Assembly: GCF_016342405.1 (NCBI RefSeq)
Contig: NZ_JAEINN010000001.1
Location: 186,001 to 250,000 of the forward strand
Source of the DNA: Maridesulfovibrio ferrireducens
GTDB lineage: Bacteria; Desulfobacterota; Desulfovibrionia; Desulfovibrionales; Desulfovibrionaceae
Direction of reading: 5' to 3'
DNA: 64,000 nt
The first letter of the stretch is position 1. Each line of letters begins with the position of its first letter. The notes under the pieces are model-generated. The model was not told the origin of the DNA. It was given only the letters and a program-made list of their open reading frames with translations, and ran no database searches. Positions 1 to 64,000 of this stretch are shown in pieces. The position numbers were made by a program, and so were the translations under genes.

Positions 1-786
1 GAAGAATAATTTTTGTTTACCGGCGCCAAGACCTTGTCCGAAAATGTTTCCTGAACCGAAAGCATATAGCGACTGAACTAGCTGATAACCTTCGTTTTGA
101 GCGCTTTTAAAGGGGTCCATGAAAGCTGTCATACGCTTTAGTCTGTAAGGCGAACTAGTGATTAACAGATATCCTGCGCCGCCTGCGAAAAGGAGTGAGG
201 TAAACAGATATGATATGCGGGTTCCGCCAACCAGACTCATGAAAAACAGGATCATGGCAAGGAAGACTGCTCCACCGAAATCAGGCTGAAGCATAAGCAG
301 CAGGCACAATGCACCGGTAATGGCGAAAGGCGGCAGGAAGCCTATGCTGAACGATCTGATCATGTCCTGCTTGCGCGAGAAAAAGTAGGCCAGATACAGT
401 ATTAGTGCTGGTTTACAGAACTCAAGTGGCTGTATTCTTAGCGGTCCCATTGCAATCCACCGTTTGGCTCCTCCGGCTGAGACAGAAAGAGGTGTGAAAT
501 CGCATAGAAACAACAGCAGGAACGCCACCATAAGCCATACATAAACCATATTGTAAAAAAAGGACTTAGGCAGTTTTGAGCATATGAACATCATAAAGAT
601 GCCAGTCGCAAGGAAGATAGCCTGTTTTCTGAAAAACAGGTATTTATCATCGAAAAACCGTTCCGCCATAATGCCGCTGGCAGACAGAACCATCATAAGC
701 CCGAAGCATGCCAGCAATAATGCGGCACCTAAGAGCCAATAGTCCGGGCGTTCCGGTTTGTCGGAAAGTGTCTTCTTTTTATTCAA
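1..786 (-). CDS. ftsW: FtsW-type lipid II polymerase / cell-division SEDS protein, 3' end cut by window edge
   Basis: Translating the minus strand from a TTG at 786 gives an uninterrupted frame to base 1, about 262 residues of a polytopic membrane protein of the SEDS family. It begins MNKKKTLSDKPERPDYWLLG, and the motifs PLRIQPLEFCKPALILYLA and LMLQPDFGGAVFL (about residues 118-170) are typical of FtsW/RodA. FtsW polymerises glycan strands at the septum together with the PBP encoded upstream (ftsI). The TTG start overlaps the murD stop and is preceded by GGAGG at a good distance; the first in-frame ATG lies inside the first membrane segment, so TTG is preferred. Position as last visible gene of the dcw cluster favours FtsW over RodA. 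The C-terminal part lies outside the window. Confidence 0.93.
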   Translation of the reverse strand, partial: MNKKKTLSDKPERPDYWLLGAALLLACFGLMMVLSASGIMAERFFDDKYLFFRKQAIFLATGIFMMFICSKLPKSFFYNMVYVWLMVAFLLLFLCDFTPLSVSAGGAKRWIAMGPLRIQPLEFCKPALILYLAYFFSRKQDMIRSFSIGFLPPFAITGALCLLLMLQPDFGGAVFLAMILFFMSLVGGTRISYLFTSLLFAGGAGYLLITSSPYRLKRMTAFMDPFKSAQNEGYQLVQSLYAFGSGNIFGQGLGAGKQKLFF

Positions 787-2087
787 GACAGTTCCTCCAT
801 GATCCTTTTGAAATCATCGCCTCTGGCATCATATCCTGTGTATGCGTCAAAGCTTGCAGTGGCAGGTGAAAGCAGGATTGTATCTCCTGCGGTCGAGTTC
901 GCGAAAAGAGTTTTAACTGCCTTTTCGAGATTATCGTGCCACGAAATTTTAAAATCGTTCTTCAAAGGGGATTCAAAATGTTCCCGTCCAGCTCCGAACA
1001 GCGCTACTTCTGTAACCTTTCCTTTCATAGCAGGAATCAGATCAGCAACTTTTCCGCCTTTAAAAACTCCGCCGAGCAAGAGTCTTATAGGACCGTCAAA
1101 GCTGCCGAGTGCAGCAACGACCGCATCAAGGTTTGTACCTTTTGAGTCGTTGATAAAAGTTACTCCGTTTACAGAACCTAGATTTTCAATGCGGTGGCGT
1201 TTTCCTTTGAATGAATCAATACCCGCTTGAATTTCTTCTTTGGTAAGGCCCATTTTTTCAAGGGCAAGCCATGCCGCTTCTATGTTAGAGCGGTTATGTT
1301 TTCCGGGAAGATTCGGTTGTTCTTTAACATTTATCCCATCAAACCATTTGACTGAAGCTTTTGTGAATTCAGCCGGAGTTAGTTCATTGCGCATTGAAGC
1401 CGGAAGTATTGCCAGTGCATCCGGAGCCTGCCGTTCGAAGATTTTAAGCTTAGCTGAAACGTATTCATCCATATCCAGATGGTAATCCAGATGATTAGCT
1501 GAAATGTTAAGAAGAATCGCAACATCAGGTCTGAAAAGGTGGCAGTTTTGTAATTGAAAGCTTGAAACTTCAAGAACAAGAACATCACACTGCCCTTTAG
1601 CCAGAATGTATTCGGAGAGGGGCGTTCCGTAGTTGGCTCCCGCAAATGCTTTTCTACCCGAGTGTTCAAGTATGTGCGTTATGAGTGCAGTGGTCGTTGT
1701 TTTTCCGTTCGTTCCGGTGATGGCAATCATCGGCTCGTCTGCAAACCATGAAGCCAGTTCCAGCTCGGAAATGATTTTTCTTTCCGGCATGTCGCCAAGC
1801 ATCGGTTTGATTTTCCGGACAGGAACACCGGGGCTGACGACTATAACGTCGGCTCCTTTAAACTGTTCAGGACAAGCCGGGCCGATCATAAGCTGTGCAT
1901 CCGCACCGAGGCCGCTCAGAATATCTTCAGTAATATTTTTGTTTTCATCAACAATACGCACTGTGGCACCAAGGGCGTGAAGCAACCTTGCGGCGGCAAG
2001 CCCTGAGCGTCCGGCTCCGGCAACAACGGCCAGTCGGTTAGTAAACATGCGGGTCTTAGTGACCTGTTTGACGAATTCGCTATCCAT
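783..2087 (-). CDS. murD: UDP-N-acetylmuramoyl-L-alanine--D-glutamate ligase
   Basis: A 434-residue cytoplasmic Mur ligase that adds D-glutamate to UDP-MurNAc-L-Ala using ATP. The N-terminal Rossmann-like segment (VAGAGRSGLAAARLL, about residues 22-36) is the MurD-type UDP-substrate domain; the ATP-binding loop GTNGKTTTT is near residues 125-133; HRIENLG and NDSKGTN, near residues 296-318, are ligase family motifs. Length matches the family. It sits 5 bases after mraY and its stop overlaps the ftsW start, so translation is likely coupled. An N-terminal extension of about 16 residues precedes the Rossmann fold. Confidence 0.96.
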   Translation of the reverse strand: MDSEFVKQVTKTRMFTNRLAVVAGAGRSGLAAARLLHALGATVRIVDENKNITEDILSGLGADAQLMIGPACPEQFKGADVIVVSPGVPVRKIKPMLGDMPERKIISELELASWFADEPMIAITGTNGKTTTTALITHILEHSGRKAFAGANYGTPLSEYILAKGQCDVLVLEVSSFQLQNCHLFRPDVAILLNISANHLDYHLDMDEYVSAKLKIFERQAPDALAILPASMRNELTPAEFTKASVKWFDGINVKEQPNLPGKHNRSNIEAAWLALEKMGLTKEEIQAGIDSFKGKRHRIENLGSVNGVTFINDSKGTNLDAVVAALGSFDGPIRLLLGGVFKGGKVADLIPAMKGKVTEVALFGAGREHFESPLKNDFKISWHDNLEKAVKTLFANSTAGDTILLSPATASFDAYTGYDARGDDFKRIMEELS

Positions 2088-2092
2088 TTTAT

Positions 2093-3169
2093 TTACCTGA
2101 GTTTCAGGGTGCTTAAAGCCATTAAGGCCATTAAAACTGAAAGTATCCAGAATCTTATGACTATCTTTGATTCAGGAACGCCTTTGTGTTCAAAATGATG
2201 ATGAAGCGGGGCCATGCGGAAAATCCGTTTGCCGCCGCTGAATTTAAAATATCCAACCTGAAGAATTACGGAGAGAGTTTCGAAAACAAAGACTCCGCCT
2301 ACGATGGTCAACAGAAGTTCCTGTTTGGCTAGAACCGCGATAAAACCTAAAACTCCGCCGATACTGAGTGATCCCACATCACCCATGAAAATTTGAGCAG
2401 GATAGGCGTTGTACCAGAGGAATCCCAGTCCTGCTCCTACCAAAGCTCCGCAAAAAACGGTTACTTCTCCCACTCCGGGAACGTGGGTGACGTTCAGGTA
2501 ACTAGCTATTCCGACATGTCCCGCAACATAAATAAAAAATGCAAAACAGCTAGCTCCGACGATAGAAGGGCCGATAGCCAGTCCGTCCAGCCCGTCTGTA
2601 AGATTTACTCCGTTGGATGAACCAATGAGAACCAGCAGTGCAAACGGCAGATAGAACCAGCCTAGATCAGGGCTTATGTTTTTAAAGAACGGGACTGAAA
2701 GTTCTGTGGAATAAGCGGGTTGCATAATAAGAAGCGCAACTGCGATTCCGGCGACGATCAACTGTCCGCCGAGTTTCGCAACGGCTGATAGCCCTTTATT
2801 CTGTTTTCTGACCACTTTGATGTAGTCATCGACAAAACCGACAGCTCCGAATCCCACAAACACGAACATTGTCAGCCATACATATACGTTTGAAAGATCC
2901 GCCCAGAGAAGGGTGGAAATTAATACTCCGAATCCTAAAAGCAATCCGCCCATGGTAGGGGTTCCAGCTTTGCATTGATGCTGAGGGCCGTCTTCCTGAA
3001 TGTATTGACCGCACTTGATTCTTTGCAGCCAGCGCATCATGGCAGGGCCGAGAACGATAGTAATTATCAGAGCAGTCAGCAGAGCGTAGATTGATCTGAA
3101 TGTGATATATCTGAAAACATTCAAAGCACTGATTTGTGCGCTCAGGGGGACAAGAAAATGATAAATCAT
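2093..3169 (-). CDS. mraY: phospho-N-acetylmuramoyl-pentapeptide-transferase
   Basis: A 358-residue integral membrane enzyme that transfers phospho-MurNAc-pentapeptide from UDP to undecaprenyl phosphate, giving lipid I. Family signatures visible are [10 protein letters not shown] after the first helix, the aspartate pair in [30 protein letters not shown], and the histidine-rich loop [10 protein letters not shown] near residue 320. About ten hydrophobic segments are seen. The start overlaps the murF stop by four bases (ATGA), the usual arrangement of translationally coupled dcw genes. Confidence 0.97.
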
Positions 3170-4557
3170 GCTTTGTTTCCTCCGGTCTCCCCAGTGACCT
3201 CGTTATTAAGTGCGTGGAAGTAATTTTCCATGCGGCAGGATCTTGACCCTTTAAAAAGAACCACCGCATCATTCAATCCAAGCTCATGTATTCCGTTCAA
3301 AAATTCCGATGGCTTGTTCACCGGAACAAAAGTTGAGCCGTTTGTACTTGAAGCAACATCATCGTAATGTTTACCATAATAGAAAGTTACATCCGGTTTG
3401 ATCGCAGCGATTTTTTTGCCTAGTTCGCGATGAGCCTCCACAGCATCACCGCCAAGTTCGAGCATATCTCCGAGTACCAAAACCAGAGGTCTTTCTTTAG
3501 CAATCTGTTTTGCTGTGTCTATTGCCTTGTTCATGGAAAGCGGATTCGCATTGTATGAATCGTCTATGAGCGTCCACTTTCCTAGAGCATGGCAGTGAAA
3601 TCTTTGTTTCGGTAATTGTACAGTATTTAATCTGTCAGCAATTTCCTGCAGATTGAACCCGAGCAGTGAAGCCGCACAGGTTACAGCGGCAGCGTTTTCA
3701 GCGAAATGAGAACCGCAGGTCGGCAAAATTGTCTCAGCCGTTTCATTTCCGGCTTTAATAAGGAAACGTCCAGTGCCGTCCGGCAGGGTTTCAATCAGTT
3801 CGCTATAATAAAATGCGCTTTTATCCTGAGAAGAAAAAGAAATCGGTTCGGTCAGCTCTGATGCTGCGTTCCAGAGCAGTGTATGATCTTTACAGCACAG
3901 TCCTTTTCCATCCGGTTGCAGATATTTGAAAAGTGATGCTTTTGAAGCTGCAACGTTTTCCATTGAGCCTAAACCTTCAAGGTGTGCGGGACCTATGTTG
4001 TGGATAATTGCCATGTCCGGCATTGCCACGGGTCCGAGTTCCGCCATATCTCCCAGAAGACTTATTCCAAGTTCCATTACCCAGAAATCTTCGTCACCTG
4101 TAGCTTCCAGCATGGACATGGGTAGTCCTATCTGGTTGTTCAGGTTCATGAAATTTTTGTGAACAGAGTGCTTTCCGGCAATGACATGAGCCAGCATTTC
4201 TTTAACGGTGGTTTTTCCGGCTGAACCTGTCACTGCGATCATTTTCGCTTTTGAGCGAGTGCGCCAATATGCAGCAAGTTTACCGAGAGCCGCTACTGTG
4301 TTTCTCACCATAATAACCGGTTTACCATCAAGGTCCGGCATATGCTGTGATGTAACAACTGCAACAGCTCCAGCCTTAAGAGCGGCTGCCGCAAAATTGT
4401 GGCCGTCGTAATTTGCACCGTCTACACAGAAGAAAATATCACCTTTTCTCACGAGCCTGCTGTCTATACGCACGGCTGTGATTTCGGTGTCTCCTGCGCA
4501 GGGGATTTCACTTCCCCCTCTGAGCTGTTTTTCAAGTTCACATAAGGTTAGTTTCAA
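3166..4557 (-). CDS. murF: UDP-N-acetylmuramoyl-tripeptide--D-alanyl-D-alanine ligase
   Basis: A 463-residue Mur ligase that adds the D-Ala-D-Ala dipeptide to complete the cytoplasmic pentapeptide precursor. The N-terminal domain has the MurF pattern [16 protein letters not shown], the ATP loop is [14 protein letters not shown] near residue 110, NPLSMNKAI with the preceding DDSYNAN is the MurF-specific stretch near residue 335, and the C-terminal domain has VLGDMLELG. It overlaps murE upstream by four bases and mraY downstream by four, so these three genes form a tightly coupled block. Confidence 0.97.
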
Positions 4558-6011
4558 CCGTATATCTCCTTGATTGCCAGAGTGACTTCCTGCACATCGC
4601 TGAAGTCGCGTTTTTCCGTTCCTATGATCTGATATGTTTCATGACCTTTCCCGGCTATAAGCAGGACATCTTCGGCGGTCATTTCTTTTACAGCTTTGCG
4701 AATCGCTACAGCTCTGTCCGGTTCTTCTATAGTCATAGGGCAACCATTCATGCCGGGGCGGACGTCTTTGATTATCTCAAGGGGATCTTCTGTTCTCGGG
4801 TTATCTGATGTCAGCACTGCCACATCCGAATATTTGCATGCAGCTTCTGCCATGAGAGGACGTTTTGTTTTGTCTCTGTCGCCGCCGCAGCCGAAAACAG
4901 TGATGATTCTTTTGAAATTTAAATCTTTCAAAGTGGAAAGTACATTTTTAAGAGCATCGGGAGTATGAGCGTAGTCCACAAAAATATCGAACCCGTGATC
5001 ATTTCTTACTCTTTCAAGCCTTCCGGGAACTCCATGAAAAGAGGTTGCTTTCAGTTGTTCAGGCGTAAGGCCCAGATGCAGACCCACAGCTTGAGCTGCA
5101 AGCAGGTTTGAGCCGTTATGCTTACCGATAAAGTCGGTTTCTATTTCCCATGTATCAGTACCGAAAGTCATTTTCAGAACCATTCCTTTGCCGGTGCATG
5201 AAATCATTTCACCGCAAAGGTTGTTTCCGCTTAGTTCTTCAGGAGATCCAAGCCCGAATCCGATGGAAGGAGAGTAAGATTCCAGAAGTCTTTTTCCGTA
5301 TGGGTCATCAAAATTTATGATTCCACGCTTGTCAGTCATAGGATAGTGGCTGAACAGCAGAGATTTCGCTTCAAAATATGATTCCATATCACCATGATAA
5401 TCAAGGTGATCCTGAGTGACATTTGTCAGAATAGCCGCATCAAAATTCAGCCCGGCGACGCGTTCCTGGTCAAGGGCATGTGACGACACTTCCATCACCA
5501 TAACGTCGACATTTGCTTCGTTCATCTGCGCGAGCATTTCATGCAGCTGCCAACAGCCGGGAGTGGTGAGAGGTGCATCCATCTCGAAGCCGGGCCAGCG
5601 GTAACTGACGGTTCCGATAACTCCCACTTTCATACCTGCTGAGGTAAGCATCTGCTCGATGAGGTAAGATGTAGTTGTTTTACCGTTTGTCCCGGTAATC
5701 CCGACAATTTTAACTGTGCTGCTGTCGGTCTTGAAATATGCTTTAGCGAGATCCACCAGCGCTTTGCGGGGATCAGAGTGAAGAATAAGTTCAGCTGATT
5801 CTGTGTCGATCTGAGAGGCACAAACAATATATGCGGCTCCGTTCTTAATGGCTTGTTTCACAAAATCAGCGCCATCGCAAAGAGGGCCGGAAATAGCGAC
5901 AAAAACGTCACCATCCTGCACTTTCCGCGAATCGGCACGAACCATGAGCCCCTCTTTTACTTTATCGAGGAGTCTGTTCCATTTTGCTATGTCCATAATA
6001 ATGTCTGACAT
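4554..6011 (-). CDS. murE: UDP-MurNAc-L-alanyl-D-glutamate--meso-2,6-diaminopimelate ligase
   Basis: A 485-residue Mur ligase adding the third peptide residue. The ATP loop GITGTNGKTTTSYLIEQ is near residue 110. The motif SDNPRTEDP near residue 405 contains DNPR, which in this family marks specificity for meso-diaminopimelate rather than lysine, so the organism is predicted to have DAP-type peptidoglycan. An AAAGG ribosome site precedes the ATG. It follows ftsI by 12 bases and overlaps murF by four. Confidence 0.96.
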   Translation of the reverse strand: MSDIIMDIAKWNRLLDKVKEGLMVRADSRKVQDGDVFVAISGPLCDGADFVKQAIKNGAAYIVCASQIDTESAELILHSDPRKALVDLAKAYFKTDSSTVKIVGITGTNGKTTTSYLIEQMLTSAGMKVGVIGTVSYRWPGFEMDAPLTTPGCWQLHEMLAQMNEANVDVMVMEVSSHALDQERVAGLNFDAAILTNVTQDHLDYHGDMESYFEAKSLLFSHYPMTDKRGIINFDDPYGKRLLESYSPSIGFGLGSPEELSGNNLCGEMISCTGKGMVLKMTFGTDTWEIETDFIGKHNGSNLLAAQAVGLHLGLTPEQLKATSFHGVPGRLERVRNDHGFDIFVDYAHTPDALKNVLSTLKDLNFKRIITVFGCGGDRDKTKRPLMAEAACKYSDVAVLTSDNPRTEDPLEIIKDVRPGMNGCPMTIEEPDRAVAIRKAVKEMTAEDVLLIAGKGHETYQIIGTEKRDFSDVQEVTLAIKEIYG

Positions 6012-6023
6012 CTTCGCCTTTCT

Positions 6024-7970
6024 TTAAGATAACCAGAGAACGATTTCTGCGTTCTTTTCCTCAGGCCATTTATCACCTGCGGGGGGAACCTGTTTGATTA
6101 TTGTCATTCCCTGACCTTTCAGTTTGGGAATGAATCCTTTCTTCACCATTATTTCAACAGCCCTGCGAATGGGCATTCCTTTTACATCAGGTACTGTTTC
6201 TCCGGAAACAGCTTTAAGCGCTGAGTTTAACCTCACCGCTTTTTTTGGCATTTCAGAAGATGTTTCCATCTTTGCCGCCATGACCGGAAGCGAGTTCTGC
6301 TTTTCCGGCAACTTGCCGTAGTAGGCAAGAGCCTCGGTCATGATTGTTTTAACTACAGGCGCGGCAACTGTTCCGCCGTAATGATTCACACTAGGGCTGT
6401 CCACCAGTACAACCACGATATATTCGGGGTTGTATCCCGGAACCATGCCGACAAAAGAGGCCATATATTGATCGCCGTATCCGCCTTTGCCTGCTTTTTG
6501 CGCCGTTCCGGATTTACCCGCAACGGTTGTTCCGCTGATTCTGGCGCGTCTTCCTGTTCCATCTTCCTGAACAACTTCACGCATCATGGAGAGAACTTTT
6601 TCTGCTACGTCTGCACTGAAAATTCTTTTAGGTGCTTCGTCTTCTTCGGACCGGGGCGATTGCACCAATCTTAAAGGTTTAGCAATTCCTTTGTTGGCAA
6701 CACATAAAAAGGCTTTCGCCATTTGTAGAGCTGTGACTCCTATGCCTTGTCCAAATGCTCCCGCTGCAAGATCAATTTCGTTCCAGTCTGCGGCAGGACG
6801 GATTGAACCGACCCGGTCACCGGGGAGAGGCAGTCCTGTTTTTCTACCGAACCCAACGTCGAGCAGAAACTTGTGATAATTTTGAGCACCAAGTTCAAGT
6901 CCGATTTTTGCTGAGCCGATATTGCTGGAATATCTGAGCACTTTATGAGCCGGCAGCCAGCCATATTTATGCGTATCTTTTATGTACTTTCCGTTCAGGT
7001 TCCATCTTCCGCCTTCGCAGTCGATGAGCTTTTCAGGAGTTATTACTCCGTGTTTTAAAGCGGCGGCGATCAAGAAGGGTTTCATTGTAGAACCCGGCTC
7101 GACCACGTCAATAGCCGCACGGTTTCTCCATGTTTTTGGAGAGCTGGTGCGGAAAATATTAGGGTTGAATCTCGGACAGTTGGCAAGTGCGAGGATTTCT
7201 CCTGTCGCAACTTCCACAACAATTGCCGTACCCCATTTCGCATCGTATTTTTTTATAGTTTCAACCAGAGTATTTTCAGCCACTGATTGCAGATGCGAAT
7301 CAATAGTCAGGTGAATGTCTTTGCCTCTGATATCAACTTCACGACCCATCTCATCAAGATAGAGCCTGCGCCCTGATGCGTCCCTTTGAACCACGAACTG
7401 GGCCTTACGTCCTGCAAGGCGGTCATTAAATTCTTTTTCGAGACCTTCAAGACCTTTTCCGTCAATCCCTGAGAATCCAAGCAGTTGTCCTGCCAGATGA
7501 TTGTAGGGATACAGCCTGACAAATTCCGTTGTCAGGTAAACTCCGGGCAGTTCGGCCTGTTTTATTTTATTGGCCGTTCTATCGTCGAGCTGCCTCTTAA
7601 TCCAGATGAAATTCGATTTCTTGGAAAGACTTTTTTTAAGTTTAGACCTTGATATTCCAAGGATCTTTGAAAGCTTAGTTACAGTCCTACCAACGTCTTT
7701 GACATTTACAGGGCGTATATAAAGCGATGAAGCTTCAACACTTGTTGCAAGTAAATTCCCGTTTCGGTCAAAAATGGAACCGCGTTCTCCGCGTTCAAGT
7801 TCCGCCGCAAGATGTTGGCGCAGTGCAAGTCGTGAAAGATCAGCGCCTTTATAAAGCTGCAACCATGCGGCTCTACCAAGTAGCCCTGTCCACAAAAGGG
7901 CGAAAAGAACCATGACGAAGAGCATTTTGTTTTTGCTCGACTTCAGGTTTTCTTTTTTCCTTTTTGCCAC
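6024..7970 (-). CDS. ftsI: septal penicillin-binding protein 3 (transpeptidase) with one C-terminal PASTA domain
   Basis: A 648-residue class B PBP that cross-links septal peptidoglycan. One N-terminal membrane anchor (about residues 15-35) is followed by the dimerisation/pedestal domain and the transpeptidase domain with the three active-site motifs: STMK (about 293-296), SSN (about 348), and KSGT (about 488). A PASTA domain occupies roughly the last 65 residues (VPDVKGMPIRRAVEIM), as in Gram-positive and some deltaproteobacterial PBPs but not in Escherichia coli FtsI. The start is GTG at 7970, chosen because CAGGAG lies eight bases upstream. It lies between ftsL and murE in the dcw order. 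Confidence 0.95.
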   Translation of the reverse strand: MAKRKKENLKSSKNKMLFVMVLFALLWTGLLGRAAWLQLYKGADLSRLALRQHLAAELERGERGSIFDRNGNLLATSVEASSLYIRPVNVKDVGRTVTKLSKILGISRSKLKKSLSKKSNFIWIKRQLDDRTANKIKQAELPGVYLTTEFVRLYPYNHLAGQLLGFSGIDGKGLEGLEKEFNDRLAGRKAQFVVQRDASGRRLYLDEMGREVDIRGKDIHLTIDSHLQSVAENTLVETIKKYDAKWGTAIVVEVATGEILALANCPRFNPNIFRTSSPKTWRNRAAIDVVEPGSTMKPFLIAAALKHGVITPEKLIDCEGGRWNLNGKYIKDTHKYGWLPAHKVLRYSSNIGSAKIGLELGAQNYHKFLLDVGFGRKTGLPLPGDRVGSIRPAADWNEIDLAAGAFGQGIGVTALQMAKAFLCVANKGIAKPLRLVQSPRSEEDEAPKRIFSADVAEKVLSMMREVVQEDGTGRRARISGTTVAGKSGTAQKAGKGGYGDQYMASFVGMVPGYNPEYIVVVLVDSPSVNHYGGTVAAPVVKTIMTEALAYYGKLPEKQNSLPVMAAKMETSSEMPKKAVRLNSALKAVSGETVPDVKGMPIRRAVEIMVKKGFIPKLKGQGMTIIKQVPPAGDKWPEEKNAEIVLWLS

Positions 7971-8000
7971 GATTCAGGCTCCTGTTTTTAGTTATCGGTG

Positions 8001-8291
8001 CTATTGCTTTCTGTTCTCACGGGGTCTTCTTATTTGTCCCTGCGAGGCTGGGCCGAATCCGTACTTTTTCGCCAATTTTCTTAATCTTATCGGGGAGAGA
8101 AGGTTGTTGTTTTCAACTTCCAGTTTCCCTTCAAGAGCTTCCTGCTCATTAAGTATTTTTTCCATTCGTCTTAAATTATAAGCCTTGTCGACACGTTCTA
8201 TATTAAGCCAGACCGATATAAGCCCTAAAATAAGAGCTGAGGCCATTGTTGCGGTCAGGGCTAAAGCGATGCCTTTGGGGTCATTTTTCAT
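8001..8291 (-). CDS. ftsL: FtsL-like cell-division protein
   Basis: A 96-residue bitopic protein: short cytoplasmic tail, one hydrophobic segment (about residues 8-28, ALALTATMASALILGLISVW), then a charged coiled-coil-like stretch (RRMEKILNEQEALEGKLEVE) and a short end with LRKLAKKYGFGPA. FtsL sequences are poorly conserved, so the call rests on size, topology and its place between rsmH and ftsI, which is the usual position of ftsL. In other bacteria FtsL bridges FtsB/FtsQ and FtsW/FtsI at the septum. The ribosome site is weak; the start lies 7 bases beyond the rsmH stop, so coupling to rsmH is plausible. Confidence 0.85.
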   Translation of the reverse strand: MKNDPKGIALALTATMASALILGLISVWLNIERVDKAYNLRRMEKILNEQEALEGKLEVENNNLLSPIRLRKLAKKYGFGPASQGQIRRPRENRKQ

Positions 8292-8298
8292 GACAGGA

Positions 8299-9273
8299 TC
8301 ACTTTTTTTCCTGTGACCTTTCAGCCACTCGGAGTTTTGCGCTTCGGCTACGTGGATTGACTTCCATTTCCTCTTCTGTGGGCAGAATAGGTTTTTTTGT
8401 CAGCACGTTCATTCTTTGTTTGTTTCCACATGTGCATACCGGCTGCATTGGCAGACAGTCGCACTCTTTGGATTCATCTCTAAAAGATCTTTTAACTATT
8501 CTGTCTTCCAGTGAATGGAAGGATATAACCGCGACTCTAGCTCCGGGATTGAGTCTTTCGGGGATTCTGTGCAGAAAATTTTTAAGCTCTTCAAGCTCTG
8601 AATTGACTGCAATGCGTAAACCCTGAAATGTTCTTGTTGCCGGATGTGTTCTGGATAAAGCCCGCCGCTTGGCTGGATAAGTTTTAGAAACAATAGCAGC
8701 CAACTCCAGAGTGGTTGTTATCTTTTTTTCTTCTCTTGCCTTAATGATAGAGCTTGCGATCTTTGAACCCAGAGGTTCTTCTCCGTACATTTTAATTATT
8801 CTGACGAGATCGGAATAAGATGCTTTATTTACGATACTTGAAGCAGGGGGCATTCCTCCTGAAGGGTCCATTCGCATGTCCAACGGACCGTCTTTAGCAA
8901 AGCTGAAACCTCTTTCAGCCCGGTCAAGGTGCAAAGATGAAACTCCTAGATCCAGAATTACTCCATCAATTTTTTCCCAGCCCATCTCATTAAGAGCTTC
9001 TTCAAATTTGCTGAAGGCCAAATGAAACCGGTGAGCCCTGTCTCCGAAAGGAGCCAGTCTCACTTCTGCAAGATCAAGAGCCTGTTCATCTCTATCCAGT
9101 CCTATCAATTGAGCGCCTTCGCCGGCAGCTTCCAGAATAGCACTGGAATGTCCGCCCATACCTAAAGTTCCATCAAGGTATAGACCTCCGGGTTTAGGGG
9201 CGATCCAGTCAATGACTTCTTTAAGTAGAACAGAGGTGTGAACCTTTTCAGGGGTCGTATTCTTTGTTTCCAT
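8299..9273 (-). CDS. rsmH: 16S rRNA (cytosine-1402-N4)-methyltransferase
   Basis: A SAM-dependent methyltransferase (MraW) of about 324 residues. It has the family N-terminus HTSVLLKEVIDWI, the SAM-binding GxLDGTLGMGGHSSAIL region, DGVILDLGVSSLHLD and the terminal catalytic-domain motifs RGFSFAKDGPLDMRMD and ISFHSLEDRIVK. The substrate is C1402 of 16S rRNA in the ribosomal P site. The frame is open five codons further to a TTG at 9288, but CAGGAAG lies directly before the ATG at 9273, which is therefore taken as the start. Second gene of the dcw cluster. Confidence 0.95.
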   Translation of the reverse strand: METKNTTPEKVHTSVLLKEVIDWIAPKPGGLYLDGTLGMGGHSSAILEAAGEGAQLIGLDRDEQALDLAEVRLAPFGDRAHRFHLAFSKFEEALNEMGWEKIDGVILDLGVSSLHLDRAERGFSFAKDGPLDMRMDPSGGMPPASSIVNKASYSDLVRIIKMYGEEPLGSKIASSIIKAREEKKITTTLELAAIVSKTYPAKRRALSRTHPATRTFQGLRIAVNSELEELKNFLHRIPERLNPGARVAVISFHSLEDRIVKRSFRDESKECDCLPMQPVCTCGNKQRMNVLTKKPILPTEEEMEVNPRSRSAKLRVAERSQEKK

Positions 9274-9395
9274 AACTTCCTGATTCAATCTTTGGGTTCT
9301 GGGGGGGAACTTTTTGAATCTTTGGTGGCTTAAGGAAATTAAGTTTCCAAAATTAAATAAGAACTATGTGCAACAGTGGGGCGGTGAAGCGATTT

Positions 9396-9845
9396 CTAGA
9401 ACGGAAGCTCTACTCCGCTCTGAGATAATTCCTCGGAAACGTCGTCGAAATCCTGTTCAAGCAGAGCTTCAAAAGCTCTTTTGTCCCAGACTTCAAATCT
9501 GTCGCCGACTCCAGCCAGAACAATTTCCTTGTCCAGCTTTCCGCTTTTACGCAAATGGGAGGGGATGGTGATTCGACCTTGTTTATCAAGGTGAACTTCT
9601 TCAGAACCGGAAATGATAATACGGATGAAATTTCTCAGACTTCGGCTTGGATTCTTGATTTTGGCAAGGTTTTCTTCAAGAATAGCCCAGTCAGGAGGAG
9701 TGAAACCGACGATGTTTCCTTCAAAAATAGTTAAAGTCACGAGGCCTTCCGCAGAATCAGAGTAAATCTGATCCCGGAATTCCGGCGTAAGCATCAGTCT
9801 GCCTTTGGCATCCATGCTTCGATGAGCGTGACTTCTAAATTTCAT
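9396..9845 (-). CDS. mraZ: transcriptional regulator MraZ
   Basis: About 149 residues with two AbrB-like MraZ domains, each with the DxKGR pattern: MDAKGRLMLTPEFRD near the N-terminus and LDKQGRITIPSHLR near residue 85. MraZ binds direct repeats upstream of its own gene and represses the dcw cluster, and also stimulates or is balanced by RsmH in studied species. The family usually begins MKFRSHAH-like, so the ATG at 9845 is preferred over an in-frame GTG at 9857; neither has a strong ribosome site. The gene is 122 bases upstream of rsmH. Confidence 0.93.
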   Translation of the reverse strand: MKFRSHAHRSMDAKGRLMLTPEFRDQIYSDSAEGLVTLTIFEGNIVGFTPPDWAILEENLAKIKNPSRSLRNFIRIIISGSEEVHLDKQGRITIPSHLRKSGKLDKEIVLAGVGDRFEVWDKRAFEALLEQDFDDVSEELSQSGVELPF

Positions 9846-9850
9846 TCCGT

Positions 9851-9900
9851 CTACCACTTAATTACACAGTTCTACCACCAATTCCCCCCGTCTCTCCACC
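9851..9900 (-). promoter_or_regulatory. candidate MraZ operator (periodic repeats)
   Basis: On the plus strand CTACCAC occurs at 9851-9857 and again at 9872-9878, with a related CTCCACC near 9894, giving a spacing of about 21 bases, and an intervening TTACACA half way. Read on the coding strand this is GTGGTAG in direct repeat. MraZ proteins are known to bind short direct repeats of about one helical turn just upstream of mraZ. The pattern is seen in the sequence; binding by MraZ is inferred. Confidence 0.5.
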
Positions 9901-10274
9901 TGTGTGTGAAAATATGCAAAAAGTCAATACCTCTTTAAAAAAATGGCAGTACAAAAATGTACTGAACACGGGCGTTAAATTCTTTTTTTGGTGTTTTAAC
10001 AGTTTAAATATATGGACTTTAGAAAACTACTTTGGAGAATAAAAAAAAATGTGTTTTTTAAAAAATAATTACTAAAAAATACTATCTTAAGTGAGAGACT
10101 CTTCACGAATTGGAATATGAATGCTATAGGCTTTTGCTATAGGGTGAGTATTTTTAGGAAAGAGTTGTTTTTTTTAGAGGGAAAGCTTTCTGTAAATTAC
10201 GTAAAGATCGTTTGGATAATGTTGTGTAGTTAAATATTACGGAAAGTTGTCCTACTTTTGGAGAGTGTTACGGT
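9901..10274. other. AT-rich divergent intergenic region between mraZ and the HD-GYP gene
   Basis: This stretch carries no convincing reading frame. It is strongly AT-rich and should contain the divergent promoters of the dcw cluster (minus strand) and of the plus-strand gene at 10275. A TTGACT on the minus strand (9922-9927) could be a -35 element, but no good -10 lies at the right distance. Confidence 0.5.
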
Positions 10275-11288
10275 ATGAATGCGAAAGGTAAAATGTCAGT
10301 TCCTGAGGGGTTGAATGAGGAATTTTATCAGATAACTGCTGATATTCTTCAAAGTTTTAACAAGTTCAGACCACCTTTGGATATTTTTCTTTTTAAAGAG
10401 GATATCGGCCGTATAGCTTCGTACTATAAAGTCGGAGAGAGACTCAGCAAAGAGCGCATCGAAGAGCTTTCCGGCTTGGTTCAGGAGGGATTGATATTTG
10501 TATCCCGCGCTGATCATGCTGTTTATGTAAAGCATATAGCTTATCAGCTTGATTTGGTTCTTATTGATCGTAATCTTAAAGAAAGCGAAATAGCAGATAT
10601 TTTTATTGAAGCGTTAACAATGCGTATGACGGAATTTTTTGATCAGCCGATTGCGGCTGTTTTAGAAAAACTGTGGTCCGATTTGATGGTGCTCACAGAG
10701 TATCTCTGGGATGATGTACATAGAATCAAAGCTTTGGCAAAACGTCTCCACAAGGAACACTCTCTGGCTAAACACAGTGTTAACAGCGGAGTTCTCGGGC
10801 TTGCAATATTCATCAGAATAAAAGCAGATTCGTTTGTTAAAAAAGAGATTACCCGGAATCATTTTAACAGACTTACAGCGGGCATGTTTCTTCATGATCT
10901 TGGAATGACTAAAATACCTGCTTTCATTCGCGAAAAACCGAAACCGTTGACTACGGATGAGCGTAACAAAATAGATAAGCACCCTTTGATCGGTTATGAA
11001 ATGTTGAGTAAGTTGGATCTTAAATATAAAGAAATTGAAGCTTGTGTAATTGAACATCATGAGCGCTTGAACGGAAAAGGATATCCTCAGAAAAAATCAG
11101 GGAAAGATATAACCCAGCTTGGCAGAATTTGCGCTGCGGTGGATTCTTATTGTTCCATGATTACCATCAGGCCGTATACAGAGGCTATTGAGCCGGTTAA
11201 AGCTGCCTCGATGATTTCTCAGGATGCCAAATATGATCCTGAAGTCACTAAGTACATTCAAGCATGGGCTTTGACTGTAAAAAAGTAA
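10275..11288 (+). CDS. HD-GYP-like metal-dependent phosphohydrolase domain protein
   Basis: A 337-residue soluble protein. The N-terminal half (about 1-160) is helical with no recognised domain. The C-terminal half resembles HD-GYP domains, which hydrolyse cyclic di-GMP: FLHDLGMTKIP (about residue 206) corresponds to the HDxGK metal motif, KHPLIGYEML follows, and HHERLNGKGYP (about 258) matches the HHExxxGxGYP signature. The usual lysine of HDIGK is displaced (HDLGMTK), so activity should not be assumed. Transcribed alone, with a strong terminator 32 bases after its stop. A diverged HD domain binding a nucleotide is the alternative. Confidence 0.8.
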   Translation: MNAKGKMSVPEGLNEEFYQITADILQSFNKFRPPLDIFLFKEDIGRIASYYKVGERLSKERIEELSGLVQEGLIFVSRADHAVYVKHIAYQLDLVLIDRNLKESEIADIFIEALTMRMTEFFDQPIAAVLEKLWSDLMVLTEYLWDDVHRIKALAKRLHKEHSLAKHSVNSGVLGLAIFIRIKADSFVKKEITRNHFNRLTAGMFLHDLGMTKIPAFIREKPKPLTTDERNKIDKHPLIGYEMLSKLDLKYKEIEACVIEHHERLNGKGYPQKKSGKDITQLGRICAAVDSYCSMITIRPYTEAIEPVKAASMISQDAKYDPEVTKYIQAWALTVKK

Positions 11289-11320
11289 TTCAGTTGAAAA
11301 GAATTAGGCGTATAACAGAA

Positions 11321-11356
11321 CAGCCCGCAATCTTAGATTGCGGGCTGTTTTTTTTT
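11321..11356 (+). terminator. intrinsic terminator after the HD-GYP gene
   Basis: A perfect 12-base-pair stem (CAGCCCGCAATC / GATTGCGGGCTG) with a three-base loop, followed by nine T on the plus strand. It ends the plus-strand transcript; the convergent CBS gene stops at 11373. Confidence 0.95.
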
Positions 11357-11372
11357 GAGGGCTGATAAATTA

Positions 11373-11858
11373 TTAAAACTGTGTGACTAGATCTCGTGTT
11401 AATTCACGGTATACGTCACTTATCAGGACGACACCTATTATGCTTCCGCCTTCCTGCACCAATGCCCATGAGCGATGTTTTTTGCGGAATATTTCCAGCA
11501 CAACAAGCATAGGGTCTGTCGGTTTAAGGATGGGGATATCTGTTTCAATGTGATCATCAAGTGTGCTGTGACAGCAGGCTGTTCCAGCTCTTTTGAATGC
11601 CCGGTCCCAGTCTGTGTCTTCATTCAGGCGCAGATCTTCATCTTTGAGGACTTTATCTTCCACTGCCTTGAGCATGGTCCATATGGATGCAACTCCTCGA
11701 AGCGAACCCTTTTTAGTTTTGACCACGACGATATTATTATCAGGGGCAGTTTTCATACTGTCCCGGAGAAGCCTTATTGTTTCGGCAAGACTTGCTGATT
11801 CATCAATAGTAGCAAAATCTTCGCGCATCATGTCCCAGGCTCTTTTTCTCAGCAGCAT
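11373..11858 (-). CDS. CBS-domain pair protein
   Basis: About 161 residues made almost wholly of two CBS motifs: the first near residues 5-75 (REDFATIDESASLAETIRLL ... GVASIWTMLKAV), the second near 100-160 (PILKPTDPMLVVLEIF ... GVVLISDVYRELT). CBS pairs bind adenine nucleotides and usually regulate a partner, but there is no attached effector domain here and the partner cannot be read from the neighbours. The start at 11858 rather than 11864 is chosen because GGAG would abut the first ATG but is six bases from the second. Histidine-rich CCHSTLDDHIE in the linker is unusual. Confidence 0.8.
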   Translation of the reverse strand: MLLRKRAWDMMREDFATIDESASLAETIRLLRDSMKTAPDNNIVVVKTKKGSLRGVASIWTMLKAVEDKVLKDEDLRLNEDTDWDRAFKRAGTACCHSTLDDHIETDIPILKPTDPMLVVLEIFRKKHRSWALVQEGGSIIGVVLISDVYRELTRDLVTQF

Positions 11859-12038
11859 CAGCATCTCCTTCGCAAAGCTGTTGTTATTTATGTGAAAAAC
11901 GTACAGGTCTCAGTAAATATGAGCAAGCATTCATTTGCTTTTTCCTACTGGCAATAAGTTAAAGCATATACTGGCCCTTTTCGTAAAGAGTAAGGGGTAT
12001 AAAAGAAATCCTTTTGCTGTAGATTCTTAAAAGTAAAT

Positions 12039-13283
12039 TTAATCGAAATCAGCAAGCAGCGGGCCTACATGAATGCCTGCAACTACCGGGTTTTCCATGT
12101 AGTTTTGACTTATTCTCCAGTATGCCTGCTGCAAAGATGCTGAAGTTATTCCGTTTTGCAGGGAATTATATGCTTCCATGAATGCTGACAGATGATCACA
12201 AAGTTTGAGAAGTTCACCGTCTCGGGGGTCATAGCAGTCGTCATTGTAACGGGAATCGAGTTCTTCTGTTGTGACCTTTTTTGCAAAACCGCCGATTATT
12301 GCAGCTGACTGGAATTCAGATCCCGTTTCTGACCCAAGGAAATATCCTAATCTTGAAGCGATGGATTCATAGCCGTTATCAATAAGTGGTTTCATAATCT
12401 TGCTTTCAAGTTCCTGATCTTCATACTCTTTGATTAAATCACCTATGGTAGGATCTGCTTTTTTTACAGGCGATATAATATCGCGGGTAAGTAGTTCCGG
12501 CAGGTCATGAAATAGTCCTGTGAAAAAATTGTTCTGCCGTCTTGCGGGACATGCTCCGATTTCAAGACTGAAAAACCATGCATAGGTCGCGACAATATAA
12601 ACATGTCCAAGAACAGACGTCTCAGGAATTCTAGGAGTTTGAGACCACCTTGTTTGAAATCTAAGCCGTCCGCAAAGGTCAGCAAATCTGCCCAGAGCCG
12701 TTGATTCAGAATTAAGTAGTTCCTGAGTTCCTTTAAGGTCTGAATAGCTTTCAAGGCGAGATCTGAAACTTTCCTCGATTTCGAGGAGTTCATCGTCAGG
12801 CTGGTTAAGGTGCTTGAGAAGTTTGAATTCTGAGTAGCTTGCGTACATGTGTGATGCTGCTAAAATTCTGGCAGAAAGAGATTTGTCATCAGGATTCAAG
12901 TGAAATTTTTTGAGTTTTTCCCAGAATTCTAGTCCAAGAGGCATCAAGCGTGGGCGTAGTTGTTTCAGCACCCACTCGGACAGTTTGCGGTAGTGTTCCG
13001 GGTTTTCTTTGATACGGTAGAATACAGGAGGTTTAATATCTGTAATTACCATTCTGAACAGGTATTCGAAGATTCCACCTTCAACAATTTCGTTTCCAAG
13101 CTTAATTTTCTCGCGCTGGTCCATGTGCTCACTGTTTAGAGTGAAAAGAATCCATGCTGCAATCATTTTGTGGGCCTGTTTATCCACTTCCACCAGTTCC
13201 ATCGGGCGAAGTTTGTCATTCCAGCGTTTCATAAATGAGCCGGAAAAAATGAGTTGGAGCAGGCTTTTTCGTATATTGGGCAT
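12039..13283 (-). CDS. HD-domain hydrolase family protein (YfbR-like)
   Basis: A 414-residue soluble protein. Around residues 215-260 it has SVLGHVYIVATYAWFF, then FFTGLFHDLPELLTRDIISP, which matches the HD motif of the HD_3/YfbR 5'-deoxynucleotidase group (HDxPExxTGDxPTPVK pattern). The N-terminal 200 residues are helical and unrecognised. GAGG is well placed before the ATG. It starts 28 bases after the end of the adenylate cyclase gene and probably shares its transcript, which suggests a role in nucleotide signalling, but the substrate is unknown. Confidence 0.75.
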   Translation of the reverse strand: MPNIRKSLLQLIFSGSFMKRWNDKLRPMELVEVDKQAHKMIAAWILFTLNSEHMDQREKIKLGNEIVEGGIFEYLFRMVITDIKPPVFYRIKENPEHYRKLSEWVLKQLRPRLMPLGLEFWEKLKKFHLNPDDKSLSARILAASHMYASYSEFKLLKHLNQPDDELLEIEESFRSRLESYSDLKGTQELLNSESTALGRFADLCGRLRFQTRWSQTPRIPETSVLGHVYIVATYAWFFSLEIGACPARRQNNFFTGLFHDLPELLTRDIISPVKKADPTIGDLIKEYEDQELESKIMKPLIDNGYESIASRLGYFLGSETGSEFQSAAIIGGFAKKVTTEELDSRYNDDCYDPRDGELLKLCDHLSAFMEAYNSLQNGITSASLQQAYWRISQNYMENPVVAGIHVGPLLADFD

Positions 13284-13311
13284 ATTAGACCTCGTGAATT
13301 AATGAGTCTGA

Positions 13312-16300
13312 TTAATTGGTTTTAACGTAGGCTTCAGGTTTGATAACAGCACGTTTAGGACCGACTGGAATTTTTAAATACGGGCACGCGGAATTTTGCG
13401 GAACATATTGCTGCATCTCCGGTTGCGTGGAGCAAATGTCTTTCATTTCGCTTAGGAGGTATGCCGCAGGAGATTCAATTAATTTACGGTTTACTTTCAG
13501 AGGTTTGCAGAAAACTTCTCCCCAGTTTGTATTGTATAAAAGGCAAACTTCTTTAACCGCATTCGTTTCTCTTGGGATAGATAAATTAACAATAAAAAAA
13601 GCTTTTAACATGCGTTCAGGATTAAGAGTCTCCTCAATAGGAGTGTCGAATATAGACTTCGGGGGAAAGAACTTTTTAATATCTGTAAATAATTTTCTGA
13701 TATCCCGTTCTCTAACAGGAGATGAACTGAGGTCTGTTTTTATTTTTATGTTGCTGTCGTATAGTCCGTTCAGCACCAGCCAAGCAAGTATGGAGGGGAG
13801 TTTAGGGCTGGATTTAATTTCAGTTAAAATATTCCTAGCACCTGATTCATCGGGATATTCTCCATTTAAAACCCATTTTTTAGGATTAGGGCGGGAGGCT
13901 AGAATACTTTTGAAAAAGTGAGTTTTAGGGCCCGGTAGACAAAGTCTGTTAATTTTGAATTGGCGTTGTGTATAGTTCGCAGCAATTTTCCGGCCGAGTT
14001 TTGTGAGGTCTTCGGGCGTGATGGAAACCCCGGCAAACCTATTCTGTTCTTTCCTGATTTTCTGATATGTATTGATCATGAAAAGGTTAATTTTTTCACC
14101 GAGAGTGAGTACAGATTTAAAATCAGTAAGGTCCACAAAGGCTTGCTTGTCAGAATCAATACTTTGTCTGGAAATATTTTCTGTAAATTCGATCAGATCT
14201 TTTTCTTCCGGACGTTCAGGAGTTTTATTTGTGTATTTTTCTCCGAGCAGACCGCATTTAAGCCGTAAAGCCATTCCTGTCAGCCATCCGTTTTCGAATT
14301 CCCCCTGCCTGTTATAAAAAACAGCAAGTTCCCGGTACATCAACATATAAGGGTCAACGCGAATAAGTTCACGCTGTCCTTCAAGAATGTTTTTCTTAAT
14401 TGTTTCGCATAGCAGAGGTGCTCTGGTTCCCGAAGTATATCGTTCAAGCAGACCGAATTTCATGATGGATTTGAAAGGACTTTTAACTCCTTTTACAATC
14501 TGCCACAGAGATGCTCCGAAAAATTCTTCGCCGGGGATACGAGGCACATTGCCAAGATCCACAGCAAAATTTTGCCCTTTGAGAACCGCGACCCGTTTCT
14601 TAACTGTTTGATAAATTTTGTCGGTAGCCTCAACTGGGGAGAACCACCAAAGAGGCGGCTTGCCCGCTATGAGCAGAGCGGAGCGATAAAATTCTTCTTT
14701 GAGAATAGCCCCTTGTGCGGAGCCTGAACTTTCCGCATCACTTATCCCGAAATTGTTATCACGTACTTCCTGCACATCCATCAGGAAGAAATGAACTTCA
14801 ACTGAAAACTCTCGCATGGCCCATTCTTCAATAAGGCTCAGCTTATATTTTAAGCGATCTCTGCTTACTGGTGAGTTTAGCGAGAAGTCGCAACATACCC
14901 AGCAATCGAGATCCGAGGATGCTGTTTGAGCGATTGTTCCAATACTTCCTATTGTCAGTATGGTTTCAATCGGTACAAAGTTTTCAGGATTATCTTCTGG
15001 TTTAATCTCAGGGAAAAGGTCCGCGAGAATAGAAGTCGTCTCAGGTGGCGGGGTATATCCTGAAATTTTTGAAGGGACAGATTCCGCTTCTAATTTAAGC
15101 GCTTTTTCAAATATATCGGTATGCAGCAGAACGGGCAGTATTTTAAAGAAAATTTTTGCTTTATCGGTTAATTTTTCTTCAGCCCAGCTTGTACGCCGTT
15201 CGTTGTTTTCTGCAAATTTTTCATAATTGCGGTTGATATCTTTTACCGCAAACCATCTTTTTATGGCCTTGAAAGTGAGATCACGAGCAGATTCTTCAAG
15301 CTTACTTAATCCTGCCGGTTTTTTCTTTAGTCGTTCTCTTTCAGCCAGACGCGCGCCGAGAGTTCTTTCCATGGCGGTCAGCATGGCTGGAGCATCCGTT
15401 AAAATGTTAACGGCTTGGCATTTTCCAGTGGCGCAGTTGGATAATGTAATATTTTTTATTTCAGTGTTGTTGAAAAAGGTCTTATCAAAGTCGCTGTTTT
15501 TGAAGGTTACCCCGTTCACAGATCCACGGAAAAAGAGTGCTTCTCGAAAATCAGAAATGTCGAATGTACATGATTTGATCTGTGTTCTACATAAAAAAGA
15601 TCCTGCGGTGGTCACTGCTGAAAAATCATTATGGCTGATTGAACACAAGAAGAATGTTGCGGAATCAAAGTGGGTTGTTTTGATGCTGCATTTTTTGAAG
15701 GCAGTATCGTACAACATGGAATTGTTGAATGAGCAGCCGGCGAAGGAACAGTTTTTAAATTCACATTCTATCAGTATTGCATCAGCGAAAGAGGTTGATT
15801 CAAAAGTGCATCCGACAAATTTACATTTTTCCATCGTAGATGCTCTTAAATCAGAGGCATTGAAGGTGGAAGATTGAAAAATAAGATTTTTTGAAAGGCT
15901 CTTCCAGCGATTAAGTTTGTGTAGCCGCTGGTTTGAAATTTGTGCGTCTGCATATACATCAGGCGAAGCGTCAGATTCTTCGATTTCTTTGCCGAAGATT
16001 CTTTTAAATCCTTTTACCGCCTGTTTTTTTTCAATATTTAAGACGATCGGTGCGCCAAGTTTGACAAAATCTACTCCGGGAACATGTCTTCCCACGGGAG
16101 ATGCCGGTTTAGCTGGATATTTAGGAGTATCGATTTTGATGGATTTTGCAATTATTGCACTGAGATCTTGATTTTTTTTGCCGCGTGAACCTTTCATCAT
16201 TGCTGATACGTTCTGACCGAAGCAGTGTGGATCTTCTTCACAGAGAGTGGAGAACAATGCAGAAATTACAGGAGCATGAAAATGGGGAGAAATCCCCGTC

Positions 16301-17280
16301 ATAAATTTAGCAAAATTATCGCTGTCCAATCTGGGCAGTCTGTTGATTATTTCCGCTCTTATTTTGGGCGCGCTGTTGAAAAGCTGGGCGAAGATAGGTC
16401 CGCTTTTTCTGCACCCGAATTTTGCGATAATATTCATGGCTGCTTTACCGAGAGACAGAGTTGGAGATTCAGCAAGCGGCATGATTTCTTTTAAAAGATT
16501 GTTGTCAATCGACTCGGCAAGTCTGCTTATGGCGCAAAGAACTTTTTCCATGATCAGCGGGTCCATGGTGCGCAGGTGAAGAGCCACGTCTGTAACCAGT
16601 TCATTGTCTGGATATGAAGGGACGGTTCCAGAATAAAAGCTGATCTGTTCCAGAGATTCCGGTTGTGTAAGCTCTTTGCGGCACTTAGAACCGTAGTTGC
16701 CGGACATGAACTTTTCCAGAGTGAAAAAGGTCAGCTGCCCTTTATGGGTTCCATTCTTTTTGAAAAAATTAACAGCCTCTTCAGGGTCAAAATCGGAAAC
16801 TTTAGAGATAATCGCTTGAGCTAGTTTTTTCCTTTCCTGAGGCAGGCCATGACTCAGAGCAAGCATTCTGTCGGCAACGGCAATGTGAGATGTTTTGGTT
16901 TGCCGATTGAACCATTCTTTTACTTTTGAAAGAGGCATGATTTTGCAGGAAAGTATTTCAGCCGCAAGAGTACGACCGAAAAGGTCCAGATTGGAAAGGG
17001 CGTCCAGACATATGTCGATTGCAGAGTCTTCTGTTTTATATGCAGAGGGCGAGGAAACCGTTGAAGAAATTTCAGCTTCTAACGATTTAAGAGCAAGGCC
17101 GTAAAGGAGTACTGCAAATCTGGCTGTTTGCTGAGGATTGAAAATTCTGTCGGGCACCAGAAATCTAGATTCAACCTTGGACCGCAGATCGAAAAGCTGT
17201 CTTTCTTCCGGCGGGTAAAGATTAAAGCGTCGTAATTCCCGGAGCAGAGTGTCATGTTTTACCGGTTCGGACATAAGCAT
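13312..17280 (-). CDS. large class I adenylate cyclase with N-terminal helical region and pentapeptide repeats
   Basis: A 1322-residue protein in three parts. Residues about 1-450 are helical and repeat-like, without a family I recognise. About 465-610 is a run of pentapeptide-like repeats (CKFVGCTFESTSF, CEFKNCSFAGCSF), expected to form a right-handed beta helix. From about 640 the protein resembles class I (CyaA-type) adenylate cyclase: LTIGSIGTIAQTASSDLDCW near residue 780 is the nucleotidyltransferase signature GSxG...DxDxW, and VEVHFFLMDVQEVRDNNFG follows. It should make cAMP from ATP in the cytoplasm. Escherichia coli CyaA is about 850 residues, so the extra mass is the N-terminal half. 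No ribosome site is visible; a 15-bp hairpin ends seven bases before the first ATG (a second ATG lies six bases on). Confidence 0.85.
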   Translation of the reverse strand: MLMSEPVKHDTLLRELRRFNLYPPEERQLFDLRSKVESRFLVPDRIFNPQQTARFAVLLYGLALKSLEAEISSTVSSPSAYKTEDSAIDICLDALSNLDLFGRTLAAEILSCKIMPLSKVKEWFNRQTKTSHIAVADRMLALSHGLPQERKKLAQAIISKVSDFDPEEAVNFFKKNGTHKGQLTFFTLEKFMSGNYGSKCRKELTQPESLEQISFYSGTVPSYPDNELVTDVALHLRTMDPLIMEKVLCAISRLAESIDNNLLKEIMPLAESPTLSLGKAAMNIIAKFGCRKSGPIFAQLFNSAPKIRAEIINRLPRLDSDNFAKFMTGISPHFHAPVISALFSTLCEEDPHCFGQNVSAMMKGSRGKKNQDLSAIIAKSIKIDTPKYPAKPASPVGRHVPGVDFVKLGAPIVLNIEKKQAVKGFKRIFGKEIEESDASPDVYADAQISNQRLHKLNRWKSLSKNLIFQSSTFNASDLRASTMEKCKFVGCTFESTSFADAILIECEFKNCSFAGCSFNNSMLYDTAFKKCSIKTTHFDSATFFLCSISHNDFSAVTTAGSFLCRTQIKSCTFDISDFREALFFRGSVNGVTFKNSDFDKTFFNNTEIKNITLSNCATGKCQAVNILTDAPAMLTAMERTLGARLAERERLKKKPAGLSKLEESARDLTFKAIKRWFAVKDINRNYEKFAENNERRTSWAEEKLTDKAKIFFKILPVLLHTDIFEKALKLEAESVPSKISGYTPPPETTSILADLFPEIKPEDNPENFVPIETILTIGSIGTIAQTASSDLDCWVCCDFSLNSPVSRDRLKYKLSLIEEWAMREFSVEVHFFLMDVQEVRDNNFGISDAESSGSAQGAILKEEFYRSALLIAGKPPLWWFSPVEATDKIYQTVKKRVAVLKGQNFAVDLGNVPRIPGEEFFGASLWQIVKGVKSPFKSIMKFGLLERYTSGTRAPLLCETIKKNILEGQRELIRVDPYMLMYRELAVFYNRQGEFENGWLTGMALRLKCGLLGEKYTNKTPERPEEKDLIEFTENISRQSIDSDKQAFVDLTDFKSVLTLGEKINLFMINTYQKIRKEQNRFAGVSITPEDLTKLGRKIAANYTQRQFKINRLCLPGPKTHFFKSILASRPNPKKWVLNGEYPDESGARNILTEIKSSPKLPSILAWLVLNGLYDSNIKIKTDLSSSPVRERDIRKLFTDIKKFFPPKSIFDTPIEETLNPERMLKAFFIVNLSIPRETNAVKEVCLLYNTNWGEVFCKPLKVNRKLIESPAAYLLSEMKDICSTQPEMQQYVPQNSACPYLKIPVGPKRAVIKPEAYVKTN

Positions 17281-17286
17281 TAATAA

Positions 17287-17320
17287 TCACGGAACCCTGA
17301 AATTATTCAGGGTTCCGTGA
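17287..17320 (-). promoter_or_regulatory. 15-bp perfect hairpin between rlmD and the adenylate cyclase
   Basis: TCACGGAACCCTGAA and its exact complement are separated by four bases. On the minus strand it lies 69 bases after the RlmD-type gene and directly before the adenylate cyclase start. The following bases (TTATTAATG) are not a good U-tract, so it is either a weak terminator or a leader hairpin over the ribosome-binding region. Confidence 0.7.
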
Positions 17321-17388
17321 GGATAGATTCATCGGTTTTAAATAATGTAAGGAAAGCTCCTCACCCCTTGCTGATTATTTGAATCGTG

Positions 17389-18792
17389 TCAGCTTTTGCC
17401 GTGTCTAGTCAACAAAGCAATACATTCAATGTGTGCAGTATGCGGAAACATATCTACAGAACTGAATTTTGTAAGTGTGTACTTCTCTTCCAGCCTCTCC
17501 GCATCACGGGCAAGAGTGGATGGGTTGCAGGAAACGTAAATAATCTTTTCAGGAGCCATAGATAATATTCTGGCTAAAGTCGGTGCTGGAACTCCGCTTC
17601 TAGGCGGATCTAATACAATAACGTTCGGCTTTGGCAGTTCCACGGGAATTCCGTCTTTATCTGCTAGATTGGCTGTGATATACTGACAGTTTTCTATGTT
17701 ATTCAGTTCGGCGTTTTCTCTGGCAGAAAGAACGGTTTCCTTAGAAAGTTCGAAACCGATAACTTTTTTAACTGAACTTGCCATAAACATTCCGATTCCG
17801 CCTGATCCGCAGAAAAGATCGTAGACTACGTCGCTTGCAGCAGGGGCAGCCATATCAAGACAGTTCTGGAAAAGGACTTCCGCTCCGGCTGAATTGGTCT
17901 GGAAGAATGCGTTAGGGCTGATTTTATAGCTGACAGGAGTGCCGTCGGATTTTTTCAGAGTTTCGGTGATGAACGGTTCTCCCTTGAGGGAAATAAGGCG
18001 TTCTCCCGCAGCAATGTCAGGTCTGCCGATGCGTGTAGAATGCGCAAAGGTTTTAAGATCTGGAATTTCGGCGAACAGAAGTTCTTCGAGTCCTTTAATA
18101 GCGCTGTGAGTTTTTGAAGGTGCGGTAATGACGTGAATCATGATCTTACCACTTTCGTGTGAAACTCTGACAACCAGTTTGCGCCAATAACCGCCTTTAC
18201 CATGCCTGTATGTTCCGTACTTGCTTTTTGAGCAGTACGACTGAACCATAGCAGGAATATTTTTGCAGGATTCCGGTAGCAAAGGGCATGTGCCGACACT
18301 GACTACTTCTGTTTCAGAACCGCGTTTTTTAAAACCTACGGTCAGCTCATCTCCATATCCCTGAAAAGAAAAATTCATTCTATTGCGGTAGCCTGTTTCA
18401 AGAGGCGACCCCAGAGTATCTTTACCCATGCCATCGGTCTCTTTTGAAATTTTACCGATTCTGGCTAAAGTGTCGCTGACTTGGCGTCCTTTCCAGTATG
18501 TCTGCGACTTGTAATCAATGTCCTGATGCAGGCAGCCGCCGCAGGTTCCGAAGTGTTCACAAAAAGGTGTAGCTTCTTCTTTGGAGTGAGTGATAACTTC
18601 AAGACGTTTAGCGAAGGCAAATCTTTTTTTGAGTTTGGTTATTTCACAACTCAAAACCTGTCCGGGTACTGCGTTGTCCACAAAAATTGTCAATCCTTCA
18701 TGGCGGGCAATACCCTGTCCTCCGAACGCTAAAGACTCAATCTCAATTTCTATAGTACTGCCCTTTGCAAGGGCATTGTTTTCATTAGTCAT
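17389..18792 (-). CDS. 23S rRNA (uracil-5-)-methyltransferase, RlmD/TrmA family
   Basis: A 467-residue RNA m5U methyltransferase. An N-terminal TRAM domain (about 8-65) is followed by iron-sulfur cysteines CEHFGTCGGCLHQD near residue 78-90, with a fourth cysteine in VGTCPLLPE near 168. The SAM domain has VYDLFCGSGGIGMFMA near 316, LDPPRSG near 395, and the catalytic SCNPSTLARD near 423. The cluster indicates RlmD/RlmCD-type enzymes acting on 23S rRNA rather than TrmA, but the exact uridine is not deducible. An AAGGAG ribosome site precedes the start. Confidence 0.9.
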   Translation of the reverse strand: MTNENNALAKGSTIEIEIESLAFGGQGIARHEGLTIFVDNAVPGQVLSCEITKLKKRFAFAKRLEVITHSKEEATPFCEHFGTCGGCLHQDIDYKSQTYWKGRQVSDTLARIGKISKETDGMGKDTLGSPLETGYRNRMNFSFQGYGDELTVGFKKRGSETEVVSVGTCPLLPESCKNIPAMVQSYCSKSKYGTYRHGKGGYWRKLVVRVSHESGKIMIHVITAPSKTHSAIKGLEELLFAEIPDLKTFAHSTRIGRPDIAAGERLISLKGEPFITETLKKSDGTPVSYKISPNAFFQTNSAGAEVLFQNCLDMAAPAASDVVYDLFCGSGGIGMFMASSVKKVIGFELSKETVLSARENAELNNIENCQYITANLADKDGIPVELPKPNVIVLDPPRSGVPAPTLARILSMAPEKIIYVSCNPSTLARDAERLEEKYTLTKFSSVDMFPHTAHIECIALLTRHGKS

Positions 18793-18831
18793 ATTTGACA
18801 GTTCTCCTTGAGCCGCTATATATTCCGGCTC

Positions 18832-19140
18832 ATGATTGATAAAGCAACCGCTCTCGAGTCGGTGCTGCGGAAGTTAAAAAAGCTTCCTGTAGGGCACTGC
18901 ATAGACCTGCGAACCTACAAACGCAACCGTTCTTTACTCATTATACACTATCAGAGTGAGGACTTCACTATATTTGAAGACGGTTATGAAACGATTGAGC
19001 ATAATGTTAAGTTGAAAGAGGTGCGCAAGCTATTGAAAACTCTCTTTAAGCGTGAATTTCCCCGCAGTAATAAAATAAGAATGTATGAACTTGGTGAATA
19101 TGATGATTCTATGCGTGAACGTGAGATGAAGAAGTTATGA
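18832..19140 (+). CDS. small conserved-looking hypothetical protein
   Basis: A 102-residue basic, mostly helical soluble protein (MIDKATALESVLRKLKKLP at the N-terminus; VKLKEVRKLLKTLFKREFPR near residue 67). I do not recognise a family. It is divergent from the rRNA methyltransferase gene and 92 bases upstream of rlpA. The frame is open to a TTG at 18808, but neither start has a clear ribosome site; the ATG is preferred. Its codon use resembles its neighbours and both reading directions around it are otherwise gene-free, which supports it being real. Confidence 0.6.
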   Translation: MIDKATALESVLRKLKKLPVGHCIDLRTYKRNRSLLIIHYQSEDFTIFEDGYETIEHNVKLKEVRKLLKTLFKREFPRSNKIRMYELGEYDDSMREREMKKL

Positions 19141-19232
19141 ATTATTGATATCTACTTGCAAAAACGGCGTATTCTGAATAAAGGTACAGTGCTGTAACCG
19201 GACTTCTACATATCATACGGCGGGAGACTTTT

Positions 19233-19958
19233 ATGTTTAAACGATTTTTATTAATGCTGCTTGTGCTTTTTATTTTTGCATCCGCTGCATTTGCTGCAGA
19301 GCAGGCTGATAACGGTACTGAGGGGAATTCAACTTCTATTATAGATGAAGCTCCTGCTCAGGTTATCCCCGCTGACTATACAGAAGAAGGCGTCGCTTCA
19401 TGGTACGGAGAAAAATTTCAGGGAAAAGTAACTGCCAGCGGTGAACCTTATGATATGGAAAAGCTGACCGCAGCCCATAATTATCTGCCACTTGGAGTAA
19501 AAGTTACTGTTACAAATCTTGGTTCCGGTAAAAGTGTTGCCGTAACTATTAATGACAGAGGTCCGTTTGTGCCGGACCGGATTATAGATCTTTCCCGCGC
19601 GGCAGCGGAGAAGCTCGGATTTATCGATGCAGGCAAAGCTAATGTCCGTATTGAGCCTTACCGCCCGGAAGTGAAAAAAGAAATTGTCGCTGCGCCTGTA
19701 GTTACAAAACTTTATGGTGCTTTTTATATTCAGGTTGGAGCATATAAGATTAAAGAAAATGCTGATAGATTGATTGAACGACTCGGAAAGGCCGGTTTTA
19801 ATAATGCCAGACTTGTACGGGTTGTGACTGACAGTGCTCAAATATTCAAGGTTCAGTTGGGAATGTATAAAACTCTCGCCAGTGCGCGTAAAGCTTCACT
19901 GAAAATCGGTGCCGGTTTTCCCGGAACATTTGTACTCGCGGATGTGATTCAGGAGTAG
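19233..19958 (+). CDS. rlpA: RlpA-like septal ring protein with SPOR domain
   Basis: A 241-residue exported protein. Residues 1-21 are a signal peptide (FKRFLLMLLVLFIFASAAFAAE) ending in AFA-A; there is no lipobox cysteine, unlike Escherichia coli RlpA. A double-psi beta-barrel domain spans about 50-145 with GVASWYGEKFQGKVTASGE and VTINDRGPFV...RIIDLSRAAAEKLG. A SPOR domain follows (about 165-240: YIQVGAYKIKENADRLIERL). RlpA proteins bind denuded glycan at the septum and some are lytic transglycosylases; the catalytic aspartate-type region NDRGP is present. GGGAG precedes the start. Confidence 0.9.
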   Translation: MFKRFLLMLLVLFIFASAAFAAEQADNGTEGNSTSIIDEAPAQVIPADYTEEGVASWYGEKFQGKVTASGEPYDMEKLTAAHNYLPLGVKVTVTNLGSGKSVAVTINDRGPFVPDRIIDLSRAAAEKLGFIDAGKANVRIEPYRPEVKKEIVAAPVVTKLYGAFYIQVGAYKIKENADRLIERLGKAGFNNARLVRVVTDSAQIFKVQLGMYKTLASARKASLKIGAGFPGTFVLADVIQE

Positions 19959-19989
19959 AGTTTAAGTTTTATATTTCAAGGAAATTAAA

Positions 19990-20028
19990 AAAAACCCGCG
20001 TTCGAAATTATCGAACGCGGGTTTTTTT
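19990..20028. terminator. bidirectional intrinsic terminator between rlpA and fxsA
   Basis: A stem of at least 14 base pairs (AAACCCGCGTTCGA / TCGAACGCGGGTTT, five-base loop) flanked by an A-run on the left and a T-run on the right. It serves the convergent genes on both strands. Confidence 0.93.
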
Positions 20029-20043
20029 GTGTGATATCTGTTT

Positions 20044-20544
20044 TTATTGAAGAGGTGTATCTTTATCGTTCGGATTACTGGTTTCAATGTCGATAACGTT
20101 ATCGATTCTTTGTGAGTTCTGGTCCTGATTCGTCCAAGCTTTGAACTCTGTCTGATGGTAGGTCATGTGGACGTTAGGTTTTTTCTTCCATTCTTCCATC
20201 TGGATGCGTAACCAGCGTTTAAAATATCCACGTGTGGGCGGGAAGAGTAAGAGAAGGCCAAGTGCATCGGTGATAAATCCGGGGGTGAGCAGAACCAGTC
20301 CTGCTGCAAATATGATGACTGCATCGAGAATTTCTTCGGCGGGCATGATTCCTTGATCCATGCTTTCGCGTACTTTCTGCATTGTAGACATGCCTTGCGA
20401 ACGGGCGAGGGATGCTCCGATGAAAGCTGTGAGCAGAACCAGCATAACTGTGTTAAGTGTGCCGATTTCTGAACCTATCTGTACTAGTAGGTATAAATCA
20501 AAGATCGGTATAATAACAAAGGCTAAAAATAGTTTGCCAAGCAT
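20044..20544 (-). CDS. fxsA: FxsA family membrane protein
   Basis: A 166-residue inner-membrane protein with the FxsA pattern: IIPIFDLYLLVQIGSEIG in the first helix, ASLARSQGMSTMQKVRE, and GLVLLTPGFITDALGLLLL near residue 85, then a charged tail. Four hydrophobic segments are seen. In Escherichia coli overproduced FxsA relieves F-plasmid exclusion of phage T7; its normal role is unknown. GGAG lies nine bases before the ATG. It is 26 bases downstream of the TauE-type gene and probably cotranscribed. Confidence 0.92.
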   Translation of the reverse strand: MLGKLFLAFVIIPIFDLYLLVQIGSEIGTLNTVMLVLLTAFIGASLARSQGMSTMQKVRESMDQGIMPAEEILDAVIIFAAGLVLLTPGFITDALGLLLLFPPTRGYFKRWLRIQMEEWKKKPNVHMTYHQTEFKAWTNQDQNSQRIDNVIDIETSNPNDKDTPLQ

Positions 20545-20570
20545 TAATTTTTTCTCCGTGCTTTAAAATC

Positions 20571-21296
20571 TTATCCGGTGCTTTGAAAAATAAGCATGAT
20601 TCCCATGAAGACAAGCAGAATCATGACCATTCTTTTATATAATCCTTCAGAAACCTTTCCTGAAAGAGTGTGACCAAGGTAAACTCCCAGTTGAATAGGA
20701 ATAATGGAAGCTAGAAATAATTTGAGGACATACAGGGTGGTCAAGCCGCTTAAAAGATGTCCTGTTGCTCCCATTACCGCTGCTGCCAGAAAAAAACCGG
20801 ACAGCGTGGCTTTTAGCTCATTTTTTTTCCAACCCATAAGGGAGGAATAAATTAAAGTCGGTGGTCCGCCGGCACTTATTGCTGCGGTTATAGATCCTGT
20901 TAAAAAGCCTGCAAGAAGTCCCCATGCGGGTTTTAATTTCAGGGCAACAGGTTTGACGAACAGGGAATATGTTGCGTAGCCCGACACAAGGATTCCGAGA
21001 AATAATGTTATAATATGACCGTCCAGTTCTTTCAGGACGAGAGTCCCGAAAATTGATCCGGGTACACTGCCTATAATCAGAGGCATAATTTTTTTAAGGT
21101 CAAGGCTTGAGCGTAAATTGAGACACATTCTGAGGGTGATGGTAACCCCGCAGAGAGTGCAGACGGCAACAGCCGTTTTAATGTCGATGATAAAAGCAAG
21201 AAGTGGCATTGCAATAAGTGCTGAACCGAAGCCGGTTAAACCTTGCAAAAAGCCTGAACTTAGAAGTATTAATGGTACAGCTATAAAAGGTGTCAT
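20571..21296 (-). CDS. TauE/SafE family membrane permease
   Basis: A 241-residue protein with about eight hydrophobic segments in two similar halves (GFGSALIAMPLLAFI in the first, GSITAAISAGGPPTLIYSSL in the second), the layout of TauE/SafE (DUF81) transporters. Members export sulfite, sulfonates or other anions; substrate here is unknown. In a sulfate or sulfonate user an exporter of sulfite or sulfoacetate is a natural guess, but it lies away from the cysteate-like locus. No clear ribosome site is visible before the ATG. It is flanked by fxsA downstream and by the candidate selenoprotein upstream. Confidence 0.88.
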   Translation of the reverse strand: MTPFIAVPLILLSSGFLQGLTGFGSALIAMPLLAFIIDIKTAVAVCTLCGVTITLRMCLNLRSSLDLKKIMPLIIGSVPGSIFGTLVLKELDGHIITLFLGILVSGYATYSLFVKPVALKLKPAWGLLAGFLTGSITAAISAGGPPTLIYSSLMGWKKNELKATLSGFFLAAAVMGATGHLLSGLTTLYVLKLFLASIIPIQLGVYLGHTLSGKVSEGLYKRMVMILLVFMGIMLIFQSTG

Positions 21297-21367
21297 GTTG
21301 ATATCAGGGGGGCAAAAAGGTCAGCTAAATTGCTGTTAATTAAAAGTCTTGCGGAATATTTCAGGAA

Positions 21368-21592
21368 TTAACTTTTGAGTAGAACTAAAAGCGTTCTATC
21401 TTCACGAAGGGGTGTTTCTGTTATCACTTCGGCATATTTTACCTTTGCGATAATATCGATTCGTTTCCGTTGGTCTGAAGAGATTTCAACAGAAAGCGTT
21501 GTGCCCGATTTGAGATCTTGAAGACGAGAACTCGTCTCTATGAAGCCTGCTCAGCAATCGGCCCAGCATATGACTGTTTCATTTGTGTTCAT
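21368..21592 (-). CDS. candidate selenoprotein: 74-codon frame with in-frame UGA (unknown family)
   Basis: On the minus strand an ATG at 21592 opens a frame reading MNTNETVICWADCUAGF, where U is a TGA at 21551-21553, then continues 60 more codons without a stop to TAA at 21368-21370. There is no ATG, TTG or well placed GTG after the TGA, so the downstream part has no start of its own. It reads like a small beta-rich domain (SGTTLSVEISSDQRKRIDI, then IAKVKYAEVI). The TGA sits in a C-W-A-D-C-U motif, a plausible thiol/selenol redox site, and is followed by a hairpin meeting published bacterial SECIS criteria. It lies 54 bases after rpsA and 71 before the TauE gene. No Shine-Dalgarno is visible. 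Alternatives are a decayed gene or a chance open frame. The family is not recognised. Confidence 0.55.
21521..21538 (-). promoter_or_regulatory. SECIS-like hairpin downstream of in-frame UGA
   Basis: Beginning 13 bases after the UGA, GAGACGA pairs with UCGUCUU (six Watson-Crick pairs and one G-U) around the tetraloop GUUC. There are 19 bases between UGA and the loop and G is its first base, in line with bacterial SECIS rules (loop 16-37 bases from UGA, a G among its first two bases, short upper stem). Function is inferred. Confidence 0.5.
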
Positions 21593-21611
21593 AATGATTA
21601 AGCTTGAAGAC

Positions 21612-21641
21612 AAGGCCGGATTCCGTAAAGAATCCGGCCTT
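21612..21641 (-). promoter_or_regulatory. 12-bp hairpin just after rpsA, no U-tract
   Basis: AAGGCCGGATTC and its exact complement surround a six-base loop, six bases beyond the rpsA stop. On neither strand is it followed by a run of T, so it looks more like a 3'-end stabiliser or weak attenuator than a full terminator; transcription could continue into the small UGA-containing frame and tauE. Confidence 0.7.
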
Positions 21642-21646
21642 GAATA

Positions 21647-23149
21647 TTATTTCTTGTTCTTCATAGCTTCTTGGAGTTTCATTCCAAGAAGTGCTCCAAA
21701 TCCGCTGGAATCACCGGAAGTGGTGATTTTAGGCTCGGATTTACGGGGAGCTGACTTTTTAGAAGCAGCAGGTTTTGCGTACTTCTTCCAGTCGATATCT
21801 TCTTTAGGATCACCTGCGTTCAGGGTTACCTTACGATCAGCTAAGTTAAGTTCTTCAATGAGAAGTTTAACTTTTTGACCGGGAGTCAGTGCTTCCAGTT
21901 CGCTTTTCCTTTCTGAACGGGAGATGCGTGACATTGGTAGAAGTCCGGTTATGCCGGGAGCAAGGCTCACGAAAATTCCGAATTCAGCTTTGTTTTCAAC
22001 AACGCCTTCTACTTCTGTTCCGACTTTGAAAGAGTCTGCCGCGTCAAGCCATGGATCACCTTCAGCATCTTTCATGCTGAGAGCAATACGGCGTTTGACT
22101 GGGTCAAGATCTTTGATCATGACAGAAACTTCCTGTCCGGGAGTGACTTCATCAGCTGGTTTGTGGACGCGTTTGGTATAACTCATTTCAGAGATATGAA
22201 CGAGACCTTCGATACCGGGAGCGATTTCAACAAATACACCGAAGTCTGCGCAACGGGCAACTGTTCCGGTAATTTTGTCGCCGGCTTTAAACTTGTCACC
22301 GATTTCGTCCCAAGGATCAGCCTGAAGCTGCTTGAGAGAAAGACCGATTTTAAGTCCTTTGCCGTCTTTGCGAGGTTCAATGGAAAGGACTCTGACAGTG
22401 ATTTTATCACCGGGCTGAACTACGTCTTCAGGTTTAGCCGAACGTGACCAGCTAAGTTCTGAAACGTGAACCATTCCTTCCACACCGGGAACAAGTTCCA
22501 CAAATGCGCCGAAGGCCATGAGTTTGGTAACTTTACCCTCAAGAACTGTTCCAGGCTCAACTTCCGCGACAAATTTCTCGCGGAATTTTTCCTGTTCAAC
22601 TTCAAGAAGAGCTCTGCGGGATACAACTACGTTGCGACCGCCTTCCTCAAACTTGATGACCTTAAAGTTGTGTGTATCACCCACGTAATCTTCGGGGGTT
22701 TCCACGAAAGTTGCGTCAATCTGGCTGACGGGGCAGAACACCTTGCGGTGCATCATGCTAACTCTGAAACCGCCTTTGCAGGTTTCTGTAACCTTACCTT
22801 CTACCGGAACGCCGCTTTCGTATGCTTCACGAAGCATATTCAAGCCGCCTGCGCCGGACATGGCTTTGGATAGGCTGATTCCATTGCTGTCGATGGAGAT
22901 TACGTAGAGTTCTACGGAGTCTCCGTCTTTAACAGTCAGTTCGCCTTCGGGATCGAGGAGCTCGTCACGGTTAACTATTCCATCGACTTTGGATCCGGTG
23001 TCTATGAACACGGAATCCTTAGTGATTGAAATTACAGTTCCTTTAACTAGATCACCGACTTGAAGGTTGTCGTTTGATTCTGACTGAAAAGCTTCAAAAA
23101 GTTCGGCAAAGTTTTCTTCGCCATTTGCTTCCAAGTTTTGCTCGGACAT
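21647..23149 (-). CDS. rpsA: 30S ribosomal protein S1 (five visible S1 domains)
   Basis: About 500 residues. S1 domains are seen near residues 25-95, 105-175, 190-265, 275-350 and 360-435; domains 3-5 carry the strong RNA-binding pattern FGAFVELVPGVEGMVHVSEL, FGVFVEIAPGIEGLVHISEM and FGIFVSLAPGITGLLPMSRI. A lysine- and alanine-rich tail (PAASKKSAPRKSE) ends the protein. S1 helps mRNA binding to the 30S subunit. Escherichia coli S1 has six domains and 557 residues, so one fewer here. The frame extends 31 codons upstream, but AGGAG lies eight bases before the ATG at 23149, giving MSEQNLEANGEENF. Confidence 0.95.
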   Translation of the reverse strand: MSEQNLEANGEENFAELFEAFQSESNDNLQVGDLVKGTVISITKDSVFIDTGSKVDGIVNRDELLDPEGELTVKDGDSVELYVISIDSNGISLSKAMSGAGGLNMLREAYESGVPVEGKVTETCKGGFRVSMMHRKVFCPVSQIDATFVETPEDYVGDTHNFKVIKFEEGGRNVVVSRRALLEVEQEKFREKFVAEVEPGTVLEGKVTKLMAFGAFVELVPGVEGMVHVSELSWSRSAKPEDVVQPGDKITVRVLSIEPRKDGKGLKIGLSLKQLQADPWDEIGDKFKAGDKITGTVARCADFGVFVEIAPGIEGLVHISEMSYTKRVHKPADEVTPGQEVSVMIKDLDPVKRRIALSMKDAEGDPWLDAADSFKVGTEVEGVVENKAEFGIFVSLAPGITGLLPMSRISRSERKSELEALTPGQKVKLLIEELNLADRKVTLNAGDPKEDIDWKKYAKPAASKKSAPRKSEPKITTSGDSSGFGALLGMKLQEAMKNKK

Positions 23150-23251
23150 TCTCTGTACTCCTGGGGGGAAAGTCATCGCGACAGATGTGTTTTTTAGTGC
23201 CGCGAACATTGGGAACCTAACGGTAATGGAAGCATTTTTCAAACGATTTAT

Positions 23252-24016
23252 TCAAGATATTTCAGTTAAGGACTTTCCGTAGAGGGCAGAACCGAGTGCT
23301 CCGACCATATCCGGGCCTTCCGGAACTAGCGGTTTAATGTTGAGTGCGTCTGTTAACATGTTGATAACACAGGGGTTGTTGGCAACTCCTCCTGCAAAAA
23401 CAAAGGGTTCAGACAGTCCCACTCTGTGCAGCATATTTGTTGTGCGGCGCACAATGGAAGCATGTAAACCAAGAGCTATATCACGAGGATTTTTACCTTG
23501 AGCCATAAGTGAGGTTGCTTCTGTCTCCGCAAAAACGGTGCACATGCTGTTTATTGTGAGCGGTTCGGTTCCCCCGAGAGCGTAATTTCCGAATTCTTCG
23601 ATGGGGAGTTGAAAGACTGTAGCCAGATGTTCAAGAAATTTTCCTGTTCCGGCTGCGCAGCGATCATTCATTTCGAATTTGGCAACTTTACCGTTTTTCA
23701 TAAGTGAGATTGCTTTAGTGTCCTGTCCGCCTATATCGAGGATGGTCCGTGCTTCAGGGAAAAGGTATGAAATGCCGAGTGCGTAAGCTTTTATTTCTGT
23801 CAGAGATACGCAAGGTGCTCCGCATATTTCTTCGGTGACAAGCTTTCTGCCGTAGCCCGTTGCGGAAATCAGATCCGCTTTGACTCCGTCCAGAATGATT
23901 TTTAATTGTGAGGCAGGATCGAAAGTTGTGGGTAATTTGCGTTCAAGTACCATTTCATTTTTATCAAGCAGAACTAATTCCATTGATCGTGAGCCTATAT
24001 CAATTCCAGCAATCAT
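23252..24016 (-). CDS. ATP-dependent activator of 2-hydroxyacyl-CoA dehydratase-type enzyme (BadF/BadG/BcrA/BcrD family)
   Basis: A 254-residue ASKHA-fold ATPase. GIDIGSRSMELVL at the N-terminus and DIGGQDTKAISL near residue 100 are the two phosphate loops; the [4Fe-4S] cluster of the homodimer should be held by the cysteines in NDRCAAGTGKF and SMCTVFAETE. FAGGVANNP near residue 207 is the adenosine motif. Such activases deliver a low-potential electron to a partner double-cubane or dehydratase enzyme on ATP hydrolysis. The partner is the gene immediately upstream, 63 bases away with a hairpin between. Confidence 0.92.
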   Translation of the reverse strand: MIAGIDIGSRSMELVLLDKNEMVLERKLPTTFDPASQLKIILDGVKADLISATGYGRKLVTEEICGAPCVSLTEIKAYALGISYLFPEARTILDIGGQDTKAISLMKNGKVAKFEMNDRCAAGTGKFLEHLATVFQLPIEEFGNYALGGTEPLTINSMCTVFAETEATSLMAQGKNPRDIALGLHASIVRRTTNMLHRVGLSEPFVFAGGVANNPCVINMLTDALNIKPLVPEGPDMVGALGSALYGKSLTEIS

Positions 24017-24038
24017 TTTTTTCTCATCTATTTTATAT

Positions 24039-24062
24039 AGAGGGGCGGTAAGTCGCCCCTCT
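24039..24062 (-). promoter_or_regulatory. intercistronic 9-bp GC-rich hairpin
   Basis: AGAGGGGCG and CGCCCCTCT flank a six-base loop between the reductase and activase genes. On the minus strand it is followed by ATATAAAATAG rather than a U-run, so partial termination or mRNA protection, giving more reductase than activase, is more likely than full termination. Confidence 0.7.
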
Positions 24063-24079
24063 GTTTATTCAGAATAATA

Positions 24080-25357
24080 TTAGGAAATCATTTCCACAAA
24101 GGCTTCAACTCTTGTTTTGAGCTGTTCCACATCTTCCATGCTGTAATCCGTTTCGATTGCGAGCATAGGCACATCCTGTCCTGCAAGAGCTTTTTCCACT
24201 TTGAATGTTTCATGAGTGTAAGGCTGGCAGAACATGAGTGAGTAATGAATAACGCCGTCGACGCCTGCTTCTTCGGCAAGCTCTTTAATGTTATCCATGC
24301 GTTCGTTGTTGGGGGTGAAGCAGGCACAGTCTATTTTCATATAACGATCGCATATCGCATCAATCATTTCTTCAACGGTTTCGCCTGATTCATCAACAAG
24401 GTCGCGGCTGTTGCGTGTTCCGATGCAGGATTCTTCTGCAACAACAACTGCGCCGGAACTTTCTATAATGTAAGGAAGTTTCCAGTTGGGAACAGCCATC
24501 GGGCAGCCGGAAAGCATAAGTCTGGGAGTATTTTCAGGGACGATTCCTTCGCTCTTTGCAATACGCTCGTCAATCTGATCACACAAGTCGTTGATGGACG
24601 CAGTAAAACGAATCGGATCATCGTAAAAGCTGACCTGATTAATAAGTAGAACATCACGACCCGAAATAGGTGTAGGCTTGGCTGCGCGCAGTTTGTTGAG
24701 CCTTTGCAGAGCGCGTCTTTTCTCGTTAACAATTTTGATACCCTTTTTAAGGGATTCAGCCGTGACAGTTTTGCCTGTAAGTTTTTCAAGTTCATCTTTC
24801 AGACGCAGAACTTCGGATTTCCACAAAACTCTGTCACTTGCTTCTTTGCGTTGCGGCACTTCCATAATGTGCATGGGGGCCATTTCGCCGAAAGCTTCGT
24901 ATGCTTTTTTCTTTCCGTCACAGGTTGTTTCACCGATGATAAGGTCGCATGATTCGGTGTAAGGACAGATTTTCGCCATTTTGAAACCGATGAAAGACTT
25001 GATCAGCGCGCAAGTGTTACGGGGGACGACAGTTTCGGCGGCTTCAGTTCCGGCATCCGCTCCGGCGCAAAGCCCGACCTGAACGGCTTCAACAGCGAGA
25101 GACAGTTCTTCGGGGACGAAAACGCAGAAAGTTCCGATGATTTTTTTGCCTTCAGCTTTGGCATCCATCAGTTCCTTAATGCGGAGTCCATGCACTTCCG
25201 AAAGTACGAAGTCGAGGTATTCCATGCCCTGTAGGCGGCCTTGCTGGCTCATATAAATGTCACCGTAGAACTTACCCAGTACTTCAAGCAACCCGTCATG
25301 GGCCGCGACATCAAGGTTCAGATTTTCCCACATTTCTTTATAAGCTGATTCTGACAT
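24080..25357 (-). CDS. double-cubane-cluster / 2-hydroxyacyl-CoA dehydratase subunit D family reductase
   Basis: A 425-residue protein of the HgdB/HgdC-partner family. It has the Cys pattern expected for iron-sulfur ligands: NTCALIKSF (about 116), CPYTESCDLIIGETTCDGKK (about 131-150), LSGCPMAVPNWKLPY (about 287), VAEESCIGTRNSRD (about 310) and KIDCACFTPNNERMDN (about 345). A single large subunit next to an activase matches the double-cubane-cluster proteins rather than a two-subunit dehydratase. Such enzymes make very low-potential reductions; the physiological substrate is unknown. GGGGGA precedes the start. It is divergent from the next gene. Confidence 0.88.
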   Translation of the reverse strand: MSESAYKEMWENLNLDVAAHDGLLEVLGKFYGDIYMSQQGRLQGMEYLDFVLSEVHGLRIKELMDAKAEGKKIIGTFCVFVPEELSLAVEAVQVGLCAGADAGTEAAETVVPRNTCALIKSFIGFKMAKICPYTESCDLIIGETTCDGKKKAYEAFGEMAPMHIMEVPQRKEASDRVLWKSEVLRLKDELEKLTGKTVTAESLKKGIKIVNEKRRALQRLNKLRAAKPTPISGRDVLLINQVSFYDDPIRFTASINDLCDQIDERIAKSEGIVPENTPRLMLSGCPMAVPNWKLPYIIESSGAVVVAEESCIGTRNSRDLVDESGETVEEMIDAICDRYMKIDCACFTPNNERMDNIKELAEEAGVDGVIHYSLMFCQPYTHETFKVEKALAGQDVPMLAIETDYSMEDVEQLKTRVEAFVEMIS

Positions 25358-25560
25358 GGTTGGTTCCCCCGTGAAAATTGTTTAAATTTCAATTTGATAT
25401 AATCATTCGAAATAAAGGAGTTATGAGAATAGGACAAATTGATTTAAATAATCTTTGATGCAATTTGTTATTTGTCAGGCCGATAACTGTGAAGGTCGTT
25501 TGCTAGCCTTAATATGTTTATTCATATACTTCTGCCGCATACAAACCAAAGAGGGTGCAA

Positions 25561-27153
25561 TTGAAGAAAGCGGAAGCAACGGCTTATGCTCGCGGTTTAA
25601 TTCCTGAAAGGGAATTTTGCGCTGCTTATATGGATCTGAGAAATTTGAGAGGAATTCTACAAAAGAGTCCCGACTGTGCTGACTATGAAATAATAAAAGC
25701 TGTATGGGATGTGATTATCGAGCAGAGATATTCAGATCAGACCATGTCACGCCTTCTTTATAGAGAGTGCTCCAAATCCCTTGCGGCTGTGGGGGCATCC
25801 TGCACTGATTCAGAACTTTCTTCACAGGCGCTTAGTCTTCAAGTGCAGGCCGCAAGTACCTGTTCCGAACATGCCTCAATAGAGGCTTCCGGCGGACTTG
25901 GCGTGTTACCGTTTGAGCTGGTTCTTCCAGATTCTCCAGCTAAATTTTCAGGAAGATCTCCGTCTATATCTTGGAATGAGCTCCTGAAAGCCGGAGAAGT
26001 TACCGGCGAGCCTGTATTTTCAGGTCGTAGCGCCGTGATACAGTCTGCGGGTGATAACCAAATTTTTACAATCAAAATTGCGCGTGCGGGAGAACTCCCT
26101 GCCGGTCTTCATCTTGAAGGTAAATGGATGGAAAAGCTTTTTGATGATGCGCAGTCCTGCTCAGTGCGTTTTGACTGTCCCCGTCCTTTTTCTGTTTCGG
26201 GTCAGATTGTTTTTAAGATTACGGATCTGCCGGAAGACGGCCCTGTTAATTTGCACAAAGAAGGCTATGCAATGGCCTATCATGCTCATAGCGATTATTT
26301 TGTCTACCCTAACGATGACAGGGAAGGCAGGCGTACGGGACCGCAGGATTTCTTAGAAATAATGTCCCGTAATTCATATATAATGGGCTGGCTCGCAGGC
26401 AGAGGCATTGTACACGATGCCCCCATCCCGTTGTTTCACAACAGAGTTCAGGCCATCCGCCGCACAGACGAAGGTGTGTACCAGTGGCACAGATTCGGGC
26501 GGCTTGATCGCTGGCTTGAGTCTTGCCGATTCCCGAATTTCGGTCTCTCTGGATTGCGCGATTTTGAACATTTGCAAGTTATGAAACCCGGTTCAGATAA
26601 ATTTTACAGGGCTGTCGGTTCACATTTTATGAGTATACTGCTGGTCATTGGGAGTTGGTTCAGGGCGCAGAATCCCGAGCTTTGCGGGCTGGATGAAAAT
26701 GATGAACCTGTCGATGCGCGCGCTCTTTTTGATCCTGAATTTTTTGAAAAAGCTGTGATGTCCTGTTTTGGAGAATATTATCGAGGTTTTACGGGAATAG
26801 AGTTTCAGCACGAAATTGACTTGCATCCTGCTAAACTCGTAAAGTGCATGATTGATGAAATGGGTGTTGATCAGCATATGTTCGAGGTCATGCGGGTTGT
26901 TGATCAGGATATTCTGGAAGATCAGGAGTTTCGTGATTATTTGTTGAAATATGGAATGGCACCTGAGAAAGTTGTAATAATTACGAAAGGTGAGGCTGAT
27001 ATCCCACTGGTAACAGGGCCGCATCTAGGTGATTTCAACGGGGCTATATCTCTACCCGAAATAATAGAATGGTCCGCAATGGCGGCAGGGTGTTGCATTG
27101 CGGCCAAGTCGCTTGGTGGTAGGTGGGGTGGTGCTAGGCTTGGTGTGGTGTAG
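25561..27153 (+). CDS. protein of unknown function, possible SidJ-like pseudokinase fold
   Basis: About 530 residues, soluble. The middle part is vaguely protein-kinase-like: SAVIQSAGDNQIFTIKIAR near residue 165 could be beta-1 to beta-3 with the ATP lysine, GKWMEKLFDD the C helix, and MGWLAGRGIVHDAPIPLFH near 280 resembles a catalytic-loop region. I recall SidJ-related pseudokinases annotated in Desulfovibrio, but I cannot confirm homology, so treat this as a hint. The N-terminal 100 residues and the C-terminal glycine-rich tail (KSLGGRWGGARLG) are unrecognised. The TTG at 25561 is chosen because AGAGG lies about six bases upstream; a GTG at 25555 abuts it. It ends 3 bases from the convergent pbpC stop. 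Confidence 0.7.
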   Translation: MKKAEATAYARGLIPEREFCAAYMDLRNLRGILQKSPDCADYEIIKAVWDVIIEQRYSDQTMSRLLYRECSKSLAAVGASCTDSELSSQALSLQVQAASTCSEHASIEASGGLGVLPFELVLPDSPAKFSGRSPSISWNELLKAGEVTGEPVFSGRSAVIQSAGDNQIFTIKIARAGELPAGLHLEGKWMEKLFDDAQSCSVRFDCPRPFSVSGQIVFKITDLPEDGPVNLHKEGYAMAYHAHSDYFVYPNDDREGRRTGPQDFLEIMSRNSYIMGWLAGRGIVHDAPIPLFHNRVQAIRRTDEGVYQWHRFGRLDRWLESCRFPNFGLSGLRDFEHLQVMKPGSDKFYRAVGSHFMSILLVIGSWFRAQNPELCGLDENDEPVDARALFDPEFFEKAVMSCFGEYYRGFTGIEFQHEIDLHPAKLVKCMIDEMGVDQHMFEVMRVVDQDILEDQEFRDYLLKYGMAPEKVVIITKGEADIPLVTGPHLGDFNGAISLPEIIEWSAMAAGCCIAAKSLGGRWGGARLGVV

Positions 27154-27156
27154 GGG

Positions 27157-29490
27157 CTATTTCCCGCCCCGCACTTCAAATAAAACCGAATCGGTCCGGC
27201 CCAGTGAATCCGTCACGGATATTTTATGTTTTCCAGCTTTAACTTCGGTGAAAAGTTTTTGATTGAATTCCCCTTTGTTGATCAGCCTTCCGTCTAGAAA
27301 CCAGTGCAGTGTTCCGCTGTCGGCTTCTGCATTCGCTTTCAGTCCTATCTGTTGATATTTTAGAGGCGTTCCTTTTCTTAATAGATAGGGTGTGGTTGAA
27401 GCCGGTGAAATAATTCTCGGCGCATTACCTGCCGGAATTAAATCACAGTCGGGCGCAAGTGGCGGAACTGTCGGTACTTCCATGTTGTTTTCAGCACGCC
27501 ATCTGGCAAGTTGAGCTGGAAGCGTTCTGATAATTTTTCTTTCAAGCTTTTTACGGTCTAAACATTCACCGGAAAGACGGAATCCGCTTTTAGGATCTAT
27601 GAAAATCTGTCTGCAATATTTGCAGGGGGTAAGCTGTGTTTTGCCGGACAGGGTCTGTATGGTGATTTTTTCTGTACAGAAAGGACCGGGCAACTGATGG
27701 CTGTGTGCGCAGACTTTTATTTCGGTTATTCCTGCTCCTTCTGGCTGATGCGGAAGTTTTCCTCTGGGGGATGCCGCGCGTAGTAAATCAAAAAGCAGCG
27801 GACCGGCATGGGAAGCTCCTGATATTCCTTTGCGTGGTCTTCCGTCAGGATTCCCCACCCATACTCCCACTGCGTAATCACCGGAAATACCCAATGCCCA
27901 CGCATCTCTGTGTCCGAAGGATGTTCCTGTTTTCCATCCCGCTTCCGGCATGTCGTTTGTCAGCATCCATGTATCATTCATTTCCGGTCTTGATACTTTT
28001 GAAAGCATTTGAAGCGTAATCCATGATGCTTCAGGTGAAAATAATTGCGAACTTATGTCATTTGTAGATGGCGCGATTTTGAAAGGGCGATATTTTCCAC
28101 TATCAGCTAGGCTGGCATATAAATTTGTCAGTTTCGTGAGTTTTACTTCGCACCCGCCGAGGGCCAGCGGCAACCCATATTCCATCGGATTTTTATTTAA
28201 GGTCGTCAGCCCGCCTTTTCTGAGCAGATCTACAAAATCAGGAACGCCTGTTTGAGCTAAAGTTTTTACTGCCGGAACATTAAGAGAACGGGCGAGTGCG
28301 TCACGCATTTCAACCTGTCCGCTCCATGTCTGGTCATAATTTTCAGGCGAGTAACCCGAATAATCTACAGGTATATCATATAGAAAGGATGCGGGCGCCA
28401 TGAGGCCCTTATCCATTGCCAGCGCATAGAGAAAAGGTTTGAGCGTTGAACCGGGGGAGCGTTTGGTTTCAGCTAGATTAATCGCGCCGCCGTACCCTTT
28501 TTCAAAAAAATCAGCGGAACCGACCAGCGCGCGGATTTCCCGTGTGGGAATATGAATGATGACACACGCGGCGTTGTCGATATCATCATTTCGCAAACGT
28601 GAAACATGATTTTTCAGCCGTTCTTCCGCAGTTTGTTGTAAAACATAATCTAAAGTCGTGACGATTTCAGGAGTTGAACCGCTTCGCTCAAGCGCCATGC
28701 GGCAAAAGTGAGGTGCTTTCAGTGGTACGGGGCGTATTGCGGTTGGAAGAGGAACTTTTTTATTTCGCTCAACTTCTGCGGTGGGGAAAACTCCATGCTT
28801 TTCCAGTTGATCCATTACAAGATTACGGCCCTGTTTAGCCTGCTTGGGGTGCCTGATTGGATCATAATAAGCAGGTCCACGGGGCAGGGTGGTGAGTAGT
28901 GCCGATTGTGCAAGTGAAAGAGTAGATGGATCATGTCCGAAGTAGAAATGTGAGGCCGCCGCGACTCCTTCGATATTACCTCCATAAGGAAGCATGTTCA
29001 GATATATTCCGAGCAGTTCCTCGTTTGAGTGATGTAATTTAAGTTGTATTGCTCTGAACGATTCTTTCAGTTTAGACGACATCGTACGTGATTTTGGTTC
29101 CGCCATGCGTGCAATTTGCATGGGGATAGTAGATGCGCCGGAAACAATATGGCCTGCTTTTATGTTAGAAACAGCTGCGCGCAGAGCTGAGATTGGATTA
29201 ATGCCCGGATGATACTCAAATAACCCATCTTCCGAAGCTATGAGCGAGCGTATCAGAATCGGTGAAATTGTTGAAATGTCCGTATGCATCCGCCGCGCTC
29301 CATCCGAAGGCAGAAAAATACGCAGGGGTTTGTGATCTCGATCATAAACAACCGTAGCGGTTGCGGGATGAAGCTTATGCTCAGGGAAAGGAAAAATTAT
29401 ATCCAAAGCAAAAAAGGCGGCAAAGCAAAAAGCAATGCCGCCAAGAATAATCATTAATTTTTTATGTCTGTTCAAATTATCGCCAACCAA
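27157..29490 (-). CDS. pbpC: penicillin-binding protein 1C (bifunctional transglycosylase/transpeptidase)
   Basis: A 777-residue class A PBP. One N-terminal membrane anchor (about 13-32) precedes the glycosyltransferase domain (about 55-235) with SEDGLFEYHPGI, GASTIPMQIAR and YLNMLPYGGNIEGV. The transpeptidase domain (about 290-570) has SPGSTLKPF (SxxK), SLN and KTGTSFGHRD. A C-terminal BiPBP_C domain (about 690-775) is the hallmark of PbpC. The next gene upstream is an alpha-2-macroglobulin, the conserved partner. The start is uncertain: TTG at 29490 is used, but no ribosome site is evident there or at the ATG at 29454. Confidence 0.93.
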   Translation of the reverse strand: MVGDNLNRHKKLMIILGGIAFCFAAFFALDIIFPFPEHKLHPATATVVYDRDHKPLRIFLPSDGARRMHTDISTISPILIRSLIASEDGLFEYHPGINPISALRAAVSNIKAGHIVSGASTIPMQIARMAEPKSRTMSSKLKESFRAIQLKLHHSNEELLGIYLNMLPYGGNIEGVAAASHFYFGHDPSTLSLAQSALLTTLPRGPAYYDPIRHPKQAKQGRNLVMDQLEKHGVFPTAEVERNKKVPLPTAIRPVPLKAPHFCRMALERSGSTPEIVTTLDYVLQQTAEERLKNHVSRLRNDDIDNAACVIIHIPTREIRALVGSADFFEKGYGGAINLAETKRSPGSTLKPFLYALAMDKGLMAPASFLYDIPVDYSGYSPENYDQTWSGQVEMRDALARSLNVPAVKTLAQTGVPDFVDLLRKGGLTTLNKNPMEYGLPLALGGCEVKLTKLTNLYASLADSGKYRPFKIAPSTNDISSQLFSPEASWITLQMLSKVSRPEMNDTWMLTNDMPEAGWKTGTSFGHRDAWALGISGDYAVGVWVGNPDGRPRKGISGASHAGPLLFDLLRAASPRGKLPHQPEGAGITEIKVCAHSHQLPGPFCTEKITIQTLSGKTQLTPCKYCRQIFIDPKSGFRLSGECLDRKKLERKIIRTLPAQLARWRAENNMEVPTVPPLAPDCDLIPAGNAPRIISPASTTPYLLRKGTPLKYQQIGLKANAEADSGTLHWFLDGRLINKGEFNQKLFTEVKAGKHKISVTDSLGRTDSVLFEVRGGK

Positions 29491-29559
29491 AGACTTTAGT
29501 TACAACGCCTAATTTATCAAGTTCATCAAATCCCTAAACTAATAAAAAGTTTTGGGATT

Positions 29560-29587
29560 CTTAAACCCTTATCCAAAAGGGTTTAAG
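29560..29587 (-). terminator. possible terminator after the alpha-2-macroglobulin gene
   Basis: CTTAAACCCTT and AAGGGTTTAAG form an 11-bp stem 34 bases after the stop codon. On the minus strand the nearest U-rich stretch (CTTTTTATT) lies some bases downstream, so termination would be weak. It separates the gene from pbpC. Confidence 0.5.
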
Positions 29588-29620
29588 CCGCCGGAGGCAT
29601 CCGTCTTTTTCTTCCTCTTT

Positions 29621-32600
29621 CTATTCCCCAATTATCATCTTCCCGATATCAGTAGCGCCAGCCACTTCAGGATTATACATAGCTTCGACCTGTGCCGGAG
29701 GAATTTTAAATTCTCCACGAGTCACGGCCCGTAGCAAAGTCACTTGTTCAATTTTACCTTTTTTAGGAATGTCAGTGAACACGAGCACTCTGTCGTCTCT
29801 GATGTCAACATGGTCGGGGCGAACATTACCTTTTTCTATCCATGGCAGATCTTCGCGCGTGGCAAGCTTGGTATTTTCAGGCTCAAGACCGGATGGAAGT
29901 AAACATTGAATAACCGCATTTGATACGGCTTTGCCTGTGCTTGATACAACTGTTCGCATTGCTACGAGCTGGCCTTGTTTGATTTCTTCGGGATTTAAAG
30001 GTTCGCCTTCGCGAGTCAGGAATTCGTGTTTGATTTCCAGCCCGTGTGAGAAAGGTTTCCAATTGGTGACTAGGGGCACTGCGCGTGAATTTATTGTCCA
30101 TACGGCTGTTCCCGCTGTCGGTACGGAGTCCAGTTCAATTGAGAGTGAAACGTCACCGTGAACCGTTACAACTGTGGTTGAGTTGTTGTCGAATCTGGCA
30201 AGCTCTTTGCCGTTGCTCATAATCCGTCCTGACGGGATGGGCTCAGCCTTTGTCTGACCGAAGAATGAACCTAACGCCATGAAACCGAGCGCGTTGTCCT
30301 GAGTCACATCCTTTTTGTTATCAGCCATGAGATCGGATAGCTTTTGAATCATTTTGGGTATGGAATCATCTGTTTTGTCTGACTCCATGCGAACGAGAGT
30401 TTCAAGAGCGAGATCGCGTGTTTCGGAACTGAAAACGTTGTCTTTGTCAGCTTTCGAAATCGGAGCAGGTCTGGTTGATAGAAGTTGTGTGTATGCTTTC
30501 ATGTCGCTTGTTGCGGCGAAAGCTCCGCCGAGCAGGGTGAGTGAAAGTTCATCGAGCTTGTCGGTTTTCTGTTCACGTAAATAATTCATGGGCCCGTGCA
30601 TAGGCTTACCGCATCTTGCCAGAACATAGAGCGCATAGCTGGGTAATCTGAATGAACCGTTATCTTTTATATTTCCTGCTACATTCGAAACGTAGGCCAG
30701 TGCTGAGTTTAACAGCAGAGTATCTACCTGATAACCGGAAATTCCAGCTTCGTAGAGGAAATGAAGTGCGTAAACAGAGGTCCACTTCTCAGCCTTGCGT
30801 CCGTCAGGCCACATGGAAAAGCCGCCGTCTCCGGTTTGCATCATAGAAAGTCTGCTGAGCGCGGACTGCACCATGTATTGCGGAGAATTTTTATCAAAAC
30901 TTTTGGGTGAAAGTTCACGGGCTAGTTCGGGGAATTTTAGCAGAGGGAAAGCCCCTGATACTATTTGTTCAGTACAGGAATAAGGGTAGCGAAGGAGATA
31001 ATCCAGTTTTCCTGCCATACGGATCATTGGCTGATTACCGATGGTCAGAGTTCGGTTTATGGTTGAATTCATCATTCCCTCAAATTCAGCGGGGAATGAA
31101 GTTTCTTTGTCTTTCAAAAATCCTGATTCACTGCTGCGTTGAACGGGCAGGGCAGGACGTATATTCATATCAATTGTTTCTTCGGCTTTTTCTTTGTTGC
31201 CTTCTGCTGTGATGGTAAAGGTTGCTTTACCTATATTTTTGCCTGTTTGTGTTTTGAAGAAGGCAGTGCTCTGTCTCTCTTTGAATACTACCAATGGTTC
31301 AAAACTCATTTCAGTCTGGAAAGCGCCGGATGATGTTACAGCGACAGTGAAATTTCCGTCAGTAGGAGTGTCGTTACGGACACTTACCGGAATATCGAAG
31401 ATTTCATCAGGAGCAAGGAATCTCGGCAGAGTCGGCGTTACCATAAGTGGTGAGCGGACTGTCATCAGGGTTGATGAAGAACCGAACTTTTTACCGTCGG
31501 TAACAACAGCCATGATTCTTAAGGCTCCGTTGAAGCTTGGAATTTCAGCGTCAAAAGATGCGTTTCCTTTCTTATCAGCTGTGATGACGCCGGACCAGAA
31601 TGTTACAGGTTTAACTCTTCTAATCGATCCGCTGCCTGCAAATTGCTTCATCATGGCAAGAGCCGCGCCACCGCCTGCCGGGGAATTATTGATCGGACCT
31701 GAATCGGGCATGAGCATTCCAAAAGTGTCCGACCATCTTACTCCGAGCGCTCTTTTTGCGTAGAAGTAGTTAAAAGGATTAGGAGTTTTTTGTCCGGTAA
31801 GTCTGAGTATCCCTTCGTCGACTGCCGCAATGGTCAGTTTTGCTCCGGGAGTGGTTTTCACTTTAAATGTAACCGTTTTTTCAGGACGGGTCGTTTCAGG
31901 GGAATCTATGGAAACTGGAAGTCTGTTCGACTGCCTGTTTACGAAAATCGGCACAGCACCCACCGCGCGTGCTGATGCTCCCGGTTCGATATCATTGATC
32001 GACCGGATCAAAGTCGCAGTGACATATGCGTTAGGGCTTAATCCTTTTTGAACCGGAACGGATATGGTTGCTGTGTTTCCTTTTATGGTCAGAGTTTTCA
32101 TCCAGCGGACAGAGCGATCTTCAATAGTAATAAGCATACGTCCCGAGAAGGGGGTGCGTATCTGGAATTTTGCCGTTTCTCCGGCTTTGTAGTCGCCTTT
32201 TCGGGTCGGGATTATATCCAGCCGTGAAGGATTTTCCAGTGCCCATGGGGAATAACCCCATCCCCCGCAGAAAAAGTTTGCCTGTGCGGAAACACCGGAC
32301 TCGGGGTCGCTGAGTATTACGCGATAGCTCCCGAATTCGGCGGGAGTCACTTTAAATGAACCTAGCGCATTCGAAGGAGATATTTTGCGTGTTTCAACCA
32401 ATTGCGGATCACGTTCGGTAACATATTTGAAACCGCCGGACGGAGTGGTGCGGATAATAGTCTGCCAGCGATCTCTGTACAGAGTCATTATCAGCTTGGG
32501 AGCTACGGTTTTTTCGCCTTTCGGAGTGAGCGTCACGTAGTCAAGTTTGACCTTTTCGTTTAGCTCATAGCCCTGTTTGGTAAGTGTTTTCAAGCCGGGA

Positions 32601-35020
32601 TAGAATTTAGAAATATTAACGGGTTCAGTTTTTGTTGCTGTAACTCCGCGTCCACCTGTTTCACTGATTTTTGCGGTTACCCTCGCTTGTAGGGCTGAGT
32701 CTGATTTTAAGTTTTCAGGGATAAGAACAGCGAAAGAATACTTGCCTGTTTCATCAAGTTTCTCATCAGAAACCATAATTTCGCGCGGTTTAAAGGCACT
32801 TGAGTCCGTGTTGAAACGGAATTGTTTGTATCCGTCGGGTTTGAATTCCGACGGTTCAAGAGATACTCGCGCTGTTACCGGAAGATTTTCTGCCGGAGGT
32901 CCGAAAAGATATCTGCCTTCAACTTCAAATTCTAGATTTTCGCCAAGAGACGGTGTTTTGGTTGTAATTATTTCAGTCGCGATTCTGTCCGGCATAAAAT
33001 CTTCAACTGAGTAACGATAGTTGCCGATATTTTCATTACCGGCCAAAATTTTTACAGAGAAGTGTCCGGTTGGTGAGTAATCCGGAATTTCCCTTTTAAA
33101 TTCAACCATGCCCTGACTGTCAGTGGAGGCTGTTTTACGGAAAAGCTCTCTTCCTCGCTGATCAGTGTAAACCAGAACAACGGGCATTTTGCTTGATGGT
33201 GCAAGTTTTTCATTTCTTATAACTGCCACGCCTTTAACTGTTTCACCGGGGCGGTACAGATCTCTTTCACCGTATGAAAAAGCGGTGAAACCTTTCGGAG
33301 AGAGTCTTTGTCCGGCTACATCAAGCCCCGCCATGTCTGTGGCAAAGCGGTCTAAAAGTAGAAAAGTCATATCATTTCTAAGTGTTACAATAACCATGTA
33401 GGGTTTACCTACATCGTGGCGGAAAGCATTCTTTTTGATGATGAGCATGCCTTGTTTGCTGGTGGTTCCGCTTGCCATCACCTGATTCCGGTCGCTTATA
33501 ACCTGCACTTTAGCGTCGAGGACCGGCTTAAGATTCGAAATCGACGATACCCAGAACAGCGTTTCATCTTCGCCTTGTTTCACTACAATCCCGAGGTCTG
33601 TGATCATCACCCATCGCTGAGCTTTCTGACCTTGGCGGGGAACTCCGGCACTGACTCTGTATAACCCTTTTCCACCTTCAGCTATAAAGCTTTGCAGGGA
33701 TAGCGGAGTAATAGTTTTTTTGTTCGGTTTGCCTTTAGTGTCAATTCTACCGGAAAAAATTTTATTGCCGAGAGCTGGAGATATTCCGCCGCCGTAGGTT
33801 GTCGAATCAAAAGCCATGTAACCGTAATGGGTGAATAGCGAAAATAAGTTATTGGGGAAAACGCGGTCGACTTCTACATCAACATGTTTGGCGTTTATTG
33901 TTTCAACACCCAGAGTTTTGTATCCGGATTCTGACAGAAACATCCCGTTGGCAGTGAAGTCAGCAAAAGGTGTGATGTCCGGAATATTTATTTCTGCAAT
34001 GACTTCTTCTTCAAGCACTGCGCTGTCAGCGGCGGCAAGTCCTTTTTTCAGAGTAATTTTATATTTTTTGCCGGGCAGAAAGGAGCCGGACAGGATTAAT
34101 TTTTTACCGGATGAAGATGCTGAGACAGAAACTTCGGGCGTAATTGAAATCATTTCCAGCCCTTGTGTCGGAATTACCGGACTTGAAAAGCCCAGTTCGA
34201 CTCTTGAACCTGAAATGGTACTTGCGCCGCTATATCCATTATATTTCAGGACTGGGTCAAAAACTATTTCAATATTTTTTTCGTAGTCTTTACCTAGTAC
34301 CATGCTGCCTTTACCGTCAGGCATATCTTTAGCAATTTTGAGAGTATAAGTTTTCTTGTCGGTAGTTTTTTCAATCGGAGAACTGACGAAACTTTGATAG
34401 TAATCATCATAATTGGTGGTGATGCTTACAGGAATATCTTTGCCGTCAGGTCCGCTCAGGGAAATATTTTTTAGAGTGTTTTCAGGGTTCACATAACTAC
34501 TGAAAGAAATATTTCCTTCGATCCTGACCTGTTTGCCCGGACCGGGGACCGGCTCAGCTTGTAAATTGGTTTCAGTGACGGAGAAACTGCCTGTCTGAAC
34601 TGAAAAAGAGGTTTCTCCGGTGAGCGATTGACCTTTAAGCAGTAAATTCTCAGGCTGCATCTCAATTGTGAACCGGGTGTCGGGCGCAAATGAAGGATCT
34701 GCCTTAAATCGCAGGCCATAAGGATTAATCCATCTCCATTCACCTTTTACTTCGGGAGTTATTTGTGCCGGAGGCTTTATTAATGCCGCAGAAACTCCTA
34801 GCGGTCCGATGGGTTTGTCAAAAGCAATAAGTAGTTGCGAGTACCCCTGACTGTCGAGGCTGACATCAGTAATGATTACCCCGTCCCCTGCGCTCATTCG
34901 CTCTGAAATGGATTCATGTTTGTTTTTGAGTAGAGCGGAAGCCTGAATAATACACAACATCAGCAGCATACCGATTATGATATTCTTTTTATCTCTGAAA
35001 GGTGACGGTCCTCTGTCCAT
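29621..35020 (-). CDS. bacterial alpha-2-macroglobulin family protein (YfhM-like) with thioester motif
   Basis: A 1799-residue periplasmic, membrane-anchored protease trap. The N-terminus has a hydrophobic anchor (about residues 13-30) with a cysteine in MLCIIQAS, but the residues before it do not fit a lipobox well. Many beta domains (MG domains) follow, with a large A2M core from about 900. The thioester motif SCTEQ (about residue 1348) is intact, followed by alpha-helical repeats of the thioester domain. It guards the cell against host or competitor proteases, and the paired PbpC is thought to repair the wall. GAGGA precedes the ATG. Gap of 130 bases before pbpC. Confidence 0.93.
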   Translation of the reverse strand: MDRGPSPFRDKKNIIIGMLLMLCIIQASALLKNKHESISERMSAGDGVIITDVSLDSQGYSQLLIAFDKPIGPLGVSAALIKPPAQITPEVKGEWRWINPYGLRFKADPSFAPDTRFTIEMQPENLLLKGQSLTGETSFSVQTGSFSVTETNLQAEPVPGPGKQVRIEGNISFSSYVNPENTLKNISLSGPDGKDIPVSITTNYDDYYQSFVSSPIEKTTDKKTYTLKIAKDMPDGKGSMVLGKDYEKNIEIVFDPVLKYNGYSGASTISGSRVELGFSSPVIPTQGLEMISITPEVSVSASSSGKKLILSGSFLPGKKYKITLKKGLAAADSAVLEEEVIAEINIPDITPFADFTANGMFLSESGYKTLGVETINAKHVDVEVDRVFPNNLFSLFTHYGYMAFDSTTYGGGISPALGNKIFSGRIDTKGKPNKKTITPLSLQSFIAEGGKGLYRVSAGVPRQGQKAQRWVMITDLGIVVKQGEDETLFWVSSISNLKPVLDAKVQVISDRNQVMASGTTSKQGMLIIKKNAFRHDVGKPYMVIVTLRNDMTFLLLDRFATDMAGLDVAGQRLSPKGFTAFSYGERDLYRPGETVKGVAVIRNEKLAPSSKMPVVLVYTDQRGRELFRKTASTDSQGMVEFKREIPDYSPTGHFSVKILAGNENIGNYRYSVEDFMPDRIATEIITTKTPSLGENLEFEVEGRYLFGPPAENLPVTARVSLEPSEFKPDGYKQFRFNTDSSAFKPREIMVSDEKLDETGKYSFAVLIPENLKSDSALQARVTAKISETGGRGVTATKTEPVNISKFYPGLKTLTKQGYELNEKVKLDYVTLTPKGEKTVAPKLIMTLYRDRWQTIIRTTPSGGFKYVTERDPQLVETRKISPSNALGSFKVTPAEFGSYRVILSDPESGVSAQANFFCGGWGYSPWALENPSRLDIIPTRKGDYKAGETAKFQIRTPFSGRMLITIEDRSVRWMKTLTIKGNTATISVPVQKGLSPNAYVTATLIRSINDIEPGASARAVGAVPIFVNRQSNRLPVSIDSPETTRPEKTVTFKVKTTPGAKLTIAAVDEGILRLTGQKTPNPFNYFYAKRALGVRWSDTFGMLMPDSGPINNSPAGGGAALAMMKQFAGSGSIRRVKPVTFWSGVITADKKGNASFDAEIPSFNGALRIMAVVTDGKKFGSSSTLMTVRSPLMVTPTLPRFLAPDEIFDIPVSVRNDTPTDGNFTVAVTSSGAFQTEMSFEPLVVFKERQSTAFFKTQTGKNIGKATFTITAEGNKEKAEETIDMNIRPALPVQRSSESGFLKDKETSFPAEFEGMMNSTINRTLTIGNQPMIRMAGKLDYLLRYPYSCTEQIVSGAFPLLKFPELARELSPKSFDKNSPQYMVQSALSRLSMMQTGDGGFSMWPDGRKAEKWTSVYALHFLYEAGISGYQVDTLLLNSALAYVSNVAGNIKDNGSFRLPSYALYVLARCGKPMHGPMNYLREQKTDKLDELSLTLLGGAFAATSDMKAYTQLLSTRPAPISKADKDNVFSSETRDLALETLVRMESDKTDDSIPKMIQKLSDLMADNKKDVTQDNALGFMALGSFFGQTKAEPIPSGRIMSNGKELARFDNNSTTVVTVHGDVSLSIELDSVPTAGTAVWTINSRAVPLVTNWKPFSHGLEIKHEFLTREGEPLNPEEIKQGQLVAMRTVVSSTGKAVSNAVIQCLLPSGLEPENTKLATREDLPWIEKGNVRPDHVDIRDDRVLVFTDIPKKGKIEQVTLLRAVTRGEFKIPPAQVEAMYNPEVAGATDIGKMIIGE

Positions 35021-35280
35021 GGGGTAATCCTCATCATATATATAGCGTTTATTTCTTTGTTCTCAGCGACTGAGGCATAGTGCCATTTTTTTTCTATATA
35101 GTCATCGTAAGATGGAACTTTACTTATCGAATAAAAAGGAAATGTTCAGAGCTGAGGACTATTAATAAGTTTACTTGCGAAATAGCTTAAATACAGGGTA
35201 TGAGATAGTTGTTTTTTAATAGCATTGTTATAGTTGCTTTGTAGTTATTAGAGATTTGTAAAGGTTCAGAGGAGGCCATC

Positions 35281-35688
35281 GTGGAAAATCATAATATTGC
35301 GATTATCGGACTGGGGAGAGTCGGGGCGGTTTTTCTGGAGAAGGTTTTAAATAATGACGGCGCTCTTAAAATAAGAAGCGTTTGCGAGTTAACTGAGACA
35401 GCTGGTAAACGGTTGGCGCTTGAGAAGGGCGTTCCGGTTGGTTGTATTGATGACATCGTTAAGTTTGGTGTTGAAATCGATGTTATTTTTGATTTTACCG
35501 GGGATGAAAAAGTCGCTGAGATTTTGCGCAGAAAGCTGGCAGAATCAGGAAATAATTACACTCAGGTTGCACAGAAAAGGCTTGCAAGGCTGGTCTGGGC
35601 TCTTATCGCCGAGGATGAATATTTGCCGGAAGTCAGATCTACAAAGTCTCAGTCATATGCAGATATGCTTTTGTCTCAGCATGAATAA
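35281..35688 (+). CDS. small NAD(P)-binding Rossmann protein
   Basis: A 135-residue protein that is little more than a Rossmann domain: IAIIGLGRVGAVFLEKVL (the GxGxxG dinucleotide loop) and VIFDFTGDEKVAEILRRKL near residue 75 are like the N-terminal domain of homoserine dehydrogenase or Gfo/Idh oxidoreductases, with no catalytic domain after. It could be a redox sensor or a truncated enzyme. The start is GTG, supported by GGAGG six bases before. It is divergent from the alpha-2-macroglobulin gene and convergent with the histidine kinase (18 bases). Confidence 0.75.
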   Translation: MENHNIAIIGLGRVGAVFLEKVLNNDGALKIRSVCELTETAGKRLALEKGVPVGCIDDIVKFGVEIDVIFDFTGDEKVAEILRRKLAESGNNYTQVAQKRLARLVWALIAEDEYLPEVRSTKSQSYADMLLSQHE

Positions 35689-35705
35689 TTTTTGTATTAA
35701 GGCTT

Positions 35706-38132
35706 TTACTGGTTGGTGAAGATTGGAAGGGTTACAGTGAACCTTGTTCCTTCTCCGGGATTGGAGTCTGCGGTGATAGTTCCGCCATGGTTATGTGTAA
35801 TGATGAAATATGAAACAGATAGACCCAGCCCGGTTCCTGCTCCGGGAGCTTTGGAAGAGTAGAAGGGTTCAAATATCCTTTTTAAATATTTGTCAGAAAG
35901 TCCCGGACCGTTATCTTCGATCTCAATGCGAACTGAATTTTTATCCATGGATGTACGAATTGTGATTGTCGGAATTTCTGAGGTTTTGTAGTTTTCGGAT
36001 AAAGCCTGTGCAGCATTTTTTATCAGATTTAATATGACCTGACTGATTTCCATCTCAGTGAAATTGAAGAGCGGAAGAGGATTATATTCTCTTATAAGAT
36101 TAATTTTTTTGAAGTCATATTGTTTTTTTAGATCGTAGTCGTTAGCGGCCAGAGACAGTGCATTTTCAATCACTGTTTCAATATTACCCAAAACCTTCGC
36201 CGAATTACTTTTGCGGCTGAAATCCAGCATGGATCGGATAATTGTTGCCGCACGGGTTCCTGCATCCTGAATATTTGACAAGTAATAATTTATTCCGCGT
36301 TTTTCCATGTAATGCTGAAGCTTGACGAGATCTATCCCACATTCTTCGGCTACAGGAATATTACCGGGTAGTTCGGGTGAAGTCCTGCGAATTATATTCT
36401 GAGTGACTTGAAGAATGACGCCGAGTGGATTGTTTATTTCATGAGCCATGCCTGCTGCAAGGCCCCCGACAGACATCATTTTCTCCGTTTGGATCATAAT
36501 TTCCTGCATTTTCTTACGCTCGGTAATATCTCGCATAACAATCAGGAGCCGTTTTTTTCCGCCGATGGTTGCAACTCTTGCTAGGTTATCAGTCCAGAAA
36601 GGTTCTCCATTAATATTTTTTACCATCCACTCGAAGTGAACGGCTTCGCCAAGCAAGGCTTTTTTGAATAATTCTACAGCATATTTATTATCATATGGAG
36701 GAGTGTTGAAGCTGATTGTTTCCGGGGTCATTCCGATTGCCTGCATTCTTTCAAGTCCGAAGAAGTCAAGAAAAGCCTGATTTATATCAATGAATACACG
36801 TTGTTCAATGTCTAGAACGCCGATAGCGTCTTTAGTTGCGTTGAATATTTCGCGGTAAGTAATTTCAGATTTTAACAGCTCTTTTCGAGCAGCTTCTCTA
36901 CTGTCGATCATTTTATTGGCAAGGACAGCCATTTGATCAAATTCTTTAAATGCTATCTTTGATTGATTAATTTTAACTGGTGAATCAGTTCCTTTGCGGA
37001 AAAAGTTTTCAAACGAATTGAAATTGTCCGTTAAAATTTGTTTGAATTTGTCAGTAAAAAATACAACGGCAAGTGAAAACAGAAAAAACAGTACACATAC
37101 TGCTGAAATTTGTAGCAAAAGTTTTTCAAAGAGCTCTTCTTTTTTTTCTTTGAGATTTTGTTCGATTAGAGAAATGTTTGATCCGGAACCAAGGTACCAG
37201 TTCCAATCAGTGACGGGCAGACAATAGCTGATTTTTAGGACTTGATTATAATTCGCATCTATAGAAGGCACAGTATAGTTTAAGAATCCCCCTCCCGACT
37301 TTGCCTTGCTAATTAGTTTTTGCGTAATCTCAGCACCCTTGGAGTCTTTGGCTTTGAGAATATTTTGATCTTTTCCAGGACCTAGAAGAACAAGCCCATC
37401 GTAGGTTGCTCCAAAAATATATTCATCCTTATTTAAGTGCATTTGACTGATTCGTTTCAGAACTTCAACCTGAGTTGTTTGTTTAATTGAATTTGAATTT
37501 TGTCCAGCTCCGATAATCCAGTCGAAAGGGGCGAAGTTTTTTATGTATGTAATTTTTTGATAAGATTTTCCAGTTTTATCCGGTTTTCGTGAAAGGAACT
37601 CAAGAAATCCTTCTTTTTGTAATTGGGCGAGTTCAATTGTTTCTTTGATGATAGCCCGTCCGTTAGGAGTTAGTTTGGGCAGCACATTTGTTAGTTCTAA
37701 TTCTGGCTGGTCGGATGACATAATCTGCATCCCATCCATGCTCAATACAAATATGTGATCGTTGCTGTTGTTATGGAGAAGAAAACGTAATGCCTCGATG
37801 ATCACACCTTTTAGCTCGTCTTCCTCCATGGAATCCTTATAGGTTTTATATAAGTGAAGGGCTACTTTATGTGCTTCTAATAATTCTGCTTTGATTGATT
37901 CTTTTGCAATTGTTCGGGCTTTGTTTTTACTGAAATTTATGTAGTTTTCAATATTCCCCATCTTTGATTTCAGTGCCGCCTTGACGCTGCCTGTAATAGC
38001 TTCTTCGGTTTGAATATTTTCATCATGATAATCTGAAATCATGAAATAAAAGATGATTCCACCAAATATTAGAATTGATGAAATACAAAATGTAAATATA
38101 TAGCGGGCAAGGGTTGAGGCAATACTCTTCAT
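35706..38132 (-). CDS. membrane sensor histidine kinase with extracytoplasmic Cache and PAS domains
   Basis: An 808-residue hybrid-free sensor kinase. Membrane segments near residues 10-33 and 335-360 bracket a large extracytoplasmic region that looks like tandem Cache/SMP_2-type ligand-binding domains (RFLLHNNSNDHIFVLS, FAPFDWIIGAG, LPVTDWNWYLGSG). A HAMP-like linker, a PAS domain (about 420-540), then the H-box GLAAGMAHEINNPLGVILQ (about 560) and an HATPase domain (N-box LNLIKNAAQAL, G-box DNGPGLSDKYL, GTGLGLSVSYF) follow. A small-molecule signal is likely but its identity is unknown. No response regulator is adjacent. No ribosome site is evident at the start. Confidence 0.9.
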   Translation of the reverse strand: MKSIASTLARYIFTFCISSILIFGGIIFYFMISDYHDENIQTEEAITGSVKAALKSKMGNIENYINFSKNKARTIAKESIKAELLEAHKVALHLYKTYKDSMEEDELKGVIIEALRFLLHNNSNDHIFVLSMDGMQIMSSDQPELELTNVLPKLTPNGRAIIKETIELAQLQKEGFLEFLSRKPDKTGKSYQKITYIKNFAPFDWIIGAGQNSNSIKQTTQVEVLKRISQMHLNKDEYIFGATYDGLVLLGPGKDQNILKAKDSKGAEITQKLISKAKSGGGFLNYTVPSIDANYNQVLKISYCLPVTDWNWYLGSGSNISLIEQNLKEKKEELFEKLLLQISAVCVLFFLFSLAVVFFTDKFKQILTDNFNSFENFFRKGTDSPVKINQSKIAFKEFDQMAVLANKMIDSREAARKELLKSEITYREIFNATKDAIGVLDIEQRVFIDINQAFLDFFGLERMQAIGMTPETISFNTPPYDNKYAVELFKKALLGEAVHFEWMVKNINGEPFWTDNLARVATIGGKKRLLIVMRDITERKKMQEIMIQTEKMMSVGGLAAGMAHEINNPLGVILQVTQNIIRRTSPELPGNIPVAEECGIDLVKLQHYMEKRGINYYLSNIQDAGTRAATIIRSMLDFSRKSNSAKVLGNIETVIENALSLAANDYDLKKQYDFKKINLIREYNPLPLFNFTEMEISQVILNLIKNAAQALSENYKTSEIPTITIRTSMDKNSVRIEIEDNGPGLSDKYLKRIFEPFYSSKAPGAGTGLGLSVSYFIITHNHGGTITADSNPGEGTRFTVTLPIFTNQ

Positions 38133-38445
38133 AAAAAATACCGATTAAAAATTATATCTGAATGTTATAAGAGGAAGTTGTTTAAGTGACGGGGGACGTA
38201 CGCAGTCTCTCAAACAATGTGTTCTAATTAAAATTGTTATCATTCCGCACACAATGATACAAGAACGGATTTGAATATTTGGACTACATTTCTTAATAGC
38301 CGACAGAAAACCTATTCCGAAGGTTTATTAGGGGAATATTTCTTTAAATTTTGAGCATTTTCCCCTGCAAACTTCTTTTGCTGCGTTTGTATTCTCTTAT
38401 GCTTTTTTTCACGACCTATCGTTGGTAAATTAAAAACCTGAGTAA
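38133..38445. other. intergenic region upstream of the cysteate-like operon
   Basis: About 310 bases between the kinase start and the first palindromic operator. No convincing reading frame is seen. It should carry the kinase promoter on the minus strand. Confidence 0.5.
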
Positions 38446-38457
38446 AATGTCGACATT
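38446..38457. promoter_or_regulatory. palindromic operator copy 1 (AATGTCGACATT)
   Basis: A perfect 12-base palindrome, repeated exactly at 38589. The core TGTCGACA is of the kind bound by GntR-family FCD regulators, and such a regulator is the last gene of this locus. It lies about 80 bases upstream of the predicted -35, consistent with looping between two sites. Binding is inferred. Confidence 0.6.
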
Positions 38458-38535
38458 AAGATGTTCTATATATCTAATTTTATTCATGTATTTTTTACAG
38501 GCGAATAATAGTTTGTGAAATTTGGGATTAGATGC

Positions 38536-38564
38536 TTGACAAGATTGATTGGAATCCATAGATC
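38536..38564 (+). promoter_or_regulatory. sigma-70-type promoter of the ridA operon
   Basis: A perfect -35 TTGACA (38536-38541) is followed after 17 bases by TAGATC (38559-38564), a fair -10. Transcription would start near 38571, just before the second operator. Confidence 0.6.
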
Positions 38565-38588
38565 TAAAAAACGAAGTGTCAAATGTCT

Positions 38589-38600
38589 AATGTCGACATT
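38589..38600. promoter_or_regulatory. palindromic operator copy 2 (AATGTCGACATT)
   Basis: Second exact copy of the 12-base palindrome, about 20 bases after the expected transcription start, a position where bound repressor would block transcription. A related imperfect ATGTCGAT follows at 38615-38622. Confidence 0.62.
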
Positions 38601-38664
38601 CGCCAGTCAGCATGATGTCGATAAACCCGAATGGAATGATTATTCCAACTGGAGAATTGTAAAA

Positions 38665-39048
38665 ATGAGTAACAAGAAAGCAATCGAAACAAGCAACGCC
38701 CCCGGTGCTATCGGTCCCTATTCTCAGGGAGTTGTAGCCGGTAACCTGTTGTTTGCATCAGGACAGCTTCCCATTAATCCGGAAACGGGCAAAATGGTTG
38801 AAGGAAGCATTGAAGACCGTGCGCATCAGGTTTTTAAAAACCTTTGTGCAATTGTCGAAGCCGCAGGCGGTAATGCTGACGGTGTAGTTAAAACAACTGT
38901 TTTTTTGACAGACTTAGCAGACTTTCAGGCTGTTAATGCTGTTTACAGCGAATATTTCAAAGCACCATTTCCTGCCAGAAGCGCAATTCAGGTTGCGGGT
39001 CTTCCTCTTGGTTCTGACATTGAAATGGAAGCGATCATCAGTCTCTAA
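38665..39048 (+). CDS. ridA: RidA family enamine/imine deaminase
   Basis: A 127-residue RidA (YjgF/YER057c/UK114) protein: APGAIGPYSQGV at the N-terminus, LFASGQLPINPETG, and PARSAIQVAGLPLGSDIEMEA near the C-terminus with the substrate-binding arginine in PARSA. RidA hydrolyses reactive 2-aminoacrylate and related enamines. The frame is open 50 codons further upstream through the operator, but GGAG lies ten bases before this ATG and family proteins begin here. The next gene is expected to produce 2-aminoacrylate, so the pairing is functional. Confidence 0.93.
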   Translation: MSNKKAIETSNAPGAIGPYSQGVVAGNLLFASGQLPINPETGKMVEGSIEDRAHQVFKNLCAIVEAAGGNADGVVKTTVFLTDLADFQAVNAVYSEYFKAPFPARSAIQVAGLPLGSDIEMEAIISL

Positions 39049-39083
39049 TTTTAAAAATCTCAACTCCTTAAGAAGGAAAAATC

Positions 39084-40085
39084 ATGAATCTCGCAAAATT
39101 CCCTAGACGTGGTTACTTGCAGGGCCCTACTCCTCTCGAAGCTCTTCCAGCTTTCTCTAAAGCTCTTGGCGGAAAAGTAAATATTTTCATCAAACGTGAT
39201 GATTTGCTTCCAGGCTGCGCAGGCGGTAATAAAACTCGTAAGCTAGACTTTTGTATTGCTGACGCTCTTGAAAACGGTGCTGACACAATCATTACTTGTG
39301 GTGCTGTTCAGTCCAACCATTGTCGTTTGACTCTTTCATGGGCTGTTAAAGAAGGTATGGATTGTCACCTTATTCTGGAAGAACGCGTGAAGGGAACTTA
39401 TTCTCCTCAGGCTTCCGGTAATAACTTCCTTTTCCAGATCATGGGCGTGAAGAGCATTGATGTTGTCTCCGGCGGTTCTGATATGATGGCTAAAATGAAA
39501 GAACTTGCTGCTAAACTTGAAGCAGAAGGTAAAAAGCCTTACATAATCCCCGGTGGTGCTTCAAACACAATCGGTGCTACCGGTTATGTTGCTTGTGCTG
39601 AAGAAACAATGCAGCAGCTTTTCGAACTCGGCCTTAATATCGATCACATGGTTGTTCCCAGTGGCAGCGCAGGAACTCATGCAGGTATGGTCGTAGGTAT
39701 GGTCGGTTGTAACGCTAACATTCCTGTAAGCGGTATCAATGTAAGCCGTCCTAAAGATGTTCAGGAAGGAATTGTTCATAAGCTTGCTGAAGAGACTGCT
39801 GAGCGCGTTGGCGTTAAAGGTGGAATCCCAGCAGAAGCAGTAACTTGTTTTGATAGTTATGTCGGACCTGGTTACTCACTTCCTACTGACAGCATGGTAG
39901 AAGCAGTTAAACTGCTTGCTTCTACTGAAGGCATTCTGCTTGACCCTGTATATTCCGGTAAAGCTATGGCTGGTCTTATTGATCTCGTACGCAAAGGGCA
40001 TTTTCCTGAAGGTTCTAATGTTATGTTCTTACATACCGGCGGATCTCCTGCGCTTTACGCATACCTTGATACATTCAGAGACTAA
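39084..40085 (+). CDS. PLP-dependent D-cysteine desulfhydrase / L-cysteate sulfo-lyase family enzyme
   Basis: A 333-residue fold-type II PLP enzyme of the ACC deaminase/DcyD family. The PLP lysine lies in AGGNKTRKLDF near residue 51; GAVQSNHCRLT and PSGSAGTHAGMVVG (phosphate loop) follow, and HTGGSPALYAY ends it. Characterised relatives cleave D-cysteine to pyruvate, ammonia and sulfide, or L-cysteate to pyruvate, ammonia and sulfite (CuyA). Both make 2-aminoacrylate, which fits the adjacent RidA. The TRAP transporter and racemase downstream favour catabolism of an imported amino acid. Sequence alone does not separate the two activities. Confidence 0.88.
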   Translation: MNLAKFPRRGYLQGPTPLEALPAFSKALGGKVNIFIKRDDLLPGCAGGNKTRKLDFCIADALENGADTIITCGAVQSNHCRLTLSWAVKEGMDCHLILEERVKGTYSPQASGNNFLFQIMGVKSIDVVSGGSDMMAKMKELAAKLEAEGKKPYIIPGGASNTIGATGYVACAEETMQQLFELGLNIDHMVVPSGSAGTHAGMVVGMVGCNANIPVSGINVSRPKDVQEGIVHKLAEETAERVGVKGGIPAEAVTCFDSYVGPGYSLPTDSMVEAVKLLASTEGILLDPVYSGKAMAGLIDLVRKGHFPEGSNVMFLHTGGSPALYAYLDTFRD

Positions 40086-40094
40086 TTACATAAT

Positions 40095-40127
40095 GACCCG
40101 TACTTCTTTTAAGTGCGGGTCTTTTTT
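40095..40127 (+). terminator. intrinsic terminator between the PLP lyase and dctP
   Basis: An 11-bp stem (GACCCGTACTT / AAGTGCGGGTC with one G-U) over a five-base loop, followed by six T. The dctP gene starts 72 bases beyond, so the TRAP genes need read-through or their own promoter. Confidence 0.88.
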
Positions 40128-40198
40128 ATAAAACCTGGAGGGAGCGAGAGTGTAAATTCTCTCTCTGAATTTTAAAAAAAAATTAGGAGTATTAGAAC

Positions 40199-41194
40199 AT
40201 GTCCAGAATCCAAACATTGATTTTAGCGCTTGTCATGGTTGTCGCCATGGGTGTTTCTTCTGCAATCGCAGGACCAACTGTAATCAAACTAGCTCATCCC
40301 AACGTTCCGCAGCATCCAATGGGACAGGGATTTGAAAAATTTAAAGAACTTGTTGAAAAACGTACTAACGGTGAATTCCGTGTAGACATTTATGACAGTT
40401 CAAAATTTGGTAACTTTGACAGCGTTGTTCAGGGCTTACAGTTCAATATGTTGCAGATGGGGTCTGCAGCAACTCCTAATCTCGCTCCATTTTCAGATGA
40501 ATTCCTGATTTTTGACCTTCCCTTCCTGTTCCCTGATTATGCTGCAGCAGACAAAATCACTGACGGACCTGTCGGTATGAACGCAGCAAAAGCCCTTGAA
40601 AAGAGCGGTATTATCGGTCTTGGATATATCGAAATCGGTTTCCGTAATATTTGGAACAACAAGCGTACCGTAAAGACTCTTGAAGATGCAAAGGGCTTGA
40701 AAATTCGTTCCACTCCTTCCAAAGCTCATATCGCAACTCTTAAAGCTCTGGGCATGAATCCTACACCTATTTCATGGGGTGAAGTTTACACAGCTTTGCA
40801 GCAGAAGACAGTTGACGGTATCGACATCGACCTCAATCTCGCATGGCACAATAACTTCCCTGAAGTTAACAACAACCTCACAATTGTTAACAGCCTCTAC
40901 AGTCCTCACCTTGTTATGATGTCCAAACGTTTCATGGACAGCCTTTCTCCTGAAAACAAGAAAATCATCCTTGATTCATTTGAAGAAAGTAAACTGTATG
41001 AGCGTAAACTTATTCGTGACGGAGAAAAGGAAATCATAGGCAAACTCGCCGCTAAAGGTGTAACTGTTTATACTCTGACTCCTGAAGAACGTGCACGCTG
41101 GGCAAAAGCAACTGCCGGTGTATACGCACAGTTTCAAGATCGTATCGGCAAGGACTTGATTAATAAAGCCAAAGCAACAATTGCTGGCGAATAA
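40199..41194 (+). CDS. dctP: TRAP transporter solute-binding subunit
   Basis: A 331-residue periplasmic DctP. A signal peptide (about 1-24, LILALVMVVAMGVSSAIAG) leads into KLAHPNVPQHPMGQGFEKFK. The conserved arginine region (GLKIRSTPSKAHI, near residue 165) and NLAWHNNFPEVNN are family features; carboxylate binding is typical. A substrate related to the amino acid cleaved by the upstream enzyme, such as D-cysteine or cysteate, is an inference. AGGAG precedes the ATG. Confidence 0.92.
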   Translation: MSRIQTLILALVMVVAMGVSSAIAGPTVIKLAHPNVPQHPMGQGFEKFKELVEKRTNGEFRVDIYDSSKFGNFDSVVQGLQFNMLQMGSAATPNLAPFSDEFLIFDLPFLFPDYAAADKITDGPVGMNAAKALEKSGIIGLGYIEIGFRNIWNNKRTVKTLEDAKGLKIRSTPSKAHIATLKALGMNPTPISWGEVYTALQQKTVDGIDIDLNLAWHNNFPEVNNNLTIVNSLYSPHLVMMSKRFMDSLSPENKKIILDSFEESKLYERKLIRDGEKEIIGKLAAKGVTVYTLTPEERARWAKATAGVYAQFQDRIGKDLINKAKATIAGE

Positions 41195-41204
41195 ATTCCT
41201 GTAA

Positions 41205-41230
41205 AGGCTGCCGGGAAACCCCGGCAGCCT
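41205..41230 (+). promoter_or_regulatory. 11-bp hairpin between dctP and dctQ without U-tract
   Basis: AGGCTGCCGGG and its complement around AAAC. No T-run follows, so it likely protects the dctP mRNA end and raises binding-protein level over the membrane subunits, a common arrangement. Confidence 0.75.
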
Positions 41231-41250
41231 GCTTAACGAGGAGTGTCCCC

Positions 41251-41751
41251 GTGAGTTTTATGAAATTAAAATATCTTGATAAAGCGGAAGAAATTTTTTC
41301 TTCGAGCTGTCTGGCTGTAATGGCCTTGATTATCGCAGTTCAGGTCTTTCAACGTTATGTACTTCAGAGTTCTCTGGATTGGTCCGAAGAACTTGCCCGC
41401 TATCTTTTCATTTGGTCTGTGTACGTCGGGTGCAGTTATGCCACACAAGCTGACAGACATCTCGAAGTTACTATTCTTCGTAACATGTTCGGTCCGGCCG
41501 TTGCTAAATATATAACTATCTTTGCTTATATTTTCACAATTATTTTCTGTGGATGTATAGCTGTCTGGGGGATGCAGATGGTTCTGTTTCTTGCTGAAAC
41601 CGGACAGAAAACGCCTGCGCTCGAAATTCAAATGTACTGGGTTTTCCTCAGTGTACCGGTTGGACTGGGCCTCATGGCTATAAGAACTGTTCAGCGTATA
41701 ATTTCAATCTTAAAAGGCGAAGTAGATTTCGCCGCCATGTCCTGCAAATAG
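41251..41751 (+). CDS. dctQ: TRAP transporter small membrane subunit
   Basis: A 166-residue DctQ with four hydrophobic segments. YVLQSSLDWSEELARYLFIW (about 32-51) is the family motif, followed by VYVGCSYATQADRHLEVT. The start is GTG with GAGGAG seven bases before. DctQ pairs with DctM for Na+-driven uptake. It sits 12 bases before dctM. Confidence 0.92.
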   Translation: MSFMKLKYLDKAEEIFSSSCLAVMALIIAVQVFQRYVLQSSLDWSEELARYLFIWSVYVGCSYATQADRHLEVTILRNMFGPAVAKYITIFAYIFTIIFCGCIAVWGMQMVLFLAETGQKTPALEIQMYWVFLSVPVGLGLMAIRTVQRIISILKGEVDFAAMSCK

Positions 41752-41763
41752 AAGGTAATCAAT

Positions 41764-43044
41764 ATGGAGACTGCAATAATCCTGACTTTCGTGGCCTTGG
41801 CTGCGTTTCTACTCCTCAGTGTTCCCATCGGCATAGCTATTGGAATGAGTGTTATAGTAGGTGTATGGGCGGGCGATATGCTGCCTTACGAATTTATTAT
41901 TCAGAAGATGGTTACATCTCTTGATGTATTCCCCCTCATGGCAGTCCCGTTCTTTATTATGGCCGGGGAGATCATGCAAAAGGGGAGTATGGCGCAACGG
42001 TTGCTTACAGTTTCTAAGAAACTCGTAGGGCATATGACCGGCGGCATGGCTCATATTTCTGTGTTGACAAGTATGTTTTACGGAGCATTATCCGGATCTG
42101 CTCCTGCAACAGTTGCGGCAGTTGGTGGGATAATGGTCCCTTCAATGATTAAAGAAGGATACAGTAGATCCTTTTCTACAGCCGTAAACACCGCAGCGGG
42201 TTGTCTCGGAGTAATGATCCCTCCAAGTGTTCCACTCATTATTTATGGAACTACTGCCGGGGTTTCCGTTGGTGATTTGTTTATTGCCGGAGTTGTTCCG
42301 GGGGTTTTCGTGGGCATTTGCTTGATGATCTGTAGTTATGTCATTTCAAAGAAGCACGGCTACACGGGAACTGGCGACCGGGCCGGTTTTAAAGAAATCA
42401 TGATTGCAACAAAAGAAGCTCTTGTTGCTCTGATGGTTCCTCTTATTGTTCTCGGTGGTATTTACGGTGGATTAACCACCCCCACAGAGGCCGGAGTTAT
42501 TGCTGTCCTTTATGCTTTCGTTGCTGAAGGCATCTTCCTGAGAACTCTTTCATGGCGTAAAGTTGCTGAAATTTTCAAAGGAACTGCTCTTACTACATCC
42601 TCTATCTTTCTTGTTGTCGCGACAGCTACCGCTCTTGGGCAGATTCTGCTTTTCTATAATGTTCCAGAGATGCTGGTAGAAATTCTTGTAGGTATTTCAG
42701 ATAATAGATATGTATTGATTCCGATCATCCTTGTTTTCCTACTCATTATGGGAACATTTATGGATGCTCTTGCAAATATTCTGATCCTTACACCTCTTCT
42801 TTTACCGGTGGTTAAGGTTCTGGGTATGAATCCGATTCATTTCGGTATTATTATGATCGTATGTTCATCCATGGGATTTTTGACTCCCCCTGTAGGTGTA
42901 AACCTGTTTGTCGGATGCAGTATCGGTAATATCAGTATTGAAAAGCTCAGTGCGGCAGTTATGCCTTTCCTTTTCACAATGGTTCTGGCACTGCTTGCAA
43001 TCGTATTCATTCCTCAGATATCCCTGTGGCTTCCCGGACTTTAG
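41764..43044 (+). CDS. dctM: TRAP transporter large membrane subunit
   Basis: A 426-residue protein with about 12 hydrophobic segments. FYGALSGSAPATVAAVGGIM, IPPSVPLIIYGTTAGVSVGD and FMDALANILILTPLLLPVV are DctM signatures. It forms the transport channel with DctQ, taking solute from DctP. Confidence 0.94.
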   Translation: METAIILTFVALAAFLLLSVPIGIAIGMSVIVGVWAGDMLPYEFIIQKMVTSLDVFPLMAVPFFIMAGEIMQKGSMAQRLLTVSKKLVGHMTGGMAHISVLTSMFYGALSGSAPATVAAVGGIMVPSMIKEGYSRSFSTAVNTAAGCLGVMIPPSVPLIIYGTTAGVSVGDLFIAGVVPGVFVGICLMICSYVISKKHGYTGTGDRAGFKEIMIATKEALVALMVPLIVLGGIYGGLTTPTEAGVIAVLYAFVAEGIFLRTLSWRKVAEIFKGTALTTSSIFLVVATATALGQILLFYNVPEMLVEILVGISDNRYVLIPIILVFLLIMGTFMDALANILILTPLLLPVVKVLGMNPIHFGIIMIVCSSMGFLTPPVGVNLFVGCSIGNISIEKLSAAVMPFLFTMVLALLAIVFIPQISLWLPGL

Positions 43045-43054
43045 TAGTAAAGAA

Positions 43055-43093
43055 TCTCACTGTCTGCATATGCAGGCAGTGAGAATTTTTTTT
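43055..43093 (+). terminator. intrinsic terminator after dctM
   Basis: TCTCACTGTCTGCA pairs with TGCAGGCAGTGAGA (one G-U) and is followed by eight T. It lies 15 bases before the next start codon, whose AGGAG site follows the T-run directly, so the downstream genes are probably expressed at lower level by read-through. Confidence 0.9.
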
Positions 43094-43107
43094 AGGAGCA
43101 GTTCATA

Positions 43108-44358
43108 ATGAAAGTAACAAAATCAGTTTCCAAAAAGAGTATTATAGGTATTTCAGGTCATGCCGGAGCCGGACATGTGCACAGCCATTGCGGCTTTGTT
43201 CAGGATGATTCGGCTGGTTTTGCTGTGGCAACTGAAATTATTAAAAAGGCTTTTCCCGCAAGAACTACAATATCCTCCGTTTCTGCGGATCTTTATTCTG
43301 GTGAAATAACTGTCGTCACTGACGGCGGTGGAGTTGGAAAAGCTACAGCCCGGCGTGGTTTTACTCCTTATGAAATTGAGTTGCTGGACAGAGGTGAAGG
43401 GCTTGATGCGGTTTACAGTCAAACTGCTGCTTTTAAAGTTTTCGGTAGAATTTACGGGCAGGGTGTCCTTGAAGCTCCCGTAGCTTTGCAGACAGCGTGT
43501 TGTCTTGCCGTCATGGATACTTTCGAAAAACAGTTCCCCGGCGAACTTGTATACGGTCTTGAAGACATGCCGAATAAAAACGGTGGTTGTTTCGGGGCAT
43601 GTGTTGAAATTGAAGGAATTCCTGTTTCTGTGATGGCTTTGGTTAATAGTAGTGACGGTGGCGTGGGGCCGGATGAAGACCTGGAAGGGAATATCATGCT
43701 TGGTGATAAAGGGCGTGCTATGAAAGATCTGGGCCTTGATGTTGTCCCTACAATTGTTCTTGAGAGTAAAGCTTATGTCCCTTCTTTGTGTCAGGGAATC
43801 GATCATGACAGACTTTGGGTTCGCATCAATAAAGATTCAGACAACGTTTATGTTTATGAAGCCCTTTTGAAGGGACTTGAAAAAACAAAATTTCCTTATA
43901 TAAATTCAGATACTGCATACCCGAGAGGGACTGGTGAATTAAAAGATGCGGTTGAAGTGTTGGGAGAACGTATCTCTCAAATAGGCTCGACTTTCAGCAA
44001 GACAAAGACTTCTGCAGAAAAAGTGACTCTTATTGCCGAACTGGCTCTTCTTGTCAGTCAGGATGCCGGTGGCGTAACTTTTATGAGTTCTCATATGCAT
44101 GATCAGGTCGGAGGGGGCGGAATTATGTCCGGAATGTGTGCTGTTTTGTCGATGACCGTTTCTGAATCATACATCCGTGAATGGAAAATTCCTGCATTTG
44201 TACCTGCCGATTCTGCTAAAATTTTACAAGTTATCAGCGAAGCTTTGCCTGTTCTTGCAACGAACATTCATAAAGCAACTGAACAGCTTAATGAACGTTT
44301 TTCATTTAATAAGGATGACCATGAATTTTTGTTCGGCTCAAAAACGGTACGGAGCTGA
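43108..44358 (+). CDS. protein of unknown family with GHVHSHC motif, in cysteate-like locus
   Basis: A 416-residue soluble protein I do not recognise. Near the N-terminus it has SGHAGAGHVHSHCGFVQ (about residues 17-33), a clustered His-His-Cys set that could bind a metal; further glycine-rich stretches are TDGGGVGKATARRG (about 71), NKNGGCFGACVEIEG and SSDGGVGPDEDLEGN (about 170), and HMHDQVGGGGIMSGMC (about 330), again with histidines. The pattern suggests an enzyme, perhaps metal-dependent. AGGAG precedes the ATG. Its 3' end overlaps the racemase gene by 38 bases, so the two are translationally linked and probably act on the same substrate. No function is assigned. Confidence 0.85.
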   Translation: MKVTKSVSKKSIIGISGHAGAGHVHSHCGFVQDDSAGFAVATEIIKKAFPARTTISSVSADLYSGEITVVTDGGGVGKATARRGFTPYEIELLDRGEGLDAVYSQTAAFKVFGRIYGQGVLEAPVALQTACCLAVMDTFEKQFPGELVYGLEDMPNKNGGCFGACVEIEGIPVSVMALVNSSDGGVGPDEDLEGNIMLGDKGRAMKDLGLDVVPTIVLESKAYVPSLCQGIDHDRLWVRINKDSDNVYVYEALLKGLEKTKFPYINSDTAYPRGTGELKDAVEVLGERISQIGSTFSKTKTSAEKVTLIAELALLVSQDAGGVTFMSSHMHDQVGGGGIMSGMCAVLSMTVSESYIREWKIPAFVPADSAKILQVISEALPVLATNIHKATEQLNERFSFNKDDHEFLFGSKTVRS

Positions 44359-45208
44359 AGTTTATGAAAATCTTCGCTCAGTACCGAACAGGCCAATAAT
44401 AGGTCTGTTTGATTCAGGAGTCGGCGGGTTGTCGGTTCTTAAAGAACTCGTTCATCAACTGCCGCAATTTAATTATATTTATCTAGGTGATACAGCGAGA
44501 CTTCCATATGGCAACAGAAGCCCTGAAGCTATTATAGATTTTTCAATGCAGGCTGTTCGTTTTTTGATTTCACAAGAGGCTGAATCCGTAGTGATTGCAT
44601 GCAACACGGCCTCATCTGTAGCTCTTCACACTGTGAAAGATTCTTTTCCCGGAATCTCCGTTACAGGGATGGTTGTTGCGGGTGCCCGGGCGGCGGTTTC
44701 CAAATCAAGGGGCGGGCGCATTGCGGTGATCGGGACCACCTGTACTGTTACCGCGAAAGCATATGAGAAAGCTGTTGCTGCTTTAGATGCAACGATAGAA
44801 GTTAAATCAACCGCTTGTCCTTTTTTGGTTTTACTTGCAGAGGAAGGATGGACTGATGATGAAATCGCTTATATGTCGGTAAAAAGATATATTTTACCAC
44901 TGCTTGGAAGCTTTGGCGGTATTATGCCGGATAGTATTATTTTGGGTTGTACTCATTTTACTCAATTTAAAAAGTTGATTCAAAAGATAGTAGGGACGCA
45001 GACTGTTCTTATTGATCCAGCAGAAAGTCTTGCTGTTGAGTTGAAAGGGGTGTTTAAGACGCCTGATCCGTATTGTCCTGATGATAAAGGAACCATTTCT
45101 TTTTATGCAACGGATGCCCTGAGTCGCTTTGCCCGTGTAGGGGGAAAGTTTCTCGGAACTGATATTTCGGCCGAATCTGTCGGCAGAGTTAATCTCGACA
45201 ACCAGTGA
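44321..45208 (+). CDS. murI: aspartate/glutamate racemase family protein (MurI-like)
   Basis: About 295 residues with the MurI signature: GLFDSGVGGLSVLKEL, GDTARLPYGNRS, the first catalytic cysteine in VIACNTASSVAL (about residue 92) and the second in LGCTHFTQFKK (about 205). These racemise glutamate for peptidoglycan. In this locus, between a D-cysteine/cysteate type lyase, a TRAP transporter and an unknown enzyme, a broader amino-acid racemase is possible; both readings fit. AAGGAT precedes the ATG at 44321, inside the preceding gene. Whether this is the cell's only MurI cannot be told from this window. Confidence 0.88.
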   Translation: MNFCSAQKRYGAEVYENLRSVPNRPIIGLFDSGVGGLSVLKELVHQLPQFNYIYLGDTARLPYGNRSPEAIIDFSMQAVRFLISQEAESVVIACNTASSVALHTVKDSFPGISVTGMVVAGARAAVSKSRGGRIAVIGTTCTVTAKAYEKAVAALDATIEVKSTACPFLVLLAEEGWTDDEIAYMSVKRYILPLLGSFGGIMPDSIILGCTHFTQFKKLIQKIVGTQTVLIDPAESLAVELKGVFKTPDPYCPDDKGTISFYATDALSRFARVGGKFLGTDISAESVGRVNLDNQ

Positions 45209-45287
45209 ACTTACCTGTAAAGATATGAACAATAATTATTCAAATATTTCATCCGTTGCCTGTGATCCTTTCAGTTCAGAGGAAGAT

Positions 45288-45953
45288 ATGATCGGTATAA
45301 AAAAATTGACCTATAGCGAACAGGTGGCTGAGTATATCAAGCGTCTGATTCTTGAAGGTGAACTTTCGCCCGGAGATCAGGTCAAAGAAGTAGTTCTTTC
45401 CAAAACTCTGGGCATTAGTCGCGCTCCGATTCGTGAAGCCATGCAAATGCTTTCTCGAGAAGGGCTTATTTGTTTTGAGCCGCAAAAAGGTAAATATGTT
45501 GCAGCCCTGACAGCAAAGCAGATAGAAGACAGTTATTTTACCGGTGGCGTTCTTGAAGCTGCCGCAGTCACTCAGGCTATATCTCTGTATTCTGATGAAG
45601 ACCTAAGTAACCTTAAAGAGGTTGTAGAAGGGATGAGGCAGATTGCAGAGACTGGTGAGAATGAAAAATCTTTAGCTGAACTCGATAACGCTTTTCATAA
45701 CATTTTATTTTCGCGTATCAATAATGAACTGCTGATCGAGTTATGCAGACGTTCATGTCAGGGAATCTCAAAGTTTCTTTTATATCGTTACTGGATAAAT
45801 CTGTTTACACCTCAAGAAGTGTATGAGCGGCATAATTTAATATTCGAGGCGCTTGAGTCTAAAAAATCTTCCAGACTTGAGAAAGCAATAAGAAAGCATT
45901 ATGTTGATTCCGGTAAACGAATGGCTCGGCATGGAGTCGATCGGCAGGAATAA
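45288..45953 (+). CDS. GntR family transcriptional regulator, FCD subfamily
   Basis: About 221 residues. An N-terminal winged helix (about 1-70) with GELSPGDQVKEVVLSKTLGISRAPIREAMQML is the GntR signature. A helical FCD ligand domain (about 90-220) follows, with metal/ligand-type residues in FHNILFSRINNELL. Probably represses the locus through the AATGTCGACATT palindromes, which is inferred. The start at 45288 has AGAGGA five bases upstream; the frame is open to an ATG at 45225, where the ribosome site is weak, so an extra 21-residue N-terminus is possible. Confidence 0.88.
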   Translation: MIGIKKLTYSEQVAEYIKRLILEGELSPGDQVKEVVLSKTLGISRAPIREAMQMLSREGLICFEPQKGKYVAALTAKQIEDSYFTGGVLEAAAVTQAISLYSDEDLSNLKEVVEGMRQIAETGENEKSLAELDNAFHNILFSRINNELLIELCRRSCQGISKFLLYRYWINLFTPQEVYERHNLIFEALESKKSSRLEKAIRKHYVDSGKRMARHGVDRQE

Positions 45954-46000
45954 CCTTTTCGAAAAATTCGTTTTATCTTTTTTAAAGATGTTTCTAATAA

Positions 46001-46032
46001 AATGCGCTGATAAATATCAGCGCATTTTTTTT
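46001..46032 (+). terminator. intrinsic terminator after the GntR gene
   Basis: AATGCGCTGATA pairs with TATCAGCGCATT, followed by seven or more T. It ends the amino-acid catabolic locus. Confidence 0.92.
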
Positions 46033-46033
46033 G

Positions 46034-46254
46034 TAGTTTTGTAAACGTTTCTAAGCTGCCTATCCGGCAGAGAACTAGAATTTTTGTATTGAATATTTTA
46101 TAATTCTACAAGGTTGTGTTGTGAAAAAGATAAAACCCTTTTTAGAAGCAGCATCTTTATGTGACTTAATTTGTTGTGTTTATTAGTTGGCTAAAAAAAG
46201 GGTTTTTACGGGAGGGAATCTTACGGATTGGACAAAAACAGCACAAAAAAGAAA
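46034..46254. other. intergenic, no gene seen
   Basis: About 220 bases, AT-rich. An inverted pair AAAACCCTTTTT (about 46132) and AAAAAAAGGGTTTTT (about 46193) about 50 bases apart is visible, but no gene or att duplicate of the tRNA. Confidence 0.4.
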
Positions 46255-46282
46255 AAGGACTTAGATTTTCATCTAAGTCCTT
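46255..46282 (-). terminator. terminator of tRNA-Arg
   Basis: A 12-bp stem AAGGACTTAGAT / ATCTAAGTCCTT around TTTC just beyond the tRNA 3' end. On the minus strand it is followed by a U-rich tract. Confidence 0.9.
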
Positions 46283-46293
46283 ACTTTTTCTTG

Positions 46294-46370
46294 TGGTGCG
46301 CCTGAGAGGATTCGAACCTCTGGCCTACGGATTCGTAGTCCGGCGCTCTATCCAGCTGAGCTACAGGCGC
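46294..46370 (-). tRNA. tRNA-Arg (anticodon ACG)
   Basis: 77 nucleotides on the minus strand fold into a full cloverleaf: acceptor GCGCCTG / CAGGCGC, D arm GCTC / GAGC, anticodon arm CCGGA / TCCGT with loop CTACGAA, and T arm AGAGG / CCTCT with TTCGAAT. The CCA end is encoded. The ACG anticodon would be modified to ICG and decode CGN arginine codons. tRNA-Arg genes are common integration targets, but no integrase or duplicated end is seen. Confidence 0.97.
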
Positions 46371-46383
46371 GCTTCGGAAGAAA

Positions 46384-46412
46384 TTACTATGGAGAAAGTT
46401 AGTTTTCGTCAA
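46384..46412 (-). promoter_or_regulatory. promoter of tRNA-Arg
   Basis: On the minus strand TTGACG (46407-46412) and TAGTAA (46384-46389) are spaced 17 bases apart, ending 13 bases before the mature tRNA 5' end. Confidence 0.7.
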
Positions 46413-46497
46413 GCATTATTTAAAATAAAGATGAACTTTTTTGATTTAAAATTGTCTCTTACTTTTGGTATAATATTTAACTATCTTAAATTGTTAT

Positions 46498-46914
46498 CTA
46501 AAGTGTGTTTTTGTTATTTTGGAGAAAAATAAGGAATGGTAGAATTGTGAGAGCTATAAGAACTAAAACCCAGATTCTTCCTTTAAAAATATTGTAATTT
46601 TCAAACAAGATAACCCATGAATTCTTCATAATAAAATGTCCGAAAAGGAATTCAAAGGTGATTGTCAGTATCAACCACATAAATCCTATCAGCAGCGCCT
46701 CTCCTGAAGAGTGTAATGGAAACTGTTTTAGGATAAAAAGAGTGTAAAAGGTAAAAAGGGCAATTGCCGTGACAGATGAAAGCTGGTGGGCTGAGAGTTC
46801 TTTCATATACTTAGAGTACAGAGCTTCTCTGATTATGCCGTTGACTATTGCGATAAATATCATTGGAATCCATGCGGCTGCGTAGATAGCAATAGTTTGA
46901 GGATAAACGGTCAT
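46498..46914 (-). CDS. small integral membrane protein, last gene of MFS-ApbE operon
   Basis: A 138-residue membrane protein with about four hydrophobic segments (IYAAAWIPMIFIAIVNGIIR, VTAIALFTFYTLFIL, LLIGFMWLILTITFEFLFG, VLVLIALTILPFLIFL). No family is recognised. The start overlaps the MFS-ApbE stop by four bases (ATGA), so the products are probably made together and may form one complex. A flavin-binding role cannot be read from the sequence. Confidence 0.8.
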   Translation of the reverse strand: MTVYPQTIAIYAAAWIPMIFIAIVNGIIREALYSKYMKELSAHQLSSVTAIALFTFYTLFILKQFPLHSSGEALLIGFMWLILTITFEFLFGHFIMKNSWVILFENYNIFKGRIWVLVLIALTILPFLIFLQNNKNTL

Positions 46915-49136
46915 TTGTTTTTCCTTGGCTCCGCGGCTTTTGCTGTAAGGGTAATTTGCGGAAAGTTGTTTGTTTTATGAATGGATTTATCAGGCATTAC
47001 CCACATGGCTGAACATTCGGGGTAAAAGCGCTTAATAAACTTGGTTCCTGCGATTGGGCCCATTATGAAAATAGTTGTGGCGAGGGCATCAGCTGTTTCC
47101 GCGTTTGGTCCGATGGCTGTTGTCGCAATGCTTTCATGTGATGACCGCATCAGTGAAGGGTCTAAAATGTGGTGCCTTCTGGATTCCCCGCTGTTTGAGT
47201 CAGTGGTGATGAACTGATAATAATCACCGGAGCCGCAGACAGCCTTATTCTGAATTGCTATATTTCCTAGCAGCCCTTCTCCGCGAGGGTTTTTGATGCC
47301 TATGGTCCATGTTTTGTTTCCGTAGCCGTAGAAGTCGCCTCCGGCTTCAACAAGGGCTGTTGTTATGCCTGACACGATGAGCTTTTCAACCGCTGAATCT
47401 ATGATCGTTCCTTTGGCTATTCCTCCGAGGTCCAGAGCCATACCTTTGTGCGGGAGTTTTACTGTGCCTTTATCAAGGTTTATTTCTACAAGTTTGTAAT
47501 CAATCAACGGTTTGCGTTTTTGTATGGTCTTTGGTCCCAGCGCATAATAAAATTGGGTGGTAGTGACAGCCCCGATGGTTATATCGAAGGTGCCGTTTGA
47601 TTTTTCACTGAACTTCAAACCATGATCAATCAATTTAAGGGCTTCTTTTGAAATCGAAATTTCCTTAAGTCCTGCGGCTCTGTTAATTCTTCCGATAGAA
47701 CCCCTTTTGTTACGGTGATCGAAATCCTTTTGAAGACTGCGCATTTTTGCAATTGCGTTGCGGGCAGCCTTTTCCCCTTTTTTTGCTGATGGAGTTTCAA
47801 GGGTCAGATTTACAATAGTTCCCATCGCAACATCGGTGTAGCGGAATAATGTTTTATCCGGGTTTTGTTCCGAAGATTGTTTAAAATCCTGCGTGAAGTT
47901 TGTTTGAACAAGAAAGAGTATGGATATTAAAGCGATACTCGGGACTATGAGAATAGATTTGCTTTTAAACTTAATGCGTAGGGCCTGATTTAAAAGAGGT
48001 AAACATAGGGCAGCACCAGCAAGTGCAATTAGTTTAAATGAAGTAGTAAGCTCACCTGATAAATTAATAATTATTCCGGCAAGCAGAGGGCCGGCTATAA
48101 ATCCTAAATTTGTGATCAGGTTTGCAATGCCTAATGTTTTACCCTGTTCAGGGCTTAGTTCAGAACATAGGGCCATGGAGCCGGGAATTGAAAGAGCTGA
48201 GCCTGTTCCGATAATGATACCCGCAAAAATAAATTCAGAGATGGTTGTGTAATCGGCTAGAAAATATAGTCCTGCCGCGCTGATGAGCAGGCCTGAGCAA
48301 ATAATAAATTCCCGTTTGGCTTTAGAAAAGAAACGTCCCGCAATCGGCAGTAAAAGTATGGTCGCGAGATTGGGGATAGAAAAAATTATTCCAGTTGTTA
48401 CGGTTGGGAGCTGTAGGCTTGATTTTATCAGGATTGGGTAGAACGCAATTAAGCCTCCTATGCCGAGTGTCCTTCCGAAGATGGCAAGCAGGGCGGAGCC
48501 GAATATATATTTGCTCTCAATTCGTTTGGGCTGAGGAGCTGCTTGGGAAACGCAGTTTTGTGACAGTTCGCAAAGTGTAAAAAGTAAAAAGGATGTAATC
48601 ATACATAATGAGAGAGCCGTGAGGATGGGGATGAAATCTCGATCTATATATAAGAAGCCTCCAAGGATAGGTCCGAGGAAGAAAGCCGTATTAATACCTG
48701 CAACAAGCGTTGAGAATCTTTTTGTAAGCTTGTTTCCGCTCGTTTGTGCTCCGACTGCCGCCATTCCAACTGTCTTTATAGCTCCTGCGCAGAGGCCCAG
48801 AGCGAACTGGATGGCGTAAAGGGATTCAATCGAGGGAGATATTAAATAAATGAGAGGTAGCAGGGAAGCAAGACCTGCTGAAATAAGCAGGATTTTTTTA
48901 GGTCCGTTGCGATCAGAGATTATTCCTGAAAGAGGAGCAATGAGAAGTTTTGCAAGGAAGTACCCACTGAAAGCCGTCCCCAGCCACATTCCGCCTGCCA
49001 TTTCATCAAGACTTAGCAGAGGGAGTGTGAATGTGAAAATACCGATTCCGACTGACGCTATAAATGTAGCAGTAATCAGAAGTGGAATCTGGAATTGTTT
49101 TAGCTTTTGGCTACGCTTCGAATTATGAATAAGCAT
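46911..49136 (-). CDS. fusion of MFS transporter and ApbE FAD:protein FMN transferase
   Basis: A 741-residue two-part protein. Residues about 15-400 are a major facilitator transporter with 12 hydrophobic segments and GIISDRNGPKKILLIS in the loop between helices 2 and 3. From about 425 to the end lies an ApbE domain: DVAMGTIVNLTLETP, DLGGIAKGTIIDSAV, VEAGGDFYGYG, RRHHILDPSL (Mg/FAD site) and ETADALATTIFIMG. ApbE proteins covalently attach FMN to threonine residues of target flavoproteins, normally outside the cytoplasm; a transporter attached to it is unusual and no FMN-target domain is seen nearby. It overlaps tetR by 37 bases at the start. Confidence 0.9.
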   Translation of the reverse strand: MLIHNSKRSQKLKQFQIPLLITATFIASVGIGIFTFTLPLLSLDEMAGGMWLGTAFSGYFLAKLLIAPLSGIISDRNGPKKILLISAGLASLLPLIYLISPSIESLYAIQFALGLCAGAIKTVGMAAVGAQTSGNKLTKRFSTLVAGINTAFFLGPILGGFLYIDRDFIPILTALSLCMITSFLLFTLCELSQNCVSQAAPQPKRIESKYIFGSALLAIFGRTLGIGGLIAFYPILIKSSLQLPTVTTGIIFSIPNLATILLLPIAGRFFSKAKREFIICSGLLISAAGLYFLADYTTISEFIFAGIIIGTGSALSIPGSMALCSELSPEQGKTLGIANLITNLGFIAGPLLAGIIINLSGELTTSFKLIALAGAALCLPLLNQALRIKFKSKSILIVPSIALISILFLVQTNFTQDFKQSSEQNPDKTLFRYTDVAMGTIVNLTLETPSAKKGEKAARNAIAKMRSLQKDFDHRNKRGSIGRINRAAGLKEISISKEALKLIDHGLKFSEKSNGTFDITIGAVTTTQFYYALGPKTIQKRKPLIDYKLVEINLDKGTVKLPHKGMALDLGGIAKGTIIDSAVEKLIVSGITTALVEAGGDFYGYGNKTWTIGIKNPRGEGLLGNIAIQNKAVCGSGDYYQFITTDSNSGESRRHHILDPSLMRSSHESIATTAIGPNAETADALATTIFIMGPIAGTKFIKRFYPECSAMWVMPDKSIHKTNNFPQITLTAKAAEPRKNK

Positions 49137-49672
49137 GATTCTTCAAACAGATCCGGAATTTGGTATGGTGCTAGAAATTCGGTGCGGATCGCTCCGACAA
49201 TATTACCATAAATAAGAAAGGATGTTTGCGGAAGAGGAAGTTGTTTTATGGAACCGTCCTCCATACCTTTTTTCAGATAAGTTTCAATTTGATCAATAAG
49301 TCTTTGGAATTTTGCAGCGATTTCGTGTCTGTCCAGTTGCGGATTTTCGTCACTAAACGGTGAGCATCTGAGCAGAGCCGGAAAAGTTGTTCTATGTGCC
49401 ATTGTAAAATCAAAATAGGATTCAACAAATATTCTTAAAGCATTTAAACCGTTTTCCGCCTTATCTGCTTTTTGGGTGAAAAGAGTCAGCATCTGGTCTA
49501 TCAGTGCTTCTCCTGATTCAAGGAACAGATGGTCTTTATTTCCGAAGTAGTGAGAGACCAGTCCTGAAGCTACGCCGGCATGGTCAGCAATCATTTTGAG
49601 AGTGGTGCCTGTGAAGCCGTGAATTCCGAATTGTTCTTGTGCTGCGAGGAGGATCTTTTGTTTTTTGGTCAT
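49100..49672 (-). CDS. TetR family transcriptional regulator
   Basis: A 190-residue repressor: the N-terminal helix-turn-helix TLKMIADHAGVASGLVSHYF (about 22-42) followed by GNKDHLF is typical. The C-terminal ligand domain has PALLRCSPFSDENPQLDRHE, like the TetR_C family of multidrug/acid regulators. It is the first gene of the operon with the MFS-ApbE fusion and small membrane protein, likely regulating them by a small molecule. No clear operator was found upstream. Confidence 0.9.
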   Translation of the reverse strand: MTKKQKILLAAQEQFGIHGFTGTTLKMIADHAGVASGLVSHYFGNKDHLFLESGEALIDQMLTLFTQKADKAENGLNALRIFVESYFDFTMAHRTTFPALLRCSPFSDENPQLDRHEIAAKFQRLIDQIETYLKKGMEDGSIKQLPLPQTSFLIYGNIVGAIRTEFLAPYQIPDLFEESCLFIIRSVAKS

Positions 49673-50577
49673 CTCTGCGAGGCTCCAAAGTTTTTAAAGC
49701 ATGTTTGAAGTGAAACTGAATTGCTGATACAGATATTTGTGAAAACTGTCCAAAAGGATTCAAGGCCAGTGGTTAAATAAATGTGTACTTAATGTGATTA
49801 ATCCTCAAATTAAAATTTAACAAGGTTGTAAATTAGATAATTGTGAAGTCATGAGAAAAAAATAGAGGCTGACAATAATATTTTGATAGTTTATTGTGTC
49901 AATAAAAACAAATAAAGCTGTTTATTTTTAGTAGCATATCTCTTCAGTGATACTAATTTCAAAAAAGTAGCATTTATGCGTTCTGCAAAAAACACGAGAG
50001 TTGTCAATATTTTTCTCAATATTGATTGACCAGCCAATTAAGGAGTGATATTAGTCAAATCAGATGAAGGAAGCAAGCGACTTAAGTCGTTGCAATTGAC
50101 AAGCAGAGTTGAGAGTTTTGTGATTCTGGTCCTTTTTAAATTCTTTCCGGGAATCGTAGGAAATAGCTCCTGAGTGAGTTTGCTTTTTGAGACGATTTTT
50201 GGGAAGGCGGAGGATGTATGCCAGTTGGAAGTCAAAACATGATCAGCGTGTCCGGTCTAACCCGTTTTAGGCCGAAGCGACAAAATGAAATGCAGAATAG
50301 CTCAATGCTTAATTTTGCTTTCGGTGCCTTTTTTTTGTCTGCTTCTTTATCTTCTTCTATCATGCCTTTTTTCGCCTTTCTAAAAAATATATATAGACCT
50401 GTTTCGCTTCAAGCGTTTATTCTTAAAGGGTCTTTCTTGCGCATCAAATCCATTTTCAATCACTTCTTTCGCACAAACTCATTCCGATTAATTCATTTAC
50501 TTCACAGAGATCTATTTTCAGATATTTTCCTGACATCAAATTATAAAGTATTTTCCTTTCGAGGGATTAGGTATTTT
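49673..50577. other. long AT-rich intergenic region between tetR and the frd operon
   Basis: About 900 bases without a supported gene. The region has TCAATATT and AATATTGA in inverted pair (about 50008-50029). A frame of 124 codons at 50218-50592 has a good GGAGG site but a phenylalanine/serine-rich composition like translated AT-rich DNA, so it is not called. It probably holds promoters and the 5' leader of frdCAB. Confidence 0.5.
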
Positions 50578-50600
50578 AAACCGGGCTGTTAGCTCGGTTT
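50578..50600 (+). promoter_or_regulatory. hairpin in frd leader
   Basis: AAACCGGGCU pairs with AGCUCGGUUU (one G-U) around a GUU loop. No U-run follows. It starts about 180 bases before frdC and may be part of a structured leader; its role is unknown. Confidence 0.55.
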
Positions 50601-50758
50601 CTAGAGAGGTCTTGCCATCTCTTTAGAGTGTTTGAGTGCGGGACAAGGCTGTATGCAGACGAGTGGTCTGTGGCAGATTTGTACCACTGTAATCAGGCTG
50701 ATGAGGTCATGTTGGTAGTCCATTAATGCGGGAGTAGTTCCGTCAAAGGAGGATGATT

Positions 50759-51406
50759 ATGGCTTTAGATGTATCCCTGCACGGTGTGCGGCCGGGAAAA
50801 CGAGATGCGGTTCTTGATTGGCTGCAAATGCTTACCGGTGTCGGATTGGTTGCCTTTATGTGGTGTCATATGTTGCTGGTTTCTTCGGTTGTAATATCAC
50901 CGAAGGTTATGGATGCTATTGCCGGCTTCTTTGAATACACGTATATGGCTCAAGTTGGTGGCCCTTTGATTTTCTTGACTTTTCTGCTACATTTTGTGCT
51001 GGCAGCAAGAAAAATACCTTTCCGTTCCGACGGTCAGGCTGCCATTTGGCAGCATGCAAAAATGCTGAAACACCGTGACACATGGCTCTGGGTTGTTCAG
51101 GCCGTAACTGCCATGATTATTCTTGTCATGGGCGCTATCCATATGTGGGTGGTCCTGAATGATCTTCCAATCACCGCTGCAAAATCAGCAGCTCGTATGT
51201 CCGAGGGATGGTGGTTGTTATTTTATCTTATCCTTCTGCCTTGTGCCGAACTGCATGTCAGCATCGGTTTCTATCGCATCGGCGTTAAGTGGGGAGTTAT
51301 CAAGACCGAGGGAAGAGCAAAAGCTAAGAGACTTGAGTTCCTTCTCTTTTCCATCTTCATGGTTATCGGCATCATCACTCTGATCAGGTTCGTAACTTTA
51401 AGTTAA
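50759..51406 (+). CDS. frdC: fumarate reductase cytochrome b subunit (Wolinella type)
   Basis: About 215 residues with five hydrophobic segments; histidines in MWCHMLLVS, FLLHFVLAARK, AIHMWVVL and AELHVSIGFYRIG are the likely axial ligands of two hemes b. It anchors FrdAB and passes electrons from menaquinol. AAAGGAGG ends six bases before the ATG at 50759; an ATG six bases earlier abuts that site and is rejected. The order frdC-frdA-frdB is that of Wolinella-type enzymes. Confidence 0.93.
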   Translation: MALDVSLHGVRPGKRDAVLDWLQMLTGVGLVAFMWCHMLLVSSVVISPKVMDAIAGFFEYTYMAQVGGPLIFLTFLLHFVLAARKIPFRSDGQAAIWQHAKMLKHRDTWLWVVQAVTAMIILVMGAIHMWVVLNDLPITAAKSAARMSEGWWLLFYLILLPCAELHVSIGFYRIGVKWGVIKTEGRAKAKRLEFLLFSIFMVIGIITLIRFVTLS

Positions 51407-51419
51407 ACGGGGTTCTTAA

Positions 51420-53273
51420 ATGCAAACATATTACTCTGATCTCCTTGTCATCGGCGCCGGACTGGCGGGCGAGCGAGTGGCTGTTGAAGCCGCACAGGAA
51501 GGTTTTGACGTAATCTGCCTTTCCATTGTTCCTGCCCGCAGATCTCATTCTTCTGCGGCTCAGGGTGGAATGCAGGCCGCGCTCGGCAACTGTGTCAAAG
51601 GGGAAGGCGATAGCGTAGACGTTCACTTTGGTGATACTGTCCGCGGTTCTGACTGGGGTTGTGATCAGGAAGTGGCAAGACTTTTTGCGGATGCCGCACC
51701 TATTGAAATGAGACGTCTGGCTCATTGGGGAGTGCCCTGGAACAGAGTTGTTCCCGGAAAGTCTTTCTACTTTAAGGGCGGAGAAAAATTTGACAAAGAA
51801 GAGAAAGAAGAGAAACGCGGTCTAATCACTGCACGTTCTTTCGGCGGAACCGCTAAATGGCGTACCTGCTATACTTCTGACGGAACCGGCCATGCTGTTA
51901 TGTGTACTATGGATAACAGGTGTGCCCAGCTTGGAATTACTGTTCTTGACCGCAAAGAAGCAATTTCTTTGATTCATGACGGTGATACCTGTACCGGCGC
52001 AGTTGTTCGCTGCCTGCGTACCGGAGAACTGGAAGTTTACCTTTCCAAATCAACTGCAATTTGTACCGGCGGTTTCGGCCGTATCTATAAAGCCACTACC
52101 AACGCAGTAATCTGTGACGGTGGCGGACATATTATCGCTCACGATACAGGTGTTGTTCCTATCGGGAATCCTGAAGCTATTCAGTTTCATCCCACCGGAA
52201 TTGTGCCTACCGACATTCTGGTAACGGAAGGTTGCCGTGGTGACGGTGGAACTCTGCTCGATGTTAATGAAGAAAGATTCATGAACATTTATGAGCCTGA
52301 GAAAGCCGAACTTGCTTCCCGTGATGTTGTTTCCCGCTGGATGACTCACCATATGCGTGAAGGCAAAGGCGTTAAATCTGCTTACGGTGAACATCTCTGG
52401 CTTGATATCCGCCATCTTGGTGACAAGCACATTTCCACCAAGCTTCGTGAAGTTGATGAAATCTGTAAAAACTTCCTTAATGTCGACCCCCGCACACAGC
52501 TTATTCCTGTCCGTCCTACTCAGCATTATACCATGGCCGGTGTTCGTACCAATAAAGACGGCGCAGTTTATGGTCTGAAAGGTCTGTTCTCAGCCGGTGA
52601 AGCCGCATGCTGGGATATGCACGGGTTTAACAGACTCGGCGGTAACTCACTTGCAGAAACCGTTGTAGCCGGTGGTATTATCGGGGTTAAGATTGTTGAA
52701 TTCTTGAAAGGTTACGAAACTCAGTTTAAAACTGATGTTATTGCTGATGCTGTTCGTAAGCAGGAAGAAAGAATGCACAATCTTGCTCATAAAACCAACG
52801 GAACCGAGAATGTCTACAGAGTGCGTGAAGAGTTGCAGGAAGCTCTCATGCAGGGTTGCTTCGTATTCAGAAGTGATCCGGGTCTTAAGACTTGTATTGA
52901 AACTCTTAAAGGTACTCTTGAAAAAGCCCGCAAAGTCGGTCTTGTTTCAAATGGTGTTGGAGCCAACCACGAAATGGCTGCCGCCCTTAAGATTGTAGGG
53001 CAGGTCAAACTCGGACTCTGTATTGCGCAGGCTGCTCTGGTTCGTACTGAAAGCCGTGGATCTCACAATCGTGAAGACTTCACCGAGCGTAATGACCGCG
53101 ACTGGCTCAAGAGAACTCTTGCATACTGGCCTGAAGGCAATGATATGCCTGAACTTAAGTATGAAGAAGTCACTCCCGTATACGAAATTCCACCGGGAGA
53201 TCGCGGTTACGGTGCCGGAAAGATAATCGAAGCTGACAAGGCTGAGATTGAAGCAAAAATGATCAAGAGATAA
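51420..53273 (+). CDS. frdA: fumarate reductase flavoprotein subunit
   Basis: A 617-residue flavoprotein. The FAD-binding GAGLAGERVAVEAA near the N-terminus and HSSAAQGGMQAALGN with the FAD-linked histidine (about residue 43) are seen. FHPTGI (about 258), an arginine- and histidine-rich active-site region, and RLGGNSLAETVVAGG follow. Reduces fumarate to succinate; FrdA/FrdB/FrdC could also run as succinate dehydrogenase. It follows frdC by 13 bases. Confidence 0.96.
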   Translation: MQTYYSDLLVIGAGLAGERVAVEAAQEGFDVICLSIVPARRSHSSAAQGGMQAALGNCVKGEGDSVDVHFGDTVRGSDWGCDQEVARLFADAAPIEMRRLAHWGVPWNRVVPGKSFYFKGGEKFDKEEKEEKRGLITARSFGGTAKWRTCYTSDGTGHAVMCTMDNRCAQLGITVLDRKEAISLIHDGDTCTGAVVRCLRTGELEVYLSKSTAICTGGFGRIYKATTNAVICDGGGHIIAHDTGVVPIGNPEAIQFHPTGIVPTDILVTEGCRGDGGTLLDVNEERFMNIYEPEKAELASRDVVSRWMTHHMREGKGVKSAYGEHLWLDIRHLGDKHISTKLREVDEICKNFLNVDPRTQLIPVRPTQHYTMAGVRTNKDGAVYGLKGLFSAGEAACWDMHGFNRLGGNSLAETVVAGGIIGVKIVEFLKGYETQFKTDVIADAVRKQEERMHNLAHKTNGTENVYRVREELQEALMQGCFVFRSDPGLKTCIETLKGTLEKARKVGLVSNGVGANHEMAAALKIVGQVKLGLCIAQAALVRTESRGSHNREDFTERNDRDWLKRTLAYWPEGNDMPELKYEEVTPVYEIPPGDRGYGAGKIIEADKAEIEAKMIKR

Positions 53274-53301
53274 ACTCCTGAAAGTAATCAAGGAACACAA
53301 A

Positions 53302-54039
53302 ATGAGCAGAAAACTCGAATTCGATATATTCCGCTATAATCCGCAGGAGAAGAGTTCCGTTCCGCACATGCAGACTTTTGTTCTGGATGAGACTGAGAAC
53401 ATGACCCTCTTCATTGCACTTAATCGCTTGCGCGAGGAACAGGACCCCGGCCTGATCTTCGATTTCTGTTGCCGCGCAGGTATTTGCGGAGCATGTGCCA
53501 TGGTTGTGAACGGCCGTCCCGGACTGGCCTGTCAGACAAAGACTATTGACCTTCCAACTCGGATAACTTTGTTGCCTCTTCCGGTTTTTAAACTGATCGG
53601 TGATCTTTCAGTTGATACAGGAGTCTGGTTCAGAGACATGTATCAGACTACAGAGTCATGGGTTCATACTCATAAAGTATTTGAAGATAGTGCTATCGAA
53701 GAACGTATGGAAAATGATGTTGCCGAACAGATTTACGAACTCGAACGTTGTATTGAGTGCGGTTGCTGTGTCTCCGCTTGTGGTACTGCCCGTTTGCGTG
53801 ACGATTTCATCGGGGCCGCCGCTCTTAACCGTATTGCTCGATTCGTTGTTGATCCTCGGGACCAGCGTACTGATAGAGATTATTTTGAAATAATTGGAAA
53901 TGATGAAGGAATCTTCGGTTGTATGGGCTTACTTGGTTGTGAAGATGTCTGTCCTAAGAATCTTCCTTTACAGAACCAGTTAGGCTTCCTGCGTCGCAAG
54001 ATGGGTATCACCGCTATTAAGGAAATATTCAGGAAGTAG
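53302..54039 (+). CDS. frdB: fumarate reductase iron-sulfur subunit
   Basis: A 245-residue subunit with a plant-type [2Fe-2S] motif CCRAGICGACAMVVNGRPGL (about 57), a [4Fe-4S] motif CIECGCCVSAC (about 152) and a [3Fe-4S]-type motif CMGLLGCEDVCPKNLPLQNQ (about 211). Passes electrons between FrdC heme and FrdA flavin. AAGGA precedes the ATG. Its stop is directly followed by the fumarase start. Confidence 0.96.
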   Translation: MSRKLEFDIFRYNPQEKSSVPHMQTFVLDETENMTLFIALNRLREEQDPGLIFDFCCRAGICGACAMVVNGRPGLACQTKTIDLPTRITLLPLPVFKLIGDLSVDTGVWFRDMYQTTESWVHTHKVFEDSAIEERMENDVAEQIYELERCIECGCCVSACGTARLRDDFIGAAALNRIARFVVDPRDQRTDRDYFEIIGNDEGIFGCMGLLGCEDVCPKNLPLQNQLGFLRRKMGITAIKEIFRK

Positions 54040-54882
54040 ATGATGCGAACTATTAAAGCTGAAACTGTCATTGATGCTGTGGCGAAGATGTGTGTAAGCG
54101 CAAACCGCTACTTGCCGGAAGACGTACGTAAACGTTTTGAAGAATGTGCTGCTGCGGAAGATTCCGCTGCTGCCAAAGAAGTCTTCAGGCAGATCAAAGA
54201 AAATTGGGAACTGGCCGAAAAATCAGGTCTTCCACTTTGTCAGGACACTGGACTCGCCGTTTATATCGTAGACGTGGGCGAAGATGTTCAAGTTGAAGGA
54301 ATGACCTTGCGTGAAGCCATCACAGAAGGAACCCGCAAGGGATATGAGGAAGGTTACCTTAGAAAATCCTCCTGTGATCCTTTGACCCGTAAAAACACAG
54401 GCGATAATACTCCTGCGATCATTCATTTTGATATCGTCCCCGGTGACAGAATCAAAATTACCTTTATGGCAAAAGGCGGCGGTTCTGAAAATATGAGCCG
54501 TGTTACCATGCTTGCCCCTGCTCAGGGTTGGGAAGGTATCAAGAAATATGTCATCGAACGCGTTGCGGAAGCCGGTCCGAATCCCTGTCCTCCCACAATG
54601 GTAGGTATCGGTGTCGGCGGAACCTTTGAATACTCCGCACTTTTAGCTAAAAAGTCTCTCATGAGAAAAGTAGGTGAGCCGAGTCCTGATCCTGAGATCG
54701 CAAAACTCGAAGCTGAACTTATGGAAGATATTAATAAACTGGGCATCGGCCCCATGGGACTTGGGGGTAAAACCACTGTTTTCGATGTGAAAATAGAAAT
54801 GCGTCCCTGTCATATTGCCAGTCTTCCGCTGGCTGTTAACATCCAGTGTCATTCGTCAAGGCATGAGGAGGTGGTCTTATAA
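54040..54882 (+). CDS. class I fumarate hydratase, alpha subunit
   Basis: A 280-residue [4Fe-4S] hydratase subunit (N-terminal half of FumA type). Cluster cysteines lie in LPLCQDTGLAVY (about 67), SSCDPLTRKNTGDNTP (about 109) and the C-terminal IQCHSSRHE. It converts fumarate and malate with the beta subunit. Start at 54040 or the next codon (ATGATG) cannot be decided. It directly follows frdB. Confidence 0.92.
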   Translation: MMRTIKAETVIDAVAKMCVSANRYLPEDVRKRFEECAAAEDSAAAKEVFRQIKENWELAEKSGLPLCQDTGLAVYIVDVGEDVQVEGMTLREAITEGTRKGYEEGYLRKSSCDPLTRKNTGDNTPAIIHFDIVPGDRIKITFMAKGGGSENMSRVTMLAPAQGWEGIKKYVIERVAEAGPNPCPPTMVGIGVGGTFEYSALLAKKSLMRKVGEPSPDPEIAKLEAELMEDINKLGIGPMGLGGKTTVFDVKIEMRPCHIASLPLAVNIQCHSSRHEEVVL

Positions 54883-55436
54883 TGGCTGAATATTCACTCA
54901 CCACCCCGCTTACCGATGAGGACATGGTGCAGCTTAAAGCCGGTGATGTCGTAAAACTGACCGGAACTATTTATACTGCACGTGACGCCGCCCATAAAAG
55001 GCTGACTGACCTGCTTGATAAAGGAGAACCTCTTCCTTTCGACTTGAAAGGTTCAGTGGTTTATTATGTCGGACCAAGTCCGGCCCCTCCGGGCAGACCG
55101 ATCGGTGCAGCAGGCCCAACTACCAGTTATCGCATGGATACTTATGCTCCCCGTCTGCACAGTCTCGGGCAGAAAGCCAGCATAGGAAAAGGAAAGAGAA
55201 GCGAAGAAGTTAAGCAGGCCCTTAAAGATAATAAGGCTGTTTATTTCGGAGCAACCGGCGGAGCCGGAGCTCTTCTGTCTATGTGCATCAAAGAAGCAAA
55301 GGTAATAGCTTTTGACGAGCTCGGCCCGGAAGCTATCCGTGAGTTGACCGTTGAAGACTTCCCTTTACTGGTCATCAACGATTGTCATGGCGGAGAACTT
55401 TACGCCGTTCCGAATCGTAAAGCCGCAGGTCTTTAA
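54882..55436 (+). CDS. class I fumarate hydratase, beta subunit
   Basis: A 184-residue partner of the alpha subunit (C-terminal half of FumA type): TDLLDKGEPLPFDLKGSVVYY and GPTTSYRMDTYAPRL are family motifs. TAATG overlap with the alpha gene and AGGAGG just upstream indicate coupled translation. Two-subunit fumarases are common in anaerobes. Confidence 0.92.
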   Translation: MAEYSLTTPLTDEDMVQLKAGDVVKLTGTIYTARDAAHKRLTDLLDKGEPLPFDLKGSVVYYVGPSPAPPGRPIGAAGPTTSYRMDTYAPRLHSLGQKASIGKGKRSEEVKQALKDNKAVYFGATGGAGALLSMCIKEAKVIAFDELGPEAIRELTVEDFPLLVINDCHGGELYAVPNRKAAGL

Positions 55437-55493
55437 ATAAATACTTATTGCTAAAATAGAGGTCGAATACAACGGTTAACTCAGGAGAAAGTT

Positions 55494-56813
55494 ATGGCTC
55501 TTTTCACTAGACAGGAAGCGCTTGATTATCATTCCAAAGGCAGAAGAGGTAAAGTTGAAGTTGTTCCGGTTAAACCTTGTGCAACTCAGAAACACCTTTC
55601 CATGGCTTACAGTCCCGGCGTAGCCGAAGCTTGCATGGAAATCGCTGCAGATAAGGAAAAATCATATCTCTACACAGGTCGTGGAAATTTGGTAGGAGTT
55701 GTTTCAAACGGAACTGCTGTTCTTGGTCTTGGAAATATAGGTCCTGAAGCAGGTAAGCCTGTTATGGAAGGCAAAGGTGTTTTATTTAAAGTCTTTGCAG
55801 ATGTCGATGTTTTCGATATTAACCTTAATGTAACTGATCCTGACGAACTTTGCGCTATCGTAAAAGCACTCGAGCCTACTTTCGGTGGTATCAACCTCGA
55901 AGACATTAAAGCTCCTGAGTGTTTCTACATTGAAGAAAAGCTCAAAAAAGAAATGAATATTCCGGTCTTTCACGATGACCAGCACGGAACCGCAATTATT
56001 TCAGGTGCCGGACTGATCAATGCCGCAGAAATTACCGGTAAGAAAATTGCTGATATGCGTCTTGTTGTTTCCGGTGCTGGCGCAGCTGCTATCGCTTGTA
56101 CCAACTTCTATATGTCACTCGGAATCAAACGTGAAAACGTTGCTATGTTTGACTCAAGAGGACACATCAACAAAAGCCGCTCAGGATTGAATGCTCAAAA
56201 GCTGGAATATGCAACAGACAAAGAGTACAAGGACTTAGCTGATGCCATGAAGGGCGCAGATCTGTTCCTTGGTCTTTCCGCAAAGGGTATAGTCTCAAAA
56301 GATATGGTTAAATCCATGGCGGATTCACCTATCATCTTTGCCTGTGCTAATCCTGATCCTGAAATCAGCTATACTGATGCTAAAGAAGCAAGACCCGACG
56401 CTATTATGGGAACCGGTCGTTCTGACTATCCTAATCAGGTCAACAATGTTCTTGGCTTCCCCTTCATTTTCAGAGGTGCGCTTGATGTTCGTGCAACCAC
56501 CATTAATGAAGAAATGAAAATTGCAGCTGCTAATGCTCTTGCGGCTCTGGCAAAAGAGCCGACTCCTGATTATGTCTGCGAAGCTTACGGGGTTGATAAA
56601 CTTGAGTTCGGTATTGATTATATTATTCCTAAACCTCTTGATCTGCGTTTGATCGAGTTTGAATCCGCCGCTGTTGCACAGGCTGCAATGGACACTGGAG
56701 TGGCTCAAATCACGATTGATATTGAAGAGTATAAAAAAGAATTGCGTGAACGTCTGGCTGCTTCCAGAACTCGCGTCAATGACTTTATTGAATCTTATGA
56801 TTTGGGAATTTAA
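55494..56813 (+). CDS. NAD(P)-dependent malic enzyme
   Basis: A 439-residue oxidoreductive decarboxylase. [13 protein letters not shown] near residue 39, [21 protein letters not shown] and the Rossmann loop [15 protein letters not shown] (about 188) are malic enzyme features; it is the short bacterial form (no PTA domain). Converts malate to pyruvate and CO2. AGGAG precedes the ATG. It links the fumarase pair to pyruvate metabolism. Confidence 0.93.
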
Positions 56814-56823
56814 CTTGAAAAAT

Positions 56824-56853
56824 CCTTTCCGGCTTCAAATGAAGCCGGAAAGG
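56824..56853 (+). terminator. hairpin after malic enzyme
   Basis: CCTTTCCGGCTTCA and its complement form a strong stem 10 bases after the stop. No good T-run on the plus strand follows (TAAAATAGG), so it may be a weak terminator. Confidence 0.6.
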
Positions 56854-57009
56854 TAAAATAGGTGATGAGGTCTTGTATATGAGTTATCAGTGGTCTGCAT
56901 AAGGATTAGGTAGGGTGTGATTAAGGTGCGTTGACAGTCTGTTTTCTAAACAGAGCACCAGATTGCATTTAGTTTGTCCGCAGACTGCATAAGCGCAAAG
57001 TGAGGGACT

Positions 57010-58548
57010 ATGAGCGCTCAAAAGGACAGTGGTAATGGTAGACGAATCGGCTTTTTCTTAGGGCCTATCGTATTTGCATTAATGTTGATTATGCCGGTGC
57101 CAAGCGGGATGGAACCGGGGGCTTGGAAAGTTGCAGCTGTAACTGCTCTGATGGCAATCTGGTGGATCTCAGAAGCTATTCCAATTCCGGCGACAGCTCT
57201 ACTGCCTATCGCTTTGTTTCCGATTCTCGGGGTTATGAAATCGGCCGCAGCATGTGGCCCGTATTCCAATCATCTGATTTATCTTTTCATGGGTGGCTTT
57301 TTTCTGGCAGTCACAATGGAAAGATGGAATTTGCATCGTCGTATAGCAATTCATACCATTAAAGCCGTTGGAACAAGTCCGGGACGTATGATTCTCGGAT
57401 TCATGATTGCTACCGGTTTTCTTTCAATGTGGGTTTCCAACACCGCAACAGCAATGATGATGGTTCCCATCGGTCTGGCTGTTATTCAGCAGGCAACAGG
57501 TTTTGATTCACAGACTCTCAGAGCTTGTCCAAGTTCCGGTCCTGAATCAAACTTTGGTAAATGTCTTATGCTTGGTATCGCCTATGCTGCATCAATGGGT
57601 GGTGTCGGAACAATTATCGGTACACCTCCGAATACTGTAATGGTCGGTATGGTCGACAAAATGTACGGCGTACAAATCGGTTTCGGTCAATGGATGATGT
57701 ATGGTGTTCCTCTTGCTGTGATTATGATCGGTGTTTCATGGTGGATTCTCACGCAGATTTTGTTCCCGACCAAGGGAATGGAGCTTGCCGGTGGTGAAGC
57801 TATTATTGATGAAGAAGTAAGAAAGCTAGGCCCCATGAGCAAAGAAGAGAAGTATATAGTAATCGTCGGTTGCTTTATTGCTGCTTTCTGGTTGTCTCGT
57901 GGATTCCTTGTGAAAGCTTCTTTTATGAAAGAACTCTGGCCTAATTTTAAGTATGTTGCAGATGCCACAATAGGTATCCTCGGTTCTTTGATTCTGTTTG
58001 CTATTCCTACTGATTTTAAAAAAGGCGAATTTCTACTTGACTGGAAGACCGCTGTTAAAATTCCCTGGGATGTAATCTTGCTCTTCGGTGGTGGTCTGGC
58101 AATTGCGAACGGTTTCTCAAAAACCGGACTTGCTTCTTATATCGCATCCAGATTGACTATGCTTGAAGGCATGTCTTTGCTTGTATTTGTCGGATTGGTT
58201 GTTCTGATAACAATCTTCCTGACTGAAATAACTTCCAACACTGCGACTGCAACATTGCTGGTACCTATCATGGGTAGTGCTGCAATTGCTATGGGTGTTA
58301 ACCCTCTCGCAACAATTGTTGGAGCTTGTGTCTCTGCTTCTTTCGCATTCATGCTTCCGGTTGCAACTCCGCCTAATGCGGTTGTTTTCGGTAGCGGGTG
58401 CGTTTCGATTAAACAGATGGCCGCGGCCGGTTTCTGGCTGAACATACTCGGAGCGTTCTTAATAACGTTCTCCGTTGTTTACGCCCTGCCGATCCTCTGG
58501 GGTATCGATTTGAATGTACTTCCCGCATGGGCTGTAATGCCTAAGTAA
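57010..58548 (+). CDS. DASS family sodium:dicarboxylate transporter (SLC13)
   Basis: A 512-residue membrane protein with about 12 hydrophobic segments and the duplicated SNT motifs VSNTATAMMMVPIG (near residue 156) and TSNTATATLLVPIM (near 415) that bind the carboxylate and sodium. IGTPPNTVMVG and ATPPNAVVFGSG are matching half-site loops. C4 dicarboxylates such as malate, fumarate or succinate fit the neighbours. GAGGG is before the ATG. Confidence 0.93.
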   Translation: MSAQKDSGNGRRIGFFLGPIVFALMLIMPVPSGMEPGAWKVAAVTALMAIWWISEAIPIPATALLPIALFPILGVMKSAAACGPYSNHLIYLFMGGFFLAVTMERWNLHRRIAIHTIKAVGTSPGRMILGFMIATGFLSMWVSNTATAMMMVPIGLAVIQQATGFDSQTLRACPSSGPESNFGKCLMLGIAYAASMGGVGTIIGTPPNTVMVGMVDKMYGVQIGFGQWMMYGVPLAVIMIGVSWWILTQILFPTKGMELAGGEAIIDEEVRKLGPMSKEEKYIVIVGCFIAAFWLSRGFLVKASFMKELWPNFKYVADATIGILGSLILFAIPTDFKKGEFLLDWKTAVKIPWDVILLFGGGLAIANGFSKTGLASYIASRLTMLEGMSLLVFVGLVVLITIFLTEITSNTATATLLVPIMGSAAIAMGVNPLATIVGACVSASFAFMLPVATPPNAVVFGSGCVSIKQMAAAGFWLNILGAFLITFSVVYALPILWGIDLNVLPAWAVMPK

Positions 58549-58560
58549 GACTACTCTCTT

Positions 58561-58594
58561 GTTTCCGGGCGATACGTTTTTATCGCCCGGAAAC
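58561..58594 (+). terminator. strong hairpin after the DASS gene
   Basis: GTTTCCGGGCGATA pairs exactly with TATCGCCCGGAAAC around CGTTTT. Only a short T-run follows (ATTCTTG), so termination is probable but not certain. Confidence 0.75.
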
Positions 58595-58889
58595 ATTCTT
58601 GAAAGATATTTAACATTTACAGTATATTGTAGCTTTTAAACCTGTCGTGAAAATGCGTCGGGCTCGATTCTTACGTCCTGAAGATAAAAATTTTCTGACC
58701 GAAGTCGGATTTAAAAAGCGAGAGAACAACTAAAAACGTCCCTTCTGCTTTTGCTTTTTTTACGGCGCTTCTTAATTGAAAAAATTAAGAATTATCGGTC
58801 GACAATATATGACAACAGTTTGTTTATTCGTTCTGATTTACGCTACCCGCAAGGCGTAATAATTACGGATAAAGTTTCGAGTTGTCATG
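58595..58889. other. intergenic, no gene
   Basis: About 300 bases, no coding frame of note. An AT-only hairpin (TTCTTAATT / AATTAAGAA, about 58767-58791) and the 9-base word TCGAGTTGT, repeated near 58960, are visible. Confidence 0.4.
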
Positions 58890-59035
58890 GGAGACATCAA
58901 AATGCCTCGCAAGCATTTCCCCGGCAGTGACGCTATAGTTTGCCTGCTCATCGCAACATCGAGTTGTAGCGCTTACGACTTGGCAGTAAGGCGGACCTCA
59001 TCAGCACCTCCTGCGTCCGCTGCCGGGATGTCTCC
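58890..59035 (+). ncRNA. candidate structured RNA or leader upstream of pta
   Basis: The ends pair (GGAGACATC at 58890-58898 with GATGTCTCC at 59027-59035). Inside are nested helices: AAATGC / GCATTT, CCCGGCAG / CTGCCGGG, CGCTA / TAGCG, CAAC / GTTG, CTTAC / GTAAG and GCGGAC / GTCCGC. The result is a closed multibranch structure of 146 bases, richer in GC than its flanks. It ends 83 bases before the pta start. Not recognised as a known riboswitch or RNA gene; strand is not certain as the helices pair on both strands. A mobile inverted-repeat element is the alternative. Confidence 0.5.
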
Positions 59036-59118
59036 TACAAATAGAAATAGAAGAGTGAAATAAAAAACAACTTCTGCTAGAGTGAGTTTTTATTTCAGTT
59101 CATTAATCCGGAGATGAT

Positions 59119-61251
59119 ATGTCGAATTGTTTATATATAGCGGCGACAGAAGCTCGTAGCGGTAAGTCCGCCATAGTGCTCGGAGTAATGCAGCTGTTGC
59201 TGACTCATGTACGTAAGGTTGCGATTTTCAGGCCTATTATTCACGACGATTTTGGCGGAGGGCGGGATCATGATATCGATTTAATTTTGCGCCATTTTAA
59301 ACTCCCTCAAGAATATAAGACAACTTACGCCTACACCCAAAGTCAGGCGACTCGTATGCTTAATGATGGCAAGCATTCTTTATTAATGGAAAATATTCTT
59401 GGAAAGTTCAGAGATCTCCAGCAGCAATATGATTTTGTACTTTGCGAAGGTTCTGATTATCTGGGCGGAGAGGCCGCTGTTGAATTTGAGATAAATATGG
59501 ACGTTGTGAGCAATCTCGGTTGTCCGGTGCTGGCAGTGCTTAACGGCATGAATAGTGAGGAAGATGAAATCTGTGATTTGTCTCAGCGGACATTTGAATT
59601 GTTTAAAGAAAAGGGGTTGGACGTCATCGCTGTTATGATCAACAGGGCGGAGAAGAAGTTTTCCAGTGATTTGGTTGATAGGATTAAATCTGGTTTTAGT
59701 AGTGATAATAAACCTCTTGTCTATATAATTCCTGACGACAAACGACTTGGAAATCCAACTGTAAAAGATGTTCTGACATGGCTTGATTGTAGAGTTTTGT
59801 ACGGTGCAGACAGATTGGAAACACCTGTAAATGATTACGTTGTTGCCGCGATGCAGATTGAGAATTTTTTGAAGTATGTGAGCGAGGGAAGTCTCATTAT
59901 TACCCCTGGAGACCGTTCGGATATAATCCTTGCAAGTCTGGCTTCGCGCCTTTCTGATGTCTACCCCAAGATTGCCGGTATTCTGTTGACAGGTGGTATA
60001 CAGCCGGCAACAACCGTGCATCATTTGATAGAAGGCTGGAAAGGCGTTCCTATACCTATTCTTATTGTTCCAGATCATACTTATAGAACCGCGCAAATCC
60101 TGCAAGGTTTACACGGAACCATTGATCCTGAAAATAAAGTTAAGGTTTTATCTGCACTTGGACTTTTTGAAACATGTGTAGATTCGCATGAATTGCAACA
60201 TAAACTGGTTTCAACAACATCTTCAAGAATTACTCCATTCATGTTTGAGCATACGTTGCTTCATAAAGCCCGTGAGAAAAAGCAGCATATTGTTTTACCG
60301 GAAGGAACAAGTGAAAGGATTTTAAGAGCTGCGGATATTTTGAAACGCAGAGATGTTGTGGATCTAACTCTGCTCGGCAACGAAGATGAAGTACGGCAGA
60401 TTGCGTCCAACCTTGATATCAGTCTTAAGGGCATAAATGTTATTGATCCGGTTAAATCAGAGTATTTTGAGAAGTTTGTGGATGATTATTACGAGCTTCG
60501 TAAGCACAAATGTATCATGAAAGAGGATGCTCGTGACCGCATGAGCGACCCGACATATTTTGGAACAATGATGGTCTGGAAAGGCATAGCAGGCGGTATG
60601 GTTTCTGGGTCGATTACTACAACAGCGCAAACGATTAAACCCGCGTTTGAATTTGTTAAAACAAAGCCCGGTGTATCAATTGTTTCAAGCGTTTTCCTCA
60701 TGTGCCAGAATGATCAGGTTATGGTTTATGGAGATTGCGCTGTAAATCCGAATCCCAATGCTCAGGAGCTGGCTGAGATTGCGATCAGCTCAGCTGAGAC
60801 TGCGAAAATTTTCAGTGTTGAACCGAGGGTGGCAATGCTTTCGTATTCAACAGGTGTTTCAGGCAAAGGCAAAGATGTCGATAAGGTGATGGAAGCTACT
60901 GAAATTGTTCGTGCAAAAGCACCCTGGTTGGCCGTGGAAGGGCCTCTCCAGTATGATGCGGCAATTGATCCCGATGTTGCAGCAGAACTTATGCCGAACA
61001 GCGCAGTTGCGGGAAAGGCTACTGTATTAATTTTCCCTGATCTCAATACAGGTAACAATACTTATAAGGCTGTTCAAAGATCGGTACCCGATTCAGTTGC
61101 TATAGGCCCGATACTGCAGGGGCTTAAAAAGCCTGTTAATGATTTAAGCAGAGGGTGTCAGGTTCGCGATATTGTAAATACTGTAGCGATTACGGCTATT
61201 CAAGCTCAAGCTGAGGAGGAGGCTGGCCAGAGTGTGAAAGTATCAGTCTAG
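59119..61251 (+). CDS. pta: phosphate acetyltransferase (long form with BioD-like and DRTGG domains)
   Basis: A 710-residue enzyme. The N-terminal part (about 1-225) is a BioD-like P-loop-type domain (AATEARSGKSAIVLGVMQL), a DRTGG domain spans about 226-345 and the catalytic PTA_PTB domain about 385-705 (IVLPEGTSERILRAADIL, EIAISSAETAKIF, GPLQYDAAIDPDVA). It makes acetyl phosphate from acetyl-CoA for ATP yield via acetate kinase, or the reverse for acetate use. CGGAG precedes the ATG. The following gene gives acetyl-CoA from pyruvate. Confidence 0.95.
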   Translation: MSNCLYIAATEARSGKSAIVLGVMQLLLTHVRKVAIFRPIIHDDFGGGRDHDIDLILRHFKLPQEYKTTYAYTQSQATRMLNDGKHSLLMENILGKFRDLQQQYDFVLCEGSDYLGGEAAVEFEINMDVVSNLGCPVLAVLNGMNSEEDEICDLSQRTFELFKEKGLDVIAVMINRAEKKFSSDLVDRIKSGFSSDNKPLVYIIPDDKRLGNPTVKDVLTWLDCRVLYGADRLETPVNDYVVAAMQIENFLKYVSEGSLIITPGDRSDIILASLASRLSDVYPKIAGILLTGGIQPATTVHHLIEGWKGVPIPILIVPDHTYRTAQILQGLHGTIDPENKVKVLSALGLFETCVDSHELQHKLVSTTSSRITPFMFEHTLLHKAREKKQHIVLPEGTSERILRAADILKRRDVVDLTLLGNEDEVRQIASNLDISLKGINVIDPVKSEYFEKFVDDYYELRKHKCIMKEDARDRMSDPTYFGTMMVWKGIAGGMVSGSITTTAQTIKPAFEFVKTKPGVSIVSSVFLMCQNDQVMVYGDCAVNPNPNAQELAEIAISSAETAKIFSVEPRVAMLSYSTGVSGKGKDVDKVMEATEIVRAKAPWLAVEGPLQYDAAIDPDVAAELMPNSAVAGKATVLIFPDLNTGNNTYKAVQRSVPDSVAIGPILQGLKKPVNDLSRGCQVRDIVNTVAITAIQAQAEEEAGQSVKVSV

Positions 61252-61374
61252 TGTTGCAACAAGTTTTATAAGTTAAATTTAATTCGGTTGCGTCAGTTCG
61301 GAATTGTGGTATGTTGATAATAATCGGTTGTGCCCTTATTTTACGGGTAGGCAAGCGGTATACACATATGCTAA

Positions 61375-64000
<2,626 letters not shown>

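Follow-up and report, generated by a model that had tools for sequence, protein, structure and literature searches.

Does the TGA codon that interrupts a short minus-strand frame between rpsA and a TauE-type gene specify selenocysteine (Sec), and if so, what kind of protein does the frame encode? The locus lies in a window of 64,000 nucleotides from Maridesulfovibrio ferrireducens, and a first-pass annotation of this window had proposed it as a candidate small selenoprotein gene. Our analyses have supported that reading, and we regard it as nearly certain that the locus encodes a genuine small selenoprotein. They extend the reading by a predicted TusA-like fold, a phylum-wide spread and the absence of any cysteine (Cys) form.

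The locus and its reading frame

The features of the locus in the window, in the order of transcription, are as follows.

21647..23242, minus strand: rpsA, upstream neighbour (Pfam S1, 6.8e-72)
21612..21641, minus strand: terminator-like hairpin in the window sequence, after the rpsA stop and ahead of the selenoprotein start codon
21368..21592, minus strand: predicted selenoprotein coding sequence, 74 aa, very probably TusA-like, TGA read as Sec, stop TAA
21566..21568, minus strand: Cys9 codon, whose conservation is confined to the class clade
21551..21553, minus strand: predicted Sec-UGA codon (Sec14), adjoining the Cys13 codon (21554-21556)
21521..21538, minus strand: SECIS-type hairpin of 6-7 pairs with an apical (A)GUUC loop whose G lies at 21531
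20571..21296, minus strand: TauE/SafE-family transporter, downstream neighbour (Pfam TauE, 1.1e-31)

The frame starts with an ATG at 21592 on the minus strand, runs through CWADC to the TGA at 21551-21553 and continues for 60 sense codons to a TAA stop at 21370-21368, which reproduces exactly the coordinates of the first-pass annotation; its placement of the frame between rpsA and a TauE-type gene is likewise confirmed for both neighbours by Pfam. With the TGA translated as U, the product reads MNTNETVICWADCUAGFIETSSRLQDLKSGTTLSVEISSDQRKRIDIIAKVKYAEVITETPLREDRTLLVLLKS. The rpsA ORF as listed opens with TTG, and the true rpsA start is probably located further inside it. Inverted repeats like the hairpin at 21612-21641 are seen by eye in the 16 loci from the genus. 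The lack of a Shine-Dalgarno sequence, named as a weak point at the outset, is shared by the genus: none of the four Shine-Dalgarno-like 4-mers sought precedes the start in any of its 16 loci, and such a 4-mer is present before the start in 26 of the 36 other class loci and in 13 of the 22 phylum loci.

Distribution of the family and selection on its frame

Our searches have identified relatives in a total of 83 genomes, each of which has exactly one internal stop codon, a TGA. These comprise 52 of 297 genomes of the class, 22 more of 395 genomes of the phylum and 9 more of 55 genomes of a second class, where the genome sets are samples of larger groups and the profile searches used a threshold of E<=0.001. 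A tblastn search with the frame at E<=0.01 gave matches in 21 of 58 related genomes, among them the genome of the window itself; a profile of 21 members (A1) matched the 52 class genomes, which belong to 14 of 53 genera; a profile of 52 rows (A2) matched 23 phylum genomes, 22 besides the window's own; and, within the class to which G480 belongs, a profile of 42 of the 74 rows (A7) matched 18 of the 55 genomes and added 9 to the total. A second match in G013 (L022, E 0.0055), which carries two TGA and one TAG, is false and was removed before all counts. Tblastn with the window protein gave no match in plasmids, and two matches of one DNA motif in viral contigs were rejected, both being full of stops in that frame.

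Of these members, 74 (viz. 52 class and 22 phylum loci) were extracted and read. All 74 tabulated loci contain the Cys-TGA pair, and 59 to 76 sense codons follow the TGA. At position 9, 51 of the 52 class members have Cys, and the 22 phylum members have Tyr (19 cases) or Ser (3 cases). The first-pass annotation had made its reading depend on homologues that remain conserved beyond the UGA, and conservation continues past this codon. The frame after the UGA is under purifying selection: when the 16 members from the genus are compared across codons 14-55 downstream of the TGA, 119 of the 120 pairs have a pN (median 0.39) below pS (median 0.75), and the two other frames of the same codons show this in 83 and 46 of the 120 pairs.

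Selenocysteine machinery

The components of Sec synthesis and insertion that the first-pass annotation had listed for checking are all found in the window genome, viz. tRNA-Sec (80.1 bits; anticodon tca by ARAGORN), SelA (3.8e-163) and, close by, a SelB with its winged-helix domains. SelB scores above cut-off in all 17 genomes of the genus and in 251 of the 297 class genomes, including 50 of the 52 that carry the gene. Hence SelB nearly always accompanies the gene and yet is not sufficient for it, because the SelB-positive congener G016 does not have the gene, its rpsA-TauE interval (L172) simply being without it. In two draft carrier genomes (G029 and G251) SelB is found only below cut-off, which may reflect assembly gaps or a gene left behind.

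A conserved hairpin downstream of the UGA

The window hairpin (GAGACGA-GUUC-UCGUCUU) is present as the first-pass annotation had described it, with 19 bases between the UGA and the loop G. A 2026 review gives the bacterial SECIS criterion as a loop 16-37 nt after the UGA with G as its first or second base (PMC13188914), and the loop distance and G in the window, genus and phylum sets all agree with it. The window's own 39-nt stretch is not exceptional alone when compared with synonymous-codon shuffles (z -0.68, p 0.22), and Rfam at E<=5 gave two chance-level matches, none of them to a SECIS family. Across the family, folding is significant (p<0.05, synonymous shuffles) in 39 of the 74 loci, viz. 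33 of 52 from the class and 6 of 22 from the phylum, compared with 8 of 74 for the next 13 codons.

The pairing of this hairpin is maintained by compensatory changes in two distant clades. Numbered from the U of the UGA, the genus stem (16-21/28-33) is 99.0% paired and shows A-U/G-C and C-G/U-A exchanges as well as 13 double-change cells. The stem of the 22 phylum members, which is shifted to 15-21/26-32, is 98.1% paired, and 5 of its 7 pairs show double changes. None of 500 shuffles reached the covariation score, and none the percentage paired, in the genus or in the phylum set. Two further counts for the genus do not exceed the shuffles, because three of the six pairs never vary: double changes affect 2 pairs (272 of 500 shuffles), and there are 5 additional pair types (499 of 500). 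The predicted folds of class members from other genera adopt one or other of the two stem registers.

The choice of codon in the loop is also constrained. The loop Ser is encoded by AGT in 60 of the 61 Ser-bearing members, where about 5 are expected (16/16, 33/34 and 11/11 by set; expected 1.0, 2.9 and 0.9). Locus L051 has TCC, not AGT, at the loop codon and a different, longer and much more stable stem (-26.4 kcal/mol).

The hairpin thus stands above chance because of its conservation in 83 genomes, its compensatory changes and its codon choice. These comparisons of sequences strongly support Sec decoding of the UGA directed by the hairpin, in which SelA, SelB and tRNA-Sec would decode the codon as Sec and the hairpin just 3' of it would direct them to do so.

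Absence of a cysteine form

A Cys homologue at the Sec site is the usual search criterion for selenoproteins, although not a requirement, and the first-pass annotation had looked to relatives with Cys or Sec aligned at the UGA. This expectation holds for Sec, the UGA being present in 83 of 83 genomes, and fails for Cys, which the profile and tblastn searches found at this position in none of the 83 member genomes, an odder outcome than had been expected. Sec was entered as Cys in the profiles; Cys forms should therefore have scored at least equally, and none appeared. A scan of the genome contigs with the strict pattern CWxDCCxGF matched 49 stretches, of which one was confirmed. This one, an apparent Cys relative in a named record (L023), was rejected as spurious, since it lies within a different ORF and in a different reading frame. 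We take this ORF to resemble an iron-transport permease.

Unless Cys forms exist beyond the sampled genomes, the 83 Sec-UGA members without a Cys form would represent a counter-example to that criterion. Methods that depend on Cys/Sec pairs may discard selenoproteins, and a family with Sec only points to such cases. It also provides a small protein in which abilities of Sec that Cys lacks can be explored.

A predicted TusA-like fold with a Cys-Sec site

The fold predicted for the family, from a model of the class clade only, is beta-alpha-beta-alpha-beta-beta, as in the TusA sulfur carriers, and we consider a TusA-like fold very probable. Both the sequence alignment and the predicted structure place the Cys13-Sec14 pair at the beginning of helix 1. 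In the alignment with TusA (PF01206), the carrier Cys, which lies at the start of helix 1 in both families, corresponds to Cys13, and the first Pro of CPxP corresponds to Sec14; the spacing from this Cys to the Gly before strand 2 is also equal. The CPxP motif itself is not present, Sec being found at the first Pro position and Gly at the second in all 52 class members (Gly in 15, Ala in 6 and Pro in 1 of the 22 phylum members). Thus, where TusA has C-P-x-P, the new family would have, through UGA decoding, C-U-x-G or, in some members of the phylum clade, C-U-x-A/P.

The similarity to TusA at the sequence level is weak. Comparison of the family with TusA by hhalign gave E values of 8e-4 and 7e-4 with probabilities of 24 and 26%. 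In column-shuffle controls, the observed score was narrowly above the best shuffle for A2 (22.0 vs 19.8) and was 22.3 vs 16.6 for A3; for A7 it was 22.5, with one of 50 shuffles at an unexplained 134.2 and the next at 17.4. Pfam gave no TusA match for the window protein (best Levi_coat, 0.036), and in the phylum set BRCT_2 matched 6 members weakly and TusA 3. The best TusA match among members has an E of 2.1e-6; the scores for L081 (22.2 bits) and G002 (26.7 bits) are both below the 28.6-bit gathering score. PDB sequence searches with the A2 and A3 profiles yielded nothing meaningful, TusA being absent. Foldseek returned no match at E<=0.001, and the best (2.8e-3) is YeeE-YeeD. TusA/SirA-like carriers, including YeeD of the YeeE-YeeD thiosulfate uptake complex, resemble the new protein in predicted fold and in length.

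Gene neighbourhoods and possible functions

All 16 genus loci have rpsA on the 5' side and a TauE-type ORF on the 3' side. By clusters, 33 of the 36 other class loci have a nucleotide-sugar-dehydrogenase-type ORF upstream and a futalosine-hydrolase-type ORF (menaquinone synthesis) downstream; these neighbours were assigned to families in L074, L018 and L058 and, by Pfam and for the downstream ORF only, in L051, and the L074 locus additionally contains UbiE, MqnA/MqnD-type and prenyl synthase genes. In 6 of the 22 phylum loci (L089, L096, L099, L100, L101 and L106), the selenium-metabolism regulator LysR_Sec_metab (NF040786) is located directly upstream, in every case above NCBI's cut-off and across a small gap, except for about 140 nt in L100. 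A cluster of 7 phylum loci has CbiK-type (sirohydrochlorin cobaltochelatase) ORFs downstream. The LysR selenium regulator is the best hint as to function; the other named neighbours are not selenium genes.

The fold, together with this neighbour in 6 of 74 loci, suggests, as the most likely function, a Cys-Sec carrier of selenium or sulfur, a reading that we judge to be close to evenly balanced, though on the lower side. The Cys-Sec pair may bind selenium or sulfur in reduced form, as a persulfide or selenosulfide, and may hand it on, possibly to SelD, or report selenium status. The neighbours of the 52 class loci, viz. rpsA/TauE (16) or mostly menaquinone-type genes (33) rather than selenium genes, argue against a carrier, as does the weak relation to TusA by sequence. 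Somewhat more tentatively, the family may be an obligate-Sec one, in which Sec arose at a former Pro, not a Cys, of a TusA-like carrier, was never swapped for Cys in the members found and serves selenium handling. If Sec replaced Pro, as the TusA alignment suggests, a position that formerly held no redox Cys can acquire Sec as well. Since its own synthesis needs selenium, production of the protein would be confined to times of selenium supply, and the same would hold for a Sec carrier that serves selenium handling.

The thiol/selenol redox site of the first-pass annotation is possible, as just one of several possible functions. A thiol-selenol redox protein, in which Cys13 and Sec14 (and Cys9 in the class clade) would form and break a selenenylsulfide and reduce persulfides, disulfides or peroxides, is suggested by the adjacent Cys and Sec and by a further Cys that precedes Cys13 by four residues in 51 of the 52 class members; the 2026 review takes the view that most uncharacterised selenoproteins have redox functions (PMC13188914). 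We nevertheless consider it unlikely: the predicted fold is TusA-like, no thioredoxin-type fold occurs among the 50 structure matches listed and Cys9 is missing from the 22 phylum members. A binder or chaperone of soft metals or metalloids that acts through the vicinal Cys-Sec pair would accord with the HgcA, MerB-like SaoL and MbdU entries among the CU-motif selenoproteins (PMC13188914) and with the CbiK-type gene downstream in both loci tested (L110 and L112, below that model's cut-off); it is an improbable reading, as such neighbours occur in just 7 of 74 loci and the other annotated contexts are without a metal gene.

A UGA-terminated 13-codon leader with a fortuitous open frame or a decayed gene behind it, to which the genus loci without a Shine-Dalgarno-like 4-mer, the terminator-like hairpin directly upstream, the unexceptional window hairpin and the two draft genomes without SelB above cut-off would be congenial, is rejected on conservation, viz. 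the single TGA in 83/83 genomes, selection on the protein sequence beyond it, compensatory exchanges in the hairpin and the AGT constraint.

Comparison with known families

The family of TusA-like selenoproteins appears to be new. When 43 of the 74 members (21 from the class, 22 from the phylum) were compared with NCBIfam release 20.0, all matches were at chance level; at E<=1, A1 gave weak matches to three families in one member each (best 9.7e-4, a TrkA model), and A3 likewise to three (best 0.021). The window genome has one TusA match, in a 209-aa frame with CPQP, which we take to be YedF; this YedF-type frame has CPxP, is without Sec and is longer than the new protein.

No TusA- or SirA-type selenoprotein was found in the titles and abstract beginnings of the open-licence papers that matched our searches. 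Neither a TusA/SirA-like nor a DCU entry appears in the whole 2026 table of 119 selenoprotein families, and the available part of the accompanying text mentions neither SirA nor TusA (PMC13188914). A link between the TusA/SirA domain and the use of selenium is described in a report on a "SirA-like" selenium-metabolism protein (PMC2432076). The CU-motif selenoproteins HgcA, MerB-like SaoL, SaoC, MbdU and KCU-star share the adjacent Cys and Sec with the new family and are filed under other domains in the table of the review (PMC13188914); the NCBIfam models for these five were unmatched in the 21 class and 22 phylum members. Sulfate reducers also have the deep-Sep families DG, DW and DF, hypothetical selenoproteins in which no known domain is recognised (PMC12013277); these are said to have Cys homologues, whereas the new family shows none.

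A group of weak matches centred on G716 (24 of 398 genomes of its phylum, 1e-5 to 6.5e-4) appears to lie outside the family. The 10 of these 24 matches that were read have ETCPMTF, with Cys aligned to Cys13 and Pro where the family has Sec, and are therefore TusA-like and not members. These ten (L162-L171, from the genomes around G716) represent a small TusA-like protein family with ETCPMTFVKVKL.
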